Of a DNA stretch of 64,000 bases, positions 1 through 64,000 are shown piece by piece. The first letter of the stretch is position 1; the number at the start of each line of letters is the position of its first letter. The stretch is from assembly GCA_021234155.1 (NCBI GenBank), contig JAJEKV010000102.1, positions 1,048,456-1,112,455 of the forward strand, in the 5' to 3' direction. The stretch is from Isoetes taiwanensis (taxonomy: Eukaryota > Streptophyta > Lycopodiopsida > Isoetales > Isoetaceae). Made by a program: the position numbers and the translations under genes. The notes beneath the pieces were generated by a model. The model was not told where the DNA came from, did no database searches, and was given only the letters and a program-made list of their open reading frames with translations.

Positions 1-1024
1 CTATAGATGGAATACGACAACCCCCATGGGCTGCCACAGTGGAATGTCCATGCTTGAGTTGCGAGCTAGAGATCATTCTTATCAAGTGCCAGATGGCAGA
101 ACTGCAGGCGTATATTTCGCAATGTGCACCACCGACTATGACTTCTTGTGTGCCTCCGCACCATATAGATGCATTAAACGCCCACGTCCTGCAACAACAT
201 TCAGCTCCAATACGGACTTCATCGACTCTTCCGAGTCTGATACTGAACAGGAGAAATCCATTGACAAAGATAAAAAAGTGATTGCCTCTATAAGCACTAG
301 TACTTGGCAGACCCGCAAGCTCGTCTAGTTCTCCAGCATACATGCCGAGTCTTGGTTAAACGAGATTTACCAGGTTGGCAACGCGTATGGGGTGACTGAT
401 AAAGCCACTGGGAGACTTGCTATCAGTAACTTCGCGGGCCCTGCCCATAATTGGTGGGAAGAATATGCATGAGCTAATGGCTTAACAAGCAATAAGTGCA
501 GCTTCGACACATTTGCTCAAGCTTTCAAAGCTCGCTATGTTCCACATACTCATAAGTGTCAGCCACTCCACACTTTTTATAGGCTGGCACAGAAGCATTT
601 ATCAGTATATGCTTACACTAATCAGTTCTTGCGCCTCCGCTTATACGTGCCGGCTATTTCAGAATGGACAGCTATGGAGCGATACATTGCCGGATTGTCT
701 GGCAATCCCCCGAACATGGTACGTGCATTTGCCACCAAGTCAGTAGCTGAATCCGCAGCAAGAGCCCTTGCATTAGAGGGGAAAGCACCTCCAACCTCAG
801 ATCGAAACCCCTCCACTTCTACTCCAAGCAAGAACCCAGGACCTGCCCAACCATCATTATATAACAGGCTCAAGAAGGACCAGGCATGCTTTCGATGCTT
901 CCGCCGTGGATACCTTATTCACAACTGCCCTTCTGTGACACAAGTAGATCGCATGGCCATAGCACAGATGACCAGTGAACCATCAACCCCTTTACTCGAC
1001 TCGTATCCGATGGCATCAACTTAA
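1..1024 (+). pseudogene. Ty3/gypsy gag remnant (element A), stops in frame
   Basis: One reading frame carries a retrotransposon Gag from the window edge to 1024. A capsid-like part (SWLNEIYQVGNAYG, then NFAGPAHNWWEEYA) is followed from about 629 by the C-terminal half and a zinc knuckle near 886-930. Gag forms the cytoplasmic particle of LTR retrotransposons. The frame is broken by a TAG at 326-328 and a TGA at 470-472. The knuckle reads CFRCFRRGYLIHNC, so the conserved His of the CX2CX4HX4C motif is Tyr, a C-to-T change. The 5' LTR and gag start lie outside the window. Dead copy. Confidence 0.85.
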
Positions 1025-1528
1025 TGGTGCCACATAGAATGTATTTGTGAGATGCAGCTGTGCGATGTAAATATAAGAGTGTATGTATGTGTGATAAATG
1101 TATGTGAATGAGAATAGATATAAATAATGAATTAATATGTGTATAGATACGAATGTAAATTATGGTTAAGATAGAGAGTGCGAGTGTGAAAAGCTGAGAG
1201 ATAGTGAAAAGAAGAAAAGTATTTAAAATATGGTGAAAAGAAATTATTGATATAATAAAATGTAGCATGAATGCCGCGTTAAATATAATAGTATGGAAAA
1301 TATATAATTATGTATATGTTATACAAACTATAGAAGGAATAATGAGAGTTGGATTATGATTATAACAAGAATATAGATGATAAATGATGGAAAACGCATG
1401 TGTGTAAGTAATGTTAAAGTATACATGTAAAAATCTGAGATATAGTGCAATATATATAAGTGTATTAAAGGATAAGTATAAATGTGATGGGTATGTAATA
1501 TATGAGTTAAAAATAAAAATAAAAAATA
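1025..1528. other. AT-rich non-coding stretch
   Basis: Low-complexity, AT-rich, TG/TA-rich DNA between the gag remnant and the microsatellite. I see no gene. Similar AT-rich DNA resumes at 5266-5640 on the other side of the inserted TIR element, so the two pieces were once adjacent. The gypsy pol region expected here is absent. Confidence 0.6.
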
Positions 1529-1675
<147 letters not shown>

Positions 1676-2316
1676 GGGTCCATTCAGACCCGTGGTTAAG
1701 TTAAGTTAAGTTAAAAAAAAATTAACTAGCTAGTTTAACTTAACTATAATAATTGTATTCGCACCCAAAAGGGTTAACTTTCTATTAAAATACTAAACTT
1801 AACTAGGACGAGCAAAATATCTTCACACCCACCATAGTTAAGTTAATAATTTTAACCTAACTAAACAACATGGGTTGTTGTTCAGACATTGTCCTATTAG
1901 GTTAGTAGTAACCGAAATGCCTTCACACACGCCATTAGTTAAGTTACAACTTTAACTTAACTAGAACACCTTCAGACCATTCTAGTTAAGTTTATTATTT
2001 TAAACTTAACCAATTGCCCTCACACATGTTCTAGTTAAGTTATCTACCTATTTCAAAGATTTTGCTTTATTTACCTACCTTTAGATATAATTTTACAAAT
2101 AGTATAAAGTCTATATGCCTATTACATTAATGCTATCACAAAGCTTTGCCGAAGATGCACCTGGTAGATTGCAATAAATGAGCATTGATCAAGTATTGCA
2201 AATAGGCTGGAAAATTATCCTGTATGCCTAATGATTCTTTCTACAGAAGACAATGTCCATAGTGAACAACCAATAATAGAATTCATTGCAAACAGTTAAT
2301 TCACCAAAGAGCTTAC

Positions 2317-2485
2317 CATAGAATTTAAAACGTCATAACTAAAGCTTGCATGCCAGGTATTGAAGTGGAGGTCTGACGTAAGAACATGCAGATGACCTGA
2401 AGCAGGGGGATGCATAAAAAATAGAAATGGCATCAATGCCGCATTACGAACATGTGGTGATGATGGATCCAATTGCTCTTGAGCC
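2317..2485 (-). other. Exon-like segment of unknown origin inside the TIR element
   Basis: On the minus strand a 169-bp open stretch is bounded by an AG acceptor (ending CAATAG) and a GT donor (ATG|GTAAGC). It would encode a protein-like segment including DPSSPHVRNAALMPFLFF. I do not recognise the source gene. It lies in the same orientation as the deformylase and channel fragments, so it may be a third captured exon. It could also be chance. Confidence 0.35.
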
Positions 2486-3059
2486 CTATTGCACACGGGC
2501 TTGAAATGGGATTGATTCAATCACATTAATTGATGCTTAAAGCATCTGTTATAGTACTAAATGATATGGTTGTCAGTCTAAGTGCCCAACTCAAACAGCG
2601 CAAATACACATAGGACAGTCGTGCAAATCTTTTATTGTTATATAGATGACATAATACAAACAACCAACATTGACACAATTGGACCATACGAATCAAGTAC
2701 ACACCTCTGTCAAAAACCACTTTCCACTACCTCCTGTGCAATTTCTGACCTCTTTCCCTGATACAACTTGCTTCACACATACTGCAACTATATTGGGCAT
2801 CTTTCCTACACTTGGGATAATATTCATTGTGCTGCCAGATCAGACCTCGACAGATGACTGTGAGACGACATCATCTCGATTTCCTAATAAATAAAGGAAC
2901 AACACTCCATTTCATGTGGACTCTTTTGTTTCCTGTCATGTCTCCTCTTCTACACTGACTGTTATGCTTTTGTTTTGCTGCCCATTTCACTTTCTTAGAC
3001 ATCATTAATGTCACTCTGCTAAGGCTTTATCTGCCTATTCTCTAGCTGGTGAGAACACT

Positions 3060-3243
3060 TGCAAAGAACACATTCACAACCATGAAGTAATAGTATTTGC
3101 GTGCAGTTACTTTGTCTAATTTTGATTTTGATAAATGCCCTTCCAATTTAGAGATAATCATCATGACACTTGGAAGTAAAAGAAGGAATAGTTTAAGGAT
3201 CAATCCTGGCAGAAAACCTTGCACAAATGATTTCACAAGTTTT
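3060..3243 (-). pseudogene. Captured exon of OSCA/CSC1-like channel (DUF221)
   Basis: The minus-strand exon begins after an AG (TCGCAG|AAA) and encodes KLVKSFVQGFLPGL, then LPSVMMIISKLEGHLSKSKL, then ARKYYYFMVVNVFFASVL. This matches the conserved membrane region of plant OSCA/CSC1-like hyperosmolality-gated calcium-permeable channels, where QGFLPG, SK.EGH and YY.F..VNVFFG are typical. Only about 60 of the usual 700-plus residues are present, so this is a transported fragment with no channel function. A stop follows the exon within the presumed intron. Confidence 0.8.
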
Positions 3244-4514
3244 CTGCGATGCGAGAAAAGAAAAACTTAACATCAGATAACCATACAAACAATAACCAGA
3301 ACAACTTTTAAAGCACAACAGAATGTACAGTCCTCATATTACAGCAATAGGAATTCCTCATCGGCATAAAACAAATTCAGAATGTTTATACTCTGCCTAG
3401 ATATTACCAAAAAGTAAAGCTAATCGAATTCCTATCAGATTGATTGAGAATAGGCATCAGCAAGCGTGTTTAATGAGCCAAGATCTACCAACTGGAAATC
3501 GTTTGTTCACTTAACATGCATGTCTCCTGCAATCAGGACTTGAATGTCCATCTTGTCCAGTGCGAGAAAATTCTGTGCCATTAACGCTAGATGGGCCAAA
3601 GGAAAGACGAAATTTTGAAAGGAGTTACTTAAGAGAAGGCACAACCGTGAATCAGGCTGGTTAGAAATTCTCATTGTGCACTAGGTGTACAATCCATAAG
3701 ACCAAATGGCAATAATAAACCAATAAGGACAGCCAACATGCTGCCTAATAGCATGTGATTCAGAACCTAAAAATCAGAATGCTGACAGATAATTCAGATT
3801 CTAGTCTAGAAGCCAGAAAAAAATATGGGGTGTCTTTTTCTCACTTCATTTTGAGTGCACGCACCCAATGGAACCCTCACGGAAGCGTCTTTAACATCAT
3901 GTTGAACGTACAGAAAAAGACTACATACAGAAAAAGCTTACGCATTTCAATACAAGGCAGAATCTACTGATTTGTCTAGAGAATAGTGTGTGCCGAGATC
4001 ACTTTGCTAAGGCGGCACACTATGCTTGTTTCTGACATATTAAGCACAGATGAGTCATTCAAGTTTTTTAACTGTTACTTACTCAATATCTGCAAGGGAA
4101 TTAATAAGTGGAACCCATATATTTGATGGCATGTTTATGCTGAATACGAACCTGATCAATCAAAACAGAACCTCGTAAATAACCAACCGACTGGTAAAGA
4201 ATATGACAACATTTGAATAACATACAAAATACAAATGAGCCACAAGAGAACTTGCGGTTGGAGCTCTCTGACAATATCCACTAGAGCTAAACCTTTATTC
4301 GTTTTCATCTGAAGAATATCTGCTTAAATTCGAAAAGTAGAAACATCAAAATTCACACATATAAAAATAAGGAAACAAATATTTTCGAAAATTACAATGT
4401 CTCTTATGGTAGAAACAGAAATGCATAATCAGAGGTCCAAATGTTTGCATCTGGTATACAGTTTACTAGCTTATGTCTCAGGAACTGAAAGAGAAAGAGC
4501 TCCAAATGAAATAC

Positions 4515-4772
4515 CTTTAATGGAACTCCAATCTGAGGTGCAGCAAGCCCAACTCCAGGGGCATTTCTCATTACGGCAATCATGTCATTAATCACATTCT
4601 GCACTCTCTTGCTACCAATGTCTACCAACGGAACTTCAGCTGCCGGTTCATGCAGCAGGGGGTCGCCAGCCTGCACTAATTCTGGAAGCCTTTTTCTCTT
4701 TGATCTGCCAAATCCAAACAAACTTGCTGTGGGACTACTGGTAAAATTCTGTGAACTCCGCTTTGTGGCCAT
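4515..4772 (-). pseudogene. Captured first coding exon of peptide deformylase
   Basis: Starting at ATG 4772, 86 codons encode a short basic N-terminus and then the start of a peptide deformylase: [19 protein letters not shown], a [14 protein letters not shown] helix, and motif I GVGLAAPQ. The exon ends at a GT donor (AAAG|GTATTT), the position expected from the protein break after GVPLK. Deformylase removes the formyl group from nascent organelle proteins. The metal-binding motifs II (EGCLS) and III (HEXXH) are absent from the element, so no enzyme can be made. It lies just inside the right TIR with UTR-like DNA upstream, as expected for a captured 5' gene end. Confidence 0.85.
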
Positions 4773-5265
4773 TTTCCCCTGCTTTTGCCCTAGTGCTCTG
4801 TAAGTTATCCCAGAAAGGAATGCAGCATTTAGCCGATATAGATGGATTGGAAGCATCCCTAACTTTGATTCCCTCCATCACGCCCTTCACGCCCATGACC
4901 TCGACCGCGCCTAAGTCCTCCTCGATCCCTTGCCATATCTGCCCGTCGCCATATCTGCCCGCCGCCGTGTATAGGAAAAGGCATCGCCAATTAACTGGAG
5001 TTAAAGTGACGTCGTTGGGGTCACTTTAATTTTTCACATTTCCTAATATATTTTAACGGTCTAGTTAACTTTGTGTTAACAGCATATTAACTGCGATGTT
5101 GAGTGTGAAGGAAAGTTTGGTTAAGGTTTTCCGTTAAAAAAAAGTTAACCATCACTAACTAATATTATGGTAACTTAACTTGTGGTGTGAAGAGTGTTGT
5201 GGTTAAAAATGCTAACTTAACCTAACTTAACGGCTGGTCTGAATGGACCCTAATAATAATAATAA

Positions 5266-5640
5266 GAAAAAAACATTGATACAAAATAACTAGGGCAGAG
5301 TGTAATAACACAAATTGTAAAGTGAAGGGAGAGTATAATAGAGATATAAAAGAAGTTAATATGATTTGAATGGATTTGTAGTAAACAGTGTGAGAATTAT
5401 AAGTGTGTATTATATTAAAAGACGAAATCGAAGTTGTCTATGTCTATGCCTATGTGTAATATATAATCAGTTAAATGTGTGTGAATAAAGAATGATTTTC
5501 TGAAATAAGTATACTGTGATATAGTGTCAAAGTAAGGTATACCTATAAAAGTATAACATAAATGACTAGTGTAGTAATGAAAGGTATGTATCGATCAGTA
5601 TAGTGAAATGTAGAAAAGAGTAGTTCCAACCATTGCAGAG
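5266..5640. other. AT-rich non-coding stretch
   Basis: AT-rich spacer, continuation of the DNA at 1025-1528 interrupted by the TIR element. No gene is visible. Confidence 0.6.
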
Positions 5641-6846
5641 ACCTAAATCGTCATGGTTACGACAATTCGACCCCAAATTGCTCACCAACATGTACATTTT
5701 GTTGAGGATTCGGGTTGGCAATTTCGTCTTGTTGAAGATTAATTCTTAGCGGGCTCAGTCTAAGATTCGATATTCCATGATACTGCCACCTCGATGAGCG
5801 GAACCTTTTAGATAATCTAGCCAGTATGCACGAGCCTATAAGCTACTTCTCGCGCATCTGCATGCCATGACGTCCTGGCCAAGACACGGGACGACCATAG
5901 CCTGTCCTACTTCGTTAAGTGGAATCACTTACCAAAGAAAGCTCCAACATCAGTCCTCAAGTGGGATTTTTGTTGAGGCTTACCTCGATTTCCTATGGCA
6001 ACGCCACATATGCGCCAACAACGATGCCATCAACTCCGGCTTCGACAGAAAGCAGTGCGTGCTACAACCACCAGCCGATATCTCGTGAGTCTTAGATTTG
6101 GCAGGGATCATCCAGGCCAGCCTTCATGCAACGGGGATCGGGCTAGAAGCATCATAGGAATGGGGATGGGCATATAGTCATAAAAGGACGCCTTCATCTA
6201 CGGCTATGCCGAGACGAATGACAAGCCTTAGGCACGATAGGCTTCCCCTTTTCTTTTCCTTTTCTTCTTCAAAGGAGGTGGTCCCTTCAACCACAACATA
6301 TAAATTAATTTATAGATACTGATGCCTTGTAGCCAAAAGCATTTAGCTTAGCGCCTGCAGTACTTCTAAGGATTGCTCCGGGCCCATGTTCTTGTTTGTA
6401 CGTCTTTTCTGTATGCATTGCCAGGCCCATAGGCTACGGTCCACCGAGGACCAATAATGTGCTTGCTTATGTATTATATCTTGAGTGTTGACTTTTGACA
6501 GGACTACAGTCCTACACTATGATCGTATACGATCTATGTATGTCTCCTTTATATCACCTACCGGAATCTGTCCACCTTCCTTAATTAAATTTTCCTTGTA
6601 AGTTAACCACCTAACGCAAATGCTGAGGATAACATAGATCGTTATGTCCTCTTCCACATAACGTCGTTCAATTAATTACCGTTCAACTTTTGCCGAGTTA
6701 TAAATTGCACATTACGCGTCGTTTCAAACTTGATCACCTTAAACATGACAACTTTTGTGTGCCTTATAATTTCGCCTTACCTCTTTAAGGTGAGGAGGCT
6801 TACTTCTAACATGCTGAGGACAACATCATTTTCAAGGTGGGGAGAA
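5641..6846 (+). pseudogene. Gypsy element A: chromodomain remnant and 3' untranslated region
   Basis: At 5905-6090 the + strand encodes a decayed integrase C-terminal chromodomain (FVKWNHLPKKAPTSVLKW). It aligns with the better copy in element B near 22505-22600, and the shared DNA AACGATGCCATCAACTCC follows in both. Downstream, 6100-6846 matches the 3' region of element B. It ends in a purine run GGTGGGGAGAA (plus-strand primer) directly before the LTR. Protease, reverse transcriptase, RNase H and the integrase core are missing. Confidence 0.75.
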
Positions 6847-8423
6847 TGTGACGTTCCATGTATTTATACGCCTTTTGGGTATAAATACATGACACGTCAC
6901 TATGAATAATTAATGGTGCATTAATTATTCACAAGCTAAGGTAGCTATGTTAATCATTAATTAGTAAGGTGGAAACCTAACCCTAAACCCTAATTTGAAC
7001 TTAGGGCTTAACCTAATATTAAAAAGGGTTAAAATATTAAATTAGTTAATAATAACCAATCTAGAGTTGCCACCTGGCCCAAATCGATTGGGCAAGGTAG
7101 GCTTGCTAAATTGGGACACCCAAATTGAGGCTTCCACCCCAATTTGCCCCAATTCGAATTGGGGGAGATTGGTGGAGGAGGAGCTATTGTTCAACCTTGT
7201 TTCAGTTAGAAGGATGGAGAACCAGAGAGATAATGGATCTAGCTATGATTCCGGTTAGTACGTAGATAACTTGGATTCCTAGATAGTCATAGGATTAACC
7301 CTTGTATGCTTAGAAGATATCTAGGATTAACCCTCGTATAAATAGATGTATGGTTAATCTCTATTTTATGTTCTATTTGAAGCTACGGATGGATGGATGG
7401 ATGTATAATGATAGTTCTCTTTCTGCTTTCCTCCCCGTTTGTGGGGATTTTTTGGGGTAGAGACCTAAAGCCTATGTAGAAGTAGAGATGCTCTTAGCTA
7501 GAATCCCTTAAATTACAATAAATGCGGCCTGTACACAAGAGCCCACCTGGCTGGGGATGCTATGTTGTGATTCAACACCAAATAACGTGTATGACGGTGA
7601 AACGGGGGTGGGATCCTGCCTAGCATGGCTACATGATTCCTATAGTGTGCTAGGCTTGTAGTCGGTCACTGAAGGGGCTGGGTATGGGTCTGACACTCCC
7701 TGGGTTATAGGATACGTGCCTATAGGGACGTCCTAGGCTCGAACGGGCGCGATGAGCAGGCCTTTAGATTTACGGGAGTAAGTCGGGTACGAATGCAGGG
7801 GCTGCTGATGTGGCACTATTCTCTAGCACACCCAAGGATCCATTGTGGCCGGTGAGAGGACGCATGTATAATCTGCGTCATCGGACCGGGGAGATGTAAC
7901 ACGAAGTAGCCTCATAGGGTGATTCCATGAGATTGCGTCTCCGGAAGGCTACAATCACGCCATAGCATGTTTCAACCTATCTGCAAAGTGTGCACAGGAG
8001 GGACGGATGGAGTGGACTACCCTAGACATTGTTCTATGCCAGCCAATGCCATGTTATACCTCTGTCTGTCAGTCGACCCCTTTGAGTCTGAGCCTGGGGT
8101 AGAAGCCTCATTTATGATGCATTTCCTTTGTTATGTTAGTATTCTGTTGTATTCGTATTCATGATGATGGGCCACCCTTCGTGGTGGTATATTATTTATT
8201 TGTATTGTTGCCAGGTGTTAACATATATGTATGATTCCGCTATATAGGATTTCCATAGAAGGCGCGGGACGAATGACACCTTTGTGTCCTTCACCTGGAC
8301 ACTCGCCCATCACAAGTGGTCTGAGTCAGACGGAGGGCCTTTTTGTGGTGATGGAGTCGCCATGGAAGGGGAATTTTCCATATTTATATGATGGGAGCAT
8401 TGTATAGTCCGGGAAGCATCACA
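6847..8423 (+). repeat. 3' LTR of gypsy element A
   Basis: Begins TGTGACGTTCCATG after the polypurine tract and ends CATCACA, giving TG...CA ends and about 1.58 kb. It is homologous over its length to the LTR at 23158-24641, including the GACGAATGACACCT and GGGCCACCCTTCG blocks, and more distantly to the LTRs of element D. It contains a telo-box-like run (CCTAACCCTAAACCCTAA) at 6976-6993. Confidence 0.85.
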
Positions 8424-9539
8424 GATTTAAGTCATACTTTCTTACAAAACATGTATTTCCATGTATTTTTGTGTTGACATTATCAGAACTTAGAAGATAT
8501 GTTTGCTGAAAAAACATTGTGTTCATGTTTGAATGACAAACATAACCTTTGTGTTCCTATAACAACTGTCTTTTATGATACGAAATCGTAGGTATAGGTA
8601 TGTATGGGCTTGATTGGCAATCCACTAGTTAGGATATGCAGTTTGGTTTTCTAAGAATAAACCTTCCTTTTATTTTAGATCTATTTGCTTTCAAGTCAAA
8701 TGAGTCATAGTTTATTTGTTTAGTTAGCTTTTTGCATCTTAATCATGTTCTATTACTTATTGCATATTTCAGATGTTGGTGAGCCCATGGTAAAAGCTTG
8801 CTGCAAAGCATCAATTGAAAGTAAGGAGCAACAATATAACATGTGGTAATAATGGTTAGCAAATCACCTTCGTGATGTTTTAATGTTTGTATAGGAACAC
8901 TTTCAGAATGATAAATGGTTCTTCTTGATTTCTATTGCAAGACGCATAGAAAGGGACACATCTTATTTGCAGCATTCGATGAGGAGGAGCTTTGCAGGCA
9001 AGTTTCACTACCTTTATGCCGTTTATTAATGTCATAACTATTATAGAAGTCAACATGCCTTGTATACTCCAGCAAAGTAGAGCAAAATCATAAAATGTGA
9101 GTAATTAATTGTGGTCCACTTCATTTTTGTTGGGTTGTGCCTGCTATTTTATGCTATTTTTCGTGGATTCTTAGAGCCAAAGATGCTAGAGGCCAAAGAT
9201 GCTCTATTGCAAATTGTCCAGTTTTGATTTTATATGCTAAAGAATGGATTTATTGATGGAGCTCTTCAATTTGTTCTTATAGATGTCTTAGAAGGGATCA
9301 AACAAAACATAATCACTTTTATTGTTATTTCAGTCTCTATACTGCTTTCTTTGATATGTAACTGTTGCTACGTGAATAAAGGAGTTCAATTTTTTCCCAC
9401 TTTTATCTATGAATTTATAAAACATATTTATATAAATTTAAGCATCATCGTACCATGAGAATGCAATTGTGAAATGCAACTAGATTCAGTTCAGAGTGCA
9501 AGTAAATTTAAAATATAGATGTGACTACTATGCTGGAAA
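8424..9539. other. Intergenic, no gene recognised
   Basis: AT-rich, unremarkable DNA. Short frames such as 9234-9458 have no recognisable content. Confidence 0.5.
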
Positions 9540-9852
9540 AAATGCTAGCAAAACCATTTTTGACGCGTTCTGACAGAAACACTGACGAAGATTGTGACGA
9601 AAATTGTGACAAAAATTTTGACGATTTTTTTAATGCATTTTTATGACGATTTTTTTGACATTTGTTTCTGACAATTTTTCTGCCTAATCATCAGGAAACT
9701 GACGAATTTTCTGACGACTTGTCTGACGCTATATCGTCAGATAAAAAGCGTCAGGTAAATCACCAGTCAGTTGAATCTGGACAGTTGTCTGCTTTGTGAA
9801 GACTTTTTGATTGACGATGTTTTTGACAAAAAACCTTCATTCTCTTGTAGTG
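9540..9852. mobile_element. CACTA-type transposon end (degenerate)
   Basis: The right boundary reads CTCTTGTAGTG, the reverse complement of the CACTACAAGAG terminus typical of plant CACTA (En/Spm) elements. The 300 bp inside it are packed with TGACGA/TCGTCA/TTTTTGAC motifs in both orientations, like the subterminal repeats bound by CACTA transposases. A clean left terminus is not visible: CTACTATGCTGG near 9525 is the only weak candidate. Probably a small non-autonomous or truncated copy. Confidence 0.6.
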
Positions 9853-10192
9853 TGGGCTACATTGCCATATAACAAAACCAAAAGTGACCACATGCACAAT
9901 TTATAGATGGACCTTAAGATCTGATGTTATATTTATCCCATACACACATATAGAAAGGTATTCAGACAATCTAAGCACAGCTCAAAAAACCAATATATTA
10001 AAACCACAAAAGTGGAACCACCTTGACCAATGGATCCCATTATTTGTAGCATATGCACCAATGACCAACACATAAGTTCCTGCACACTATATATTAATGA
10101 CAAAAGGAGTTACCAATATCGAAGCTACATGGTCAATGGTTACAGGTTGTTCCACATAAACTGACAGATTTAGCCTATTCTTTGATGTTAAT

Positions 10193-11145
10193 ATGCTTTT
10201 CAAAACCCTAGTCCAGACAGTAGTATTATATGGTGCTCCCATTTGGGGGCCTTCGCTGCACACAAAAACATGGAATCAGGTAGAACAGGTGTTGAAAATA
10301 TTCAAAACCCTGATCCAGACAGTAGTGTTATATGGCGCTCCCATTTGGGGGCCTTCACTGCACACAAAAACATGGAATCAGGTAGAACAGGTGTTGAAAA
10401 TATTCATTCAAGATGAATTAGGTGTGCGAAGGCAGATACCTATGCAATCCTATTGGCAGAGACAGGTCTTCTGCCTATAGAAGCAAAAGCTTTATGTATG
10501 ACAATGAATTTTGTAAATAGACTCAGAGAAATGGACGATAGCAGATTATCCAAGGCAGTGATGGGTATACCCTCAGGTTGGATCAAAGAAGTGCAAGATT
10601 GGGCTAGCCGATGGGGGATAATGGCAGAAAATTGGCCGGATTCTGAAATGAGAGTGAGAGGTGTGGTTCAAGACAATTTTGTCAGGAAATTATGGGAGAA
10701 AAGAGGCTCAAAGATGACTTTCTATCAAGAGGAGGTAAACCCATTACTCGTCTATGGTAGTTCTGATTACTTGTATGCCTCTATTTCAAAACAACTGAAA
10801 AGAACCATTGCAAGATACAGAACAGGGTCACACTCTTTGAAAATAGAGACAGGGCGATGGAAGAAACAGGTCCGGGAGGAGAGGGTTTGTGACATTTGTA
10901 AATCTGGCCAAGTGGAAGACGAGGAGCATGTTTTCTTACGTTGCTCGGAATATAAGCACATAAGAGACAAGTATGGCATTTGTCAGCCAAATTTCCACTC
11001 TTTGTTATCATTAGATCCTAGATAATTAGGCAGTTTTATGAAATCAGTAGAATCTCATAGAGGGTTCTTGCTCAGCCTAACACAACAATAAGTGCTATTC
11101 ATTGTAATTGTTGCTTCATGACCCTTAGGGTCCAACGAAGCATGA
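10193..11145 (+). pseudogene. LINE (non-LTR retrotransposon) 3' end with RT zinc-binding domain
   Basis: Two frames give the C-terminal part of a LINE ORF2. Frame 1 (10193-10480) has LIQTVVLYGAPIWG, typical of the region after the reverse transcriptase. Frame 2 (10453-11025) has the zf-RVT-like domain: ARYRTGSHSLKIETGRW, then CDICKSGQVEDEEHVFLRC. The frames are offset, so one indel separates them. A 102-bp in-frame tandem duplication (units beginning near 10201 and 10303) repeats the GAPIWG segment. The element is 5' truncated, as is usual for LINEs, and ends in an (ATT)n tail. Confidence 0.8.
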
Positions 11146-11248
<103 letters not shown>

Positions 11249-12199
11249 GCTAGCATATTTCCATATTAACCTGTGTGTTCTTCTTGGATCCTTGAGCAAA
11301 ACCAACTCTATCAAACCATTTCCATCATCTAGGACCATATGTCCCTATTGAGGATCTGTTACAATGATACCCCGGAAATAATGATTGATGAGATTGACAC
11401 TAACATGAATGGAGTCAAAAAAATCGTTTGCATCCAGCAAAAATTGATATGCCATATGACTTCCAATGGAACATTGTTATATCCGGTAGATTGCATCTAG
11501 GAACAAGTTGGGTAGATTACAAGTGCATAAATAACCAGGAATCTAACATGCAATGGCATTAACATGATTTGAATTGTAGCCCTTTTTACTCAAGTTGCTC
11601 AATGCATTGCTGTTATCTATTAATGAACAGTTTCTATGGTATCCGCCCACTAGTACTTACCAGGTAGGTTTCATTTAGCACAAATATGATAGCAGCATGC
11701 AGTTGGATAAAATAAATATCTGAAGCTTCAATAACATAACAATGTGAATGAGGAAAATGTATAATAAGAATAAGCAATGAAGAAAAAGATTATTCAAGCA
11801 TGTCAAAACCATGCAAATACACAATGGAGAAAACAACAAAGGAATCAAGCAATTCATCTTACCTGAAGCTAGGCTCTTTGAAAGCAAAGACCGACGCCAT
11901 TACTCCTGCAGAGGGCGTGGCAAGTGCGAGTTGTGAGATGAAGAGCTTGAGCGCATGCAAAGTATAGTCCATTTTGCGCTTATTGTAAAAGATGCAGTGT
12001 CGGTTAGCCAGTTTGCACAGCGACTGCCTAACAACACTGACGACCGCCAGTTTACATGCAATAGCAAGTTTGAAGCAATTTTCGACATATTTTAGGCATA
12101 TTCCAACATATACTTAGAATATGCCAAAAACCCACATTAGCGAGGGTTTGTCCCCCTAGAGGCAAGCCAAAGAATAATCAAACATATAGTATCTTAGTA
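11249..12199. other. Intergenic, no gene recognised
   Basis: No supported gene. A 62-codon minus-strand frame at 11900-12088 has no recognisable features. Confidence 0.5.
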
Positions 12200-12365
12200 T
12201 CTTATATTATAAAATTATACCGTATGTCCATTGTGAATGGTGCCCTAGATCGGACGGTTGAGGATTTGATGGATCAACGGTGAAGATGACGTGTGCGTGT
12301 TTTCAACGAAAATTTCATCTTGATCGTTGCTTCAATACGATTTGCACAATCCGACAGTTAAAGGG

Positions 12366-13890
12366 TTGAAGGGAAAAGGGAAAAGGGAAGGGAAAAAGGA
12401 AAGAAAGGAAAAGAGAGGGAAAACTGAGAAAAAAGAAAAGGGAGGAAAAAGGGAAAGGGAAAATGGAAAGGGAAAGCAAAGGGGCATGGAAAAGGTAAAG
12501 GGAAGAGAAAGGGGGAAGGGGGAGACCAAAAATGACATTGAGAAGGAAAAGGGTGAGGAAAGGTAGAAAAGTGAAGGGAAAGGGAAAAGGAAAAGGAGGG
12601 GAAAAGGGAAAAAGGGCATGGGGAAAAGAGGAAGAGAAAAGGAGGAAAAGAGAAGCGGAAAAAAGGAAGAGAGAAAGGAGAGAGGAAAAGGAAAAGAACA
12701 CAGGAGGGAGGAAAGGTAAGGAAAAAGACTACAAGAAGAGGGAAAGGGTGGGCAAAGGGAAGGAAGAAAGGGCACTGTAAAAAGGGAAAGAGGAATAAAG
12801 GGAAGCGCAAAAAAGACATGAGAAAAAGGAAAAGAAAAAATAAAAGAAAAAGGAGGTGGACGAGTGGGAAATAAAAGGGAAAAGGGCACGAAAAAAAGCA
12901 GAAGAGAGAAAGGGTTGGGAAATGAGGAAAAAGGAAGGAAAAAAGGCCATTAGTAAAAAAGAATTCAAAAGAAAAATGGGAAGGGGAAAGGGAAGCGGGG
13001 GGTGGGATGGGAGAAAAGTAAAATAAGAAAAGGTAAAAGGAAAAAGGGAATGTGAAAAGGGAGGGGAAAAAAGGAAGGGGAGATAGAAAAGGGAAAAGCG
13101 AGGAGGGGGGAAATGGAAAAGGCAAACGTGAAAAAAGGGGAAAAAGCAAATAGAAAAAGGCAAAAGGGAACAAAAGGGGGGTAAAATGGGAAAATAGAAA
13201 GGGGAGGTGAACGAAAAGGAAGAGCAAAATAGAAAAAGAAAAAGAGAAGGAAAAGAGGGAAAAAGACGGGGGAGGAGGAAGAAGAGCAAAAATGTGAAGA
13301 AAGGGGAAAAGAGGATCGAAAAAAAGCATGGGAAAATAGAAGAGAAAAGGGACATGAAAAAGGGAAGAGGGAAAAGGTGAGGAAAGGGGAAAAAGAAAGG
13401 AAAAATGGACATGGAAAAAGGGAAAGGGAAAGAGCAAAAAGAAAAAAAGAGGGGGGAAAGGAAGGGGAAAAGGGCACTAGAAAAAAGGGAAGACGGAAGG
13501 GCTGGGGAAAGGAGGGAAAAGGGGGAAAAAAGAAAAGATGGGGAGAAAGAAAGGGAAAAGGGAAAGGAAAAAGAAATGGAAAAGGGAAAGGAAAGGGGAA
13601 AGGGGGAAGAAAAACTTGGAAAAAAGGGCACGAGGAAAGGAGGAAGAGGGAAATGGGAAAAGGGAGGGGGGAAAGGGCACGGGAAAAGCGAAAAAAGGGC
13701 AACCATAAATTGGAGAAAAGGGAAGGGGAAAATAGAAAAGGAAAAACAGGGAAGCAGAAAAAAGAAAAGGGAAATGAGGAAAATGGAATAATGGAAAAAG
13801 AAAAAGGTAAAAGGGAAAAGGGGCAAGGGAAAAATAGAAAAAAAAAAGTAAAGGCAAAGGGAAAGAGAAAAGGTAAGGGGAAGTGGAAAA
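12366..13890 (+). repeat. 1.5-kb polypurine/polypyrimidine tract
   Basis: The + strand is almost entirely A and G (GGGAAAAGGGAAAGGAAAAAG-type runs) with only scattered C or T. The long minus-strand frames (359 and 365 codons of Phe, Pro, Ser and Leu) and plus-strand Lys/Glu/Gly frames arise because stop codons are rare in such DNA. They are not genes. It occupies most of the Helitron interior. Confidence 0.95.
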
Positions 13891-13977
13891 TGTGGTCAAA
13901 TGCTCTTGATTATCTAATTTTAAAAGCGTGAATCCATGTAATGATTGCTCCAGTATATCATTTACAGTTCCTAGCTA

Positions 13978-14006
13978 TGCCCAGCAACGCTGGGCACCTT
14001 AACTAG
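13978..14006 (+). other. Helitron 3' terminal hairpin and CTAG end
   Basis: Stem TGCCCAGC (13978-13985), loop AAC, stem GCTGGGCA (13989-13996), then CCTTAA and CTAG. In Helitrons this hairpin acts as the rolling-circle terminator. Confidence 0.82.
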
Positions 14007-14090
14007 TAAATTATAGGTTTACAAGTTTATTTACTTACTCTATACCGTGCTATATCATGGAACTTATCTAACCATTCTATAATATATCCT

Positions 14091-14163
14091 TTCTTTATAG
14101 TATTGTGGGTGGTATGTAACCTTGGTTTCTTTATAGTATTGTGGATGGTATGTAACCTTGGTT
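14091..14163. repeat. Short tandem duplication (about 37 bp, two copies)
   Basis: CTTTATAGTATTGTGGGTGG and the following TATGTAACCTTGGT occur twice in tandem with one substitution (GGGTGG/GGATGG). Confidence 0.85.
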
Positions 14164-14273
14164 GAAGGATCAGTGGGTTTTCTAAAGGGCAACGGATTGA
14201 TGCGTTAGCATCTTGTTTTTTTAAATTTGTATTAAAACAAAGGGAAAGTTACTTCTAATAATCATAGCAAATT

Positions 14274-14620
14274 TTAGCCATAGCCAAACCAAACGTTTGC
14301 CCGAGGGGATGCCTTGTGGGACATGCCATTTAACACCATAATTTTATAGTGCACTTGTTCAGATTTGTCCAAAATCTTTGTAGGAATGTTGCCAAATGGT
14401 CTTCCCTTCCGGAGTACAAAAAGATTGCCCTTCAGCTTTGGAAAACATTGCAAACAGATGATTTGCATCCAAATATGTACATGTGATGTTATGTCGGAGC
14501 GCAACACTGAGGATTTCGTAAGATGTATCAATGCAACTCCAAATACATGAAAGAACGTTTCTAAACCTTGCAAATGTCGCCATCGAAGATCCTAAAAAGG
14601 CGGGGCCAAAAAATTTCAAG
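14274..14620 (-). pseudogene. Broken protein-coding fragment of unknown family
   Basis: Two overlapping minus-strand frames look like one protein split by a frameshift near 14360. The first has IDTSYEILSVALRHNITC, then YLDANHLFAMFSKAEGQSF and PEGKTIWQHSYKDFG. The second continues VHYKIMVLNGMSHKASPRAN. The composition is protein-like, not random, but I do not recognise the family. There is no start or domain boundary. It lies about 200 bp upstream of the PPR gene on the opposite strand. Confidence 0.4.
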
Positions 14621-14823
14621 TTCCAAGCCGTTTTCCCATTTCTCCATATCTCAAAATGCTGATTTTGTTCGTTTCTGGAAGATCTTGTCTCTTTTGCAAA
14701 GATACACTAGTACCAGGTATGTTCTATATTAGCTGTTTTACAATTATTTCTAGCTTAAATCGCATCGGTTAGGACTCGTGAAGTCATTCACACTCTTTGG
14801 ATGAGGTACAGCAGGCAAAAACT

Positions 14824-17319
14824 ATGGAAATGCCTGGACCCTTAGGCAGAAATCATGTCTACAGTCTCCTGCAGAACTGTGAAAGGAAAAATGATTTGCA
14901 GCTTAGCAGACATGTGCAATCCTACATAATTCAAAATGGACTGCACGAAATTGTTGCCTTAGGTAACTATTTGGTTCGAATTTTTGGTTATGCTGGAAGT
15001 TTGCCTGAAGCAAATCAAGCATTTGTCATGATTACACAACCAAGTGTGCACACCTGGGTTGCTGTTATTTTGGCAAATGTAAAGCGAGAACAGTGTGAAA
15101 ATGTGCTTAATCTGTACCAAAGACTGCAATTGTCTGGGATGAAAAATAGTAAGTCTGTATATATTGCTGTTCTAAAGGGATGTACAGCAAGCAGGTCCCT
15201 TTTGGGTGGAAGGATCGTACACGACCGGATTATCCAAGAAGACATTCAATCTGATGTTGTGGTAGGAAGTGCCATTGTTCATATGTATTCCAAATGTGGA
15301 AGCCTTCATGAGGCCATCTCGGTTTTCAAATCGTTGCCAGTTCAGAACGTGGTGTCATGGACTACAATGATTGTAGCTTATGCACAAAATGGTGCAGACA
15401 TCAAAGCCCTAGAATGTTTTGAAAAGATGCAAGTTGAAGGAATTACACCAAACGAGGTCACGTTCTTGGGAATCCTAAAAGCATGTGCCAATACACAGGA
15501 AATTGATCGAGGCAGGCATGCTTATGACAGGATCCTAAAATCTGGACTTCAACCACATGGTATTTTGGGAAATGCTCTGGTCGATATGTATTCAAAATGT
15601 GGTAGCTTGAGGGAGGCTGCAGATGTATTTGACAGATTGCCAATTCGAGATGTGGTTTCATGGGGGGCAATGATTGCAGGCTGCGTTGATCATGGCGAAG
15701 GGCCAATGGCCCTAGACTTGTTTTCAAAGATGGACGATCAAGGTGTCGAGCCAAATGAAATTACCTTTCTGGGCATCTTGAAGGCATGTACCCTTATGGG
15801 TGAAATAGAGCAGGGCAGGTTCATCCACGAGAAACTAATCAAACAAGGATTTCAATCAGAAATTGTCATGGGAAGCACTTTACTTGACATGTATGCAAAA
15901 TGTGGGAGCTTGGAGGAGTCGTATACAATATTTTTGGGACTTGTCAACCAAGATGCTGTTTCCTGGGGCGCAATGATCGCAGGATATGTACAGCATGGGA
16001 GGTCACCTGAAGCTTTACAATGCTTTGATCAGATGCAGCAAGGGGGAATAAAGCCGAATGAAGGTACATTTTCAAGTATATTGAAAGCATGCGCAAGCGT
16101 AGGAGCAATACAATTTGGCATTTTCGTCCATGAACATGTCATTGCAATGGGGATCAAATCAGATGCTGTAGGGAATAGTTTAATCACATTGTACTCCAAA
16201 TGTGGGGACCTAGACGTAGCATGTAACGTATTTGAAAGCTTGCCAAACCAAGATGTTGTGGCCTGGAATGCAATGATTGGAGGATATATTCATCATGAGG
16301 AGTATATATCAGCTTTAAGGTGCTTTTGTGAAATGCGCCAGGAATTTGGAGAACCAAATGAGATTACCTTTTTGAGCATTTTGAAGGTATTATCAAGTTT
16401 AGGAGCAGTAGAGGAAGGCAGACTCATCCACACCGAGATCCTGAAACATAATATTCAGCCAGATACTTCTATCGGGAGTGCTCTGATTGATATGTATGCA
16501 AAATGTGGGAGTCTATATGAAGCACATGAAGTGTTCTGCAAACTAAATTATCAAAATGTGATTTCATGGTGCACAATGATTGCAACGTATGCCCAAAATG
16601 AAGAGGTTCTTCTATCTCTGGAATATTTTATGAAAATGCAAGAAGAAGGTACTGACCCAAATTCAATTACATTTTTGACTGTGCTGGATGCCTGCGCAAG
16701 CATAGGGCTAATAGGACAGGGCAGGCTTGTCCATGATATGATCATTGAGAGGGGACTTCATCTGGATGTTGTGATGGGAAGCAGCTTAATTGATATGTAT
16801 GCAAGATGTGGGAGTCTACAAGAGGCATCAAAAGCTTTTGAGAGATTGCCGCGTAAGAATGCTGTGTCATGGGGTGCAATGATTTCAGGGTATGCCCAGC
16901 ATGGTGAAAGCACTTTTGCCTTGAAGTATTTTGAAACTATGCAACAGGAAGGCATAAAACCAAACGATGTGATGCTTACTAGTATCCTCATTGCATGTAG
17001 TCGTATTGGACTAGTAGATGAAGGCCGATGGTATTTTTATTCTACATCAGAAAGCTATGGCATTACATCAAGGATTTCACATTGTACATGTATTCTAGAT
17101 CTCTTAGGGCGTGCAGGACTTTTCAGCGAGGCAAAATGCTTAATTGAGAATACAATACAAACAGATATTATGGCATGGAGGGCTTTGCTCAGTGCTAGCA
17201 AGCTGCATGGCAATATTGAGATGGCCAGGCACTGCTTCAAACAAGTAGTAAATTTGGATGTGAACTGTGCTTCTGGACATGTGCTTATGTCAAACATGTA
17301 TGCAGTTTCTCATGTATAG
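14824..17319 (+). CDS. PLS-type pentatricopeptide repeat protein, E-type C-terminus
   Basis: An 831-residue intact frame starts at ATG 14824 and has no internal stops. In-frame stops lie upstream (14779-14781), and an upstream exon cannot be excluded. It is built of seven units of about 101 residues, each a P-L-S triplet ending in a SW.AMI or similar motif (VVSWTTMI, VVSWGAMI, AVSWGAMI, VVAWNAMI, VISWCTMI). LIDMYAKCGSL and EITFLGILKAC blocks repeat. The C-terminus (DIMAWRALLSASKLHGNIE to SNMYAVSHV) is an E-type motif with no E+ or DYW deaminase domain. Such proteins bind organellar RNA one base per repeat and usually guide C-to-U editing, recruiting a DYW partner in trans. The N-terminus is acidic with no obvious targeting presequence, which may mean a missing first exon. 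Confidence 0.88.
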   Translation: MEMPGPLGRNHVYSLLQNCERKNDLQLSRHVQSYIIQNGLHEIVALGNYLVRIFGYAGSLPEANQAFVMITQPSVHTWVAVILANVKREQCENVLNLYQRLQLSGMKNSKSVYIAVLKGCTASRSLLGGRIVHDRIIQEDIQSDVVVGSAIVHMYSKCGSLHEAISVFKSLPVQNVVSWTTMIVAYAQNGADIKALECFEKMQVEGITPNEVTFLGILKACANTQEIDRGRHAYDRILKSGLQPHGILGNALVDMYSKCGSLREAADVFDRLPIRDVVSWGAMIAGCVDHGEGPMALDLFSKMDDQGVEPNEITFLGILKACTLMGEIEQGRFIHEKLIKQGFQSEIVMGSTLLDMYAKCGSLEESYTIFLGLVNQDAVSWGAMIAGYVQHGRSPEALQCFDQMQQGGIKPNEGTFSSILKACASVGAIQFGIFVHEHVIAMGIKSDAVGNSLITLYSKCGDLDVACNVFESLPNQDVVAWNAMIGGYIHHEEYISALRCFCEMRQEFGEPNEITFLSILKVLSSLGAVEEGRLIHTEILKHNIQPDTSIGSALIDMYAKCGSLYEAHEVFCKLNYQNVISWCTMIATYAQNEEVLLSLEYFMKMQEEGTDPNSITFLTVLDACASIGLIGQGRLVHDMIIERGLHLDVVMGSSLIDMYARCGSLQEASKAFERLPRKNAVSWGAMISGYAQHGESTFALKYFETMQQEGIKPNDVMLTSILIACSRIGLVDEGRWYFYSTSESYGITSRISHCTCILDLLGRAGLFSEAKCLIENTIQTDIMAWRALLSASKLHGNIEMARHCFKQVVNLDVNCASGHVLMSNMYAVSHV

Positions 17320-18600
17320 AACCTGGGCTTGGCCTACCCACCTGCAGTACTGGAACAAAGCAGTAGCAAACAAGTGCGCAAATGCGTTTTTAAGCATTTA
17401 AGTTGTCAAAGGAGCTTTGCAGGATACCATGTACGCTAAAAAATGAAGGACTTTCCTACTCTAGCATAGAGAGATTAAGTCCCGCATAAAGCAGGTGAAC
17501 CTTGGGGAAAGCAACCAAAAAGCTAAACTTTCTGAATAGTAAAGATTGATATGAAGAGTCAGATCACTACAGGGGAAAGGAAAATATATATCATGAAGAT
17601 TTGTTAAGCTCTGGAGTGTCTGCATACACCTCAAGATGCCTTTTTACTTTCAAAAAAATGAAGGCAGGTGTATGATCGTAGCTGGCCAATCTTATATGCT
17701 TGACTGCCATATTGACTGGCTGGCTCACTATGGTCTTCCTTATTTGTAGCCAACTAGAATTACTTAGATACATGTATATACTATGACTAAGTAGGAGGAT
17801 CTATAATCCTTGATATTCTATTATGCTATTAGAGCACCAGTTTTCTGTCATAATAGTAGAGCAACGGATGGCTGGACTTGTGCCTGCATTCTTGCCAAAT
17901 TGCAAGCTACTTAGTGGAGAATCTCATTCTGATTGTTTGCAGAGCTTTAGACCTGCTGCAAAAGCCACACATATTTGGATTGTGTGATGTCGATTTGGTA
18001 GTCTTCAGTGATATCAATTTGGCATATTCAGGACAATTTTGGAAAACCTGGATCTTATTTACATTGAGCTGATATTTCAGGCAATCTGATTGACCAGTTG
18101 AAGTGTCATTTTTCCCTTTTGGGTTATTTCAAGGGTGATACTTATTATGGGCATGGTGAAAGTTACTTTAAAATACCGCGAACATGGACAGGTAATCCCC
18201 TTGAAACCACTAGTTTTAAGAGTCCGCTTTTAGCTTCTTAGACTCTCCATCTGCAGACTTAGGATTAGATTGTTCAGGGCTTCCTCTTTTTTGTAGAATT
18301 TGTAGAATTTAGATTTTTTTCTTTGAGAACTTCGAGGTGTCCTCTTAAAGACTTTCCTCATGGCTTTTTCCCGGAATCAGAACTCCGAGGCTTACCCATG
18401 CAATGTATTTTTGTTTTCTTTGTACTTGTCCTCTTAAAAAAAAATATACTTATTCCTTCTTCCCCTTCCCAAGTTGATGAGCTAATTTGTTCACTCTCAC
18501 AAAATCCTTGGGCTTCAACCCAATTATCCGCTTTTTGAGAGCAACACTAAATAGATCATCTAAAAAGAAGTGAATATGTCAAGCTTCAAACAAATCTCCA
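17320..18600. other. 3' flank of PPR gene, no further gene seen
   Basis: Moderately AT-rich DNA holding short meaningless frames. Element B's 5' LTR, expected on this side, is not present. Confidence 0.5.
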
Positions 18601-18601
18601 A

Positions 18602-18957
18602 CTATGTGGATATAATCCCGTACCTTACGTACCTTATTGATATAAACATCGAGAAAACCTGTATATTTACAGTACTGTAGCTTCTCAAGCGCATTTTGAA
18701 CATCATGGTGAGGCGCATATTCCTCAATAAAGTACTTTCTAAAATTAGGCCATGTAATTTTTCATGGTAGGACCATTCCACCAACTATAGGCATCCAATT
18801 TTAGCCACATCAGCACAATAGACAATCGCGCCTTGTCACCTTCATTGGTAGCATCGAAGAAGATCTCTAGCTTGTCAATCCACGCCATTGCCTTCTCGGC
18901 AATGCCTTTCTCGTCTAGAATCTTGGTGCTCTCGAGATTCCGTCCCAGAGGATTCAT
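18602..18957 (-). pseudogene. Inverted gypsy gag fragment
   Basis: The minus strand encodes a capsid-like stretch: KAMAWIDKLEIFFDATNEGD, then SIVLMWLKLDAYSWWNGP. It continues in another frame towards 18602 (CKYTGFL-like region). It is typical retrotransposon Gag. It lies head-to-head with the plus-strand gag zinc knuckle of element B that begins about 250 bp away, so the gag region has been inverted or two elements abut. Confidence 0.75.
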
Positions 18958-19196
18958 TTATATTTAGATATGGCATCTGCGTTCTTGGGTTCATAAGAAA
19001 ATCATCTTCAAATTTTGGGGAGGCAAGCCATATGCGCACTATAAAGCATGTTCACCTAGTCCAGGACCTCCACAACAGTATCCCTACCCAAAGAATGATA
19101 ATAAGATGACCTTTAATGTCCAGATAAGCCAACAAATATTACATGGACCATGCAGTAGATTCTCCAGTCCATTCCCAGGGAAGCTAGAGAACAGTT

Positions 19197-20133
19197 AAGG
19201 AAGGACAAAGCTTGTTTCCGTTGCTTCCGACCAAGGCACTGCATGCAGAAATGTCCTTTATGTCACCCAAGTAGCCCAGGCTATCTTGGCAGAAGTAGAG
19301 TGGGAGGAATTAAACGACCGTCCTGCCTTAGCCGAGGAGGAATCATGCAATTACATCCAAGGTGAGTCCTATATCTTTGCTGCTATAGTAACGGGAAATG
19401 CGGATAGTCATTCCTCCATCATATCCACTGTGGGTAATATAGACTCCAAGCCTTTTGCGTTCTCATTGACACAGGTAGCACATACAATTTTGCATCTCCT
19501 AGACCCTTGAGATCTAAACCACTGCCAGTTGGCTTAGCCAACGCAGCTTTCCGTCACACTCAGGGGCGCTGCCTCAACTTTGATATCCAATTGCCAGGAG
19601 CATTAGGGGCGTTGGGGGCTGAAATTATGAACATTGGCAAGTATGACCTTATCGTGGGTATGGAATTCTTGGCCGTTGCTAAGGCTAACATTGATTGGGA
19701 GAAACGACAGGTTACATTCAATGCCTCTAATGGTACACGCATCATCATATCAGGTAACTCAGTTAATCCACTCGTAAAATGCATTTCATTCAAACAATTG
19801 GATAGGGCAATCCGAAAGAATAAGGTTGCGTGTATTGTTCGACTTGCATCCGCCGAATCACTGTCCAAGCAAGAAGAAGTTATTTGTGCTTTATCCAATG
19901 CCATTGCTAGCTTGATTAGAGAGTTCCATTACCTTTTTCCTAATGAGATTAAAGAACTGCCATCTTTCAGGGGAGTAGAATGTAAAATTGCCTTTGCGCT
20001 TGGTATTAAGCCTACTAGTAAGTCTCCTTACCGTGTGAGTATCCCTGAACTAGCTGAACTTGAGAAGCAATTGCAGGACCTCCTTAAGTTGGGATTCAAC
20101 CAGCCGAGTGTCTACCAAGGGCACATGACTTAA
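19197..20133 (+). pseudogene. Gypsy B: zinc knuckle, protease, RT leader
   Basis: The zinc knuckle CFRCFRPRHCMQKC (about 19206-19250) has Arg in place of the conserved Gly. The protease active site DTG lies at 19468-19476 in VLIDTGSTYNFASP. The frame open to 20133 carries the rest of a pepsin-type protease (YDLIVGMEFLAVAKANIDW) and the RT leader ([19 protein letters not shown]). The RT fingers segment (APVLFVKKKDG, CIDYRALN) is deleted just before DLMDQLQGA, which leaves the next part in another frame. Confidence 0.8.
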
Positions 20134-21150
20134 TGGACCAGCTTCAGGGAGCTAAGTATTTCTCCACGATTGATCTTCGATCAGGGTATCACCAGATAAG
20201 AATAAAAAAAGAGGACATCCATAAGTCAATCTTTAGGACGAGATATGGTCATTATGAATTCACTATGATGCCTTTTGGATTGATCAACGCTCTCGCCACT
20301 TTTATGCAACTCATATATTTTTCATGAGTTTCTTGATGAGTTTGTCATCATTTTCTTTGATGATATACTTATTTATAGCAAAACAAGGGAGGAGCATGAA
20401 TGCCAGCTTCGACTGGCTTTGCAAAAGTTGCACTGCCATAAGATTTTTGCTAAGTTTTTCAAGTGCAAATTTACGACCACGGGGGTGGGGTACCTAGGGT
20501 ATATTGTCTCTGTAGTTGGCATATCCACGGACTCGACAGAGATTGACGCAGTTAAGGAGTGGCCTGCACCTAAGAATGTTTCAAAAGTGAGAAGTTTTCT
20601 TGGCTTAGCCAGATATTACAGAAACTTTGTTAAGGATTTTGCCAAGATAGTGGCACCCCTCACCGACCTCACAAAAATGAGAAGGTTAAGGATTGGGTTA
20701 TACATTGGCAAGAGAAGGTACAATCGTGCTTCTAGCAGCTTAAGGATGCATTGACCTGTGCACCGATTCTTACCTTGCCAAATCCCCAGAATGATAAGTG
20801 GGTTGCCACGGATGCCAGTAAGATAGCCACCCGAAGTGTGTTGATGCAGGAAGGACGGGTTATTGCTTATGACTCTAAGAAGATGAATGATGCCGAGCAA
20901 CGTTACCCTACGCATGACTAGGAATTGCTTGCGGTCGTGTGCTCCTTGAGAATTTGGCGACATTATCTTCTTGGCAAACGTTTTCAGTTGATACCAATCA
21001 CCAAAGTCTTCAATACATATTCACACAGCCACATCTTAACCATAGACAAAGGCGATGGATGGAATTTATGGTAGAGTATGATTTTGAGGTTGTCAAAAAA
21101 CTTGGTAAGCATAATGTTGTTGCAGATGCTCTTTCTAATATCCTTTAGTA
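20133..21150 (+). pseudogene. Gypsy B: reverse transcriptase and RNase H
   Basis: RT palm motifs are [16 protein letters not shown] and [11 protein letters not shown]. The catalytic motif is FFDDILIYS (FFDD instead of the usual YLDD). KCKFTTTGVGYLGYIVS and FLGLARYYRNFVKDFA follow. RNase H follows across frames (ATDASKIA, VIAYDSKKMNDAEQRYPTHD, ending KLGKHNVVADALS). At least three frameshifts and a stop replacing a residue after THD make it non-functional. Confidence 0.85.
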
Positions 21151-21379
21151 ACTCGAACTCATTGTAATGCCATTTCGACTCTCACCAGAAGTTCGGTAAG
21201 ACCATTGAGCAAACTCTTTCGGGCGATCCTGAATTTAAAGAGGTGTAGGGAGGCCAGGACTGATAAGAAGCATGATACCTTTCGCCATTATAAGAAAGAT
21301 GGTAATCTCCTCTATTACAAGCATAATTATATGTAACAAAGACATCCAGAGTCTGAAAGCTCATTCTCCGTGACACACA

Positions 21380-22640
21380 TAATAATCCCATAGCCGAATA
21401 TGCTAGGTTTATGAAGACCTATTTTAAGATAAGGTCTGATTACTTTTGGCCAGGTATGAAAAAACATGTTGCAAAGTACATCAAGCAGTGTCATCTTTGT
21501 CAACAAACGAAGGCCGAATAGTTGTGAATTTCAGGCATGTTAGAACCATTGGATATTCCCAATGCAAAATGGGAAGTCATCACTATGGATTTCATCGTGG
21601 GCCTTCTACGAACTTTGAGGGGATTTGATGCTCTAATCATAGTGGTGGACAAGCTCTCCAAAATGGCACATTTTCTACTGCACCACCGACACTACGTTGG
21701 ATACCGCACTCCTCTTTGCAAAGGAAATCTTCCGTCTCTATGGAATGCCGCGCACAATAATTTCAGACAGAGATCCAAAGTTTGTTAGTGCTTTTTGGAC
21801 AGATTTTTTCAGCATTATATAAACTAAGCTCTCCATTAATACGACATATCACCCTCAAACGAATGGGTAGACAGAACGCACCAACCACATGATTGAAGAT
21901 ATGCTATGTAATTATGTCTGGAATAAGCACTCAAAGTGGGTAGACTATATCTATTTGGTCGAGTTTGCCTATAATAGCACCAAGCAGGAGTCTTCATGAA
22001 TGTTTTCCTTTATAATAAATTATAGTTATCAATATCTAACTCCAGACATGTGGCACAACCCTGTTTCCATGTTGAAGTATCTCAACAGTTGCTCACCGAT
22101 ATGCAAGCTTTGGTTGAGGAAGTCCGTGGGTATTTATTAGCCGCCAGAAGCAGACAAAAGAGTGTTACAGACAAGCACCATACACCATGTGAATTCCAGG
22201 TTGGGGATTTTCTTGTTTGAAAATTAAGGTCAAGCAGGCTAAGCTCAAGATTGAAAATTGTAAGAAACTAGCACCACGATGGGTGGGACCTTTTGAGATA
22301 ATCCAGCGAGTAGGGCCACAAGTTTATAAGCTAACTTTGCTCATATATCTAAAGGTCCATAGAGTCTTTCATGTAAGCCTTTCGAAGAAGCATCCACCAG
22401 ATCTTGATGAGGTACTAGATTAGATTCACCAACACTCTTGAAAATAACAGATGAGGCTCTTCTCGATCGCGCATATAGCAAATCTGAAGGGCCCAAATTC
22501 TACAATATTTGGTTAAGTGGAAACACTTACCCATAGACGATGCTACATGGGTCCTCAAGTCAGATCTAGATAAGGCTTATCTAGACTTTATCAGGCAGTG
22601 CCAGGGTCATACCATCAACGATGCCATCAACTCCAACTTC
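21380..22640 (+). pseudogene. Gypsy B: integrase and chromodomain
   Basis: Zinc-binding remnant (FKIRSDYFWPGMKKH, CHLCQQTKAE), core start (WEVITMDFIVGLLRTLRG, VVDKLSKMAHF), then a stop-rich middle. At 22500-22600 is a readable chromodomain QYLVKWKHLPIDDATWVLK. Integrase joins the cDNA into the genome, and the chromodomain can direct it to marked chromatin. Multiple stops and frameshifts. Confidence 0.82.
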
Positions 22641-23157
22641 GACGGTAAGCAGTTGAGTGCTAAGTTGAGTGCTATATCTGGTAGGGATCATGCAGGGGGT
22701 TGGGGATAGATGCATCCTAGGAAAGGGATGGGCATATAGGCATGATAGGATGCGTTCGTCGGCGACTATTATGTGGCATTCCTTATGTCGAGATGATTTG
22801 CAAACCCTAGGCATGCTAGGATTTCCTCTTTCAATTTTCTTCATTCAAAGGGGGCAGTCCCTTCAACCACAACATCTAAATTGTTTTTTAAGTACTAATG
22901 TACTGTGATTCTGCAAGTCAGTAGCAGGTGACTTAGAGCCAGGTTTCGTAAGGACCTATGTTTTTGTTTGATATATGTCATGTGTTTGAGTGCTTTGTTT
23001 TGACGGACTACGGTCTGAGAAAATGATCATGTATGATCGATGTACCTTTGGTATTACCTACTTGAGTAAATCTTGTCTTTGATAATCTAATCCTCCCTTT
23101 ACTTTAAAACTCCACTATCTCCATGTTGAGGATAATATTTATTCTAAGGGGGGAGAA

Positions 23158-24641
23158 TGTGACGTTCCATGTATTTATATGCTATATGTACAAATACCAT
23201 GATACGTCACCAAACGTATTTTAGCCATTATAAAATAGACCAAAAATATTAAAGTTACCTATGCTAAAATTATATTAATTAATTAAAATAACTAATTATA
23301 TAGTGTATTATTATTAATTAGGCTAATTAAATAAGTGCCACCACATGGGCCAAATTGATTAGCCCTAATGGACTTGCAACCTAGGGTTAACTAAATTGGC
23401 GCTCCATCCCAATTTTGCCCCAAATCGATTTGGGGGGAGGAGGAGCAGCTTGTTCAACCATGTGCAAACCAGAAAGATGGAAAACCTAAGACATAACAGA
23501 TCCGGCCAGGATACCGGTTAGTATGTAGATAGCTTGAGCTTCTAGATAACCCTTGTATGAGTAGTTGTATGATCAATCTCTATTTATTACTTAGCTAAGG
23601 TTATGAATGGATTTATATATTATGGTGGTTATTTTCCTGCACCTCTTGTGCGTGTGAGATTAAGGAGGGTAGAGACTTAAAGGCTAGTAGAAATAGAGAT
23701 GTTTCTAGCTAGAATCCTATAAACCCCAATAAAGGCGGCCTGTGCACAAGAACCCACCTAGCTGTGGATGTTATGCCAAGGCTGAGCACCACATAACACA
23801 ATGGTGAAGTGGAGGTGGAGCCTTGCTGAGCGTGGCTACTGGGGCTCCTACAGTATGCCAGGCTTATAGTCGGTCACCGCGTGTGGGTCCTATGGGTCTG
23901 ACACCTCCTAGATCGCAGGCACCGTCCAGTGGAACGTCCTGGTCGATAGGTACGATGAGCCGACCTATGGATTTTGGGGGTTAAGCCGATACGGATGCAT
24001 GGGAGCCAGTAGTGCCACAATCCTCTAGCCACCCATGGAATCATTGTGCTTCAGGAAGGGACTCGTCTCTTTCCTACCTCATCGGACCGGGGAGATGCAA
24101 GCTGGAGTAGGCTCATAGGGTGACTCCATGAGATTATATCTCTAGAAGGCTAGAGTCGTGCCATAGCATGTTTCGGTCTATTTACAAAGTGTGCACAGAA
24201 GGGGCGGATGCCTAGCTATTATTCTATGCCAGTCCAATGCCATTGTCATGATTCCATATGTTGTCATCCAAAGACCCTAACCGTCAATCGACTCCCTTGA
24301 GTCTGAGCCCAGGGTAGAACCCTCATTTATGATGCATTTTTTATGTTATGTTGGTATTACGTTGTTGTTCGTATTGATGATGGATGGGCCACCCTTCGAG
24401 GTGGCATATTATTTATGTGTATTGTTGCTAGTGCTAATATGTATGTACACTTCTGCCATATAGGATACCCCATAGAAGGCGTGGGATGAATGACACCTCC
24501 GTGCCCTTCACCTAGACACTTGGCCATCACAAGTGATCTAAGTCAGTCGGAGGGCCCTTTTATGGTGACCGAGTTGCCATGGGAGGGGAATTTTCTATAT
24601 TTATATGATGCGAGCATCGTACAAGTTCGGGGAACATCGCA
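23158..24641 (+). repeat. 3' LTR of gypsy element B
   Basis: Starts TGTGACGTTCCATG directly after the polypurine tract AAGGGGGGAGAA and ends CATCGCA. It is about 1.48 kb and homologous to 6847-8423. Shared blocks include CGGACCGGGGAGATGCAA and GGGCCACCCTTCG. Confidence 0.85.
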
Positions 24642-25400
24642 GATATTTATTGAATGACCCTATTTAAGGAAAAGCCATTACCCTTTGTTATAAAGGCAAG
24701 GAATAGAAGAGCCATTTATCTTAAAAAGGCCAATGAGGAGCATGCATTTTTATAGAGAAGGGACATTTGCAATATACAGGCCGGTGAGCATAAATTCAAA
24801 GACGACATGCCTTCAGCAACTCGACCAGCTATTATCAGTGTTGGGCCAACCTTCCAACCTGTCAGCCGAGGTTCGTCAAGGTTGGAGAGGTTGGTCTGAG
24901 AATGCCAACTGAGGTTGGCATTTGCCTAATTATCAAAGTACAAAAACATAGAACTACAATAAATTCATATAAAAAAATCTCACAACAAAAACAATGTAAC
25001 CAACATTAATCTAAATAACATAAGGAATAGAGTAAGAATTTGAACCGGGATGTTCACACTTAAGAACTTAAAGTATAGAACATGAATTCAAAGAACTATA
25101 TAATCTCAAAACCAAAAGTAACTCAAACTAAAACCAAACTATGCACCTATATCATCCCCGCTACTCTCAGTAGAGTCATCAGTTTTCTCATCACTACTTT
25201 CAGATAAAACACGCTCTTATAAACTCTTATAGAATGCAATATTATAAACTCTTATAGAATGCAATATTATTTCAAATAGCAAAGTTTTGATTTTCAACTT
25301 TTTCAATGGTCGATCAACAACACTATAGCAATGGGATCACATACAATATTGAAACTTCTTGATTACACAATTCAAGGAACTAGGAAGTTCCAACTCAAAT
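24642..25400. other. Intergenic, no gene recognised
   Basis: Non-coding. It contains a small tandem duplication (CTCTTATAGAATGCAATATTA twice, about 25216-25272) and, near 24835, CAGTGTTGGGC, which resembles one end of the hAT-type MITE at 47177 without a partner. Confidence 0.5.
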
Positions 25401-26754
25401 GCTCCTCCTTGATCTAAATTTCCCAGTTGTACAAGCCGATCTGCATCATAGAGATTTTTAACAACTTTCGGTCGGCAAGGCTGGTTTCCATATCTGATCA
25501 TACGTACTTGGCTTCATCTCATTATACCCTTAGAATATCAACGACCATGATGTTAATGACCTACGTTTATGATTTCAAGTCTCAACCTAGTAAACCCTTT
25601 GTAGGTTCTTAGAAATACAAAACGGACTTAATGCATTAATCCCTCAGACATATTTCACACTCCTTCCATTTTGTATTTCTATTTGAATCTTTATGTATCA
25701 TGTATCAGCACTTGTATGACAGGCAACTGTAATCATCGCTCTCAACTATGTCTGTACCTATATGGTTGATCATTACACCTGTATTGTTGGCACCTATAAT
25801 CATCATTCTATCACTACAACCCCAACATTTGGTCTACGGCTGAAAACAACAGTAAAAACAAAATATGCGTTGTTTTTTTGAAGATTTGAAAAAAACCTAC
25901 ACGTAGTTATATGGGGGTGTGGTTTTCCAAGGATATGCTGTAGTTTTTCTTAAGGATACGTAGTTTTTTTTTAAACAATGGGTGGGTTCTAAAGGAGGTG
26001 TAGTCTCTTTTTTAAGGATGTGTTGTTTTCTCAAGCGGTATAGTTTTTTGAAGGGATGTTTTTTTTAAGGTGTTTTTTAAGGTAGTGTTTTTTTGAGGTG
26101 TGGTTTTTTAAAGTTTTCTAAGAATTCATGTATGATCAAGTTGTCCACATGCCATTACTGCCACAAAATGGCAGCATACAAGAGTTATATATGTTTGACA
26201 CATTTCACTAGCATTTGACTTCATACATGTGTTGTGTGAGCTTGTAGAGCGTGAAAATTGAAGACATCCATCGCAACTTGTAGAAGTTGATATGAAGAAC
26301 CAAAGATGGATAGTTTGGCATCATATAGGCATTTCTTGAAGGACATTTGATCACCTAAGCATATTGAAAACTTGAAGTCAAAGGTTGAAGACCCAAAAGT
26401 TAATTGGAAGACTACTCGAAATTCAATATATAGCACAATAACAGGGGGTACTTTGCATGATTCAAGCTTTTGCCATGACGTTACTTCTTAAGGCATGATT
26501 TGCTATTTCCCAAGGCTTTACTACCATCATTCCACCCAAAAACATCATCTCTTATACATCATTTTCTCCCCTTTCATACACCAGTTTCAAAACCAAACTT
26601 AGCAAGACTATTTTTCCTAGTCAAAAGAACACCATTTATCCATCGCATATGAAAATTTGCTAAAATTCCATTCAATTTAGCCATTTCTAAAGTCCCAAAA
26701 CCATATTCTCTCTCTAAAGTAACAAAGAGAGAGAGAGAGGAAGTATACCTTTCA

Positions 26755-29700
26755 ACATGTCATCTGGGTGGCTCAAACATACCACGCGGCTCCAACATGC
26801 CACCTAGGCTCCAACATGCCAAGGTGGCTCCAACATTCCACCTAGGCTCGAATATGCCAAGGTGGCTCAAACATGCCACCTAGGCTCCAACATGCCAAGG
26901 TGGCTCAAACATGCCAAGGTGGCTCCAACATGCCAAGGTGGCTCCAACATGCCATCTAGCCTCCTGCATGCCAAGGTGGCTCCAACATGCCACCTAGGCT
27001 CAAACATGCCAAGGTGGCTCAAATATGCCATGCAGGCTCCAACATGCCACCTAGGCTCCAACATGCCAAGGTGGCTCAAACATGCCAAGGCGGGCCACCT
27101 AGGCTCCAACATGCCAAGGTGGCTCGAACAGGCCATGCGGGCTCCAACAGGCCAAGGTGGCTCAAACATGCCATGTGGGCTCCAACATGCCACCCAGGGC
27201 AACCAACAAAGTGGCTCAAACATGCCACCTAGGCTCCAACATGCCAAGGTGGCTCCAACATGCCAAGGTGGCTCAAACATGACATGTGGGCTCCAACATG
27301 CCACCTAGGCTCCAACATGCCGAGGTGGCTCAAACATGTCAAGGTGGCTCGAACATGCCGAGGTGGCTCAAACATGCCAAAGTGGCTCAGACATGCCACC
27401 TAGGCTCAAACATGCCAAGGTGGCTCGAGACATGCCATGCGACTCCAACATGCCAAGGTGGCTCAAACATGCCATGTGGGCTCCAACATGCCACCTAGGC
27501 TCCAACATGCCAAAGTGGCTCAAACATGCCACCTAGGCTCCAACATGCCAAGGTGGCTCCAACATGCCACCTAGGCTCCAACATGCCAAGGTGGCTCAAA
27601 CATGTCATGTGGGCTCCAACATGCCACCTAGGCTCCAACATGCCTGGGTGGCTCAAACATGCCAAGGTGGCTCGAACATGCCACCTAGGCTCAAACATGC
27701 CAAGGTGGCTCAGACATGCCATGCGGGCTCCAACATGCCAAGTTGGCTCCAACATGCTCCAAAGATGCCAAGGTAGCTCAACATGCCACCTAGGCCCAAA
27801 CATGCCACCTAGGCTCCAAACATGCCAAGGTGGGCTTCAACATGCCATCACGGGCTCCAACATGCCAAGGTGGCTCAAACATACCACCGCTCCTCCAACA
27901 TGCCACCTAGGCTCCAACATGCCAAGGTGGCTCAAACATGCCAAGGTGGCTCCAATATTCCAACTAGGCTCTGAATATGCCAAGGTGGCTTAAACATGCC
28001 ACCTAGGCTCCAACATGCCAAGGTGGCTCAAGCATGTCAAGGTGGGCTCCAAAGATGCAACCTAGGCTCCAACATGCCAAGGTGGCTCCAACATGCCATC
28101 TAGGCTCCAACATGCCAAGGTGGCTCAAACATACAAAGGTGGCTCCAACATGCCATCTAGCCTCCTGCATGCCAAGGTGGCTCCAACATGCCACCTAGGC
28201 TCAAACATGCCGAGGTGGCTCAAACATGCCATGCAGGCTCCAACATGCCACCTAGGCTCGAACATGCCAAGGTCACCAAGGCTCCAATATGCCAAGGTAG
28301 CTCAAACATGCCACCTAGGCTCCAACATGCCAAGCTGGCTCAAACATGTCAAGGTGGCTCAATGGCTCAATCATGACATGCCTGCTCCAACATGCCACCT
28401 AGGCTCAAACATGCCACGTGGGCTCCAACATGCCAAGGTGGCTTTAACATTCCACTTAGGCTCGAACATGCCAAGGTGGCTCAAACATGCCACTAAGGCT
28501 CCAACATGCCACCTAGGCTCAAACATGGTGGCTCAAACAAGCCAAGGTGGCTCAAAACATGCCATCTAGGCTCCAACATGCCCACGTGGGTTCCAACATG
28601 CCACCTAGGCTCCAACATGACAAGGTGTCTCAAACATGCCACGGCTCCAACATGCCACCTAGGCTCCAACATGACAAGGTGTCTCAAACATGCCACCTAG
28701 GCTCCAACATGCCACCTAGGCTCCAACATGCAACCTAGGCTCCAACATGGCAAGGTGGCTCCAACATTCCACCTAGGCTCCATCATGCCAAGATGGCTCA
28801 GACATGACACCTAGGCTCCAATATGCCAAGGTGGCTCAAACATGCCATGTTGGTTCAACATGCCACCTAAGCTCTAACATGCCAAGGCGGCTCAAACATG
28901 CCATCTAGACTCCAACATGCCAAGGCGGCTGTAACATGCCAAGGTGGCTCAAACATGCCACCTAGGCTCCAACATGCCAAGGTGTCTCAAACATTCCACC
29001 TAGGCTCCAACATGCCAAGGTGGCTTAAACATGCCAAGGTGGCTCCAATAGGGCACCTAGGCTCTAACATGCCAAGGTGGCTCAAATATGTCGGCTCCAA
29101 CATGCCACGGTGACTCAAACATGCCAAGATGGTTCAAACATGCCATGCGAGCTCCAACATGCCAAGGTGGCTCAAACATGCCATGTAGGCTACAACATGT
29201 CAAGGTAGCTCAAACATGCCACCTAGGCTCCAACATGCCAAGGTGGCTTAAATATGCCAAGGTTTCTCAAACATGTCAAGGTGGCTCCAACATGCCACCT
29301 AGGCTTCAACATGCCAAGGTGGCTCCAACATGCCACCTAGGCACAAACATGCCAAGGTGGCTCAAACATGCCACCTAGACTCCAACATGCGCACGTGGGC
29401 TCCAACATCCCACCTAGGCTCCAACATGCCAAGGTGGCTCAAACATACCGCCTAGGCTCCAACATGCCAAGTTGGCTCAAAAGTGGCCCAAGCATGCCAA
29501 GGTGGCTCAAACATGCCACCTAGGCTCCAACATGCCAAGGTAGCTCTAACTTGCGACCTAGGCTCCAACATGGCCAGGTGGCTCCAACATGCCACCTAGG
29601 TGCCATCTTGGCTCCAACATGCCAAGGTGGCTCAAACATGCCAAGGTGACTAAAACATGCCACACAGTCTCAAACATGCCACGCAGGCTCAAACATGCCA

Positions 29701-30150
29701 CGCAGGCTCAAACATGCCACGCATGCTCTAACATGCCTAGGTGGGTCAAACATGCCATTTGGGCTCCAACATGCCACCGAGGCTCCAACATGCCAAGGTG
29801 GCTCAAACATGACACCCCTAGGCTCCAACATGTCAAGGTGGCTCCAACATGCCACCTAGGCTCCAACATGGCAAGGTGGCTCAAACATGCCACCTAGGCT
29901 CCAACATGTCAAGGTGGCTCAAACATGCCAAGGTGGCTCCAACATGCCACCTAGGCTCCAACATGGCAAGGTGGGCCAAGGTCGCTCAAACATGTTGCCT
30001 AGGCTCCAACACGCCAAGGCGGCTCAAACATGCCACGTGGGCTCCAACATGCCACCTAGGTTCAAACATGCCAAGGTGGCTCAAACATGCCAAGGTGGCT
30101 CAAACATGCCGAGGTGGCTCCAACATGCCAAGATGGCTCAAACATGCCAA
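26755..30150 (+). repeat. 3.4-kb minisatellite of 19-bp units
   Basis: About 175 units of consensus CTCMAACATGCCANNNNGG. Two main variants alternate irregularly: one with CCACCTAGG and one with CCAAGGTGG. Because AGGTGG is the reverse complement of CCACCT, neighbouring variants can pair as hairpins. The 19-nt period is not a multiple of three, so all three plus frames read the same 19-residue peptide cycle (MPPRLQHAKVAQTCHLGSN), which explains the long frames here. No unique spacers, so not CRISPR. Confidence 0.95.
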
Positions 30151-30204
30151 GATAGGAAGGCTCAGATGTTTGAATTGTCGGATGCCCCAAATTGAAAAAG
30201 ATAA

Positions 30205-30390
30205 GGGAAAAAAAAGCTTAAGTTACCCAGACCAAGGCAAAGGTGAAAACAATGCACGTGCCAAATTTATAGTTTTCGATAAAAATTAAGGGAAACAAAG
30301 CTTAAGTTACCCAGACCAAAGCAAAAGGAAAAAAAAATACACCTGTCAAATTTAAAATAAACCTGTCAAATTTATAGTTTTCAATAAAAA
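30205..30390 (+). repeat. Imperfect direct repeat (about 90 bp, two copies)
   Basis: AAGCTTAAGTTACCCAGACC with AAATTTATAGTTTTC about 60 bp downstream is present twice, at about 30213 and 30300, just after the minisatellite. Confidence 0.75.
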
Positions 30391-30979
30391 CCAAGTAAGG
30401 GCTTGACCCTTAAAAACATCGGGTAATCTTAGAGGTTATAAAAAAATGCAATATTGAAGAAATTCAAAAATTTTCAACGGCAGAGATCAACGGCCGAGAT
30501 CTCGATCTCGGTCCTAACATCCTATTGGATGATTTTTTTTTTTGTGTTTCTTTCTATTCTTCAGTTCTTGGTCGCTTGCTGCTTCCTGTGTTTGGTGCCT
30601 CCGCCATACCGCCTTGGCGCCTTACCGCCTCCGCCTCCGCCTACCCGCCTTGCGAATCCATTCTGCCTTGGCGGATATGAAATAATATGCCAAATCGAAA
30701 GCATCATTGCTTCAAATGACCAAGTCCGGCGCCCAAGTCCAGGTCCATTTTTGAGAATGTTGAGTCTGTTAGGTTTCTTTAAAACCAAATGCAATGGCGT
30801 TTTAGTCTGCAAGAAAATATTCATGAGGACCTAATATTTAAGGAGAGATGGATTCAGGCCAGATTTGGCCCCAGTCAGAAAGGGTAAGCAGCATGGATAT
30901 TTAAGAGCTTTTGAGTGATACTTGTTTTCCGCGTTATAGCCGTGAATAGGACCCTTATATGTAGACTATTCTTCTTTTG

Positions 30980-31140
30980 CAGAAGAAACCTATAATAAAA
31001 CTGTTGCAAAGGCTTGGAAAGCTATGTTTCTAGTACCAGGAGAAGCACAATGGCAAAAGAGAACCAAGGGGAGCGGTTTATTCTAGGATTCATGCCTTCC
31101 TTGGACATTCCTTTGTCCTTGCGCAGGCGACACCAAATCC
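30980..31140 (+). other. Possible captured exon in the CACTA element
   Basis: After a TTTTGCAG acceptor-like site, the frame reads KTVAKAWKAMFLVPGEAQWQ, then a stop. It looks more protein-like than its surroundings. I do not recognise a family, and this may be coincidence. Confidence 0.25.
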
Positions 31141-32016
31141 AAGTTTTTATTTTTAAGCATCTATGTTCTATTTTTGTGTTCCTGTTGTGAACGGTTCAAT
31201 ATAAACCATCTTGTATGTTTTTTGTATAAATATTATTGATAATAATAAAGCAATGGTCTTTTCCATTCTTTGTTTGTGGTACTCATTTTCTAAAAATGTC
31301 AAATTGAGACCTTAGTTTTGGAAGATTGTCTTGAATCATCTATAATCTATAATCTAAGGGCTTAATAAAAAAGTTACTAACAATAACAATAGCAAAACAT
31401 AAACGGAATATGCATGGTTGCACTTCTCAAATTAAAAAATACATATACAATTAAGAAGAAAACATATACGTTTTGGAAGAAATGTCAGCCATTTAAAAAC
31501 AAAACATATATGTTTTAAGGAAAAAATGTTAACAATTTTGAAGAAACAACATTAAGTTGCTTAAAAACATATATGTTTTTGAATGAAACAACGTAGGGTT
31601 GCTTAAAAAACAATGTATAGAACCAATTTCTTACCTTAAAAAAACACACAAGAAAACCACACAAGTTTTCTACCTATGAAAACTACACTTTGAAAGCAAA
31701 AACAACATATAGTTAACCAAATTCTTACGTTTGAAAACTACACGAGTTTTCTATTATCAAAACTACACTTGAAAGCCACACCTATTAAAAACCATGCAAA
31801 TTTTCTATTGGTGAAAACTACATTAAAAGACCACACGATTGAAGACCACACTTAAAAAAACCACACCAAATTTCTACATCTAGAAACCACACTTGAAAAC
31901 CACTGTTGTTTCTAGCATTTTCGGAACAAAACAATGCATGATCTTTATGTGTTGTTTTTTTGCAAAAACAATAGCAAACAACTATACATTGAGCAGATTT
32001 TGGGGTTATAGTGTAT

Positions 32017-32268
32017 CTCTGAACTGCACAAATTTTTGTTCAACAAGAGCTTTTGTAAATGCATCTGCAACCTGTAAGGATGTATGAACATATTTCATTT
32101 CAATGTATTCTTTCTCTGCTAGATCCCTTATAAAAGGAACATGAAGCTCTATATATTTGGCTCTTTCATGATAGACTGGATTTTTGACAATAGCTATGCA
32201 ACTCAAACTATCTGTCATAATTTTAGTAGGTCCAAACTGTATACAACCAAGCTCACCAACTACTCATC
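32017..32268 (-). pseudogene. Copia C: RNase H C-terminal part
   Basis: The minus strand reads QFGPTKIMTDSLSCIAIVKN, then HERAKYIELHVPFIRD and YVHTSLQVADAFTKAL, the conserved end of Ty1/copia RNase H. It is cut at FRDT by the CACTA insertion and separated from the upstream part by the MITE. Confidence 0.88.
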
Positions 32269-32271
32269 TTA

Positions 32272-33236
32272 GGGCCAATTCCCACTAGCGGTTAAGTTAG
32301 GTTAAATAGGGCAAATAAAGAAAACTTGCTTTCACACTAGCACTTAAGTTACTACCAGTTAAGTTAGGACTTGGTTAAATTTTAACTATGGTTAACTTAA
32401 CTAGGCCACCTTCATACTGATAATAGTTAAGTTAAGTTAAGTTAAGTTATAACTTTAACTGTTCCCCTAGAGGTACACTTAACTCGGTTAAGAACTAACT
32501 TAACCTAACTGTTAAGTGAGGGTAACAATCTAGTTAGGTTAGTTAATTTTTATATGAAAATGGCTTATTTCTCCTCTTTGAACAACTAGACTAGCTCGAG
32601 AATGAAAAGTTTTTTGGATCGCCTTCGCTCAAAGGACAATTCATTAGGATCAAATCGAATTGGGCGTTAGTTTTGGGATCTTGGAGCATATTTTGGGCAT
32701 ACCTAAACATCTAACGACTAGACTTTGTGGTTCTTTTTTCCGTAGGGGAAACATTTTTTAGTTATTTTCAAGAAGTATATGCAGTTTTTCCAATGCCAAG
32801 AAAAATGTGACACCCACCAAAAATAATGAGACATCCAAATTGAGGTTCAAAAAGTGAATACATTGAGAGAGAAAATAGAGACAAAATATCGGAATATAGA
32901 ATGAGAAGAGATAGAAAATAAACCTTGTATGATATCTTTAACTTAATGGCATCTGTTAACTAAAGTCAGAAATGGACTTAGTTATCTCTAACCTAACAAA
33001 GGTTCTTAACTACTAGTGTGAAGCATCAAATCATTATGAATGTTAAGTTAAGTTGATTTTACGAAATTAACCTAAGTGATCCCTAACAAATGTAGTGGGA
33101 ATGTATACCTTCGTAGTCCGTTAAGTTAGTCTTAACTTGACAACCTTAATGCGAAAGCATAATCTCTTTTTAGTTAAGTTAAGAGATATCCGATTGGTTA
33201 AATTAACTTAACTTAATGGCGAGTGGAAAATGGCCC
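32272..33236. mobile_element. PIF/Harbinger-type MITE (965 bp)
   Basis: The left TIR starts GGGCCAATTCCCACTAGCGG. The right end's reverse complement starts GGGCCATTTTCCACTCGCCA. Both run into TTAAGTTA-rich DNA. The flanks are the 3-bp duplication TTA (32269-32271, 33237-33239). No coding content. It splits an Ala-Trp-Leu-Arg segment of copia RNase H, and removing it plus one TTA restores the reading frame across the junction. Its TTAAGTTA-rich subterminal DNA resembles the larger element at 1676-5250. Confidence 0.92.
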
Positions 33237-33238
33237 TT

Positions 33239-34562
33239 AGCCAAGCTATTTCTTTTGCAACTAATGAGCTAGCAGTGTACTCAACCTCAGCAGATGACAT
33301 AGCTACTGCATTCTGCTTTTTTCTTCTCCAACATATTAAACTTCCACCAAAGAATACAAGGTATCAACTTGTAGACTTTCTGGTAGACAAATCGCCTCCT
33401 CAATTTGCATCACTGTATGCACATAAGATTAAATCTTTACCATTGTAAGTTATCCCTAAATCTATAGTCCCTTTCAAATATCTGATAACCCTTTTTGCTG
33501 CTATCCAATATATCTTTCCTGCATCATGGCAATGTCTGCTCAACAAATTTACAACAAATGATATATCAGGTCTGGTATTATTTGCTAGATAAAGCAAACA
33601 ACCAAAGAGCTCCCTGCATGGAATATTTTGCATGTCTTCTTTTGTGTATGTATGAGTTACTTCTGCAGACAGTTTGTGACCTAGAACTATGGGTGTTCTC
33701 ACAAGTCTAGAGTCTTGCATATTAAATCTCTTGAGCATATTTATAATGTTTTTACCTTGACTCAATTTCAGAATCTTCTCCGCTCTATTTCTATAAATTT
33801 CGATGCCAAGGAAATGTTCAAGCTTTTCTAAAGCAGACATTTGGAACCTTTGTTTCAGGACATCCTTACAGAGATTTAGACATTCCATTTTGCTGCGTGC
33901 CATTATGCAGTCATCTACATATAGCGCTATAATGCATATGTTGTTCCCACCTTGATATTTATAGAGATTTCCATCATTCTTGAGCCTTTCAAATCCTTGC
34001 TCCCTTAAGAACTTATCCATACATAATTACACTCTCTTGGGAATTGTTTCAGCCCATATACTGCTCTATGTAATCTCCAAACCATGTCTTTATTTTGCTC
34101 AAAGCCAAGTGGTTGCTTCATGTATATTTCTTCTTCCAATTTAGCATTTAGGAATGCTGTCTTGACATCCATGTGATGTAATTCTCTCCCATGCAATTGC
34201 TATTGAGAATAAAGTTCTCAAACTCGTCAGTTTTACAACTGGAGAGAATATTTCTCCATAATCTTTACCTTTTTCTGTGTAAAGCCCTGAGCAACAAGTC
34301 TGGCTTTGAATCTTTGATTTCCATTTACATCATTCTTTATCTTAAAAATCCATTTACTGCCTACAACATTCTTGTCATTTGGACAATCAACCAATTTATA
34401 AGTCCCTATATGTTTAAAGGAGTCCAATTCTTCTGTCATGGCAGCCACCCACTTGTCTTTATCACAAGAATCCATAGCTTCCTCAAATGAATTTGGGACT
34501 GTTACATTCTCTAAGAGTGCTAGCATATGCTCTGGATCATTATAAGCTTTATCGAGTCCCAT
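33239..34562 (-). pseudogene. Copia C: reverse transcriptase and first part of RNase H
   Basis: From high to low: TEELDSFKHIGTYKLVD, then VVGSKWIFKIKND and FKARLVAQGFTQK, then [20 protein letters not shown]. The catalytic block is IIALYVDDCIMA (YVDD intact), and LEHFLGIEIYRN and SRLVRTPIVLGHKL follow. RNase H begins at CAYSDAN and continues to SSAEVEYTASSLVAKEIAW, where the MITE sits. Frameshifts near 34010 and 34230 and a stop after SDAN make it inactive. Confidence 0.88.
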
Positions 34563-34918
34563 ACTTCTTCCACTTTCTAGTCTCCCATATTGGCCTTCTA
34601 CAAATCCAACACTTTCTTTTTGTCTTTCAACCTGAGTTTTCCCTTTGTTCGTGGGTGCTGGTTTTTATATTTCTTCATTGAATTTTTGTACTTCAGGAAC
34701 GTCATCTTTTGCTGAATTTAAAGCTGCATATATTACATGAGTATCACAATGTATTTGTGATGATTGAACCTCCTCCTCATCATCAATATCGATGTCCTTT
34801 TGTGTCTTTTTTATTGATGACATTTTTTATTTCTTCTCGTTTTCCTTTTTATGAACATGTCTGTCTTTATAAAAAGTTTTCTCATCAAACACAATATCTC
34901 TATTAATGACAACCTTGT

Positions 34919-35625
34919 TTAATTTAGGAACATATATACGATAGCTTTTGATTCTTCATCGTATCCGACAAGGTATCCTATATCAGCCTTGTCATCTAAT
35001 TCACGTCTAATTTCTTTGGGTACATGTATATAACTCAAACATCTATATGCTCTGAGAATATCATAATCAATGCTTACCTTTTGATCAGACCACACAAGTT
35101 CAGGAATGTTCCCTTGCAAGCTCGATGAAGGTAATCTATTTTTGAACCATCACGACAGTTTTGAGTGCTTCTTCCCACATCTTATTTGGCAGCCCAGAAG
35201 AATTCAACATGCATCTTACAGCATCAAGCAAAGTTTGATTCTTCCTCTCTGCCGCTCCATCTTGTTGTGGAGTTAACCTGCATGTTAATTGTCCTTTTTA
35301 TTCCATTTGCAATACAATGCTGCGTGAATTTCCCTGATAGATATTTACCACCCCTATCTGATCTAATACATCTAACTTTTCTTCTAGTTTGTCTTTCCAT
35401 TTCTATAACAAATAATTTCAGAGCGTCCAAAGCTTGATTCTTCCTCTTTAGACTGTAGCACTTGCATTTTCTGCTATGGCCATCAATAAACGTGATGAAA
35501 TGTCGTTTTCCAGGTCTAGTTACAATATTCAGTGGCCCACATAAATCAGTATGGATGAGGTCCAAAATTCCTTGTGCTCTATGCTTTGATCTCAAAAATG
35601 GAAGTCTACTTATCTTTCCTAACAT
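34919..35625 (-). pseudogene. Copia C: integrase
   Basis: The core reads LIHTDLCGPLNIV, then FITFIDGHSRK and VRCIRSDRGGKYLSGKF. The block at 34919-35119 has DYDILRAYRCLSYIHVPKE and DDKADIGYLVGYDEESKA, the copia integrase C-terminal region. The QQNGVAER region is frameshifted. Broken. Confidence 0.85.
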
Positions 35626-35749
35626 ACATCCTTCACAGATATGCTATTTTTCATCATCAAGCAACCTGTAATTTATAATACCTTTCTTTGCCAGGAATTT
35701 AACATTATTGTAATATGTATGTGCCAATCGCTTGTGCCAATTTTCCATA

Positions 35750-36391
35750 TTAGGGATCAGAACAGTGCTTATCACAGATCACACCATTCATTTGAAACAA
35801 GTTGCCAACATGCTTGGCAAAGAACCTCATGTCATTATTCAAGTAAACTCTACATGCTTGGTTATCAAACACAAGTTTATAACCACGATCCATCGATTGA
35901 CAAACTGAAATCAGATTTTTTATAAGAGTTGGTATGCACAAAACATTTGGAACATCCACTACGTTTCCTTTTAAATATAGCAGCTGCAAAAAACTGCACC
36001 CTTCTATCATTTGCATCTCCCCATTTCCAACTTGAACATGCTTTGATTTGGCTGCTGCAACATTCTTGAACAGATCAGTAGATGTGACTACTGATCTCTC
36101 AGCTCCGCTATCAACTACAATCACATTATGCTTATGATTAGTTTGTGCATCAATCTTAGAATCATTCATAGAGCATACAAGTTTTACCTCATTATTATCT
36201 AGATCACCTTCCTTTTCTGATTTTTCTTCCTCTCTTGCAAGGTGAATGCTAGAAGCACGATCTCTTCTTACTCCTCCTCTTCCCCTTTGGATTGTATTGC
36301 TTGAACTTGCTCTGCCTCTTCTGGGACTTGAATATTTTGCTGCCATGTGCCCTTTTCCACCGCAATTATAGCATGTAAATTCCACATTCAA
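35750..36391 (-). pseudogene. Copia C: gag zinc knuckle and protease
   Basis: The knuckle CYNCGGKGHMAAKY has Tyr for the last Cys, a G-to-A change. Further on, VIVVDSGAERSVVTSTD is the aspartic protease active site (DSG). LQLLYLKGNVVDVPNVLCIP and LIKNLISVCQSMDRGYKLVF are the usual protease-to-integrase spacer. The frame is open for 213 codons, the least damaged part of element C. Confidence 0.88.
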
Positions 36392-36429
36392 CTTAGAACA
36401 ATTTGATTTATCTTCTTATCATTATATGA

Positions 36430-37313
36430 AGATAAATTCAATTGTCAAAACCAAATAAGGGAGAGAGAGAAAATGAGACAAACTGAAAGAAAAGCCACAT
36501 CTGGGCATCTCCACTAAACACAAAACCAGAATACAATAAGCCACATCTACGCATTTCCACTAAACACAAAATCAGAATACAAAAAACCACATCTAGGCAT
36601 CTAAACACAAAACCAGAATACACTGCTAATCCACTAAACAAAAAACCAGAATACAATGCTCCATAATACAATGTTGATGATCAGTGAATCTATTATGGCG
36701 GGGATTAAAAAACCTCGCCCTTTTGGGTTTTCGAGGAAAAACGATGACTATAATAGTGACACTAACCAATAGGGATCTAAACTGTCTAAGTACAATAACA
36801 GCTGAACAAATCTGATCACGATGAGACAAGCAAAGTACATGCTCTTCTCCACAACTAGTCAAGTCGAAAAAACCTCCCAAACTATACTCCAAAATTATCA
36901 TGGTGGATCACGCCTCTACATAAACTATAATCCCAAAACATGCTCCAAGTCAACTTGATAGAGCTAAAGAAGACACTCTGCAACATAAATCCACCCAGCA
37001 AAACAAGGGAAACACTAGGGTCTCATCACAACATTGTAGCACAAAGCACAAGACATGAGGGTCTTCTAATACAAGGCTTTCCAACATTGGCACGAGGGCC
37101 AAAATATACAATCTCATAACAGCAAGTGGCATGAGGGCCAAAAGTCACAACCAAGTACACTAGCATGAGGGCCCTTTTCATGACTAGGCTTCAAATGAGT
37201 AAAATTATCCCAATGGGTAGGATGGATAGGTGAACATTTAGAACAATAAGGAACTAGGATGGAACAAGGTAACTAAGGCTTTCAGGAAATCCAAAGCACT
37301 ATGCAGTGAGGGA
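36430..37313. repeat. Intergenic DNA with a short tandem repeat
   Basis: Between copia C and gypsy D. At about 36487-36660 there are four degenerate copies of a roughly 46-bp unit containing CATCTCCACTAAACACAAAA and CCAGAATACAA. One more copy lies beyond element D at about 44540-44575, so D inserted beside this array. No gene. Confidence 0.7.
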
Positions 37314-37318
37314 GGGAG

Positions 37319-38971
37319 TGTGACGCTCCCTACTAAATATACGGCACCCGGCCGTACACTCGGCAGGAAATCCCCCATCCGGTCCTTCAACCGCACGAGC
37401 CCTCCGTCTATCCCGCACTCTGAGAGGATTGTAGTGCGGGAAGGGGACACGAAGGTGTCTTGCGTGCCCTTCCCCTATGGGCTCCTATCACAGCGGAAGC
37501 ACAAACATCGTCAGAACTAGCAATAACTATACATCACACTACCTCGAAGGGTAGCTCATCCACATATCCATAGGTGCAAAGAACATAAACATATGCCATA
37601 AAACATGAGAGCTCCTACTCGTGGCTCCGACACATAAGGAAGTCGACTGACTGGATAGGCCTCAAGATAGAGCAGACCGAATCATGACAATGGCGGGGCT
37701 GGCATAAGACAATGGCTAGGGTTGACCACTCCATCCGTCCCTCCTGTGCATACATTGCAGATGGGCTCAATCAGGCTCTGGCATGACTCTAGCCTTCCGG
37801 ATACGTAATCCCATGGCATCCCCCATCGGGACTACTCCAGGTTGCATCTCCCTGGTCCGTTGAGGCAGGAAGGGTTGCATCTCCCCTTCCCGGGGTCTAC
37901 AGGCTCCTCGAGCGACTAGAGAATCGTGGCGACACACGATTCATACCCGACTGAACCCCCCAAAACAAGAGCCAAGCTGACACTTGCAACTCCTGAGAGG
38001 CAGGGCTGCAGCATTGCCCCAGGAGGTGTCGGACCCATGCTCGGCCCACACGAAGTGACCGACCATAAGTCTAGCCCACTATGGGATCCCCCGAAGCCCC
38101 CACTCGGCAGGGATCCTCCATCCGCGTTGCCTCTAGCCCCGTTATGTAGTGCTGAGTCACATCATAGCCTCCATAGCCCGGTGGGTTCCTATGCACAGGC
38201 CGCAACTAATAGGAACTAAGGGATCTAGACTAAGAGCATACTACATAATAGCTACTAGGTCTCTACCCCCCTTCCCAATACAAGAGGAGCAAACATGATC
38301 ACCCAACATCACATAACATCATATCATGATAACATAGTAAGAACATCTTAACCTAATCATACATATCTAACTTACAGTTAGGGTTCCTTGATTAGGGTTC
38401 GAGATGTTCAACAAAGGTTCTAGGATGGCTCTACTCTAGATACAATATACAGACCCATCTGGAATGCTAACTTCCAGATGAACTACTATGAACTCTACTC
38501 CACCTACCTGCTCCAGAAGCGCTTCCTCCCATCCCTGGTGTCTCCATTGCTCCTTGACGGGGTCGAGGTCGTGCTCCCTCTATGATCATACACACACTTG
38601 AGGGGCTGCCCGGGCCCAGCTATGCTACGACGAGCGATGCTCAAAACGGGGGTTTGAAAAGGTAGATGAGTGTTCAAAAAAGCTAGAGTCAGGGAAAAGG
38701 GTCTAGGGTTAGGGTTTGAGCCAATATAGGTGAGGGTCCACATGGGATGCCACGTGGCACCACTAGGATGGGGCCGTGTGGCGGTTGCCCAATAGGATAA
38801 GGTCATGTGGAAATGGGCCTTATCCTAAGGTTATCTAAGTTAACAATTAACTTAGATATGCACCCATTGCCACTTTCTAAGGTATACAAGGCTCCCAAAG
38901 ATGGAAGCTTGTATCGTGGATGGGTCCGAGAAATATAATGTATTTATGGCGATATTCCCTCGAACGCCACA
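37319..38971 (-). repeat. 3' LTR of gypsy D (left copy)
   Basis: In + coordinates it runs TGTGACGCTCCC to CGAACGCCACA. It is nearly identical to 42870-44498 apart from point changes and small indels, mainly in the last 200 bp. It contains TAGGGTTAGGGTTT (38704-38717), a telo-box pair. Confidence 0.92.
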
Positions 38972-39379
38972 TTCTCCCAAGGACAATGTTGTCCTCAGCA
39001 TTGCGCTAAGGTGACGAACCTATACTATTCCTGCAAAACAACATAAGTGCACAACTTCAATTTAACTTAATTGATCAACTTCCTTATTAAACAGTTTATT
39101 GTCAAAATTTAGGCTATATTTGCACTTATACAAAATTAGATAGCCTTACAAGGTTACTCCCTATAATAATTCAAACATTACTATAAGAGTTACTAGGGTC
39201 CATAATCTAAATCTAAATCATGGTTCCCCTATCTTCTCATAATGCGTCCCTCCTCGATGCTCGCTTCTCACTTGCCTGCACGAGTAGCACATTACGTTAG
39301 TTTAGTTAATAAATTTGTGGTTTTTTAGGGGACCACCCCCTTACCAATACCTTGCACTCGATCATGGCCCTTTCGGATT

Positions 39380-39740
39380 TGAGCTTAAGGACCATTTAAG
39401 ATGATCCCATCATCGCCCATGATCAAGTGCTACCTTGTACTCGGTTACCCGGTGCAGAGTACCCCTAGTGCATCATGCCCCAAGGGTTTTAAGCTAGGGA
39501 ACGTCTCACGATCCCATCATCGCGCATGATCACTTTGACCTTCACCATGACCCCCCTATGGCCAGGTGTGCGAGCCCCGCATCATGGCATAGGGAGCATC
39601 CGACCGATGTCCCATCATCGCGCACCATGCCTCCCTTCCTTTCTCCATGACCCTATTGGTCATGCGCACCTCTTGGTGCATGTTGGCCTAGAGAATGCCT
39701 TAAAGGCTTATCTCATCATCGCCTACATGTTCCAAGATTC
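39380..39740 (-). repeat. Degenerate ~100-bp tandem repeats in the 3' region of D
   Basis: The block CCCATCATCGCGCATGATCA or a close variant recurs near 39404, 39509, 39608 and 39712, a spacing of about 100 bp. It lies between the chromodomain stop and the LTR. No coding content. Confidence 0.7.
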
Positions 39741-39807
39741 TGGCATATGCATTCCACTAACTAGAATACATCTGCCAGAGCTAAGGCTAACTAAGAAACA
39801 TCTTAAG

Positions 39808-40176
39808 CTAACCTCCTGGCAAGTCGGGGTCGACCAAGTCGGAGACGACTCGCCCATCAAACTCCTTCATAAACTCTGGGTATTGCTTCTCCAAATCCTG
39901 CTTCAATACCCATGTCGCGTCTTCCACGGGCAAGTGTTTCCATTTGACCAAATACTGGAGGAACTGAGACCTCCTAGTCTTCTTGAATGACTTATCAAGA
40001 AGTAACTCAGGCACAATTTCAACTTGCTCTTCTGTCATTTCCAACAAAGTTGGAGTATCCAAGACCTCATCAGGGTTAGGATTGTGCCTTTTCAATAAAC
40101 TTACATGGAAGACTTTGTGGACCTTAAGGTGCGCCGGGAGATCCAACTTGTAGGCCTGAGAGCCCACCTTCTCCAA
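39808..40176 (-). pseudogene. Gypsy D: integrase C-terminus with chromodomain
   Basis: The minus strand reads KVGSQAYKLDLPAHLKVHKV, then FHVSLLKRHNPNPDEVLD (GPY/F-type region), then the chromodomain QYLVKWKHLPVEDATWVLKQ to FMKEFDGRV. Chromodomains of HP1 hold methyl-lysine in a three-aromatic cage. Here the Trp of KWK is present, but the residues after it are His-Leu and no N-terminal aromatic is obvious, as in plant chromovirus group II chromodomains. A frame break near 40176 separates it from the integrase core. Confidence 0.85.
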
Positions 40177-40341
40177 GATCTTGAATGGACCGGCCTACCT
40201 AGGGGCAAGCTTCTTACAATTCCCAATCCGAAGCTTAGCTTGCTTCACCTTGATCTTCAACCACACGCTGTCGCCTACCTTGAACTCCCTTACGGTTACA
40301 GTGCTCGCTTGGCTTCACTCTTACGCCGACTTCTTTCATTG

Positions 40342-41181
40342 CTAATAAGTACCCCTTACTTCTTCCACCGCTGCCGTGATATCTCCTAGCATCTGCTGGG
40401 ATACTTCAACCTTTGACACAGGATTGTGCCAAGTATCCGGGGTTAGGCACTGGTACCCGTAATTTACCATGAAGGGAGACATCTGGGATGACTCCTGCTT
40501 GGCACTGTTGTAGGCGAATTCTACCAAGTGGATGTACTCATCCCACTTGGATTGCTTATTCCACACATAACTTCTAAGCATATCTTCGATGATTCGATTC
40601 GTGCGCTCCGTATGGCCATCCGTCTGCAGATGATAAGCCGTGCTCATGGAGAGCTTCGTCTGAATGGTGCTAAAGAGGTCCTGCCAAAAAGCACTCATAA
40701 ACTTGGAATCTCTGTCTGAAGTTATCTCCCGAGGCATGCCATGGAGTCTAAAAATCTCCCTTACAAATAACTTGGCGGTATCTAATGCTGTGTCCGTAGT
40801 TCTGCAAGGTACAAAGTGTGCCATCTTAGATAATTTGTCTACGACAACCATTAATGCATCTTTGCCTCGTAGAGTTCGGGGAAGTCCTGTGATAAAATCC
40901 ATACTTACCACTTCCCATTTTGCATTCGGCACTGCTAAAGGTTCCAAGGCTCCCGGAATTCGAAGCTGCTCTGCCTTAGTCTGCTGGCACAACTGGCATT
41001 CCTGAATATATCTGGCTATCTGTTTCTTCATTCCTGGCCAGAAATAGCTACTTCGAATCTTGAAGTAGGTCTCCATAAACCCCGGGTGCCCTGCTATTGG
41101 GCTGTTGTGTGTGTCGTGAAGAATTAACTTCCTTACACCTGATGATTCGGGCACACACAACTTATGCTTATGGTACAACAA
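40342..41181 (-). CDS. Gypsy D: integrase zinc-binding and catalytic core
   Basis: A 279-codon frame open on the minus strand. H2C2 zinc-binding domain: LILHDTHNSPIAGHPGFMET, then CQLCQQTKAEQL. RNase H-fold core: WEVVSMDFITGLPRTLRGKD (first Asp), ITSDRDSKFMSAFWQDLF (second Asp), RTNRIIEDMLRSYV (Glu). The DDE triad is therefore intact. It inserts retrotransposon cDNA. The N-terminal side continues, with a frame change near 41160, into FKEVWESLSKEARTD and other sequence that would follow RNase H. As RT and RNase H are deleted, it could act only on cDNA made by another element. Confidence 0.85.
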   Translation of the reverse strand: MLYHKHKLCVPESSGVRKLILHDTHNSPIAGHPGFMETYFKIRSSYFWPGMKKQIARYIQECQLCQQTKAEQLRIPGALEPLAVPNAKWEVVSMDFITGLPRTLRGKDALMVVVDKLSKMAHFVPCRTTDTALDTAKLFVREIFRLHGMPREITSDRDSKFMSAFWQDLFSTIQTKLSMSTAYHLQTDGHTERTNRIIEDMLRSYVWNKQSKWDEYIHLVEFAYNSAKQESSQMSPFMVNYGYQCLTPDTWHNPVSKVEVSQQMLGDITAAVEEVRGTY

Positions 41182-41584
41182 GTTGCCTTCCTTCCTATAA
41201 TGCTTGAAGGCTTCCCGTTCCTTATCTGTTCTAGCCTCCTTAGAAAGGCTTTCCCATACCTCCTTGAAATCACCATATGATGGTAATGTTTCCTCAATTT
41301 TCTTGCCATACCCACTCGAAAGAGTAGATATAGCATTACAATGTGTTCTCGTCTCAAGGGGTCTTCTAGAGAGAGCCAGGCGCTCAAACGGCGCCTTCCT
41401 AATCAGGAGATTAGTACACTGTTGGAAGTGCCTAATCTCCTGAAAAATGTGGGCATGCCGAGAGTTAGGCCCATGGTGGACCTTCTTCGGCTTCTCCGGA
41501 CGTGGAGGTGGCGGCTTCGGCTGGTTCTTCTTCGGCCGGCCTCCTTTGACAAACCTCTCTACGTTCTGCTTGTAGTACCAGTCA
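41182..41584 (-). pseudogene. Gypsy D: gag-end / pol junction remnant
   Basis: Across frames the minus strand reads KAY, stop, EYLRHWTRYNDWYYKQNVER, then a Pro/Lys-rich linker (GGRPKKNQPKPPPPRPEKPK), then IFQEIRHFQQCTNLL. After a change it reads ETLPSYGDFKEVWESLSKEA, leading into integrase. The jump from Gag-like to post-RNase H sequence inside 400 bp marks the deletion of protease, RT and RNase H. Confidence 0.6.
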
Positions 41585-42313
41585 TTGTACCTCGTCCAGT
41601 GACGAAGGTACTCCTAGTACGCCTTCAGGCGGTGCTTGAATTCGCGTTCCCTCACGGAGTGCGAATGGCCGCTCGCCCACCTTCTGCTTCTTCACTACCT
41701 TCGGTGGCTTGGGCCACTTTGGGTAGGGTGGGCGTGCGTTGGGGTCTGAAGATTCCCCAACGACTTCGTGCTCCTCCTCCTCCCCGTTCTGCTCTTCCTC
41801 ATCTCCACCTCCTTCCCCCTCGTCCTCGTCAACTGCCTCGCGTCGGTGAGGTTCCTCGATCACGACGGTCCCGCGAGGCCTATCGTTTCTCCTCTTCGTT
41901 CTCCGCTCCTTCTCCCTAAGCTCCCTCTCCCTCTTCTTTCTCGCGGTTGTTTCTTCTGGCCACTCCGCCACCTTGTTCTTGCCCTTCTTCTTGGGTGAAG
42001 AAGGGCCCGGCTGCTCCATCTGGTGTTGCTGCTCCTGTTCTTCATCCTGCTCCTCCTCTCGGCCTGAGAGGTCACCCACGTGAACTATCTCGCCGGTCTG
42101 CTGGGACTGGGCCGCCGAAGAACTAATGCTGCTGGTAGGGCTGCCCTCCTCCGAAGGGTGGAAGGTGTCATCGGTGGAGGAAGACGCCTCGTCACCTGGC
42201 TTTGGCCGAAGGTGTGGCGGAACCTGCTTACCATGACGACCTGCTGCTACCTGTGCCATTGAGAGTGTGGGTCTCTCACCAAACTTCCTGGCTGTCTGCT
42301 TGGTGCGTGCCAT
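41585..42313 (-). CDS. Gypsy D: Gag-like protein with histone H3 tail at the N-terminus
   Basis: A 243-codon frame from ATG 42313. The frame is open 35 codons further upstream, but this ATG has A at -3 and G at +4. The protein starts MARTKQTARK, then FGERPTLSMAQV. After Met removal residues 1-9 equal mature histone H3 residues 1-9, including K4 and K9 and their arginines. Identity stops at position 10, Phe in place of Ser10. The rest is a Ser-rich stretch, an acidic/Gln stretch (GREEEQDEEQEQQHQ), two basic clusters that could be nuclear signals (SPKKKGKNK; KKRERELREKERRTKRR), a Glu/Asp/Gly run, and a Pro/Lys segment. It has no histone fold and no zinc knuckle. By position it is the gag start. 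A TGA ends it, and Gag-like sequence follows in another frame, so it may be truncated. Confidence 0.85.
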
Positions 42314-42856
42314 ATTTAACGATCTAGGAAATGGATGACGTAAGGCTGAGCAAGAGAGATAAGGTGGAGGAAAAGGTTGGGGGGAAATGAGGTGCTCTAG
42401 GGAATATTCTCTTACCATTAATATGCCTACTTATTAGCCCCCCTTATTAATTACTTCAATATAACTTAATTATTAATATATGTTTAATTATTAGTGTGTA
42501 TTTTTAATTTCGTATTATACTTTAAATTTTCAAATTTTCCTAATAGTTTGGAGTGTTAATTATGAATTTGCACCATTTTTCACTCAGGTCTCGGATTGGC
42601 ATGATTCTTCGACCCATTTTAGGTGAAATTTGATGCAGATGCATAATTTTCATTTCAAATTTACTAGAAGATGAATTTGACTCGTTCTTTTCTTCGTCTA
42701 ACACTTAACCTATTTTCGGACCCACTACTTAGGAGAAAACTTTTCGCCTATTTTTCGAGGTTCGATGGTGGAAATTTTCATTTCGCACCCTATCAGACCT
42801 GTTAGACTAGTTTCATGGTTATGGTCAGTGCTAGTTCCTGGTCAACCAAGAACTTT

Positions 42857-42868
42857 GCTCTGATACCA
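42857..42868 (-). other. Primer binding site of gypsy D
   Basis: On the minus strand TGGTATCAGAGC, one base inside the 5' LTR. It is complementary to the 3' end of plant initiator tRNA-Met, the usual primer for LTR retrotransposon minus-strand synthesis. Confidence 0.92.
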
Positions 42869-42869
42869 T

Positions 42870-44498
42870 TGTGACGCTCCCTGCTAAATATACGGCACCC
42901 GGCCGTACACTCGGCAGGAAATCCCCCATCCGGTCCTTCAACCGCACGGGCCCTCCGTCTATCCCGCACTCTGAGAGGATCGTAGTGCGGGAAGGGGACA
43001 CGAAGGTGTCTTGCGTGCCCTTCCCCTATGGGCTCCTATCACAGCGGAAGCACAAACATCGTCAGAACTAGCAATAACTATACATCACACTACCTCGAAG
43101 GGTAGCTCATCCACATATCCATAGGTGCAAAGAACATAAACATATGCCATAAAACATGAGAGCTCATACCCGTGGCTCCGACACATAAGGAAGTCGCCTG
43201 ACTGGATAGGCCTCAAGATAGAGCAGACCGAATCATGACAATGGCGGGGCTGGCATAAGACAATGGCTAGGGTTGACCACTCCATCCGCCCCTCCTGTGC
43301 ATACTTTGCAGATGGGCTCAATCAGGCTCTGGCATGACTCTAGCCTTCCGGATACGTAATCCCATGGCATCACCCATCGGGACTACTCCAGGTTGCATCT
43401 CCCTAGTCCGTTGAGGCAGGAAGGGTTGCATCTCCCCTTCCCGGGGTCTAGAGGCTCCTCGGGTGACTAGAGAATCGTGACGACACACGATTCGTACCCG
43501 ACTGAACCCCCCAAAACAAGACCCAAGCTGACACTTGCAACTCTTGAGAGGCAGGGCGGCACCATTGCCCCAAGAGGTGTCGGACCCATGCTCGGGCCAC
43601 ACGAAGTGACCGACCATAAGTCTAGCCCACTATGGGATCCCCCGAAGCCCCTACTCGGCAGGGATCCTCCCTCCGCGTTGCCTCTAGCCCCGTTATGTAG
43701 TGCTGAGTCACATCATTGCCTCCATAGCCCGGTGGGTTCCTATACCAGGCCGCAACTAATAGGAACTAAGGGATCTAGACTAGGAGCATACTACATAATG
43801 GCTACTAGGTCTCTACCCCTCTTCCTAATACAAGAGGAGCAAACATGATCACCCAACATCACATAACATCATATCATGATAACATAGTAAGAACATCTTA
43901 ACCTAATCATACATATCTAACTTACAGTTAGGGTTCCTTGATTAGGGTTCGAGATGTTCAACAAAGGTTCTAGGATGGCTCTACTCTAGATACAACATAC
44001 AGACCCATCTGGAATGCTAACTTCCAGATGAACTACTATGAACTCTACTCCACCTACCTGCTCCAAAAGCGCTTCCTCCCATCCCTGGTGTCTCCATTGC
44101 TCCTTGACGGGGTCGAGGTCGTGCTCCCTCTATGATCATACACACACTTCGGGGGCTGCTGCGCCAGGCTATGCTACGACGAACGATGCTCGAAACGGGG
44201 TTTCGAGTGCGTAGATGAGTGTTCAGGAGCTAGAGTCAGGGAAAAGGGTCTAGGGTTAGGGTTTGAGCCAATATAGATGCCACGTGGCACCACTAGGATG
44301 GGGCCGTGTGGCGGTTGCCCAATAGGATAAGGTCATGTGGAAATGGGCCTTATCCTAAGGTTATCTAAGTTAACAATTAACTTAGATATACACCCCTTGC
44401 CACTTTCTAAGGTATACAAGGCTCCCAAAGGTCGACTTGTATCGTGACGGGTCCAGGAATATACGTATTTATGGCGTATATTCCCCTGGAACGTCACA
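42870..44498 (-). repeat. 5' LTR of gypsy D (right copy)
   Basis: Pairs with 37319-38971. It holds the element's promoter by position. It carries the telo-box pair TAGGGTTAGGGTTT at 44251-44264, conserved with the left copy. Confidence 0.92.
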
Positions 44499-46561
44499 GG
44501 GAGGGTGGGTGGGTGGGTGGGGAATAGGAGACCAAGCCATCATCTAGGCATCTCCATTAAACACAAAACCAGAATACAATGCTGAAGAATAGAGGCAGCA
44601 AGAAACTATGGGTCAGTGGAGCGGGAGGAAAAAGCCAGTAGGAGTTCCACAGAGCTAGGATCAGAAGGATCCAGACCTAAGGAATGAGAACCCAACAGTT
44701 ATTGCTGAAGAGACGGGCAAACATAGCCATCCTTGGCTGAATCAGAGTGTCAATACCCATGACCATTAAGATGCCAGACCTAGAACAGATCAAGAACTTT
44801 TGGACAAAATCCTTTAAATCAAGCATGTCAACATCACCATCCAAGGCGTTCTAAAACCCTGAACACAAAACCTCTGCATGAAACAAAGAAAAACTCATCT
44901 AAATTAATAATGACGAATGACAAAGCAAATAAAAGGACTCATTGGTTTGTGGCATGACAGCTTTGAAGATGGACTCATCGTAAGACCTTGTCCACCAACC
45001 TAAAAGTACAAGTAATCCACAATAATCGTATCCCACTCTGCAGCATCATTGTGTAGCAAAGGCCACCACGGGGTTGACTCCCAATGAAAAAATTACCAAA
45101 GTATAGTAGGCTTGGCAAGCTTTAGCGAAAGAGAAAGCTTTGAACGTCAAGGCAAGAGAGAAAAAATAGTAGCTATTTGTTGAATGCCAAGACTGAGCAA
45201 AAGCATCAGGTAGACAAGGGTCTTCTGGAATTGGATGCCCACAAATAAAATTAGGAAGCAAATGGTTTATTTAAATTAGCGAAGCGATCCCACTAGGTCA
45301 ATGATGTGAAAAAACCTCAGGTGTCAAACTACAATCATCAAAATCCTTCAGTTTAGACAAGCAATTGGCCTACTGGTTAAGATTATGGGGGATCCATGCA
45401 GGTTTGAAGATGATACTATGGCGAAAACAAAGGGTAAAGGTTGGGGCACAAGAGTGGAGAGTGGCTTCTTCATTGAAATTGCCCTTATCAATATTTTGCA
45501 CACCATCTTGAGTTGGAGGGGCACCTATGACCTAGACAAATTGCACCCTTTTTAATCAATGAATAGGAAATAATTAAATATCATAAGAAAAGTACGTACA
45601 TTTATGGATTATATAGAGGTAAATCAAAATATTTAAAAAGCAAGAAATTCCTTGGAAATAGGTTTAATTTAATAATAACAATGGATATAAATGAAATTAT
45701 TTAAAACAAGAAATTTCATGGCAACAATCCTAATTTAATAAAACTTATCATACACTTCCAATAATGAACTTAAACAACAAGGAAATGACCTCTAAAATAT
45801 ATCCAAAATTTAATTTTCGAAAATTTAGCCATGAGTATAGGAAAAGACATACAAAATATCTAAATTCTGATCTAAATATATAAAGGTAGCCGTGAGAGTT
45901 TATTGCATTAAATGCAATATTCTTCATATATACCCTAGATGCTATACCTGGCGGGAAGACCATATGCCTGGCGTGTTATTTCGGGCAACCAAATATTCAC
46001 GTTAATTAGTGAGACCTAAATTTCTAATTATGCCTATATAAATCCAATTCACGCTCTCAAAATTCTCTATTCTTCCTTTCTTCATACGATTTGACGGTTG
46101 TGCTTCTGCTGTGTTTTGTTCCGCCCTCCTAGCGTGCTTGGATTTACATTTCCAGCCTCTTAGCATGCTTAATTCTTGGTGAGCAGGTTTCTTTTCAGCA
46201 ATTTTTAGCCTTCTGGGGTTTGCATGATTGGTTTCAGCAATTTCTAACCTTCTCTGATTGCATGCGAGCCTCATAAACTTACTTGAAGACTCTGTTGTTT
46301 TTTTCTCCACAGGTAAGAAAAAGCATCTGTAGCAGAGGCTACAAAGAATATCGGAACTCTACACGTTCAACAAAGGCCTCAGAATTCAGGGTTAGTTCTG
46401 ACTTAATTTTAAGATGCATGTCTATAGCAGGTTTAATCCAAGAAGAGAAGCTCAACGATCTTGCTCAAGGCAGAGGAAGCAGATGATGTTTATGAAAGCA
46501 AGCATAGCTTTTTATAAACTTCATCTGCTTCTTTTTGTTTCGAGTAAATCATTGAGTTTTT
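44499..46561. other. Intergenic, no gene recognised
   Basis: Starts with the GGGAG duplication and a GGGTG run, then a stray copy of the 46-bp repeat. The rest (44600-46560) is non-coding or unrecognisable, and 45540-46050 is strongly AT-rich. Confidence 0.5.
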
Positions 46562-47029
46562 CTAAGGTGCCTGTGCCAGAGCAGAGGCTGGTGCGCTTGC
46601 ATTTCCATGCCAGTTGCTGAATGGACCATCACGTAAAAATAGGGTACAGATGCTTCCAGACTTCAAAAACTCCACGGAAGTATAGACCAGATTAAAAGTC
46701 GTTTGTTGGGCAGTAACATGGATGCCCAAGAGGGCCGCGATGACCACACTTTCAGCAGTAGATGCAGCTGCAAGAGATCGCTCGCATGACTGCGTTGCTC
46801 GACAGAAATGCGTTGTGGTATATATACCTTGCAAATGTGTTGAAAGAGTTTTCGTCTCAATCAAGCAGCCCCCCCTGCTTTTGCGGGACCAAAGAATCTT
46901 TCTGCTAATAATTACATATCTTAGATTAGATATGGTAAAAGGGTCTTGTAACAGTGTAGCCTTCAATTTCCAATAGGTGTTGCTTGAGAACACCTCACAT
47001 GGCCACTTGACAGGCTTCGGAATCCCCAA
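46562..47029 (-). CDS. Hypothetical 155-codon frame, doubtful
   Basis: It starts with ATG and is open for 155 codons (MGIPKPVKWPCEVF to ASALAQAP), with a Ser/Ala-rich centre (CERSLAAASTAESVVIAALL). No domain is recognised, and a plus-strand frame overlaps the same DNA (46722-46976). It may be a decayed transposon piece or chance. Confidence 0.2.
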   Translation of the reverse strand: MGIPKPVKWPCEVFSSNTYWKLKATLLQDPFTISNLRYVIISRKILWSRKSRGGCLIETKTLSTHLQGIYTTTHFCRATQSCERSLAAASTAESVVIAALLGIHVTAQQTTFNLVYTSVEFLKSGSICTLFLRDGPFSNWHGNASAPASALAQAP

Positions 47030-47176
47030 TAGCTCTAACTAGATAATTTACTGAAAAATGTCATGCTCCACTGGATTTTGAATATAAACTCAAGAATATT
47101 TGCCGAATTTTGAAGGAAACCCTACAATTTTTTTGCCGAGAAATAAAAACTCGAATTGGAAAATAAGGATTGTGAC

Positions 47177-47392
47177 CAGTGTTGGGCAAAGTTTTTAAAC
47201 CCAATCGGAAATTTTCCTACTCTTTCATCAAATAGCCGGATATTTTCAGTTCCCAATTAGAAATTTGTATTACTCTTATACAAATATGCATAAAAATCTA
47301 CCGGAATTTTTCCTGCAATGCACTAACTCAACAGAAAATTCTTAGTTTCAACTGGAACAAACCTTCTCTACCCCGAAATTTGCCCAACAGTG
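47177..47392. mobile_element. hAT-type MITE (216 bp)
   Basis: The left end is CAGTGTTGGGCAAA. The right end is TTTGCCCAACAGTG. Perfect 8-bp target duplication ATTGTGAC at 47169-47176 and 47393-47400. An 8-bp duplication with CAGTG-like ends is the hAT signature. The interior is AT-rich with several GGAAATTTT motifs and no coding capacity. Confidence 0.9.
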
Positions 47393-47400
47393 ATTGTGAC

Positions 47401-47995
47401 CGAAAATTTAGGAGACTAACTCCTAGTTTTCCGATGCCTTGCCTGGCCAGGTTGACTGGCAACGTCTCTACTCGACAATCGAGTAGAGATGCAAGATAGC
47501 ACGTGCAACGACCTTCCTAAGGAATGAGATCATGTTGAAGAAAGTCCCTCTAGACTATATGTCGATAGATGTCGACCACAAAAAGACAAAAATAGTATGG
47601 TAATAGAAGATCCGGGCCGTTACATTTTCAACTGTCCCTTTGCGAGCTCGGAGCAAGAAAAACAGAGTTTTCACTCCATATTCGTACCTATGTCCCAAAA
47701 GGTGCTTCATAGATGTAGATTAAAAGAAAGGAAAACGGGGTTTTCACCAAATATTCCACACGAATGGGTCAAAAACCATGTGAAAAGCTTTAGATATGTT
47801 CCCGCTCACTGTAAGGACAGAGTGTCTCACAGTATGTACTTGCATTAACAATGCTGGCGGCCAACAGTTCACCAAACTTGTGCTTCTAGCTCCAGCACTC
47901 CGGCAATAAGCTTAAATTACGTCTGTTTGGAAGTTGGAAATCTGAGGCAGAGGTGTTTGGTGGTGGAGATGTGAACTTGAGCACTCTTGAGCGGA
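47401..47995. other. Upstream region of the receptor kinase gene
   Basis: Presumed promoter and 5' UTR of the downstream gene. No clear TATA box or other element can be assigned with confidence. Confidence 0.4.
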
Positions 47996-50900
47996 ATGGT
48001 TTCTTTCAAATGTGTGCACAACGGAGCAGGGCTTTTAGTAGCTTGTATAGTCCTCCTGCTAAGGCACCAGCGTGCATTTGCACAGTCAGGTAAGTTTACT
48101 TCTTCTTCATGCAACCTGTTTCATGGCTGTTATGTCCACTTCAATGAAGGCTTTTGCACATGGCTACTAAAATCTCCACCACCAAACGCCTACATGGCTC
48201 TGCAATATTGTCAAGACTAGTGACAAAATCAGACCAATTAAATGACTCATGTTTCTACATAGTCTTTTGAGTGTTTGAATTGAACATATGTGTTTCTGTT
48301 CATCTCCTAGACCATAAGGGCATGAGTAAACTTCTCATGTCTACTTCTCTGTGTGCCCAGGCCTTAGCATATAGTAGCAAATGTTAGTCTGTTTCAGCCA
48401 CAAGCTACATATTGACCTGCTTCGTTCTGAAACCCTGCACAGATGTCTGACAGAAATAAAGCAAAATTCAAGATTTGAGTCTCTAGTTCCAGTAGAGTTG
48501 TAAAATCCATTCCCTCATATGTCATGACCAAGGTCTGAGGTTTAAGCTAGGGTCTCAATTTTTGTTATACTATAGGATATATAACATGCTTCACCTCACT
48601 AGACTTGCTTTTCTAATTCCAGGTTTTATAAGTCTTGATTGTGGAGGAAATCAGTCATACATTGACAATACAACCACCATCCAGTGGCAACCTGACGACT
48701 CCTTTATTTCTGTTGGCACAAAGGTATCCCTGAGTGTTAATACATCTCGTCAATTGACAACTGTGAGAGCATTCTCAGATAAGAAAAGCTGTTATACCAT
48801 TTCTGTAAATTCAAGCCAGCGATATCTTGCTCGGGCAACATTTCTATATGGAAACTACGATCAAAAGAATAATTTGCCAACATTTGAGCTTTACATAAAC
48901 ACCACGCTTTGGGCTACCATTGTGATTACAGATGCGCAAGCTGAGAAATCCGAAGAGATCATCTTTCTCTCCACTGGCACAGTAGTCTATGTTTGTCTTG
49001 TACAAAACACTGGCATGCCATTCATATCGTCTTTTGAAATAAGACAAGTGGGAGACAATTGGTATTACACAAATTACGAACAATCGACCTATCTTAAGAC
49101 TATTTTAAGGATCAATTTTGGGACCTCCTCGAGAGATGTCATCAGGCATGTGACTGCTTAGAATGGTAGCCTTTTGCACATGCTTTAGCACCTCTAACTA
49201 ACTTCTGTCTTTTGATGGTAATTATGCTAGGTATCCAGATGATACTATAGATCGCATCTGGCAGTCGTACCTTACAAAACCGAATTCTTTATCAATGGAA
49301 GCAGAAGGCACAGAACCACGTAACACTACCCAAACTATCAATATAACTAACGTTCAAGCACCTATGAAAGTCCTACAAACTGCTGTAGTTGGAACAAAGG
49401 GAGATCTGTCATACCGGTTCAACCTGGGTACGACTGACTTTCCTGCAGATTGCTATACAATGGGATACCATGCAGAAATAGAAAATCTTAATAGCTCAGA
49501 AGTTCGAGCGTTTACATTTTATTCTACCGATAACACACTGTACAATGACCAGGTATTTAATATTGCAAAAGACTATGGCACTTTTACTGGTGTGCAGAAA
49601 GGATTTCCCAACATACATTTTGGAGTATATGCAAATGTTAGTTACCAAAAAACTTCATACTCAACTCTTGGCCCTATATTGAATGCTCTTGAAGTCCTTA
49701 AAAAGGTATCAAAACAAGTTCAGACATCATCTGAAGATGGTAAGTGTGAAGAGAATTTCAATTGCCATTTAATTCTAATGCATAATAATTCGGACTTAAT
49801 ATTCCTGCCCGCTTATGCATGGCAGTCAATTCACTCGTTACGTTGAAAGACCAATTTGGCTTGAATGGCACGGGGGATCCATGTGCACCAGCAGTTACTT
49901 GGGACTGGGTCAGTTGTAGCAACAGTTCTGAATGGTTGGTAACAGGAATGTAAGAACTTTTTCTCCTTTAAGACATTTTGTTCACAGATGATGTGCATGC
50001 TGGACATGGATGTTAGATAAGATTCTTAAAATCCTCCTTTATTACAAAGCTAGATGCTGGCATTGATTTTGGGTCTTTCTGGTGAATGTTGACTTCTGGA
50101 AATTCACCACGTTTCACTAGTGTGAAGCTTTGACATAATGATAATTAGTGTTGTAGTTTTCTTGTTTGTTTCTTACACGGTTGCTTGATAATGGATACAA
50201 TGTTGGTGTGACGATGAGCTTCTTACTTTAGGAAGCGGTTAGTTAAATACAAAGTGTGCCTCTTCTTTTGTTTTAAGTTTGTGGGTAAAAATTTTCCTGA
50301 TACTTTTTGCTTGCAGAGTTCTACCAAACAGGAAGTTAAGTGGCATAATACCATCCAGTATCTCTCAGTTGAAAAATCTGGTAGAAATGTAAGGTTAACA
50401 AATGGGCCCCTGGTAGATGTGTTTCTTATTTGTTTAGGAAGCACCTGATCTCGGTTAGTGGATCATTTGGCAGCCAACTAAATGGAAACAATCTGACAGG
50501 AACAATACCAGATTTCAGCTCATTATCCACACTGGAAAAGTTGTACGTTTTGAATGATGCACTTATTGTAAGTATGCATTTGTGAATCTTATTACTGACT
50601 CACTATGATGCCAGGCATTTACAAAACAATCGCCTCAGCGGGTCAATTCCAGAGTCACTTGCCGAAATCAATGGCCTAAAAGAATTGTCAGTATATTTGC
50701 ATTCAAAGGTATTGAAATGTTGCTCATAAGATTGACTATTGACCTTGAATTTCTCTATGGGAAACAACAGATATTTGCAAAATAATCAGCTCAGTGGTAA
50801 AATTCCACAAGGCTTGCTTAATAAACAAGGACTAGATTTCAGGTAGGTCAATGTTGCAAAGTTGTCAAAGTGAAATGGGTGGGACTTTATAAGAGATGAC

Positions 50901-52674
50901 AATATGACATTTATTCTTATTAAATGGATAAATGTATTTCCAGATGGGATAACAACACTGGGCTTTGCTCTACCTGCCACCATTCTAGAAAATCGTTCAT
51001 TGCTGCCCTAGTTGGTGGGATAGTCGGCGGTTTAGTACTCTTGTCTGCTGGCGGTTTTGCTATATATTATATATTCTCTAAGGCTCATCACAAGGAACAA
51101 GGACATCCAACATCTAGTAAGTTAATATTATCTATTTTGCTAGATTTATCAGACTGGATGGGGCTTCGTTGGCCACTGATGCGGTGATGTTCTAGTATCT
51201 GCAAATCCAGGTTGTGCTTTGCATATTTCTCTAATCAGCAGTATACCACAAGATCAAACTCCTAGTCAAGCACAGGTTTTCCAACTCAACGAGCTTACGG
51301 TGGCAACAAACGATTTTAGTATGAAAATTGGTTCAGGTGGTTTTGGCGTTGTTTATTATGGAAAATTGAAAGATGGAACAGATGTTGCCGTAAAAGTTTT
51401 ATCAGAAGAGTCACAACAAGGTGCAAGAGAATTTTTTAATGAGGTAAATAATGTATTGTCAATTTTACGCTAGAGAATGTGACTTCGGATGTCTACTCAA
51501 TAGTTGCCAAATATGTCAGGTAGCCTTGTTATCACGAATACATCACAGAAACCTTGTTAAATTCATTGGCTACTGCCAGTCCAAGGAAGCAAGCATTCTA
51601 GTGTATGAATACATGGAAAAAGGGACATTACGGGACCACTTATATGGTACTACAAATGTGCATTTGATAATACTGTTGTGCTGTTGTATCTAAACAAATG
51701 AAATTACTTGTTTGTGTAAATCATGCTACTTTGCAGTTCTTAAAGATAGGGAACCTCTCGATTGGTCAAGGAGGCTAAGGATTCTCCTTGATGCAGCAAA
51801 AGGTTTGCTAATAATTTCAAATAGAATCCTGAAAAGGTAAGACATTCTAATGTGTGTGCCCTTTAGGATTGGACTATCTCCATAGTGGATGCAATCCTGC
51901 CATTATACATCGGGATGTAAAAAGCAGCAATATCCTTATTGATGGTGGATGGACAGGCAAAGTCTCTGACTTTGGATTATCCAAACATATGGCTGATGGT
52001 GCAAGTCTTGTGTCCACTTCAGTAAGGGGGACACTGGGCTATTTGGATCCCGAGTATCTTTCTGTCCAATGCCCTGTATTTTACTTTGAGGAACAAATCC
52101 CTAACTATCTCTTACATGCAGGTACATTCTACAGCAACGGCTGACACAGAAAAGTGATGTCTACAGTTTTGGAATTGTACTCCTTGAAACACTTTCTGGG
52201 CACAACCCCTACTTTAGTGAGCTGTTTGAGCCTGACTATAGTATTGTGCCATGGGTAAGAAATGGAAACCTGCCTGACCCTATCAAAGGTTTCTGTTATA
52301 GTTTTTGTTTCCTTATTCTTGTTTCTGAACTACAGGCAAGGGAGCTCTTACAGAAGGGCAACATTGGGCAAATCATAGACCTCAAATTTGGGACTTCATA
52401 TAGTTTGGACTCTGTTTGGAAGGTGGCTGAATTGGCAATGCACTGTGTAGAGCCAATAGGATCACAAAGGCCATCAATGGCAGAAGTTGTGAGGGAACTA
52501 AAGGAAGCTTCTGAAATTCAGGATAAACTTACAATATCACAAAACGAAGATAATGATACAAACCTGAAACATGGCCCAAACCTTTCAAGCCCAGGATACT
52601 ATCTGGAATACAGTGCAAAGCTTCCTCAGCTTCCATCTGTAGACTTGCACTTTGAACAGCCAGCTGCACGTTAG
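47996..52674 (+). CDS. Malectin-like / LRR receptor protein kinase (LRR-I, SYMRK/IOS1 type)
   Basis: Fifteen exons join to 2,793 nt (930 aa plus stop) in one frame: 47996-48089, 48623-49145, 49231-49739, 49826-49949, 50317-50388, 50474-50542, 50615-50686, 50771-50842, 50944-51116, 51211-51443, 51520-51646, 51737-51802, 51867-52053, 52122-52254, 52336-52674. Signal peptide ([19 protein letters not shown]). The malectin-like ectodomain starts FISLDCGG and includes [15 protein letters not shown] motif is followed by LRRs on 69-72-bp exons. One membrane helix ([19 protein letters not shown]). The kinase has [21 protein letters not shown] and [10 protein letters not shown], so it is an RD kinase with all catalytic residues. 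Intron 2 uses a GC donor (ATCAG|GCATGT). The family senses ligands at the plasma membrane. The ligand is unknown. Confidence 0.92.
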
Positions 52675-53204
52675 CTGTGCAATATTTGATCAGCTCTCGT
52701 TATTTCTTCTGTATGTAAATAAGAAGAGACCCATAACATTGTGATTAGATCTTGGACGAGCTTTTGGCCCATAGATGCGTCCACATTTGATGGCTTTGCC
52801 CCCTGAGTTTCAGATTACATTTGCAAACTGAGAATAATCATCCAAGGCGAAGATGTAGCAAGAGGACTGGAGGATTGACATGTATTGGCCACAATTTGGA
52901 AAAATGTTATGATGTTTGGTTTAAGTATAACACGGACGAATTACGCAAAAGGTAAAGAATATGAAGCAGATCTTGCAGTTCGTATCGATTGTTGTATGTT
53001 ATTAAGATATGCATAGTTAGGTCATTTGCCCAATCTCACCTAGTAATTACATTCATTCTCCCGGTATGTTCTATATAGATATTGCAAGAGCCATCGTTGC
53101 CTTTTTTCCAAGAATAGCACGACTTTTTATATTCATTTCGTACTACATAGTTCACGCCGGGGCAAGTTTACGCCCCGTGAGGCTTCGAGGCAGCGGCGCC
53201 AGTC
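52675..53204. other. 3' UTR and flank of the receptor kinase gene
   Basis: Follows the TAG at 52672-52674. No other gene seen. The exact poly(A) site cannot be placed. Confidence 0.5.
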
Positions 53205-53336
53205 GGGGTGAAAATAAAGTTACCCTGGTTATAGGTCGTGGCACGATCATGACCGTGGGTTATTCTACGGGATGGAGTCACCAACCATTGGGATTGCGCC
53301 ATATCAGCATAACAAGGGTAACTTTATTTTCACCCC
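53205..53336. repeat. Perfect 22-bp inverted repeat (foldback)
   Basis: The left arm 53205-53226 (GGGGTGAAAATAAAGTTACC + CT) and the right arm 53315-53336 are exact reverse complements with an 88-nt spacer. The short direct sequence CGCCAGTCG flanks both arms (53198-53205 and 53336-53343). It may be a small foldback element or part of a hairpin RNA. The family is not recognised. Confidence 0.8.
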
Positions 53337-53959
53337 GCCAGTCGAGGTGGCCGACCATTCCATAGCCCTGCACAAAAGTTTCTACGTTGTCAGAGATGTT
53401 TGGAAAGGCAATAACATGGAAAATGACAAAAGATTCTGTTTGGTTCTGTACTTTTACTTTGAGTGAATTCACAACATTTTGAGTGAATGTCCAGTAAATC
53501 TGTAGTAGTTGAAATACTAATTCTATATCACAGTGTGCTATACTGAAAATTGCTTAGCATTTCATGTGATAACATAAAGTCTAATAAAGCTAAAGATAAG
53601 GGCATAAAGTACCTGAAATGCTATGTACATAAATGTCGAGAGTACCTGGCTTATAATTGCATTTATAAGCCTTTCCCTAAATGCATTGCATCTTCCACAT
53701 GTTTTCCTAATAGAGCAGCAGAACCTAAAGCTATAATAAAGCTTAAGAATTTTTTAGTCTATTAGAAATATTTTCTACTATTACAATGCTAAGTTTACAA
53801 GAGTAAAAGTTTGCTTTTTTAAAAAAAGAAAAAGGAAAAAAAAAAACCTTGCTTGGTCTGAAACATAGAGATGCTTGAGGTCGCTTCTTGTTGTATCTAT
53901 TTCCATTTTAAAAGTTGCTACTTCTCAATGCTATTATTAATTATTTTCTTAATCCTTCA
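53337..53959. other. Intergenic, no gene recognised
   Basis: AT-rich, with an A-rich run near 53818-53848. No supported coding region. Confidence 0.5.
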
Positions 53960-55950
53960 TGCATAGGATGGGCAAGGGACTTGAATGGGAAGAAGTCAAA
54001 ATCCTCAGAGCCCACCAGAAGGGAAGTTTTGGAGTCAGTTGCAAACATAGCAATTATGAATTCTGCAACACCAATCAAAATTAAAGGCCATATTTTGGGC
54101 AAAGGTGGAAGCGGTATTAGTGGTCCTTGCACGATTATCCAGTTTACGTGAAGAATTCCATGTAAATTTGTGAACGCAAGTGGTTGTTGAAGGAAGAGAA
54201 AAAGAATATTCCAAGTTATGTTGATCTACTGCAGAACTATCTCACACCTTGGACTTGTCTAAGCGGCACATGTCTACAAATGATATCGATGCCAATTTAG
54301 GCCCACTTACAAAGGCATTCAAGATGCAGCACAGGAAAGATGCGGATGAAACAATAGACTGGTGGTTTTATGCATGTGCAATTCCATACAATGGGCCAAT
54401 AATATTTGGTACAAGGATGCTTTTGGAAAGGCAAGGAAAGTTGGAATTGGATATGTGCCACTTTCTTACAATCTTTTGAAAGGCAAGCTACTTATGAATG
54501 GATATAAAATTGTAAATGGTTGGCTAGATCATCTTAAGGAATCATGGAAAATATTTTCTGTCCCTATTTGTGCTGATGGTTGGTCAGATTGCAAAAAAAA
54601 GCCTCTTATAAATTTTGTGGTATCTTCTGTTCAAGGATCATGTTTTTTGAAGAGTGTAGATGCTAATGGGCAATTCAAGGATGCAGATTATCTTTTTGAA
54701 CTCATGACAGATGTTATACTTGAAATTAGAGCAAAGAATGTGGCGCAGGTAATAAATGACAATGCATCTAATTGTGTTAAACTGGGTGGGATGATTGAAG
54801 AGGAATTTCCTTCCATTTTCTATACTTGTTGTTCTTGTCGTTGTCCTGATTTATTATTTGAAGACATTGGTAAGCTTGATTGGCTGCAACCTGTTCTTGT
54901 TGATGTTGAGAAGCTCATCACATTTTTTACGAGAAAGGAATCAGGGCTTGCATTGATTGCTAAATCTTGTAAAAGAGCTTTGGTTAAGTCGACAGCCACA
55001 AGATTTGCATATTCATATATCATGCTTCGCGAGTTGACATGTGAGGGTGTAGAGAACGGCCTCATAAGAATGATCACTGATAACAAATAGATAAATTGGA
55101 AGCATTCACGGTCACATACGGGTAAATGGATGTTTGAATTAGTAAAATGGGTCATTCTTTAGAGAAGCAAGGAATATTTTGACTATTCTTAGTCCACTAT
55201 TGATGTTGTTGCTAGTTTGTGATAGGGAAGGAGCAACAACAGGTCAAATTTATGAGCTTATGAAATCTTTGGCAGCCTCTCTTGATGCACTTGCGATCAA
55301 CTGGATGATGAAAAGATAGCAGTTATTAAGGACTTGATCTTCCATGATCAAGATGACTGTGGCGATAGATGGAAGATGATGAAATCTCCTGTTCATGCTG
55401 TTGCTTATTTATTGCATCTATCTGCAAATCAGATGGAAGACTTGGAATTGATGAAGGGTGGTATTCTTATCTCATGAGGATTACAGGTGGGAATTTGTCA
55501 TTGCAAGCACGAATAAAGGAACAATATTCTTTATTCTGTAGCGGTGGTGACCAACACCTCATGCACTCCTGGCATATGAAAGAGATAAATCCAATAACTT
55601 GGTGGGAGAATTTTGGTGCACCAGTTCCACACTTGCGCATTATGGCATTGAAAGTGTTAAGTCATGGACATCTATCTCGCCATGCGAAAGAGAGTTCTTT
55701 TGCTCAAATTTACACCTTCAAACGGAATAGTCTTCTAGTACCAAATCTTAATCAATTGAATTTTGTACAGACTAACTTTTGATTGCTTAAAAATATTGAA
55801 AATAGAAAATGGAGACACATCGAGCATGATCCAGATAAAAGGTTTGAAGAGAATGAAACATGGTAGCTTGATACGCAGAATGAATTGGATAGAATTGAAG
55901 GTGACCGAAGGATATACTTGCCATCATAGCTCCGACCACATGGACCAGGC
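53960..55950 (+). pseudogene. hAT (Ac-like) transposase, degenerate
   Basis: Spread over several frames. The start is a BED-finger-like region (GLEWEEVKILRAH, SCKHSNYEFC). The longest intact piece (54362-55090) is a DUF659-type domain: FSVPICADGWSDCKKKPLIN, SVDANGQFKDADYLFELM, NVAQVINDNASNCVK. The C-terminal dimerisation region (55590-55900) reads NPITWWENFGAPVPHLRIMA, LKVLSHGHLS, then FKRNSLLVPNLNQLNFVQTN. Domain order and motifs match plant hAT transposases. More than five stops or frameshifts make it inactive. TIRs and the 8-bp duplication were not located. Confidence 0.85.
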
Positions 55951-55986
55951 ATTAGATTATTTTCAAAATTGTATGAGGTAATATCA

Positions 55987-56075
55987 GTGTGAAATGTGCT
56001 GGAGGGATCAATGCATTAAGTCCATTTTGTATCTAAGAACCTACAAAAGGTTTACTAGGTTGAGACTTGAAATCA
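55987..56075 (+). repeat. LTR-like fragment shared with copia C
   Basis: GTTTACTAGGTTGAGACTTG, TGCATTAAGTCC, TCTAAGAACCTACAAA and adjoining bases occur here and, inverted, at about 25560-25650 at the 3' end of copia C. Near-identical over about 85 bp. It suggests that the copia integrase piece downstream belongs to the same family. Confidence 0.75.
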
Positions 56076-56219
56076 CGTCTTCTATTTATATGGAAGTCCC
56101 TTTAGATAGTCGACACGTGTCACTAATCAAAGACTATTTTTATGCCACCTGTTTGCATTCTAAGCTACGTATAATGTATATATTTTCATAGGGAATCGTT
56201 GCATATAATTGAGGTTCTA

Positions 56220-56430
56220 GATAAACGTCTGCAATTACGGAGCCCTCAGTAGTCATTATCTCTGCTTGTCTAGTATCATCATTACTGCAAAGATTTTTCC
56301 CTTGAAAACCTTTCGAGGCAGGGATTTTTTAATCCTAGTAGTAATGATTGTACTAGCCCATTGTATGGGTCCCATGACCTATTGGTCTCCGTAGACGTTA
56401 AAAAAACTATTCTATTCTATTCTATCTAGA
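56220..56430. other. Possible LINE/SINE tail
   Basis: A segment ending in TATTCTATTCTATTCTATCTAG resembles the short-repeat tail of a non-LTR element. No coding part is seen, so the assignment is tentative. Confidence 0.25.
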
Positions 56431-56562
56431 TAATCGACATATGTCATTGCCTTCCTTCTGCCACGTATTCGCATTTTAAGCCACATGTAAATAATATTAA
56501 ATATCATTAATATAATATAATAGGCATAATCATATAAAACCATTCTCATAAATGAAAAGGCA

Positions 56563-56795
56563 CATGTCAATACAAATCCATTGTAATCTAGATCAGATAA
56601 ACCATGTGTCAATTCAACACGTTAATCCCATATTGATTCGTACATTTGCAAATGATGAATTAAGGCACATGTCAATTTGTACGTTACATAATTAATGATG
56701 GATATGCCATATGCATATATACCCAAGGTCGGATCTGCCACGTGACAATCGCAAGGCTTAGGTTTAGTCTAATGTCTACATCACTTAGGTTTTCT
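56563..56795 (+). repeat. Dispersed repeat, copy 1 (about 230 bp)
   Basis: From ACATGTCAATACAAATCCAT through GGATATGCCATATGCATATA to AATGTCTACATCACTTAGG. It matches 60772-61008 in the same orientation with scattered differences. It lies directly upstream of the copia integrase fragment, and copy 2 lies upstream of another copia fragment, so it may be LTR or leader sequence. Confidence 0.8.
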
Positions 56796-56805
56796 ACGAT
56801 GTTGG

Positions 56806-57195
56806 ATGCCTTTTTCTAAGGCCAAGAAAAGAGCTAAGGTTCCTCTTGAATTGGTACATACAGACCTATGTGGTCCACTAAATATTACTGGGATTACTGG
56901 CAAAAAATATTTCATAACCTTTGTTGATGATTTTAGCAGAAAAGCACAAGTTTATTGTCTAAGGAGTAAAGATCTAGCTTTTAAAGCTTTCAAGAGATAT
57001 GCTGCAGAGGTTGAGTGCTCTACTGGAAGAAAGATCAAGTGTGTTCGATCAGACAGAGGAGGTGAGTACATGTCCTTTAAGTTCATAAAGTTTTGTATTG
57101 AAAAGGGAATTAGAAGGCAGTTTACATGCAGCTACACACCTCAGCAAAACGGTGTGGCTGAGAGAAAAAATAAAACAATTCGTGAATATTTCTGA
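56806..57195 (+). pseudogene. Ty1/copia integrase core fragment
   Basis: A frame of 129 codons: LELVHTDLCGPLNITGITGK, then FITFVDDFSRKAQVY, KCVRSDRGGEYMSFKFIKF and YTPQQNGVAERKNKTI. The DDE residues (Asp in HTD, Asp in SDRGG, Glu in AER) are all present, but the protein ends at REYF followed by a stop. Gag, protease and RT are absent around it. Confidence 0.88.
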
Positions 57196-57529
57196 TACAA
57201 GCCCAAGATCTGCTGCTTGCAATAAACCAGGAGTTTATGGGAAGCCAACAACCAAAAGAAGATCTCGAGTTCATATAGATGAAGATATTGCAACAGGCAT
57301 ATCTAAAATGGCAAACAGTTTTGGGAAAAATGAAGCAAGGAAATTGGAGTTCATGAGGGAGGATTCTGTGAAGAAGGCGGAATTGATCAAAGAATTGGAG
57401 ACAATGAGATCAGCTAACAGCTTGAAAATTGCTGAATCAATGGCCACCATGACACAAAACATTTGTCAGATGACAAAAGATACCCTCCTGGAGATTGCCA
57501 AGCTTGCTTCATCGAAATCAAATTCTTAA
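57186..57529 (+). pseudogene. C-terminal coiled-coil ORF joined to the integrase fragment
   Basis: The frame that overlaps the end of the integrase continues as SAACNKPGVYGKPTTKRRSR and a charged helical tail (NEARKLEFMREDSVKKAELI, KELETMRSANSLKIAESMAT, TKDTLLEIAKLASSK) to TAA 57529. This is not copia sequence. The helical, Lys/Glu-rich ending resembles the C-termini of plant Myb/SANT-like DNA-binding proteins, but that is a guess. It reads as a fusion of a retrotransposon piece to another gene's end. Confidence 0.45.
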
Positions 57530-58045
57530 ACTGAGGTATTTCGAGGTTTTTCACCTATCAATTCTATACTCTGTTTTTCTGTTATTCTGTAATACTCTGT
57601 TACAGTAATTCTGTTATTTTGAGATTCTGAGTTGTTGTTACAGGTTTGTCTCATGTGATGTAATGGGTAGGTCATTTTCAATTCTTTATGAATTTTTCTA
57701 TTTGCAAACTGAAGTCGTCTGATATAACAGTCTGCCCCATTAGTTCAAATCCAATAACATGCGTGTTATTGGTCTGGTAGTCATATAATTCCAATATATG
57801 ATTTCAGACCATTATAGATTCTGGTCCAATGTACCATCAGCCAGCAGCACGTAAATGCACCCTCGTATATTGTGCCCACATTATTTCTTCCTTTTTCTAT
57901 TGAGGAATCCAGCAGCCAAACCAAACCAAACACAAACCATTAACATCCAACAAATGAGGAACTTTACGTACGGTATAGATTAAGGAATAAGGGGTGAATA
58001 TGCCTATCCAACAGCTCTCGTTGCCCTACGTCACCCCCCGTGTGA
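57530..58045. other. Intergenic, no gene recognised
   Basis: Includes a run of CTGTTATTCTG repeats at about 57570-57625. No gene. Confidence 0.5.
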
Positions 58046-59173
58046 ATATGCACCCAAACCAAAGGGGGTTTAAGGGGGATTTTAATTTAAATGTGTTGGA
58101 CCCAATGGTTATGTTAATTAATGTCAATGGTAGTTATGTGTTGGTTGTTAATGTCAATGGTTGTTATGTGTTGGGGGATTTAATTTTTATATGTTGGATG
58201 TTAATGGTTTGTGTTGCAAAAAATTTTTTTTGGTTCCCCTCTTGGGCCTTAGGGACGTCCCATTATTCGAAAGTCATAAAGTTTACAACACAAAGAAAAC
58301 CCTCTCGTTATTCTCATACATATTGTTACTTCGCTACAACTATTTCTCTTTCACAATGACACCATTGTTTATCAATCCATATGATTTTGGATGCTCCATC
58401 TCTAGCTTAAAGGTAATGCATGATTCACCTTACGGTTCGATTAAAGTTCCAAACCTACAATATAAATGTATTCTTGTGGCCACTGCTTGACCCGATCTCT
58501 GCGTGACATGGAAAAGGGCGGAATAATCCACCAAGTGTGCATAAGAATCCGTTTGTTGATTGAAGCTAAAGGTCGGGCCGCTATGAACAATCCGGGAAGC
58601 CGAAAATATCCAAGAGTTGAAAGCAAACAGAGGGCCTAAACTTGAATCTGGCAAACAAATCATAGGAAGGAAACAAAAGGGGTTTTGCAAAGACTACATT
58701 GTAGAATCAGAAACCAATACCTTGTAAAAAACATTATGCTAACTCAAGAAACATTAAAAACAAATACCTTTGTAAGTGTGAGCAAAAATCCATCTCGTGG
58801 TAGTAAAATCCACTCCGGCAATAAGAATCCAAGAGGGCAAGTACACATGCACACACATGCACACATGCACATGCACTTGCACTTGCACATGCATATGAAC
58901 ATGCACATGCACACACATGCACATGCATGTGCACATGCACACACATGCACATGCATGTGCACATGCACATGCACACACTTGCATAGTGTTCATGCACAAA
59001 CACATGCAGAGAAAGACAACAACCCTCGGATTTTTCCAACCAACGAAAATCAACGGCCCATAAAGGGTGCACTCTAGAAATACTATTTAGTACACCTTAA
59101 CGAATACAACAACGAAATCATAGAAAAACCATATGAAAAAGCGTATAAAAATCTAAAAGTAACCCCCTGTTAT
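58046..59173 (+). repeat. Large tandem repeat, unit 1
   Basis: Begins TATGCACCCAAACCAAAGGG and ends with GTGCACTCTAGA...AACCCCCTGTTATTATGC. Its first 180 bp are nearly identical to the start of unit 2 (59174). Its end (GTGCACTCTAGA, then ACGAAATCATAGAAAAACC) matches the end of unit 2 near 60318-60418. The boundary holds an AACCCCC...GGGGGTT inverted pair. The interiors differ. The element class is not recognised. Confidence 0.7.
58846..58982 (+). repeat. (CACATG)n-type microsatellite
   Basis: Alternating purine-pyrimidine hexamers CACATG/CACACATG with a few TGTG variants, over about 135 bp. The Met/His and Cys/Met-rich frames here are artefacts of the repeat. Such DNA can adopt left-handed Z form. 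Confidence 0.92.
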
Positions 59174-60418
59174 TATGCACCCAAACCAAAGGGGGTTTAA
59201 GGGGGATTTTAATTTAAATGTGTTGGACCCAATGGTTGTGTTAATTAATGTCAATGGTAGTTATGTGTTGGTTGTTAATGTCAATGGTTGTTATGTGTTG
59301 GGGGATTTAATTTTTATATGTTGGATGTTAATGGTTTGTGTTGCAAAAAATTTTTTGGCCCCTTCGGCCTTAAAGGACATCCCCAGTGTGACAAAAAAAT
59401 TTAGAATTCAAACCAAAAAAAACTAGAATTCCTTTGAGGCTTTCATCACCGTAGCTTTTGAATTTCATCACAATAAAACAAATAGAACATAAGTAAAAGT
59501 TACCATAAAGATAGAGCGGATTGATCCCATTATTCGAAAGTCATAAAGTTTGCAACACCCATACACAAACATTTTTGAACTAGAATTTAACAGCACCTTT
59601 GGCCTCCATAGATTCTTGTGGTGAGAAACCAAAGTGGGAAACTTTTTGCTTGTTAGCACAAGGATCTAGAAGCCTTGGAATTTGCTTAATAACCGCCTCA
59701 AAATCTAAATTGCATGGTAATTTTTGCAAGCTTCATTGAATGAGCCATAAAACAATATCCAATAGCTAAATCAGATTAATCACCGGGTAGGATGTGAAAG
59801 CCTACAAAACCCGGACGAAAAATTGCTGTTTTAGCATAGATAACTTAACCAAACATAACCATATCATACACTATCAAAAGATCTCGTAGAGAGCTTTCCA
59901 ACGCAATAAAAATCATCTCAAACAGAGCTCGGATCAAAAGTTATGATAAGAAATGTGTTGCTTGGCGGAAACCGCACTACATCGCCCTTCAAGCCCTTCA
60001 TGTGCCCATTATGCACCACACACACAAAAGAGGGCTTTTGTTGTGAGCCATTGGTTGTTGACCGTTATGCACCACACGCACAAAAAAAGGGCTTTTGTTA
60101 TGAGCCATTGGTTGTTGACCATTGGAAAAAAAAAAAAGGCTAAAATCAATGGCTCGAAATGGTGCACTCTAGATGCATCATTAGGGCTTTTGTTGTGCCA
60201 TTGGTTGTTGACCGTTACGCACCACACGCACAAAAAAAGGCTTTTGTTGTGAGCCATTGGTTATTGACCATTGGAAAAAAAAGGCTAAAATCAATGGCTC
60301 AAAAATGGTGCACTCTAGATGTACGCATTAGTACATCCATTTGAATACATCACGAAATCATAGGAAAACCTTAGTGAAAAGCGTACAAAAACACAAAGAA
60401 AACCCCCTGTTATTATGC
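59174..60418 (+). repeat. Large tandem repeat, unit 2
   Basis: A second copy of the family beginning TATGCACCCAAACCAAAGGG. Inside, the block TTGTTGTGAGCCATTGGTTG and its GCACCACACRCACAAAA neighbour occurs three times (60010-60260), and AAATCAATGGCTC...GTGCACTCTAGATG occurs twice, showing nested duplication. Confidence 0.7.
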
Positions 60419-60771
60419 TACATATTCCTTCTGTTACAAGCTATTGAGGTTTACTTTTTCTGAAAATACACATTAAACAACATATTCCCCCATAAGGGTA
60501 CCAAACTAAAGTGGTTGAATTCCTAAAAACACAACATATGCGTTCGCAGCTATATTTATGAGTCTGCACTAGGGTACCAGCATAACATAAATCTATAAAA
60601 CACAACGATTTAAGAGAATCATGCTCATAACTAATATGTATAAGCTTCTGCTGGAGTTAAAGCTAAACCATGTGCAGGGCAGATCCATGCATTTTCAATA
60701 ATCGGTCACACTCTCCCAAATATAAGCAAACGGCAGAGTCTTGCTATACAAATAGAGGACCAGAAATAAGA
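60419..60771. other. Intergenic, no gene recognised
   Basis: No coding content supported. Confidence 0.5.
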
Positions 60772-61008
60772 CACATGTCAATACAAATCCATCGTAATCT
60801 ACACCAAATAAACTATGTGCCAATTCAATATTTTAAACCCATAGTGATTCGTACATTCTCAAATGATGAATTATAGCACATACCAATTTATGCGTTACAT
60901 AATTAGTGGTGGATATGCCATGTGCATATATACCCAAGGCTGGATCTGCCACGTATCAATTGCACGGCTTAGGTTTTATGTAATGTCTACATCACTTAAG
61001 TTTTTCAT
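60772..61008 (+). repeat. Dispersed repeat, copy 2 (about 230 bp)
   Basis: Matches 56563-56795 (see that entry). It lies upstream of the copia RT fragment at 61340-62300. Confidence 0.8.
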
Positions 61009-61029
61009 GATTTTGGAATATTGAAACCA

Positions 61030-61340
61030 AAACAAGTGTCGCTCTCGCCTAATTAGTAAGGAGACATAAATGTATCATAAATGCAGCCTTTAGTTTCGAA
61101 GACACGTCACGAATCACGATGGACAGCCGAATTAGCAAGAAAGGAAAAAAAAATTGAGAACAAAAAATCCAAAAGATTTATATAGGCCATCATATAATCC
61201 TTGGAAAAAGCATATTATCATGAAATACATCATGAATGCAGCCTTTAATTTTGAAGACACGTGTCAGGCTAAAAGAATTAATAAGGAAGAAAATATATGC
61301 AAATTGAAAAGAAAACTGCTTTATATAGGAGGGAAAACAA
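61030..61340 (+). repeat. Internal direct duplication with TATA-like motifs
   Basis: AAATGCAGCCTTTAGTTTCG-AAGACACGT at about 61080 recurs at about 61230 as GAATGCAGCCTTTAATTTTG-AAGACACGTGT. TTTATATAGG also occurs twice. It may be old promoter/LTR DNA of the adjacent copia fragment. Confidence 0.55.
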
Positions 61341-62300
61341 GAGGATGCCTCTATCCTTCCTTGCTTCCACTTCTTTGCTTCTACATCGACGACACCATCA
61401 TTATCAACAACTCTTTGGAGTCTCTCGTGCACATCTTCAAAGCTGCTCTAAGTGCCAATTTCTCATGCAGGATTTAGAAAAAAATCAAAGCTGCCTTGGT
61501 CTTCGTATGATCAAGGGCAATATTCTCTTAGAATTCTGGCCAAGTTCTCCATGCTCGATTGCCATGCAACCTCCACTCCCATGGAAGTAGGCACCCAACT
61601 TACCACCACCCAATGTCCTTAAAATGCTCAGGAGCAAGCGGCCTTTCCATACAAAAGTGTGATTGGCTGCCTTAACTATCTCATGGTCTCCACTCCACTT
61701 GCCAGATTTGAGTTTTGATGTCAGCGATCTTAGCAGGTTCATGACCAATCCTGGCCCTCCTCATTAGATTGCCCTCAAGCGTGCGCTTCGCTACTTGGTG
61801 TTGTACTACCAGTTTTGGCACACCCGACAGCTCTGATTACGGAGAAGACGAATTAGCCAAATCCACTTCTGGCTATTGCTTCATGTTTCAAGGCAGCACC
61901 ATCACTTTGGAGTTCAAAAAAATAGGAAGCCGCTGCTCAATCTGAGGCGGAATATATTGCAGCTTGTGAAGCTGCCAAAGAAGCTGAACAGCTTCAGGTA
62001 GTGCTGATCTGCAGCTTCAGTAGGAACTTCCGATCCCTGCCTTCTGTGACAATCAGAGTGCAAGTGCACTAGCCAAAGATCCCAAGTTCCACCCCAAATC
62101 CAAACACATGAATGTTCGTTTCTATTTTCTCCAAGAAAAAGTCCAGGAAGGCAGCGGCATCATTATGCCCTATTGCTCTGCATCGCAGCTCAGATGATTG
62201 TTGACATCCTGACCAGACTTCTTTCTGCCGCCAAATTCATCAACTTCCGCCATCAGCTTCATCTGGCCGATCTCTGGTTATCTCAAGCAGGAGAAGATGA
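61340..62300 (+). pseudogene. Ty1/copia reverse transcriptase and RNase H, degenerate
   Basis: Across frames: FYIDDTIIINNSLESLVHIF (YIDD catalytic motif), then QSCLGLRMIKGNILLEF, SDLSRFMTNPGPPH and ALKRALRYLV. RNase H includes CDNQSASALAKDPKFHPKSK and HMNVRFYFLQEKVQEG. The order and motifs are the C-terminal half of a copia polyprotein. The lineage differs from element C: its motif is FHPKSKH where C has YHERAKY. Many stops. Confidence 0.85.
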
Positions 62301-62609
62301 AGTGAGCTCCACCTCTCAGACCACTTCATGCAGGAGCGTTGACCATTGAAGTTCGTATGACACTTCAACCAGTAAACTTAGGAAGGCGGTTAAGAAGTGG
62401 TTGCTACGGACACTTGGCATGCTTTTTGTGGCAACCATCTCGATGCCCTGATTCTAGGAGAAATTATGGGCTTAATAATTTAAGCTAGATTTCCTTTGTT
62501 TGGATCTATTGATCCCAGCATTGTATTCAGTTCCATTGTTATGAATCAAAGCTTGTCCTTGATCTGTCTCTCATTTCTTCTTTCTTAGATTGGCTTTACA
62601 CCCTCATTA
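62301..62609. other. Intergenic, no gene recognised
   Basis: Likely the 3' end of the copia remnant followed by unique DNA. Confidence 0.45.
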
Positions 62610-62850
62610 TCAGTTAGCCTTCTGTGTCAAGGCATCCCATACATCCACGAATGTCAGGCATGTGCTTAGGACAAATCTTGCTCTGAAACTTGGAAAATAG
62701 TTGAGATTTCTTGAGCAGCAAGCCAGCAAGACTGCAAGCAAATAAAATGGATCTGTGTTTTTGTTGCACTTGCTGAAAATGTTCAAGAACACCCTTGATA
62801 GTTCCCAGCTAACACTGCAATTATTGCCTTCGAAGATGCCAACATTACAC
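62610..62850 (-). pseudogene. PPR gene fragment, decayed paralogous copy
   Basis: The minus-strand DNA parallels the PPR coding DNA near 63800-64000: GCAGTCTTGCTGGC here against GCAGTCATGCTGGC there, with matching flanks (CTGGGAACTATCAAGGGTG, TTTTCAGCAAGTGCAACAAA). Frameshifts abolish the protein. It lies about 1 kb downstream of the real gene and is probably a local duplicate. Confidence 0.7.
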
Positions 62851-63537
62851 TTAAAAATCATTCCTGTGCAGCTCATTGGACGTGACTCAGTGGCATAGAT
62901 AATGCCACTGAAGAACTTATTTGTTTAACATATAAGCAGGAATTAACTGTGGGCATCCATGATGAAAACCAAGTTCTATGAAACCCTTCCGTTAATGTCT
63001 CAATTATGTTCGAATTAAAGATGAAGGTAAATCCCCTACAAGAATATCATTTGAATCATGCATTTGAGCAGTCAAAGCTATTATGAAAAATATTACCTAA
63101 GAATGCACCCAGAAATATTTGCCTTCAGTTGGCAAATGGACACAAGTTCTTGAGCCACCTATAGATTAGATGAAAAAAATATTAGGTCTCAAACGACTCG
63201 TGTAGGAGCCTATCATATGTAGTTTTAATCAACGAAGATGAAGATAAATCACTCACGGGAACAGCAATGCAAGCATTTGACCTAGAAATATAGTTGGTTT
63301 CTGCTGGCAAATAAGAAGCTCCAAGCACAATTTCTTCAGCCACCTATGGATAAACGATAAAAATGTCACATGTGGTGGTGCTCGTCTAAGGATAATGATA
63401 AAAACATAAGTTAGGTAGGAGCATCTTCTTAGAGAGAGGAAAGAAATTGTGAAGGAACGACAGACCAACTCGTTATCTGCACAACCTTATGGCCTGGAAT
63501 ATTTTCCAGCTACCCTTTCTGGCTCGTCATGAGAATT
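62851..63537. other. 3' flank of the PPR gene with a weak internal repeat
   Basis: Segments near 63105-63180 and 63270-63360 (CCTAGAAATATAG / CCCAGAAATATTT, GAGCCACCTATAGATTA / CAGCCACCTATGGATAA) are related, suggesting duplication of the downstream region too. No gene. Confidence 0.5.
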
Positions 63538-64000
63538 TCAATCAAGAATTTCAACATCCCACTTGCCAGCATGAAGGTTTGACACCAAGATATATGCTGC
63601 AGGATTTTGCGGATTTGAGTCCATAATAATTTCTGCAACTTGTTTCCCTACTTCAATATTACAATGTTTCTTACAAGCACCAAGTAATGCTCTCCATGTC
63701 TCAGTATCAGGCACAAATGGCATTCTTCTTACTAAGTCTTCAGCTTCATCGAGGCATCCTATACGTCCAAGGATGTCAATCATGCAGTTGTAATGATCTG
63801 ACTGAGGGACAATGCCATACTCAGAAAACATGGAAACAAATAGTTGCCATCCCTCGTGCAGCAGGCCAGCATGACTGCAAGCAGATAGAGCACTCAGAAA
63901 CATTACAGCATCTGGATATATGTGTTCTTGTTGCATTTGCTGAAAAAGTTGAAAAACACCCTCATCATGATAGTTTTCAGCTAACGTTGCAATTACTGCA
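63538..64000 (-). CDS. PLS-type PPR protein, C-terminal part (runs off the window)
   Basis: The minus-strand frame is open from the window edge to TGA at 63538-63540. It has a PPR segment (FQQMQQEHIYPDAVMFLSAL, SACSHAGLLHEGWQLFVSM), then SDHYNCMIDILGRIGCLDEA and DTETWRALLGACKKHCNIEV. It ends in an E-type motif (PAAYILVSNLHAGKWDVEIL), with no E+ or DYW domain. As for the PPR gene at 14824, an organellar RNA-binding role is expected from the family. The start lies beyond 64000. Confidence 0.85.
   Translation of the reverse strand, partial: AVIATLAENYHDEGVFQLFQQMQQEHIYPDAVMFLSALSACSHAGLLHEGWQLFVSMFSEYGIVPQSDHYNCMIDILGRIGCLDEAEDLVRRMPFVPDTETWRALLGACKKHCNIEVGKQVAEIIMDSNPQNPAAYILVSNLHAGKWDVEILD

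Follow-up and report, generated by a model that had tools for sequence, protein, structure and literature searches.

A predicted histone H3 variant encoded by a Ty3/gypsy chromovirus of Isoetes taiwanensis

The stretch of DNA examined here (the window; 64,000 nucleotides of Isoetes taiwanensis, contig JAJEKV010000102.1, positions 1,048,456 to 1,112,455) was found to include an internally deleted copy of a Ty3/gypsy chromovirus, a whole LTR retrotransposon copy on the minus strand (coordinates 37319 to 44498) bounded by a pair of LTRs with TG...CA ends. The 5' LTR (42870 to 44498, minus strand) shares 94.9% identity with the 3' LTR (37319 to 38971, minus strand) over an alignment of 1655, and the target-site duplication GGGAG is present on both sides of the element (37314 to 37318 and 44499 to 44503). 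A primer-binding site, TGGTATCAGAGC, presumed to be of the initiator tRNA-Met type, is located just inside the 5' LTR (42857 to 42868, minus strand). The LTR divergence (K2P 0.0353) corresponds to ~1.4 million years at 1.3e-8 substitutions per site and year, or 4.4 million years at 4e-9, the two rates used for LTR dating.

An open reading frame of 243 aa (41585 to 42313, minus strand) represents the remnant of a longer ORF, ORF1, and consists of an H3 tail and, after it, an acidic/basic insert that a frameshift near 41650 cuts short. ORF1 continues in a shifted frame (41377 to 41649, minus strand), which was matched by tblastn to residues 222–311 of an intact ORF1 (79%), and approximately the last 78 bases of this segment encode the start of an H3 fold (EIRHFQQCTNLLIRKAPFER). 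The ORF1 match stops at 41377 and is followed by integrase, placing the junction of an internal deletion at approximately 41376 to 41377 (minus strand). With this deletion, which extends from inside the fold into pol, the element lost the remainder of the H3 fold together with ORF2 and Gag, and presumably also the protease and reverse transcriptase (RT); no match to ORF2 or Gag was found inside the window copy. The integrase includes an H2C2 zinc-binding domain and an rve core (40342 to 41181, minus strand; PF17921, E 4.5e-20; PF00665, E 5.5e-10) and a C-terminal chromodomain (39808 to 40104, minus strand; PF00385, E 3.9e-12; PDB chromodomain, E 6.6e-7). With both a frameshift and an internal deletion, the window copy is dead. 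A tblastn search with ORF1 detected no H3 ORF elsewhere in the window. The window also includes a second, related chromovirus integrase (21327 to 22130; 64–71% identity to that of the H3 element) and a Gag-like stretch (167 to 796; 43% identity to the Gag of the H3 element).

Read on the minus strand from 42313, the sequence begins MARTKQTARKFGERPTLSMAQ... and the frame, which ends at 41585, has the N-terminus MARTKQTARKF. The initial annotation had drawn attention to the MARTKQTARK start, and this was confirmed, as was the identity of the nine residues after Met to H3 A1–K9 with Phe replacing Ser10. The corresponding codons (42284 to 42313, minus strand) are assigned from the window reading together with the conservation and selection described below, and the tail sequence would, as had been proposed, leave Ala as a free N-terminus and place K4 and K9 in register.

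The description of the protein as Gag-like was not upheld. A Pfam scan of the 243-aa ORF identified no gag or other domain, the sole match being Sec16 (E 0.037, below the cut-off), and no Retrotrans_gag or capsid domain was found in either form of the H3-bearing ORF scanned (P0001 and P0003). As the family also encodes a separate Gag, a Gag identity for this ORF was rejected. The statement that nothing after the tail is histone-like was contradicted by the fold start in the shifted frame of the window and by the complete fold in intact copies. A histone mimic, in the sense of a histone motif on an otherwise non-histone protein, was likewise rejected, and with it the reading as a short mimic on an unrelated protein, because the same ORF holds a complete H3 fold in intact copies. 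The tail is visible without a histone in the window copy because the frameshift and deletion removed the fold, a pitfall by which a broken copy made an element-borne H3 look like a short mimic.

The assembly from which the window derives (1,658,258,908 bases in 1110 contigs) was searched in six frames with the window protein. The search gave 152 matches from 10,661 first-look candidates, 150 of them scored, and most matches among those listed align from residue 1. From the matches listed, which are ranked by similarity to a query containing the tail, 108 copies (8 + 100) were read; 98 of them align from residue 1, all but one (97) with an ATG. In the 97 ATG copies, A1 is kept in 96, R2 in 92, T3 in 93, K4 in 97, Q5 in 94, T6 in 96, A7 in 78, R8 in 95 and K9 in 95. 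The start MARTKQT is present in 84 of the 98 copies and the tail is exact through K9 in 67, these 67 using 33 different DNA versions of the ten codons. Residue 7 is A in 79, Y in 14 and M in 3 of the 98. Residue 10 in the 97 ATG copies is F (49), A (16), Y (15), T (7), P (7), V (2) or C (1), and never Ser; these copies therefore lack the H3S10 phosphorylation switch beside K9, with Thr left in seven.

Retention of the tail does not fall with divergence, as MARTKQT was found in 22 of 25 copies with <60% identity to the window protein, 26 of 30 at 60–65%, 21 of 24 at 65–70% and 15 of 18 at ≥70%. With each of A1–K9 kept in 78 to 97 of the 97 ATG copies from this genome, the original argument that the match is not due to chance is borne out. 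Because this first sample had been ranked using a tail-containing query, a search with the fold only was run, and the first 20 matches absent from the tail-query listing were taken as a tail-independent sample. Eighteen were readable: 11 start MARTKQT (six exact through K9), one has a single substitution, and six differ strongly, most being frameshifted or rearranged in appearance (L150 reads MARTGETARR). The remaining two of the 20 had no recognisable start in 401 bases. One intact copy, L101, starts MARTKCTMKN.

Intact ORF1, examined in 42 copies, is 365–385 aa long and its C-terminus is a complete histone H3 fold. A PDB search retrieved 176 distinct sequences at E ≤0.001 (best E 1.4e-28, over residues 274–374), the best 60 of the 176 being histone H3 (one row named as a histone domain-containing protein), and Pfam identified PF00125 (E 4.3e-29). 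The tail and fold are separated by about 260–285 residues in which acidic and basic blocks alternate; in copy L004, the net charges by block are +3, -14, +12, -19 and +21, with the basic blocks at residues 109–150 (+12) and 191–285 (+21). Searches of protein sequences returned nothing at E ≤0.001, whether the query was residues 11–285 (2014 candidates) or an alignment of 13 rows covering roughly the same region (7981 candidates). A search with the whole of ORF1 gave 4410 matches, of which the best 120 cover ≤52% of the query. ORF1 thus has a core histone fold of the H3 type (PF00125, PDB H3) and an N-terminal ARTKQTARK tail, but lacks the canonical layout of ~136 aa with the tail continuous with the fold, so these comparisons identify it as a predicted variant histone H3 encoded by the chromovirus.

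One open frame reaches the fold in 43 of the 98 copies, 42 stop earlier at ≥200 aa and 13 are shorter. A real short isoform of 243 aa was rejected, although several copies share its C-terminal letters. The alternative frame is entered at different points in the copies examined, and the window's own frame slip was found in no other copy with the pattern tried, so the 243-aa frame is read as separate decay. That the ten residues match by chance, or that a histone gene of the host happens to lie beside the element, is hardly credible. Either reading could draw on the window copy, where the fold is missing and the tail looks isolated, but the tail region and insert are common to 97 copies, 43 of 98 read into the fold, and element genes adjoin ORF1 in five of the six copies in which flanks were read.

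Over 98 positions in five copies, the ORF1 fold is 57–61% identical to Arabidopsis H3.1 and 43–48% identical to Arabidopsis CENH3. Six residues do not vary among the 42 copies (C110, H113, K115, R116, D123 and L126) and four more (R63, R72, R83 and T118) are retained in 41; we take these positions to be H3–H3' interface and DNA-contact residues. Interface residues of the H3 type are kept in ORF1 copies, and the protein may assemble with H4 into nucleosomes. Other positions are altered: K56 is replaced throughout the 42 copies by Q, M or H, F84 is V, Y99 is E, and positions 87–90 are L, T/M, T and R (W once). Glutamine resembles acetyl-lysine at position 56. Residues 84–90, which presumably include the patch by which chaperones tell H3 variants apart, are heavily changed relative to canonical H3, and deposition of ORF1 by the host is uncertain because these residues, Y99 and K56 have changed.

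Capture of a CENH3 gene was considered and rejected, as there is no CENH3-type insertion in loop 1 in any of the 42 copies, where loop 1 has the canonical length, and the fold is closer to H3.1 than to CENH3. H53, F54 and N59 are common to the ORF1 fold and CENH3. A tree placed CENH3 beside the family that includes the window copy (group A) with weak support (40.9/71), a pairing read as long-branch attraction.

Selection was examined in 42 full-length ORF1s, namely the 45 frames of ≥340 aa minus L070, L075 and L090, which are without the fold end. The sample favours intact ORFs and window-like proteins, which lowers all of the ratios that follow, though the contrast between regions is robust to this. 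Pooled pairwise dN/dS, for which synonymous sites are near saturation, was 0.064 for tail codons 2–10, 0.055 for the fold, and 0.19, 0.19, 0.09, 0.13 and 0.12 for successive parts of the insert. For 96 low-divergence pairs, the values were 0.034 (tail), 0.160 (insert) and 0.090 (fold), and for 14 dissimilar copies retained after thinning they were 0.122 (tail; 0.050 for codons 2–7) and 0.047 (fold). Of 232 nine-codon windows outside the fold, a set that includes the tail itself, 91 have pN no higher than that of the tail, as do 80 of 83 within the fold; the tail is therefore not uniquely conserved within ORF1, and other parts are constrained too.

Silent and replacement changes were also assigned by parsimony on a tree of the 42 copies. 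On internal branches, 22 silent and no replacement changes were found in tail codons 2–7, 29 and 4 in codons 2–10, 201 and 31 in the fold, and 613 and 418 in residues 41–285, giving ratios of 0.044 for the tail and 0.046 for the fold. Terminal branches, which include decay after insertion, had 45 silent and 16 replacement changes in tail codons 2–10 and 304 and 107 in the fold; the ratios there are higher, at 0.069 for tail codons 2–7 and 0.106 for the fold. The tail and fold of ORF1 are under purifying selection and the insert is looser. The test named in the initial annotation, whether the tail is conserved under purifying selection, thus comes out in favour of conservation among the family copies of this genome.

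These ratios bear on whether ORF1 is a passenger, a fragment of a host gene caught by chance and of no benefit to the element, as has been proposed for many transduplications. Gene capture is common among plant transposons. In addition, H3 copies on hAT elements of Pseudocercospora fijiensis are described as inactivated by RIP (PMC6710886). However, replacement/silent ratios stay low on internal branches even where divergence is deep, and many diverged copies have full-length ORFs, which makes a passenger very improbable. Gene conversion with host H3 is disfavoured as the source of the ratios, as the fold is only 57–61% identical to plant H3 in the five copies compared.

The same data bear on a second possibility, that ORF1 acts mainly as a free decoy protein, its tail soaking up or redirecting host H3K4/K9 readers, writers or silencing factors, while the fold would serve only stability or nuclear transport. 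This lies close to the initial annotation, in which recruitment or titration of H3K4/K9 readers and tethering to chromatin were put forward as roles, and these are candidate functions of ORF1. The decoy reading is favoured by a constraint on internal branches that is as strong in the tail (0.044) as in the fold (0.046), and it accords with the loss of Ser10 in all 97 ATG copies and with the contexts of K14, K18, K23, K27 and K36, which by eye are gone from ORF1. A decoy would not need near-invariant H3–H3' and DNA-contact residues in the fold, and we consider it possible but on balance unlikely.

The genetic context of ORF1 was examined in six further copies (L109, L110, L111, L112, L113 and L114). 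Pooled over several copies, the features of a chromovirus (LTRs, primer-binding site, gag, RT, RNase H, integrase and chromodomain) were all found, and the carrier is a Ty3/gypsy chromovirus that encodes a Gag separately, ORF1 being an extra ORF ahead of gag and the first ORF after the primer-binding site. ORF2 (about 340–370 aa) lies downstream of ORF1 in five of the six copies. Gag adjoins ORF2 in four (L109, L110, L111 and L113), L112 having only a piece far downstream, and integrase is found downstream in three (L109, L110 and L113). The flank in L114, which adjoins the ORF1 of L097, had no match to ORF2, Gag or integrase. The L110 Gag was identified by PF03732 (E 4.8e-18) and also PF19259, and a single frame in L110 encodes the protease, RT, RNase H and the integrase zinc-binding domain; the chromodomain in L113 matched PF00385 (E 4.9e-11). 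LTR pieces of three other copies have K2P values of 0.017–0.024, and no LTR pair was found in the stretches examined for three of the six copies. A hAT transposon carrying a gene of the H3L type was rejected as the carrier, as LTRs, a 5-bp target-site duplication and a retrotransposon pol are present.

ORF2 (for example L112:709-1815:+; P0125) is conserved between copies, with homologous stretches in L109–L111 and L113. It had no Pfam match at E 0.01 and one PDB match (E 0.00026; chain SAKe6DEtal), with no stretch passing alone. Between ORF2 and Gag, residues 164–334 of P0124 (L110:6713-7714:-) are 86–94% alike in L111 and L112, and matched no Pfam family.

The position of ORF1, first after the primer-binding site in an element that encodes a chromodomain, and the two basic blocks in the L004 insert, would suit an architectural role as the nucleoprotein of a virus-like particle or pre-integration complex, binding element RNA or cDNA, with a methylated tail that may dock on the element's own chromodomain integrase. 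However, the Retrotrans_gag domain is found in a separate Gag protein, and the chromodomain looks, by eye, to be of the plant group II type. In chromodomains of this type the aromatic pocket is without Y24 and usually also without Y48 (PMC3350952), and how they act is described as not understood (PMC12786077). Such a role is doubtful.

A search of the genome with canonical H3 gave 9022 first-look candidates, of which 150 were scored. Among the 150 matches listed were 15 full-length H3 genes at 96–98% identity to Arabidopsis H3.1 (L126 is one), and a further 135 matches at 71–86%, mostly covering H3 25–135 and many in long frames. The equivalent search with H4 gave 69 first-look candidates, all of which were scored, and 43 matches, comprising 16 full-length genes at 99–100% and 27 partial or decayed pieces. 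First-look candidates are not copies (9022 for H3 versus 69 for H4), but the amplification is specific to H3, and H4 has not been amplified.

Twenty-five of the 135 matches were examined and form a sister group, group B (L121–L125 and L129–L148). Of five group B copies read across the ORF, four hold frames of ~410 aa from the ATG and have a different N-terminal domain and a near-canonical fold (for example L124:98-1336:-); the ORF start of the fifth, L125, was not found. In the three that were scanned, the fold matched PF00125 (E 1.2e-41 to 4.9e-41), and L124 had a PDB match at E 4.1e-51. In the flank of L124 (L127), RT and integrase are 80% and 81% identical to those of the first family, and in the flank of L122 (L128) Gag (51%), protease (46%) and integrase (70–77%) are also related; ORF2 in L128 is distant (23%, E 3.7e-8). 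In twenty further group B copies, chosen for long frames, only the start was read, and by eye A1 is kept in 19, T3 in 19, K4 in 19 and T6 in 4, while R2, Q5 and K9 are kept in none (for example MAITKSAPDP and MANTKSTVDP).

Group B elements have kept the H3 fold while the tail has eroded, and the tail is therefore not needed for the role of the fold there. Copies that lack the tail or show it drifting had been named as evidence against a tail with a function; within this genome the outcome speaks against drift within the family, and a sister group has an eroded tail. The inserts of groups A and B share no similarity and the tree leaves the two groups unresolved. However, P135, F54 (in four of five group B copies) and similar downstream genes are common to both, and group B starts with MA.TK. 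One capture is favoured by these shared features, and it is likely, from the sequences compared, that groups A and B derive from it.

The reading that we prefer, with a probability of about one half, is that the variant H3 encoded by ORF1 is a partner of H4 on chromatin of the element or the host, where it displays H3 residues 1–9 to readers. A host H3 gene would have been captured into the leader, downstream of the primer-binding site and ahead of gag, keeping the nine tail residues and the fold and gaining a long charged insert between them. The ORF1 protein would then enter the nucleus and pair with host H4, and H3-type complexes would form on element cDNA, new insertions or host chromatin. 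Nuclear entry, H4 pairing and complex formation are suggested by the slow evolution of the tail and fold, the faster evolution of much of the insert, and the near-invariant H3–H3' and DNA-contact residues. Through the tail, K4 and K9 may be offered to readers and writers of chromatin, perhaps including the element's own chromodomain integrase, and the element could benefit overall from an altered chromatin state or a favourable integration target.

A more specific proposal, tentative and in our view rather unlikely, is that the element makes its own nucleosomes, from an H3 with an acidic chaperone-like insert and host H4, on cDNA or new insertions, where a K4/K9 tail without Ser10 would mark them for the chromodomain integrase or block silencing. 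If so, the element would supply both the carrier of a histone mark and a candidate reader. Retrotransposons are the usual targets of histone-based silencing, and a family that carries H3 suggests action on chromatin with a histone of its own. The H3 has been carried through many rounds of transposition with a modifiable tail and a fold both under selection, and because the fold survives beside an eroded tail in the sister group, a division of labour between the two is testable.

Compared with canonical plant H3, ORF1 has the H3 fold and a tail corresponding to H3 1–9, but unlike plant H3 and CENH3 it has about 260–285 residues between them. In the open-licence literature, searched at title and abstract level and with preprints outside its scope, no histone encoded by an LTR retrotransposon was found among the papers listed, and the word 'histone' is absent from the main text of PMC13317346, PMC7264820, PMC3726574, PMC5408684 and PMC6431247. 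The nearest precedents in the literature searched are H3-bearing hAT elements of fungi (PMC3538342, PMC6710886) and a gypsy family of orchids that encodes an RNA demethylase (PMC9289625).

Ogre elements have their extra ORFs upstream of gag and, to our knowledge, are not chromoviruses. They are plant gypsy elements with one or two extra ORFs, as here, described in the source as of unknown function (PMC6431247). The Ty3/gypsy elements of Phalaenopsis carry an AlkB/2-ODD ORF, and are also plant gypsy elements with a fixed extra ORF of host type that is thought to act on host control, although that ORF encodes an RNA demethylase and not a histone (PMC9289625). The same study screened 121 angiosperm genomes and reported 15 extra domains, with no histone among those named in the main-text section (PMC9289625).

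In Pseudocercospora fijiensis and its relatives, hundreds of H3 copies are reported on hAT elements, and in P. fijiensis all but the original are described as inactivated by RIP; unlike the element described here, the carrier is a DNA transposon and H3 was not kept by selection (PMC6710886). The hAT element of Pyrenophora tritici-repentis has an H3-like ORF, H3L, in which the N-terminal tail is interrupted by insertions and the fold has diverged so far that it fits neither H3 nor CenH3; its 26 copies are very similar, drift being suspected by the authors (PMC3538342). H3L resembles ORF1 as an H3-like ORF on a mobile element, but is carried by a fungal DNA transposon, whereas ORF1 is carried by an LTR retrotransposon with at least 150 diverged copies, and in ORF1 tail residues 1–9 are kept and both tail and fold are under purifying selection.
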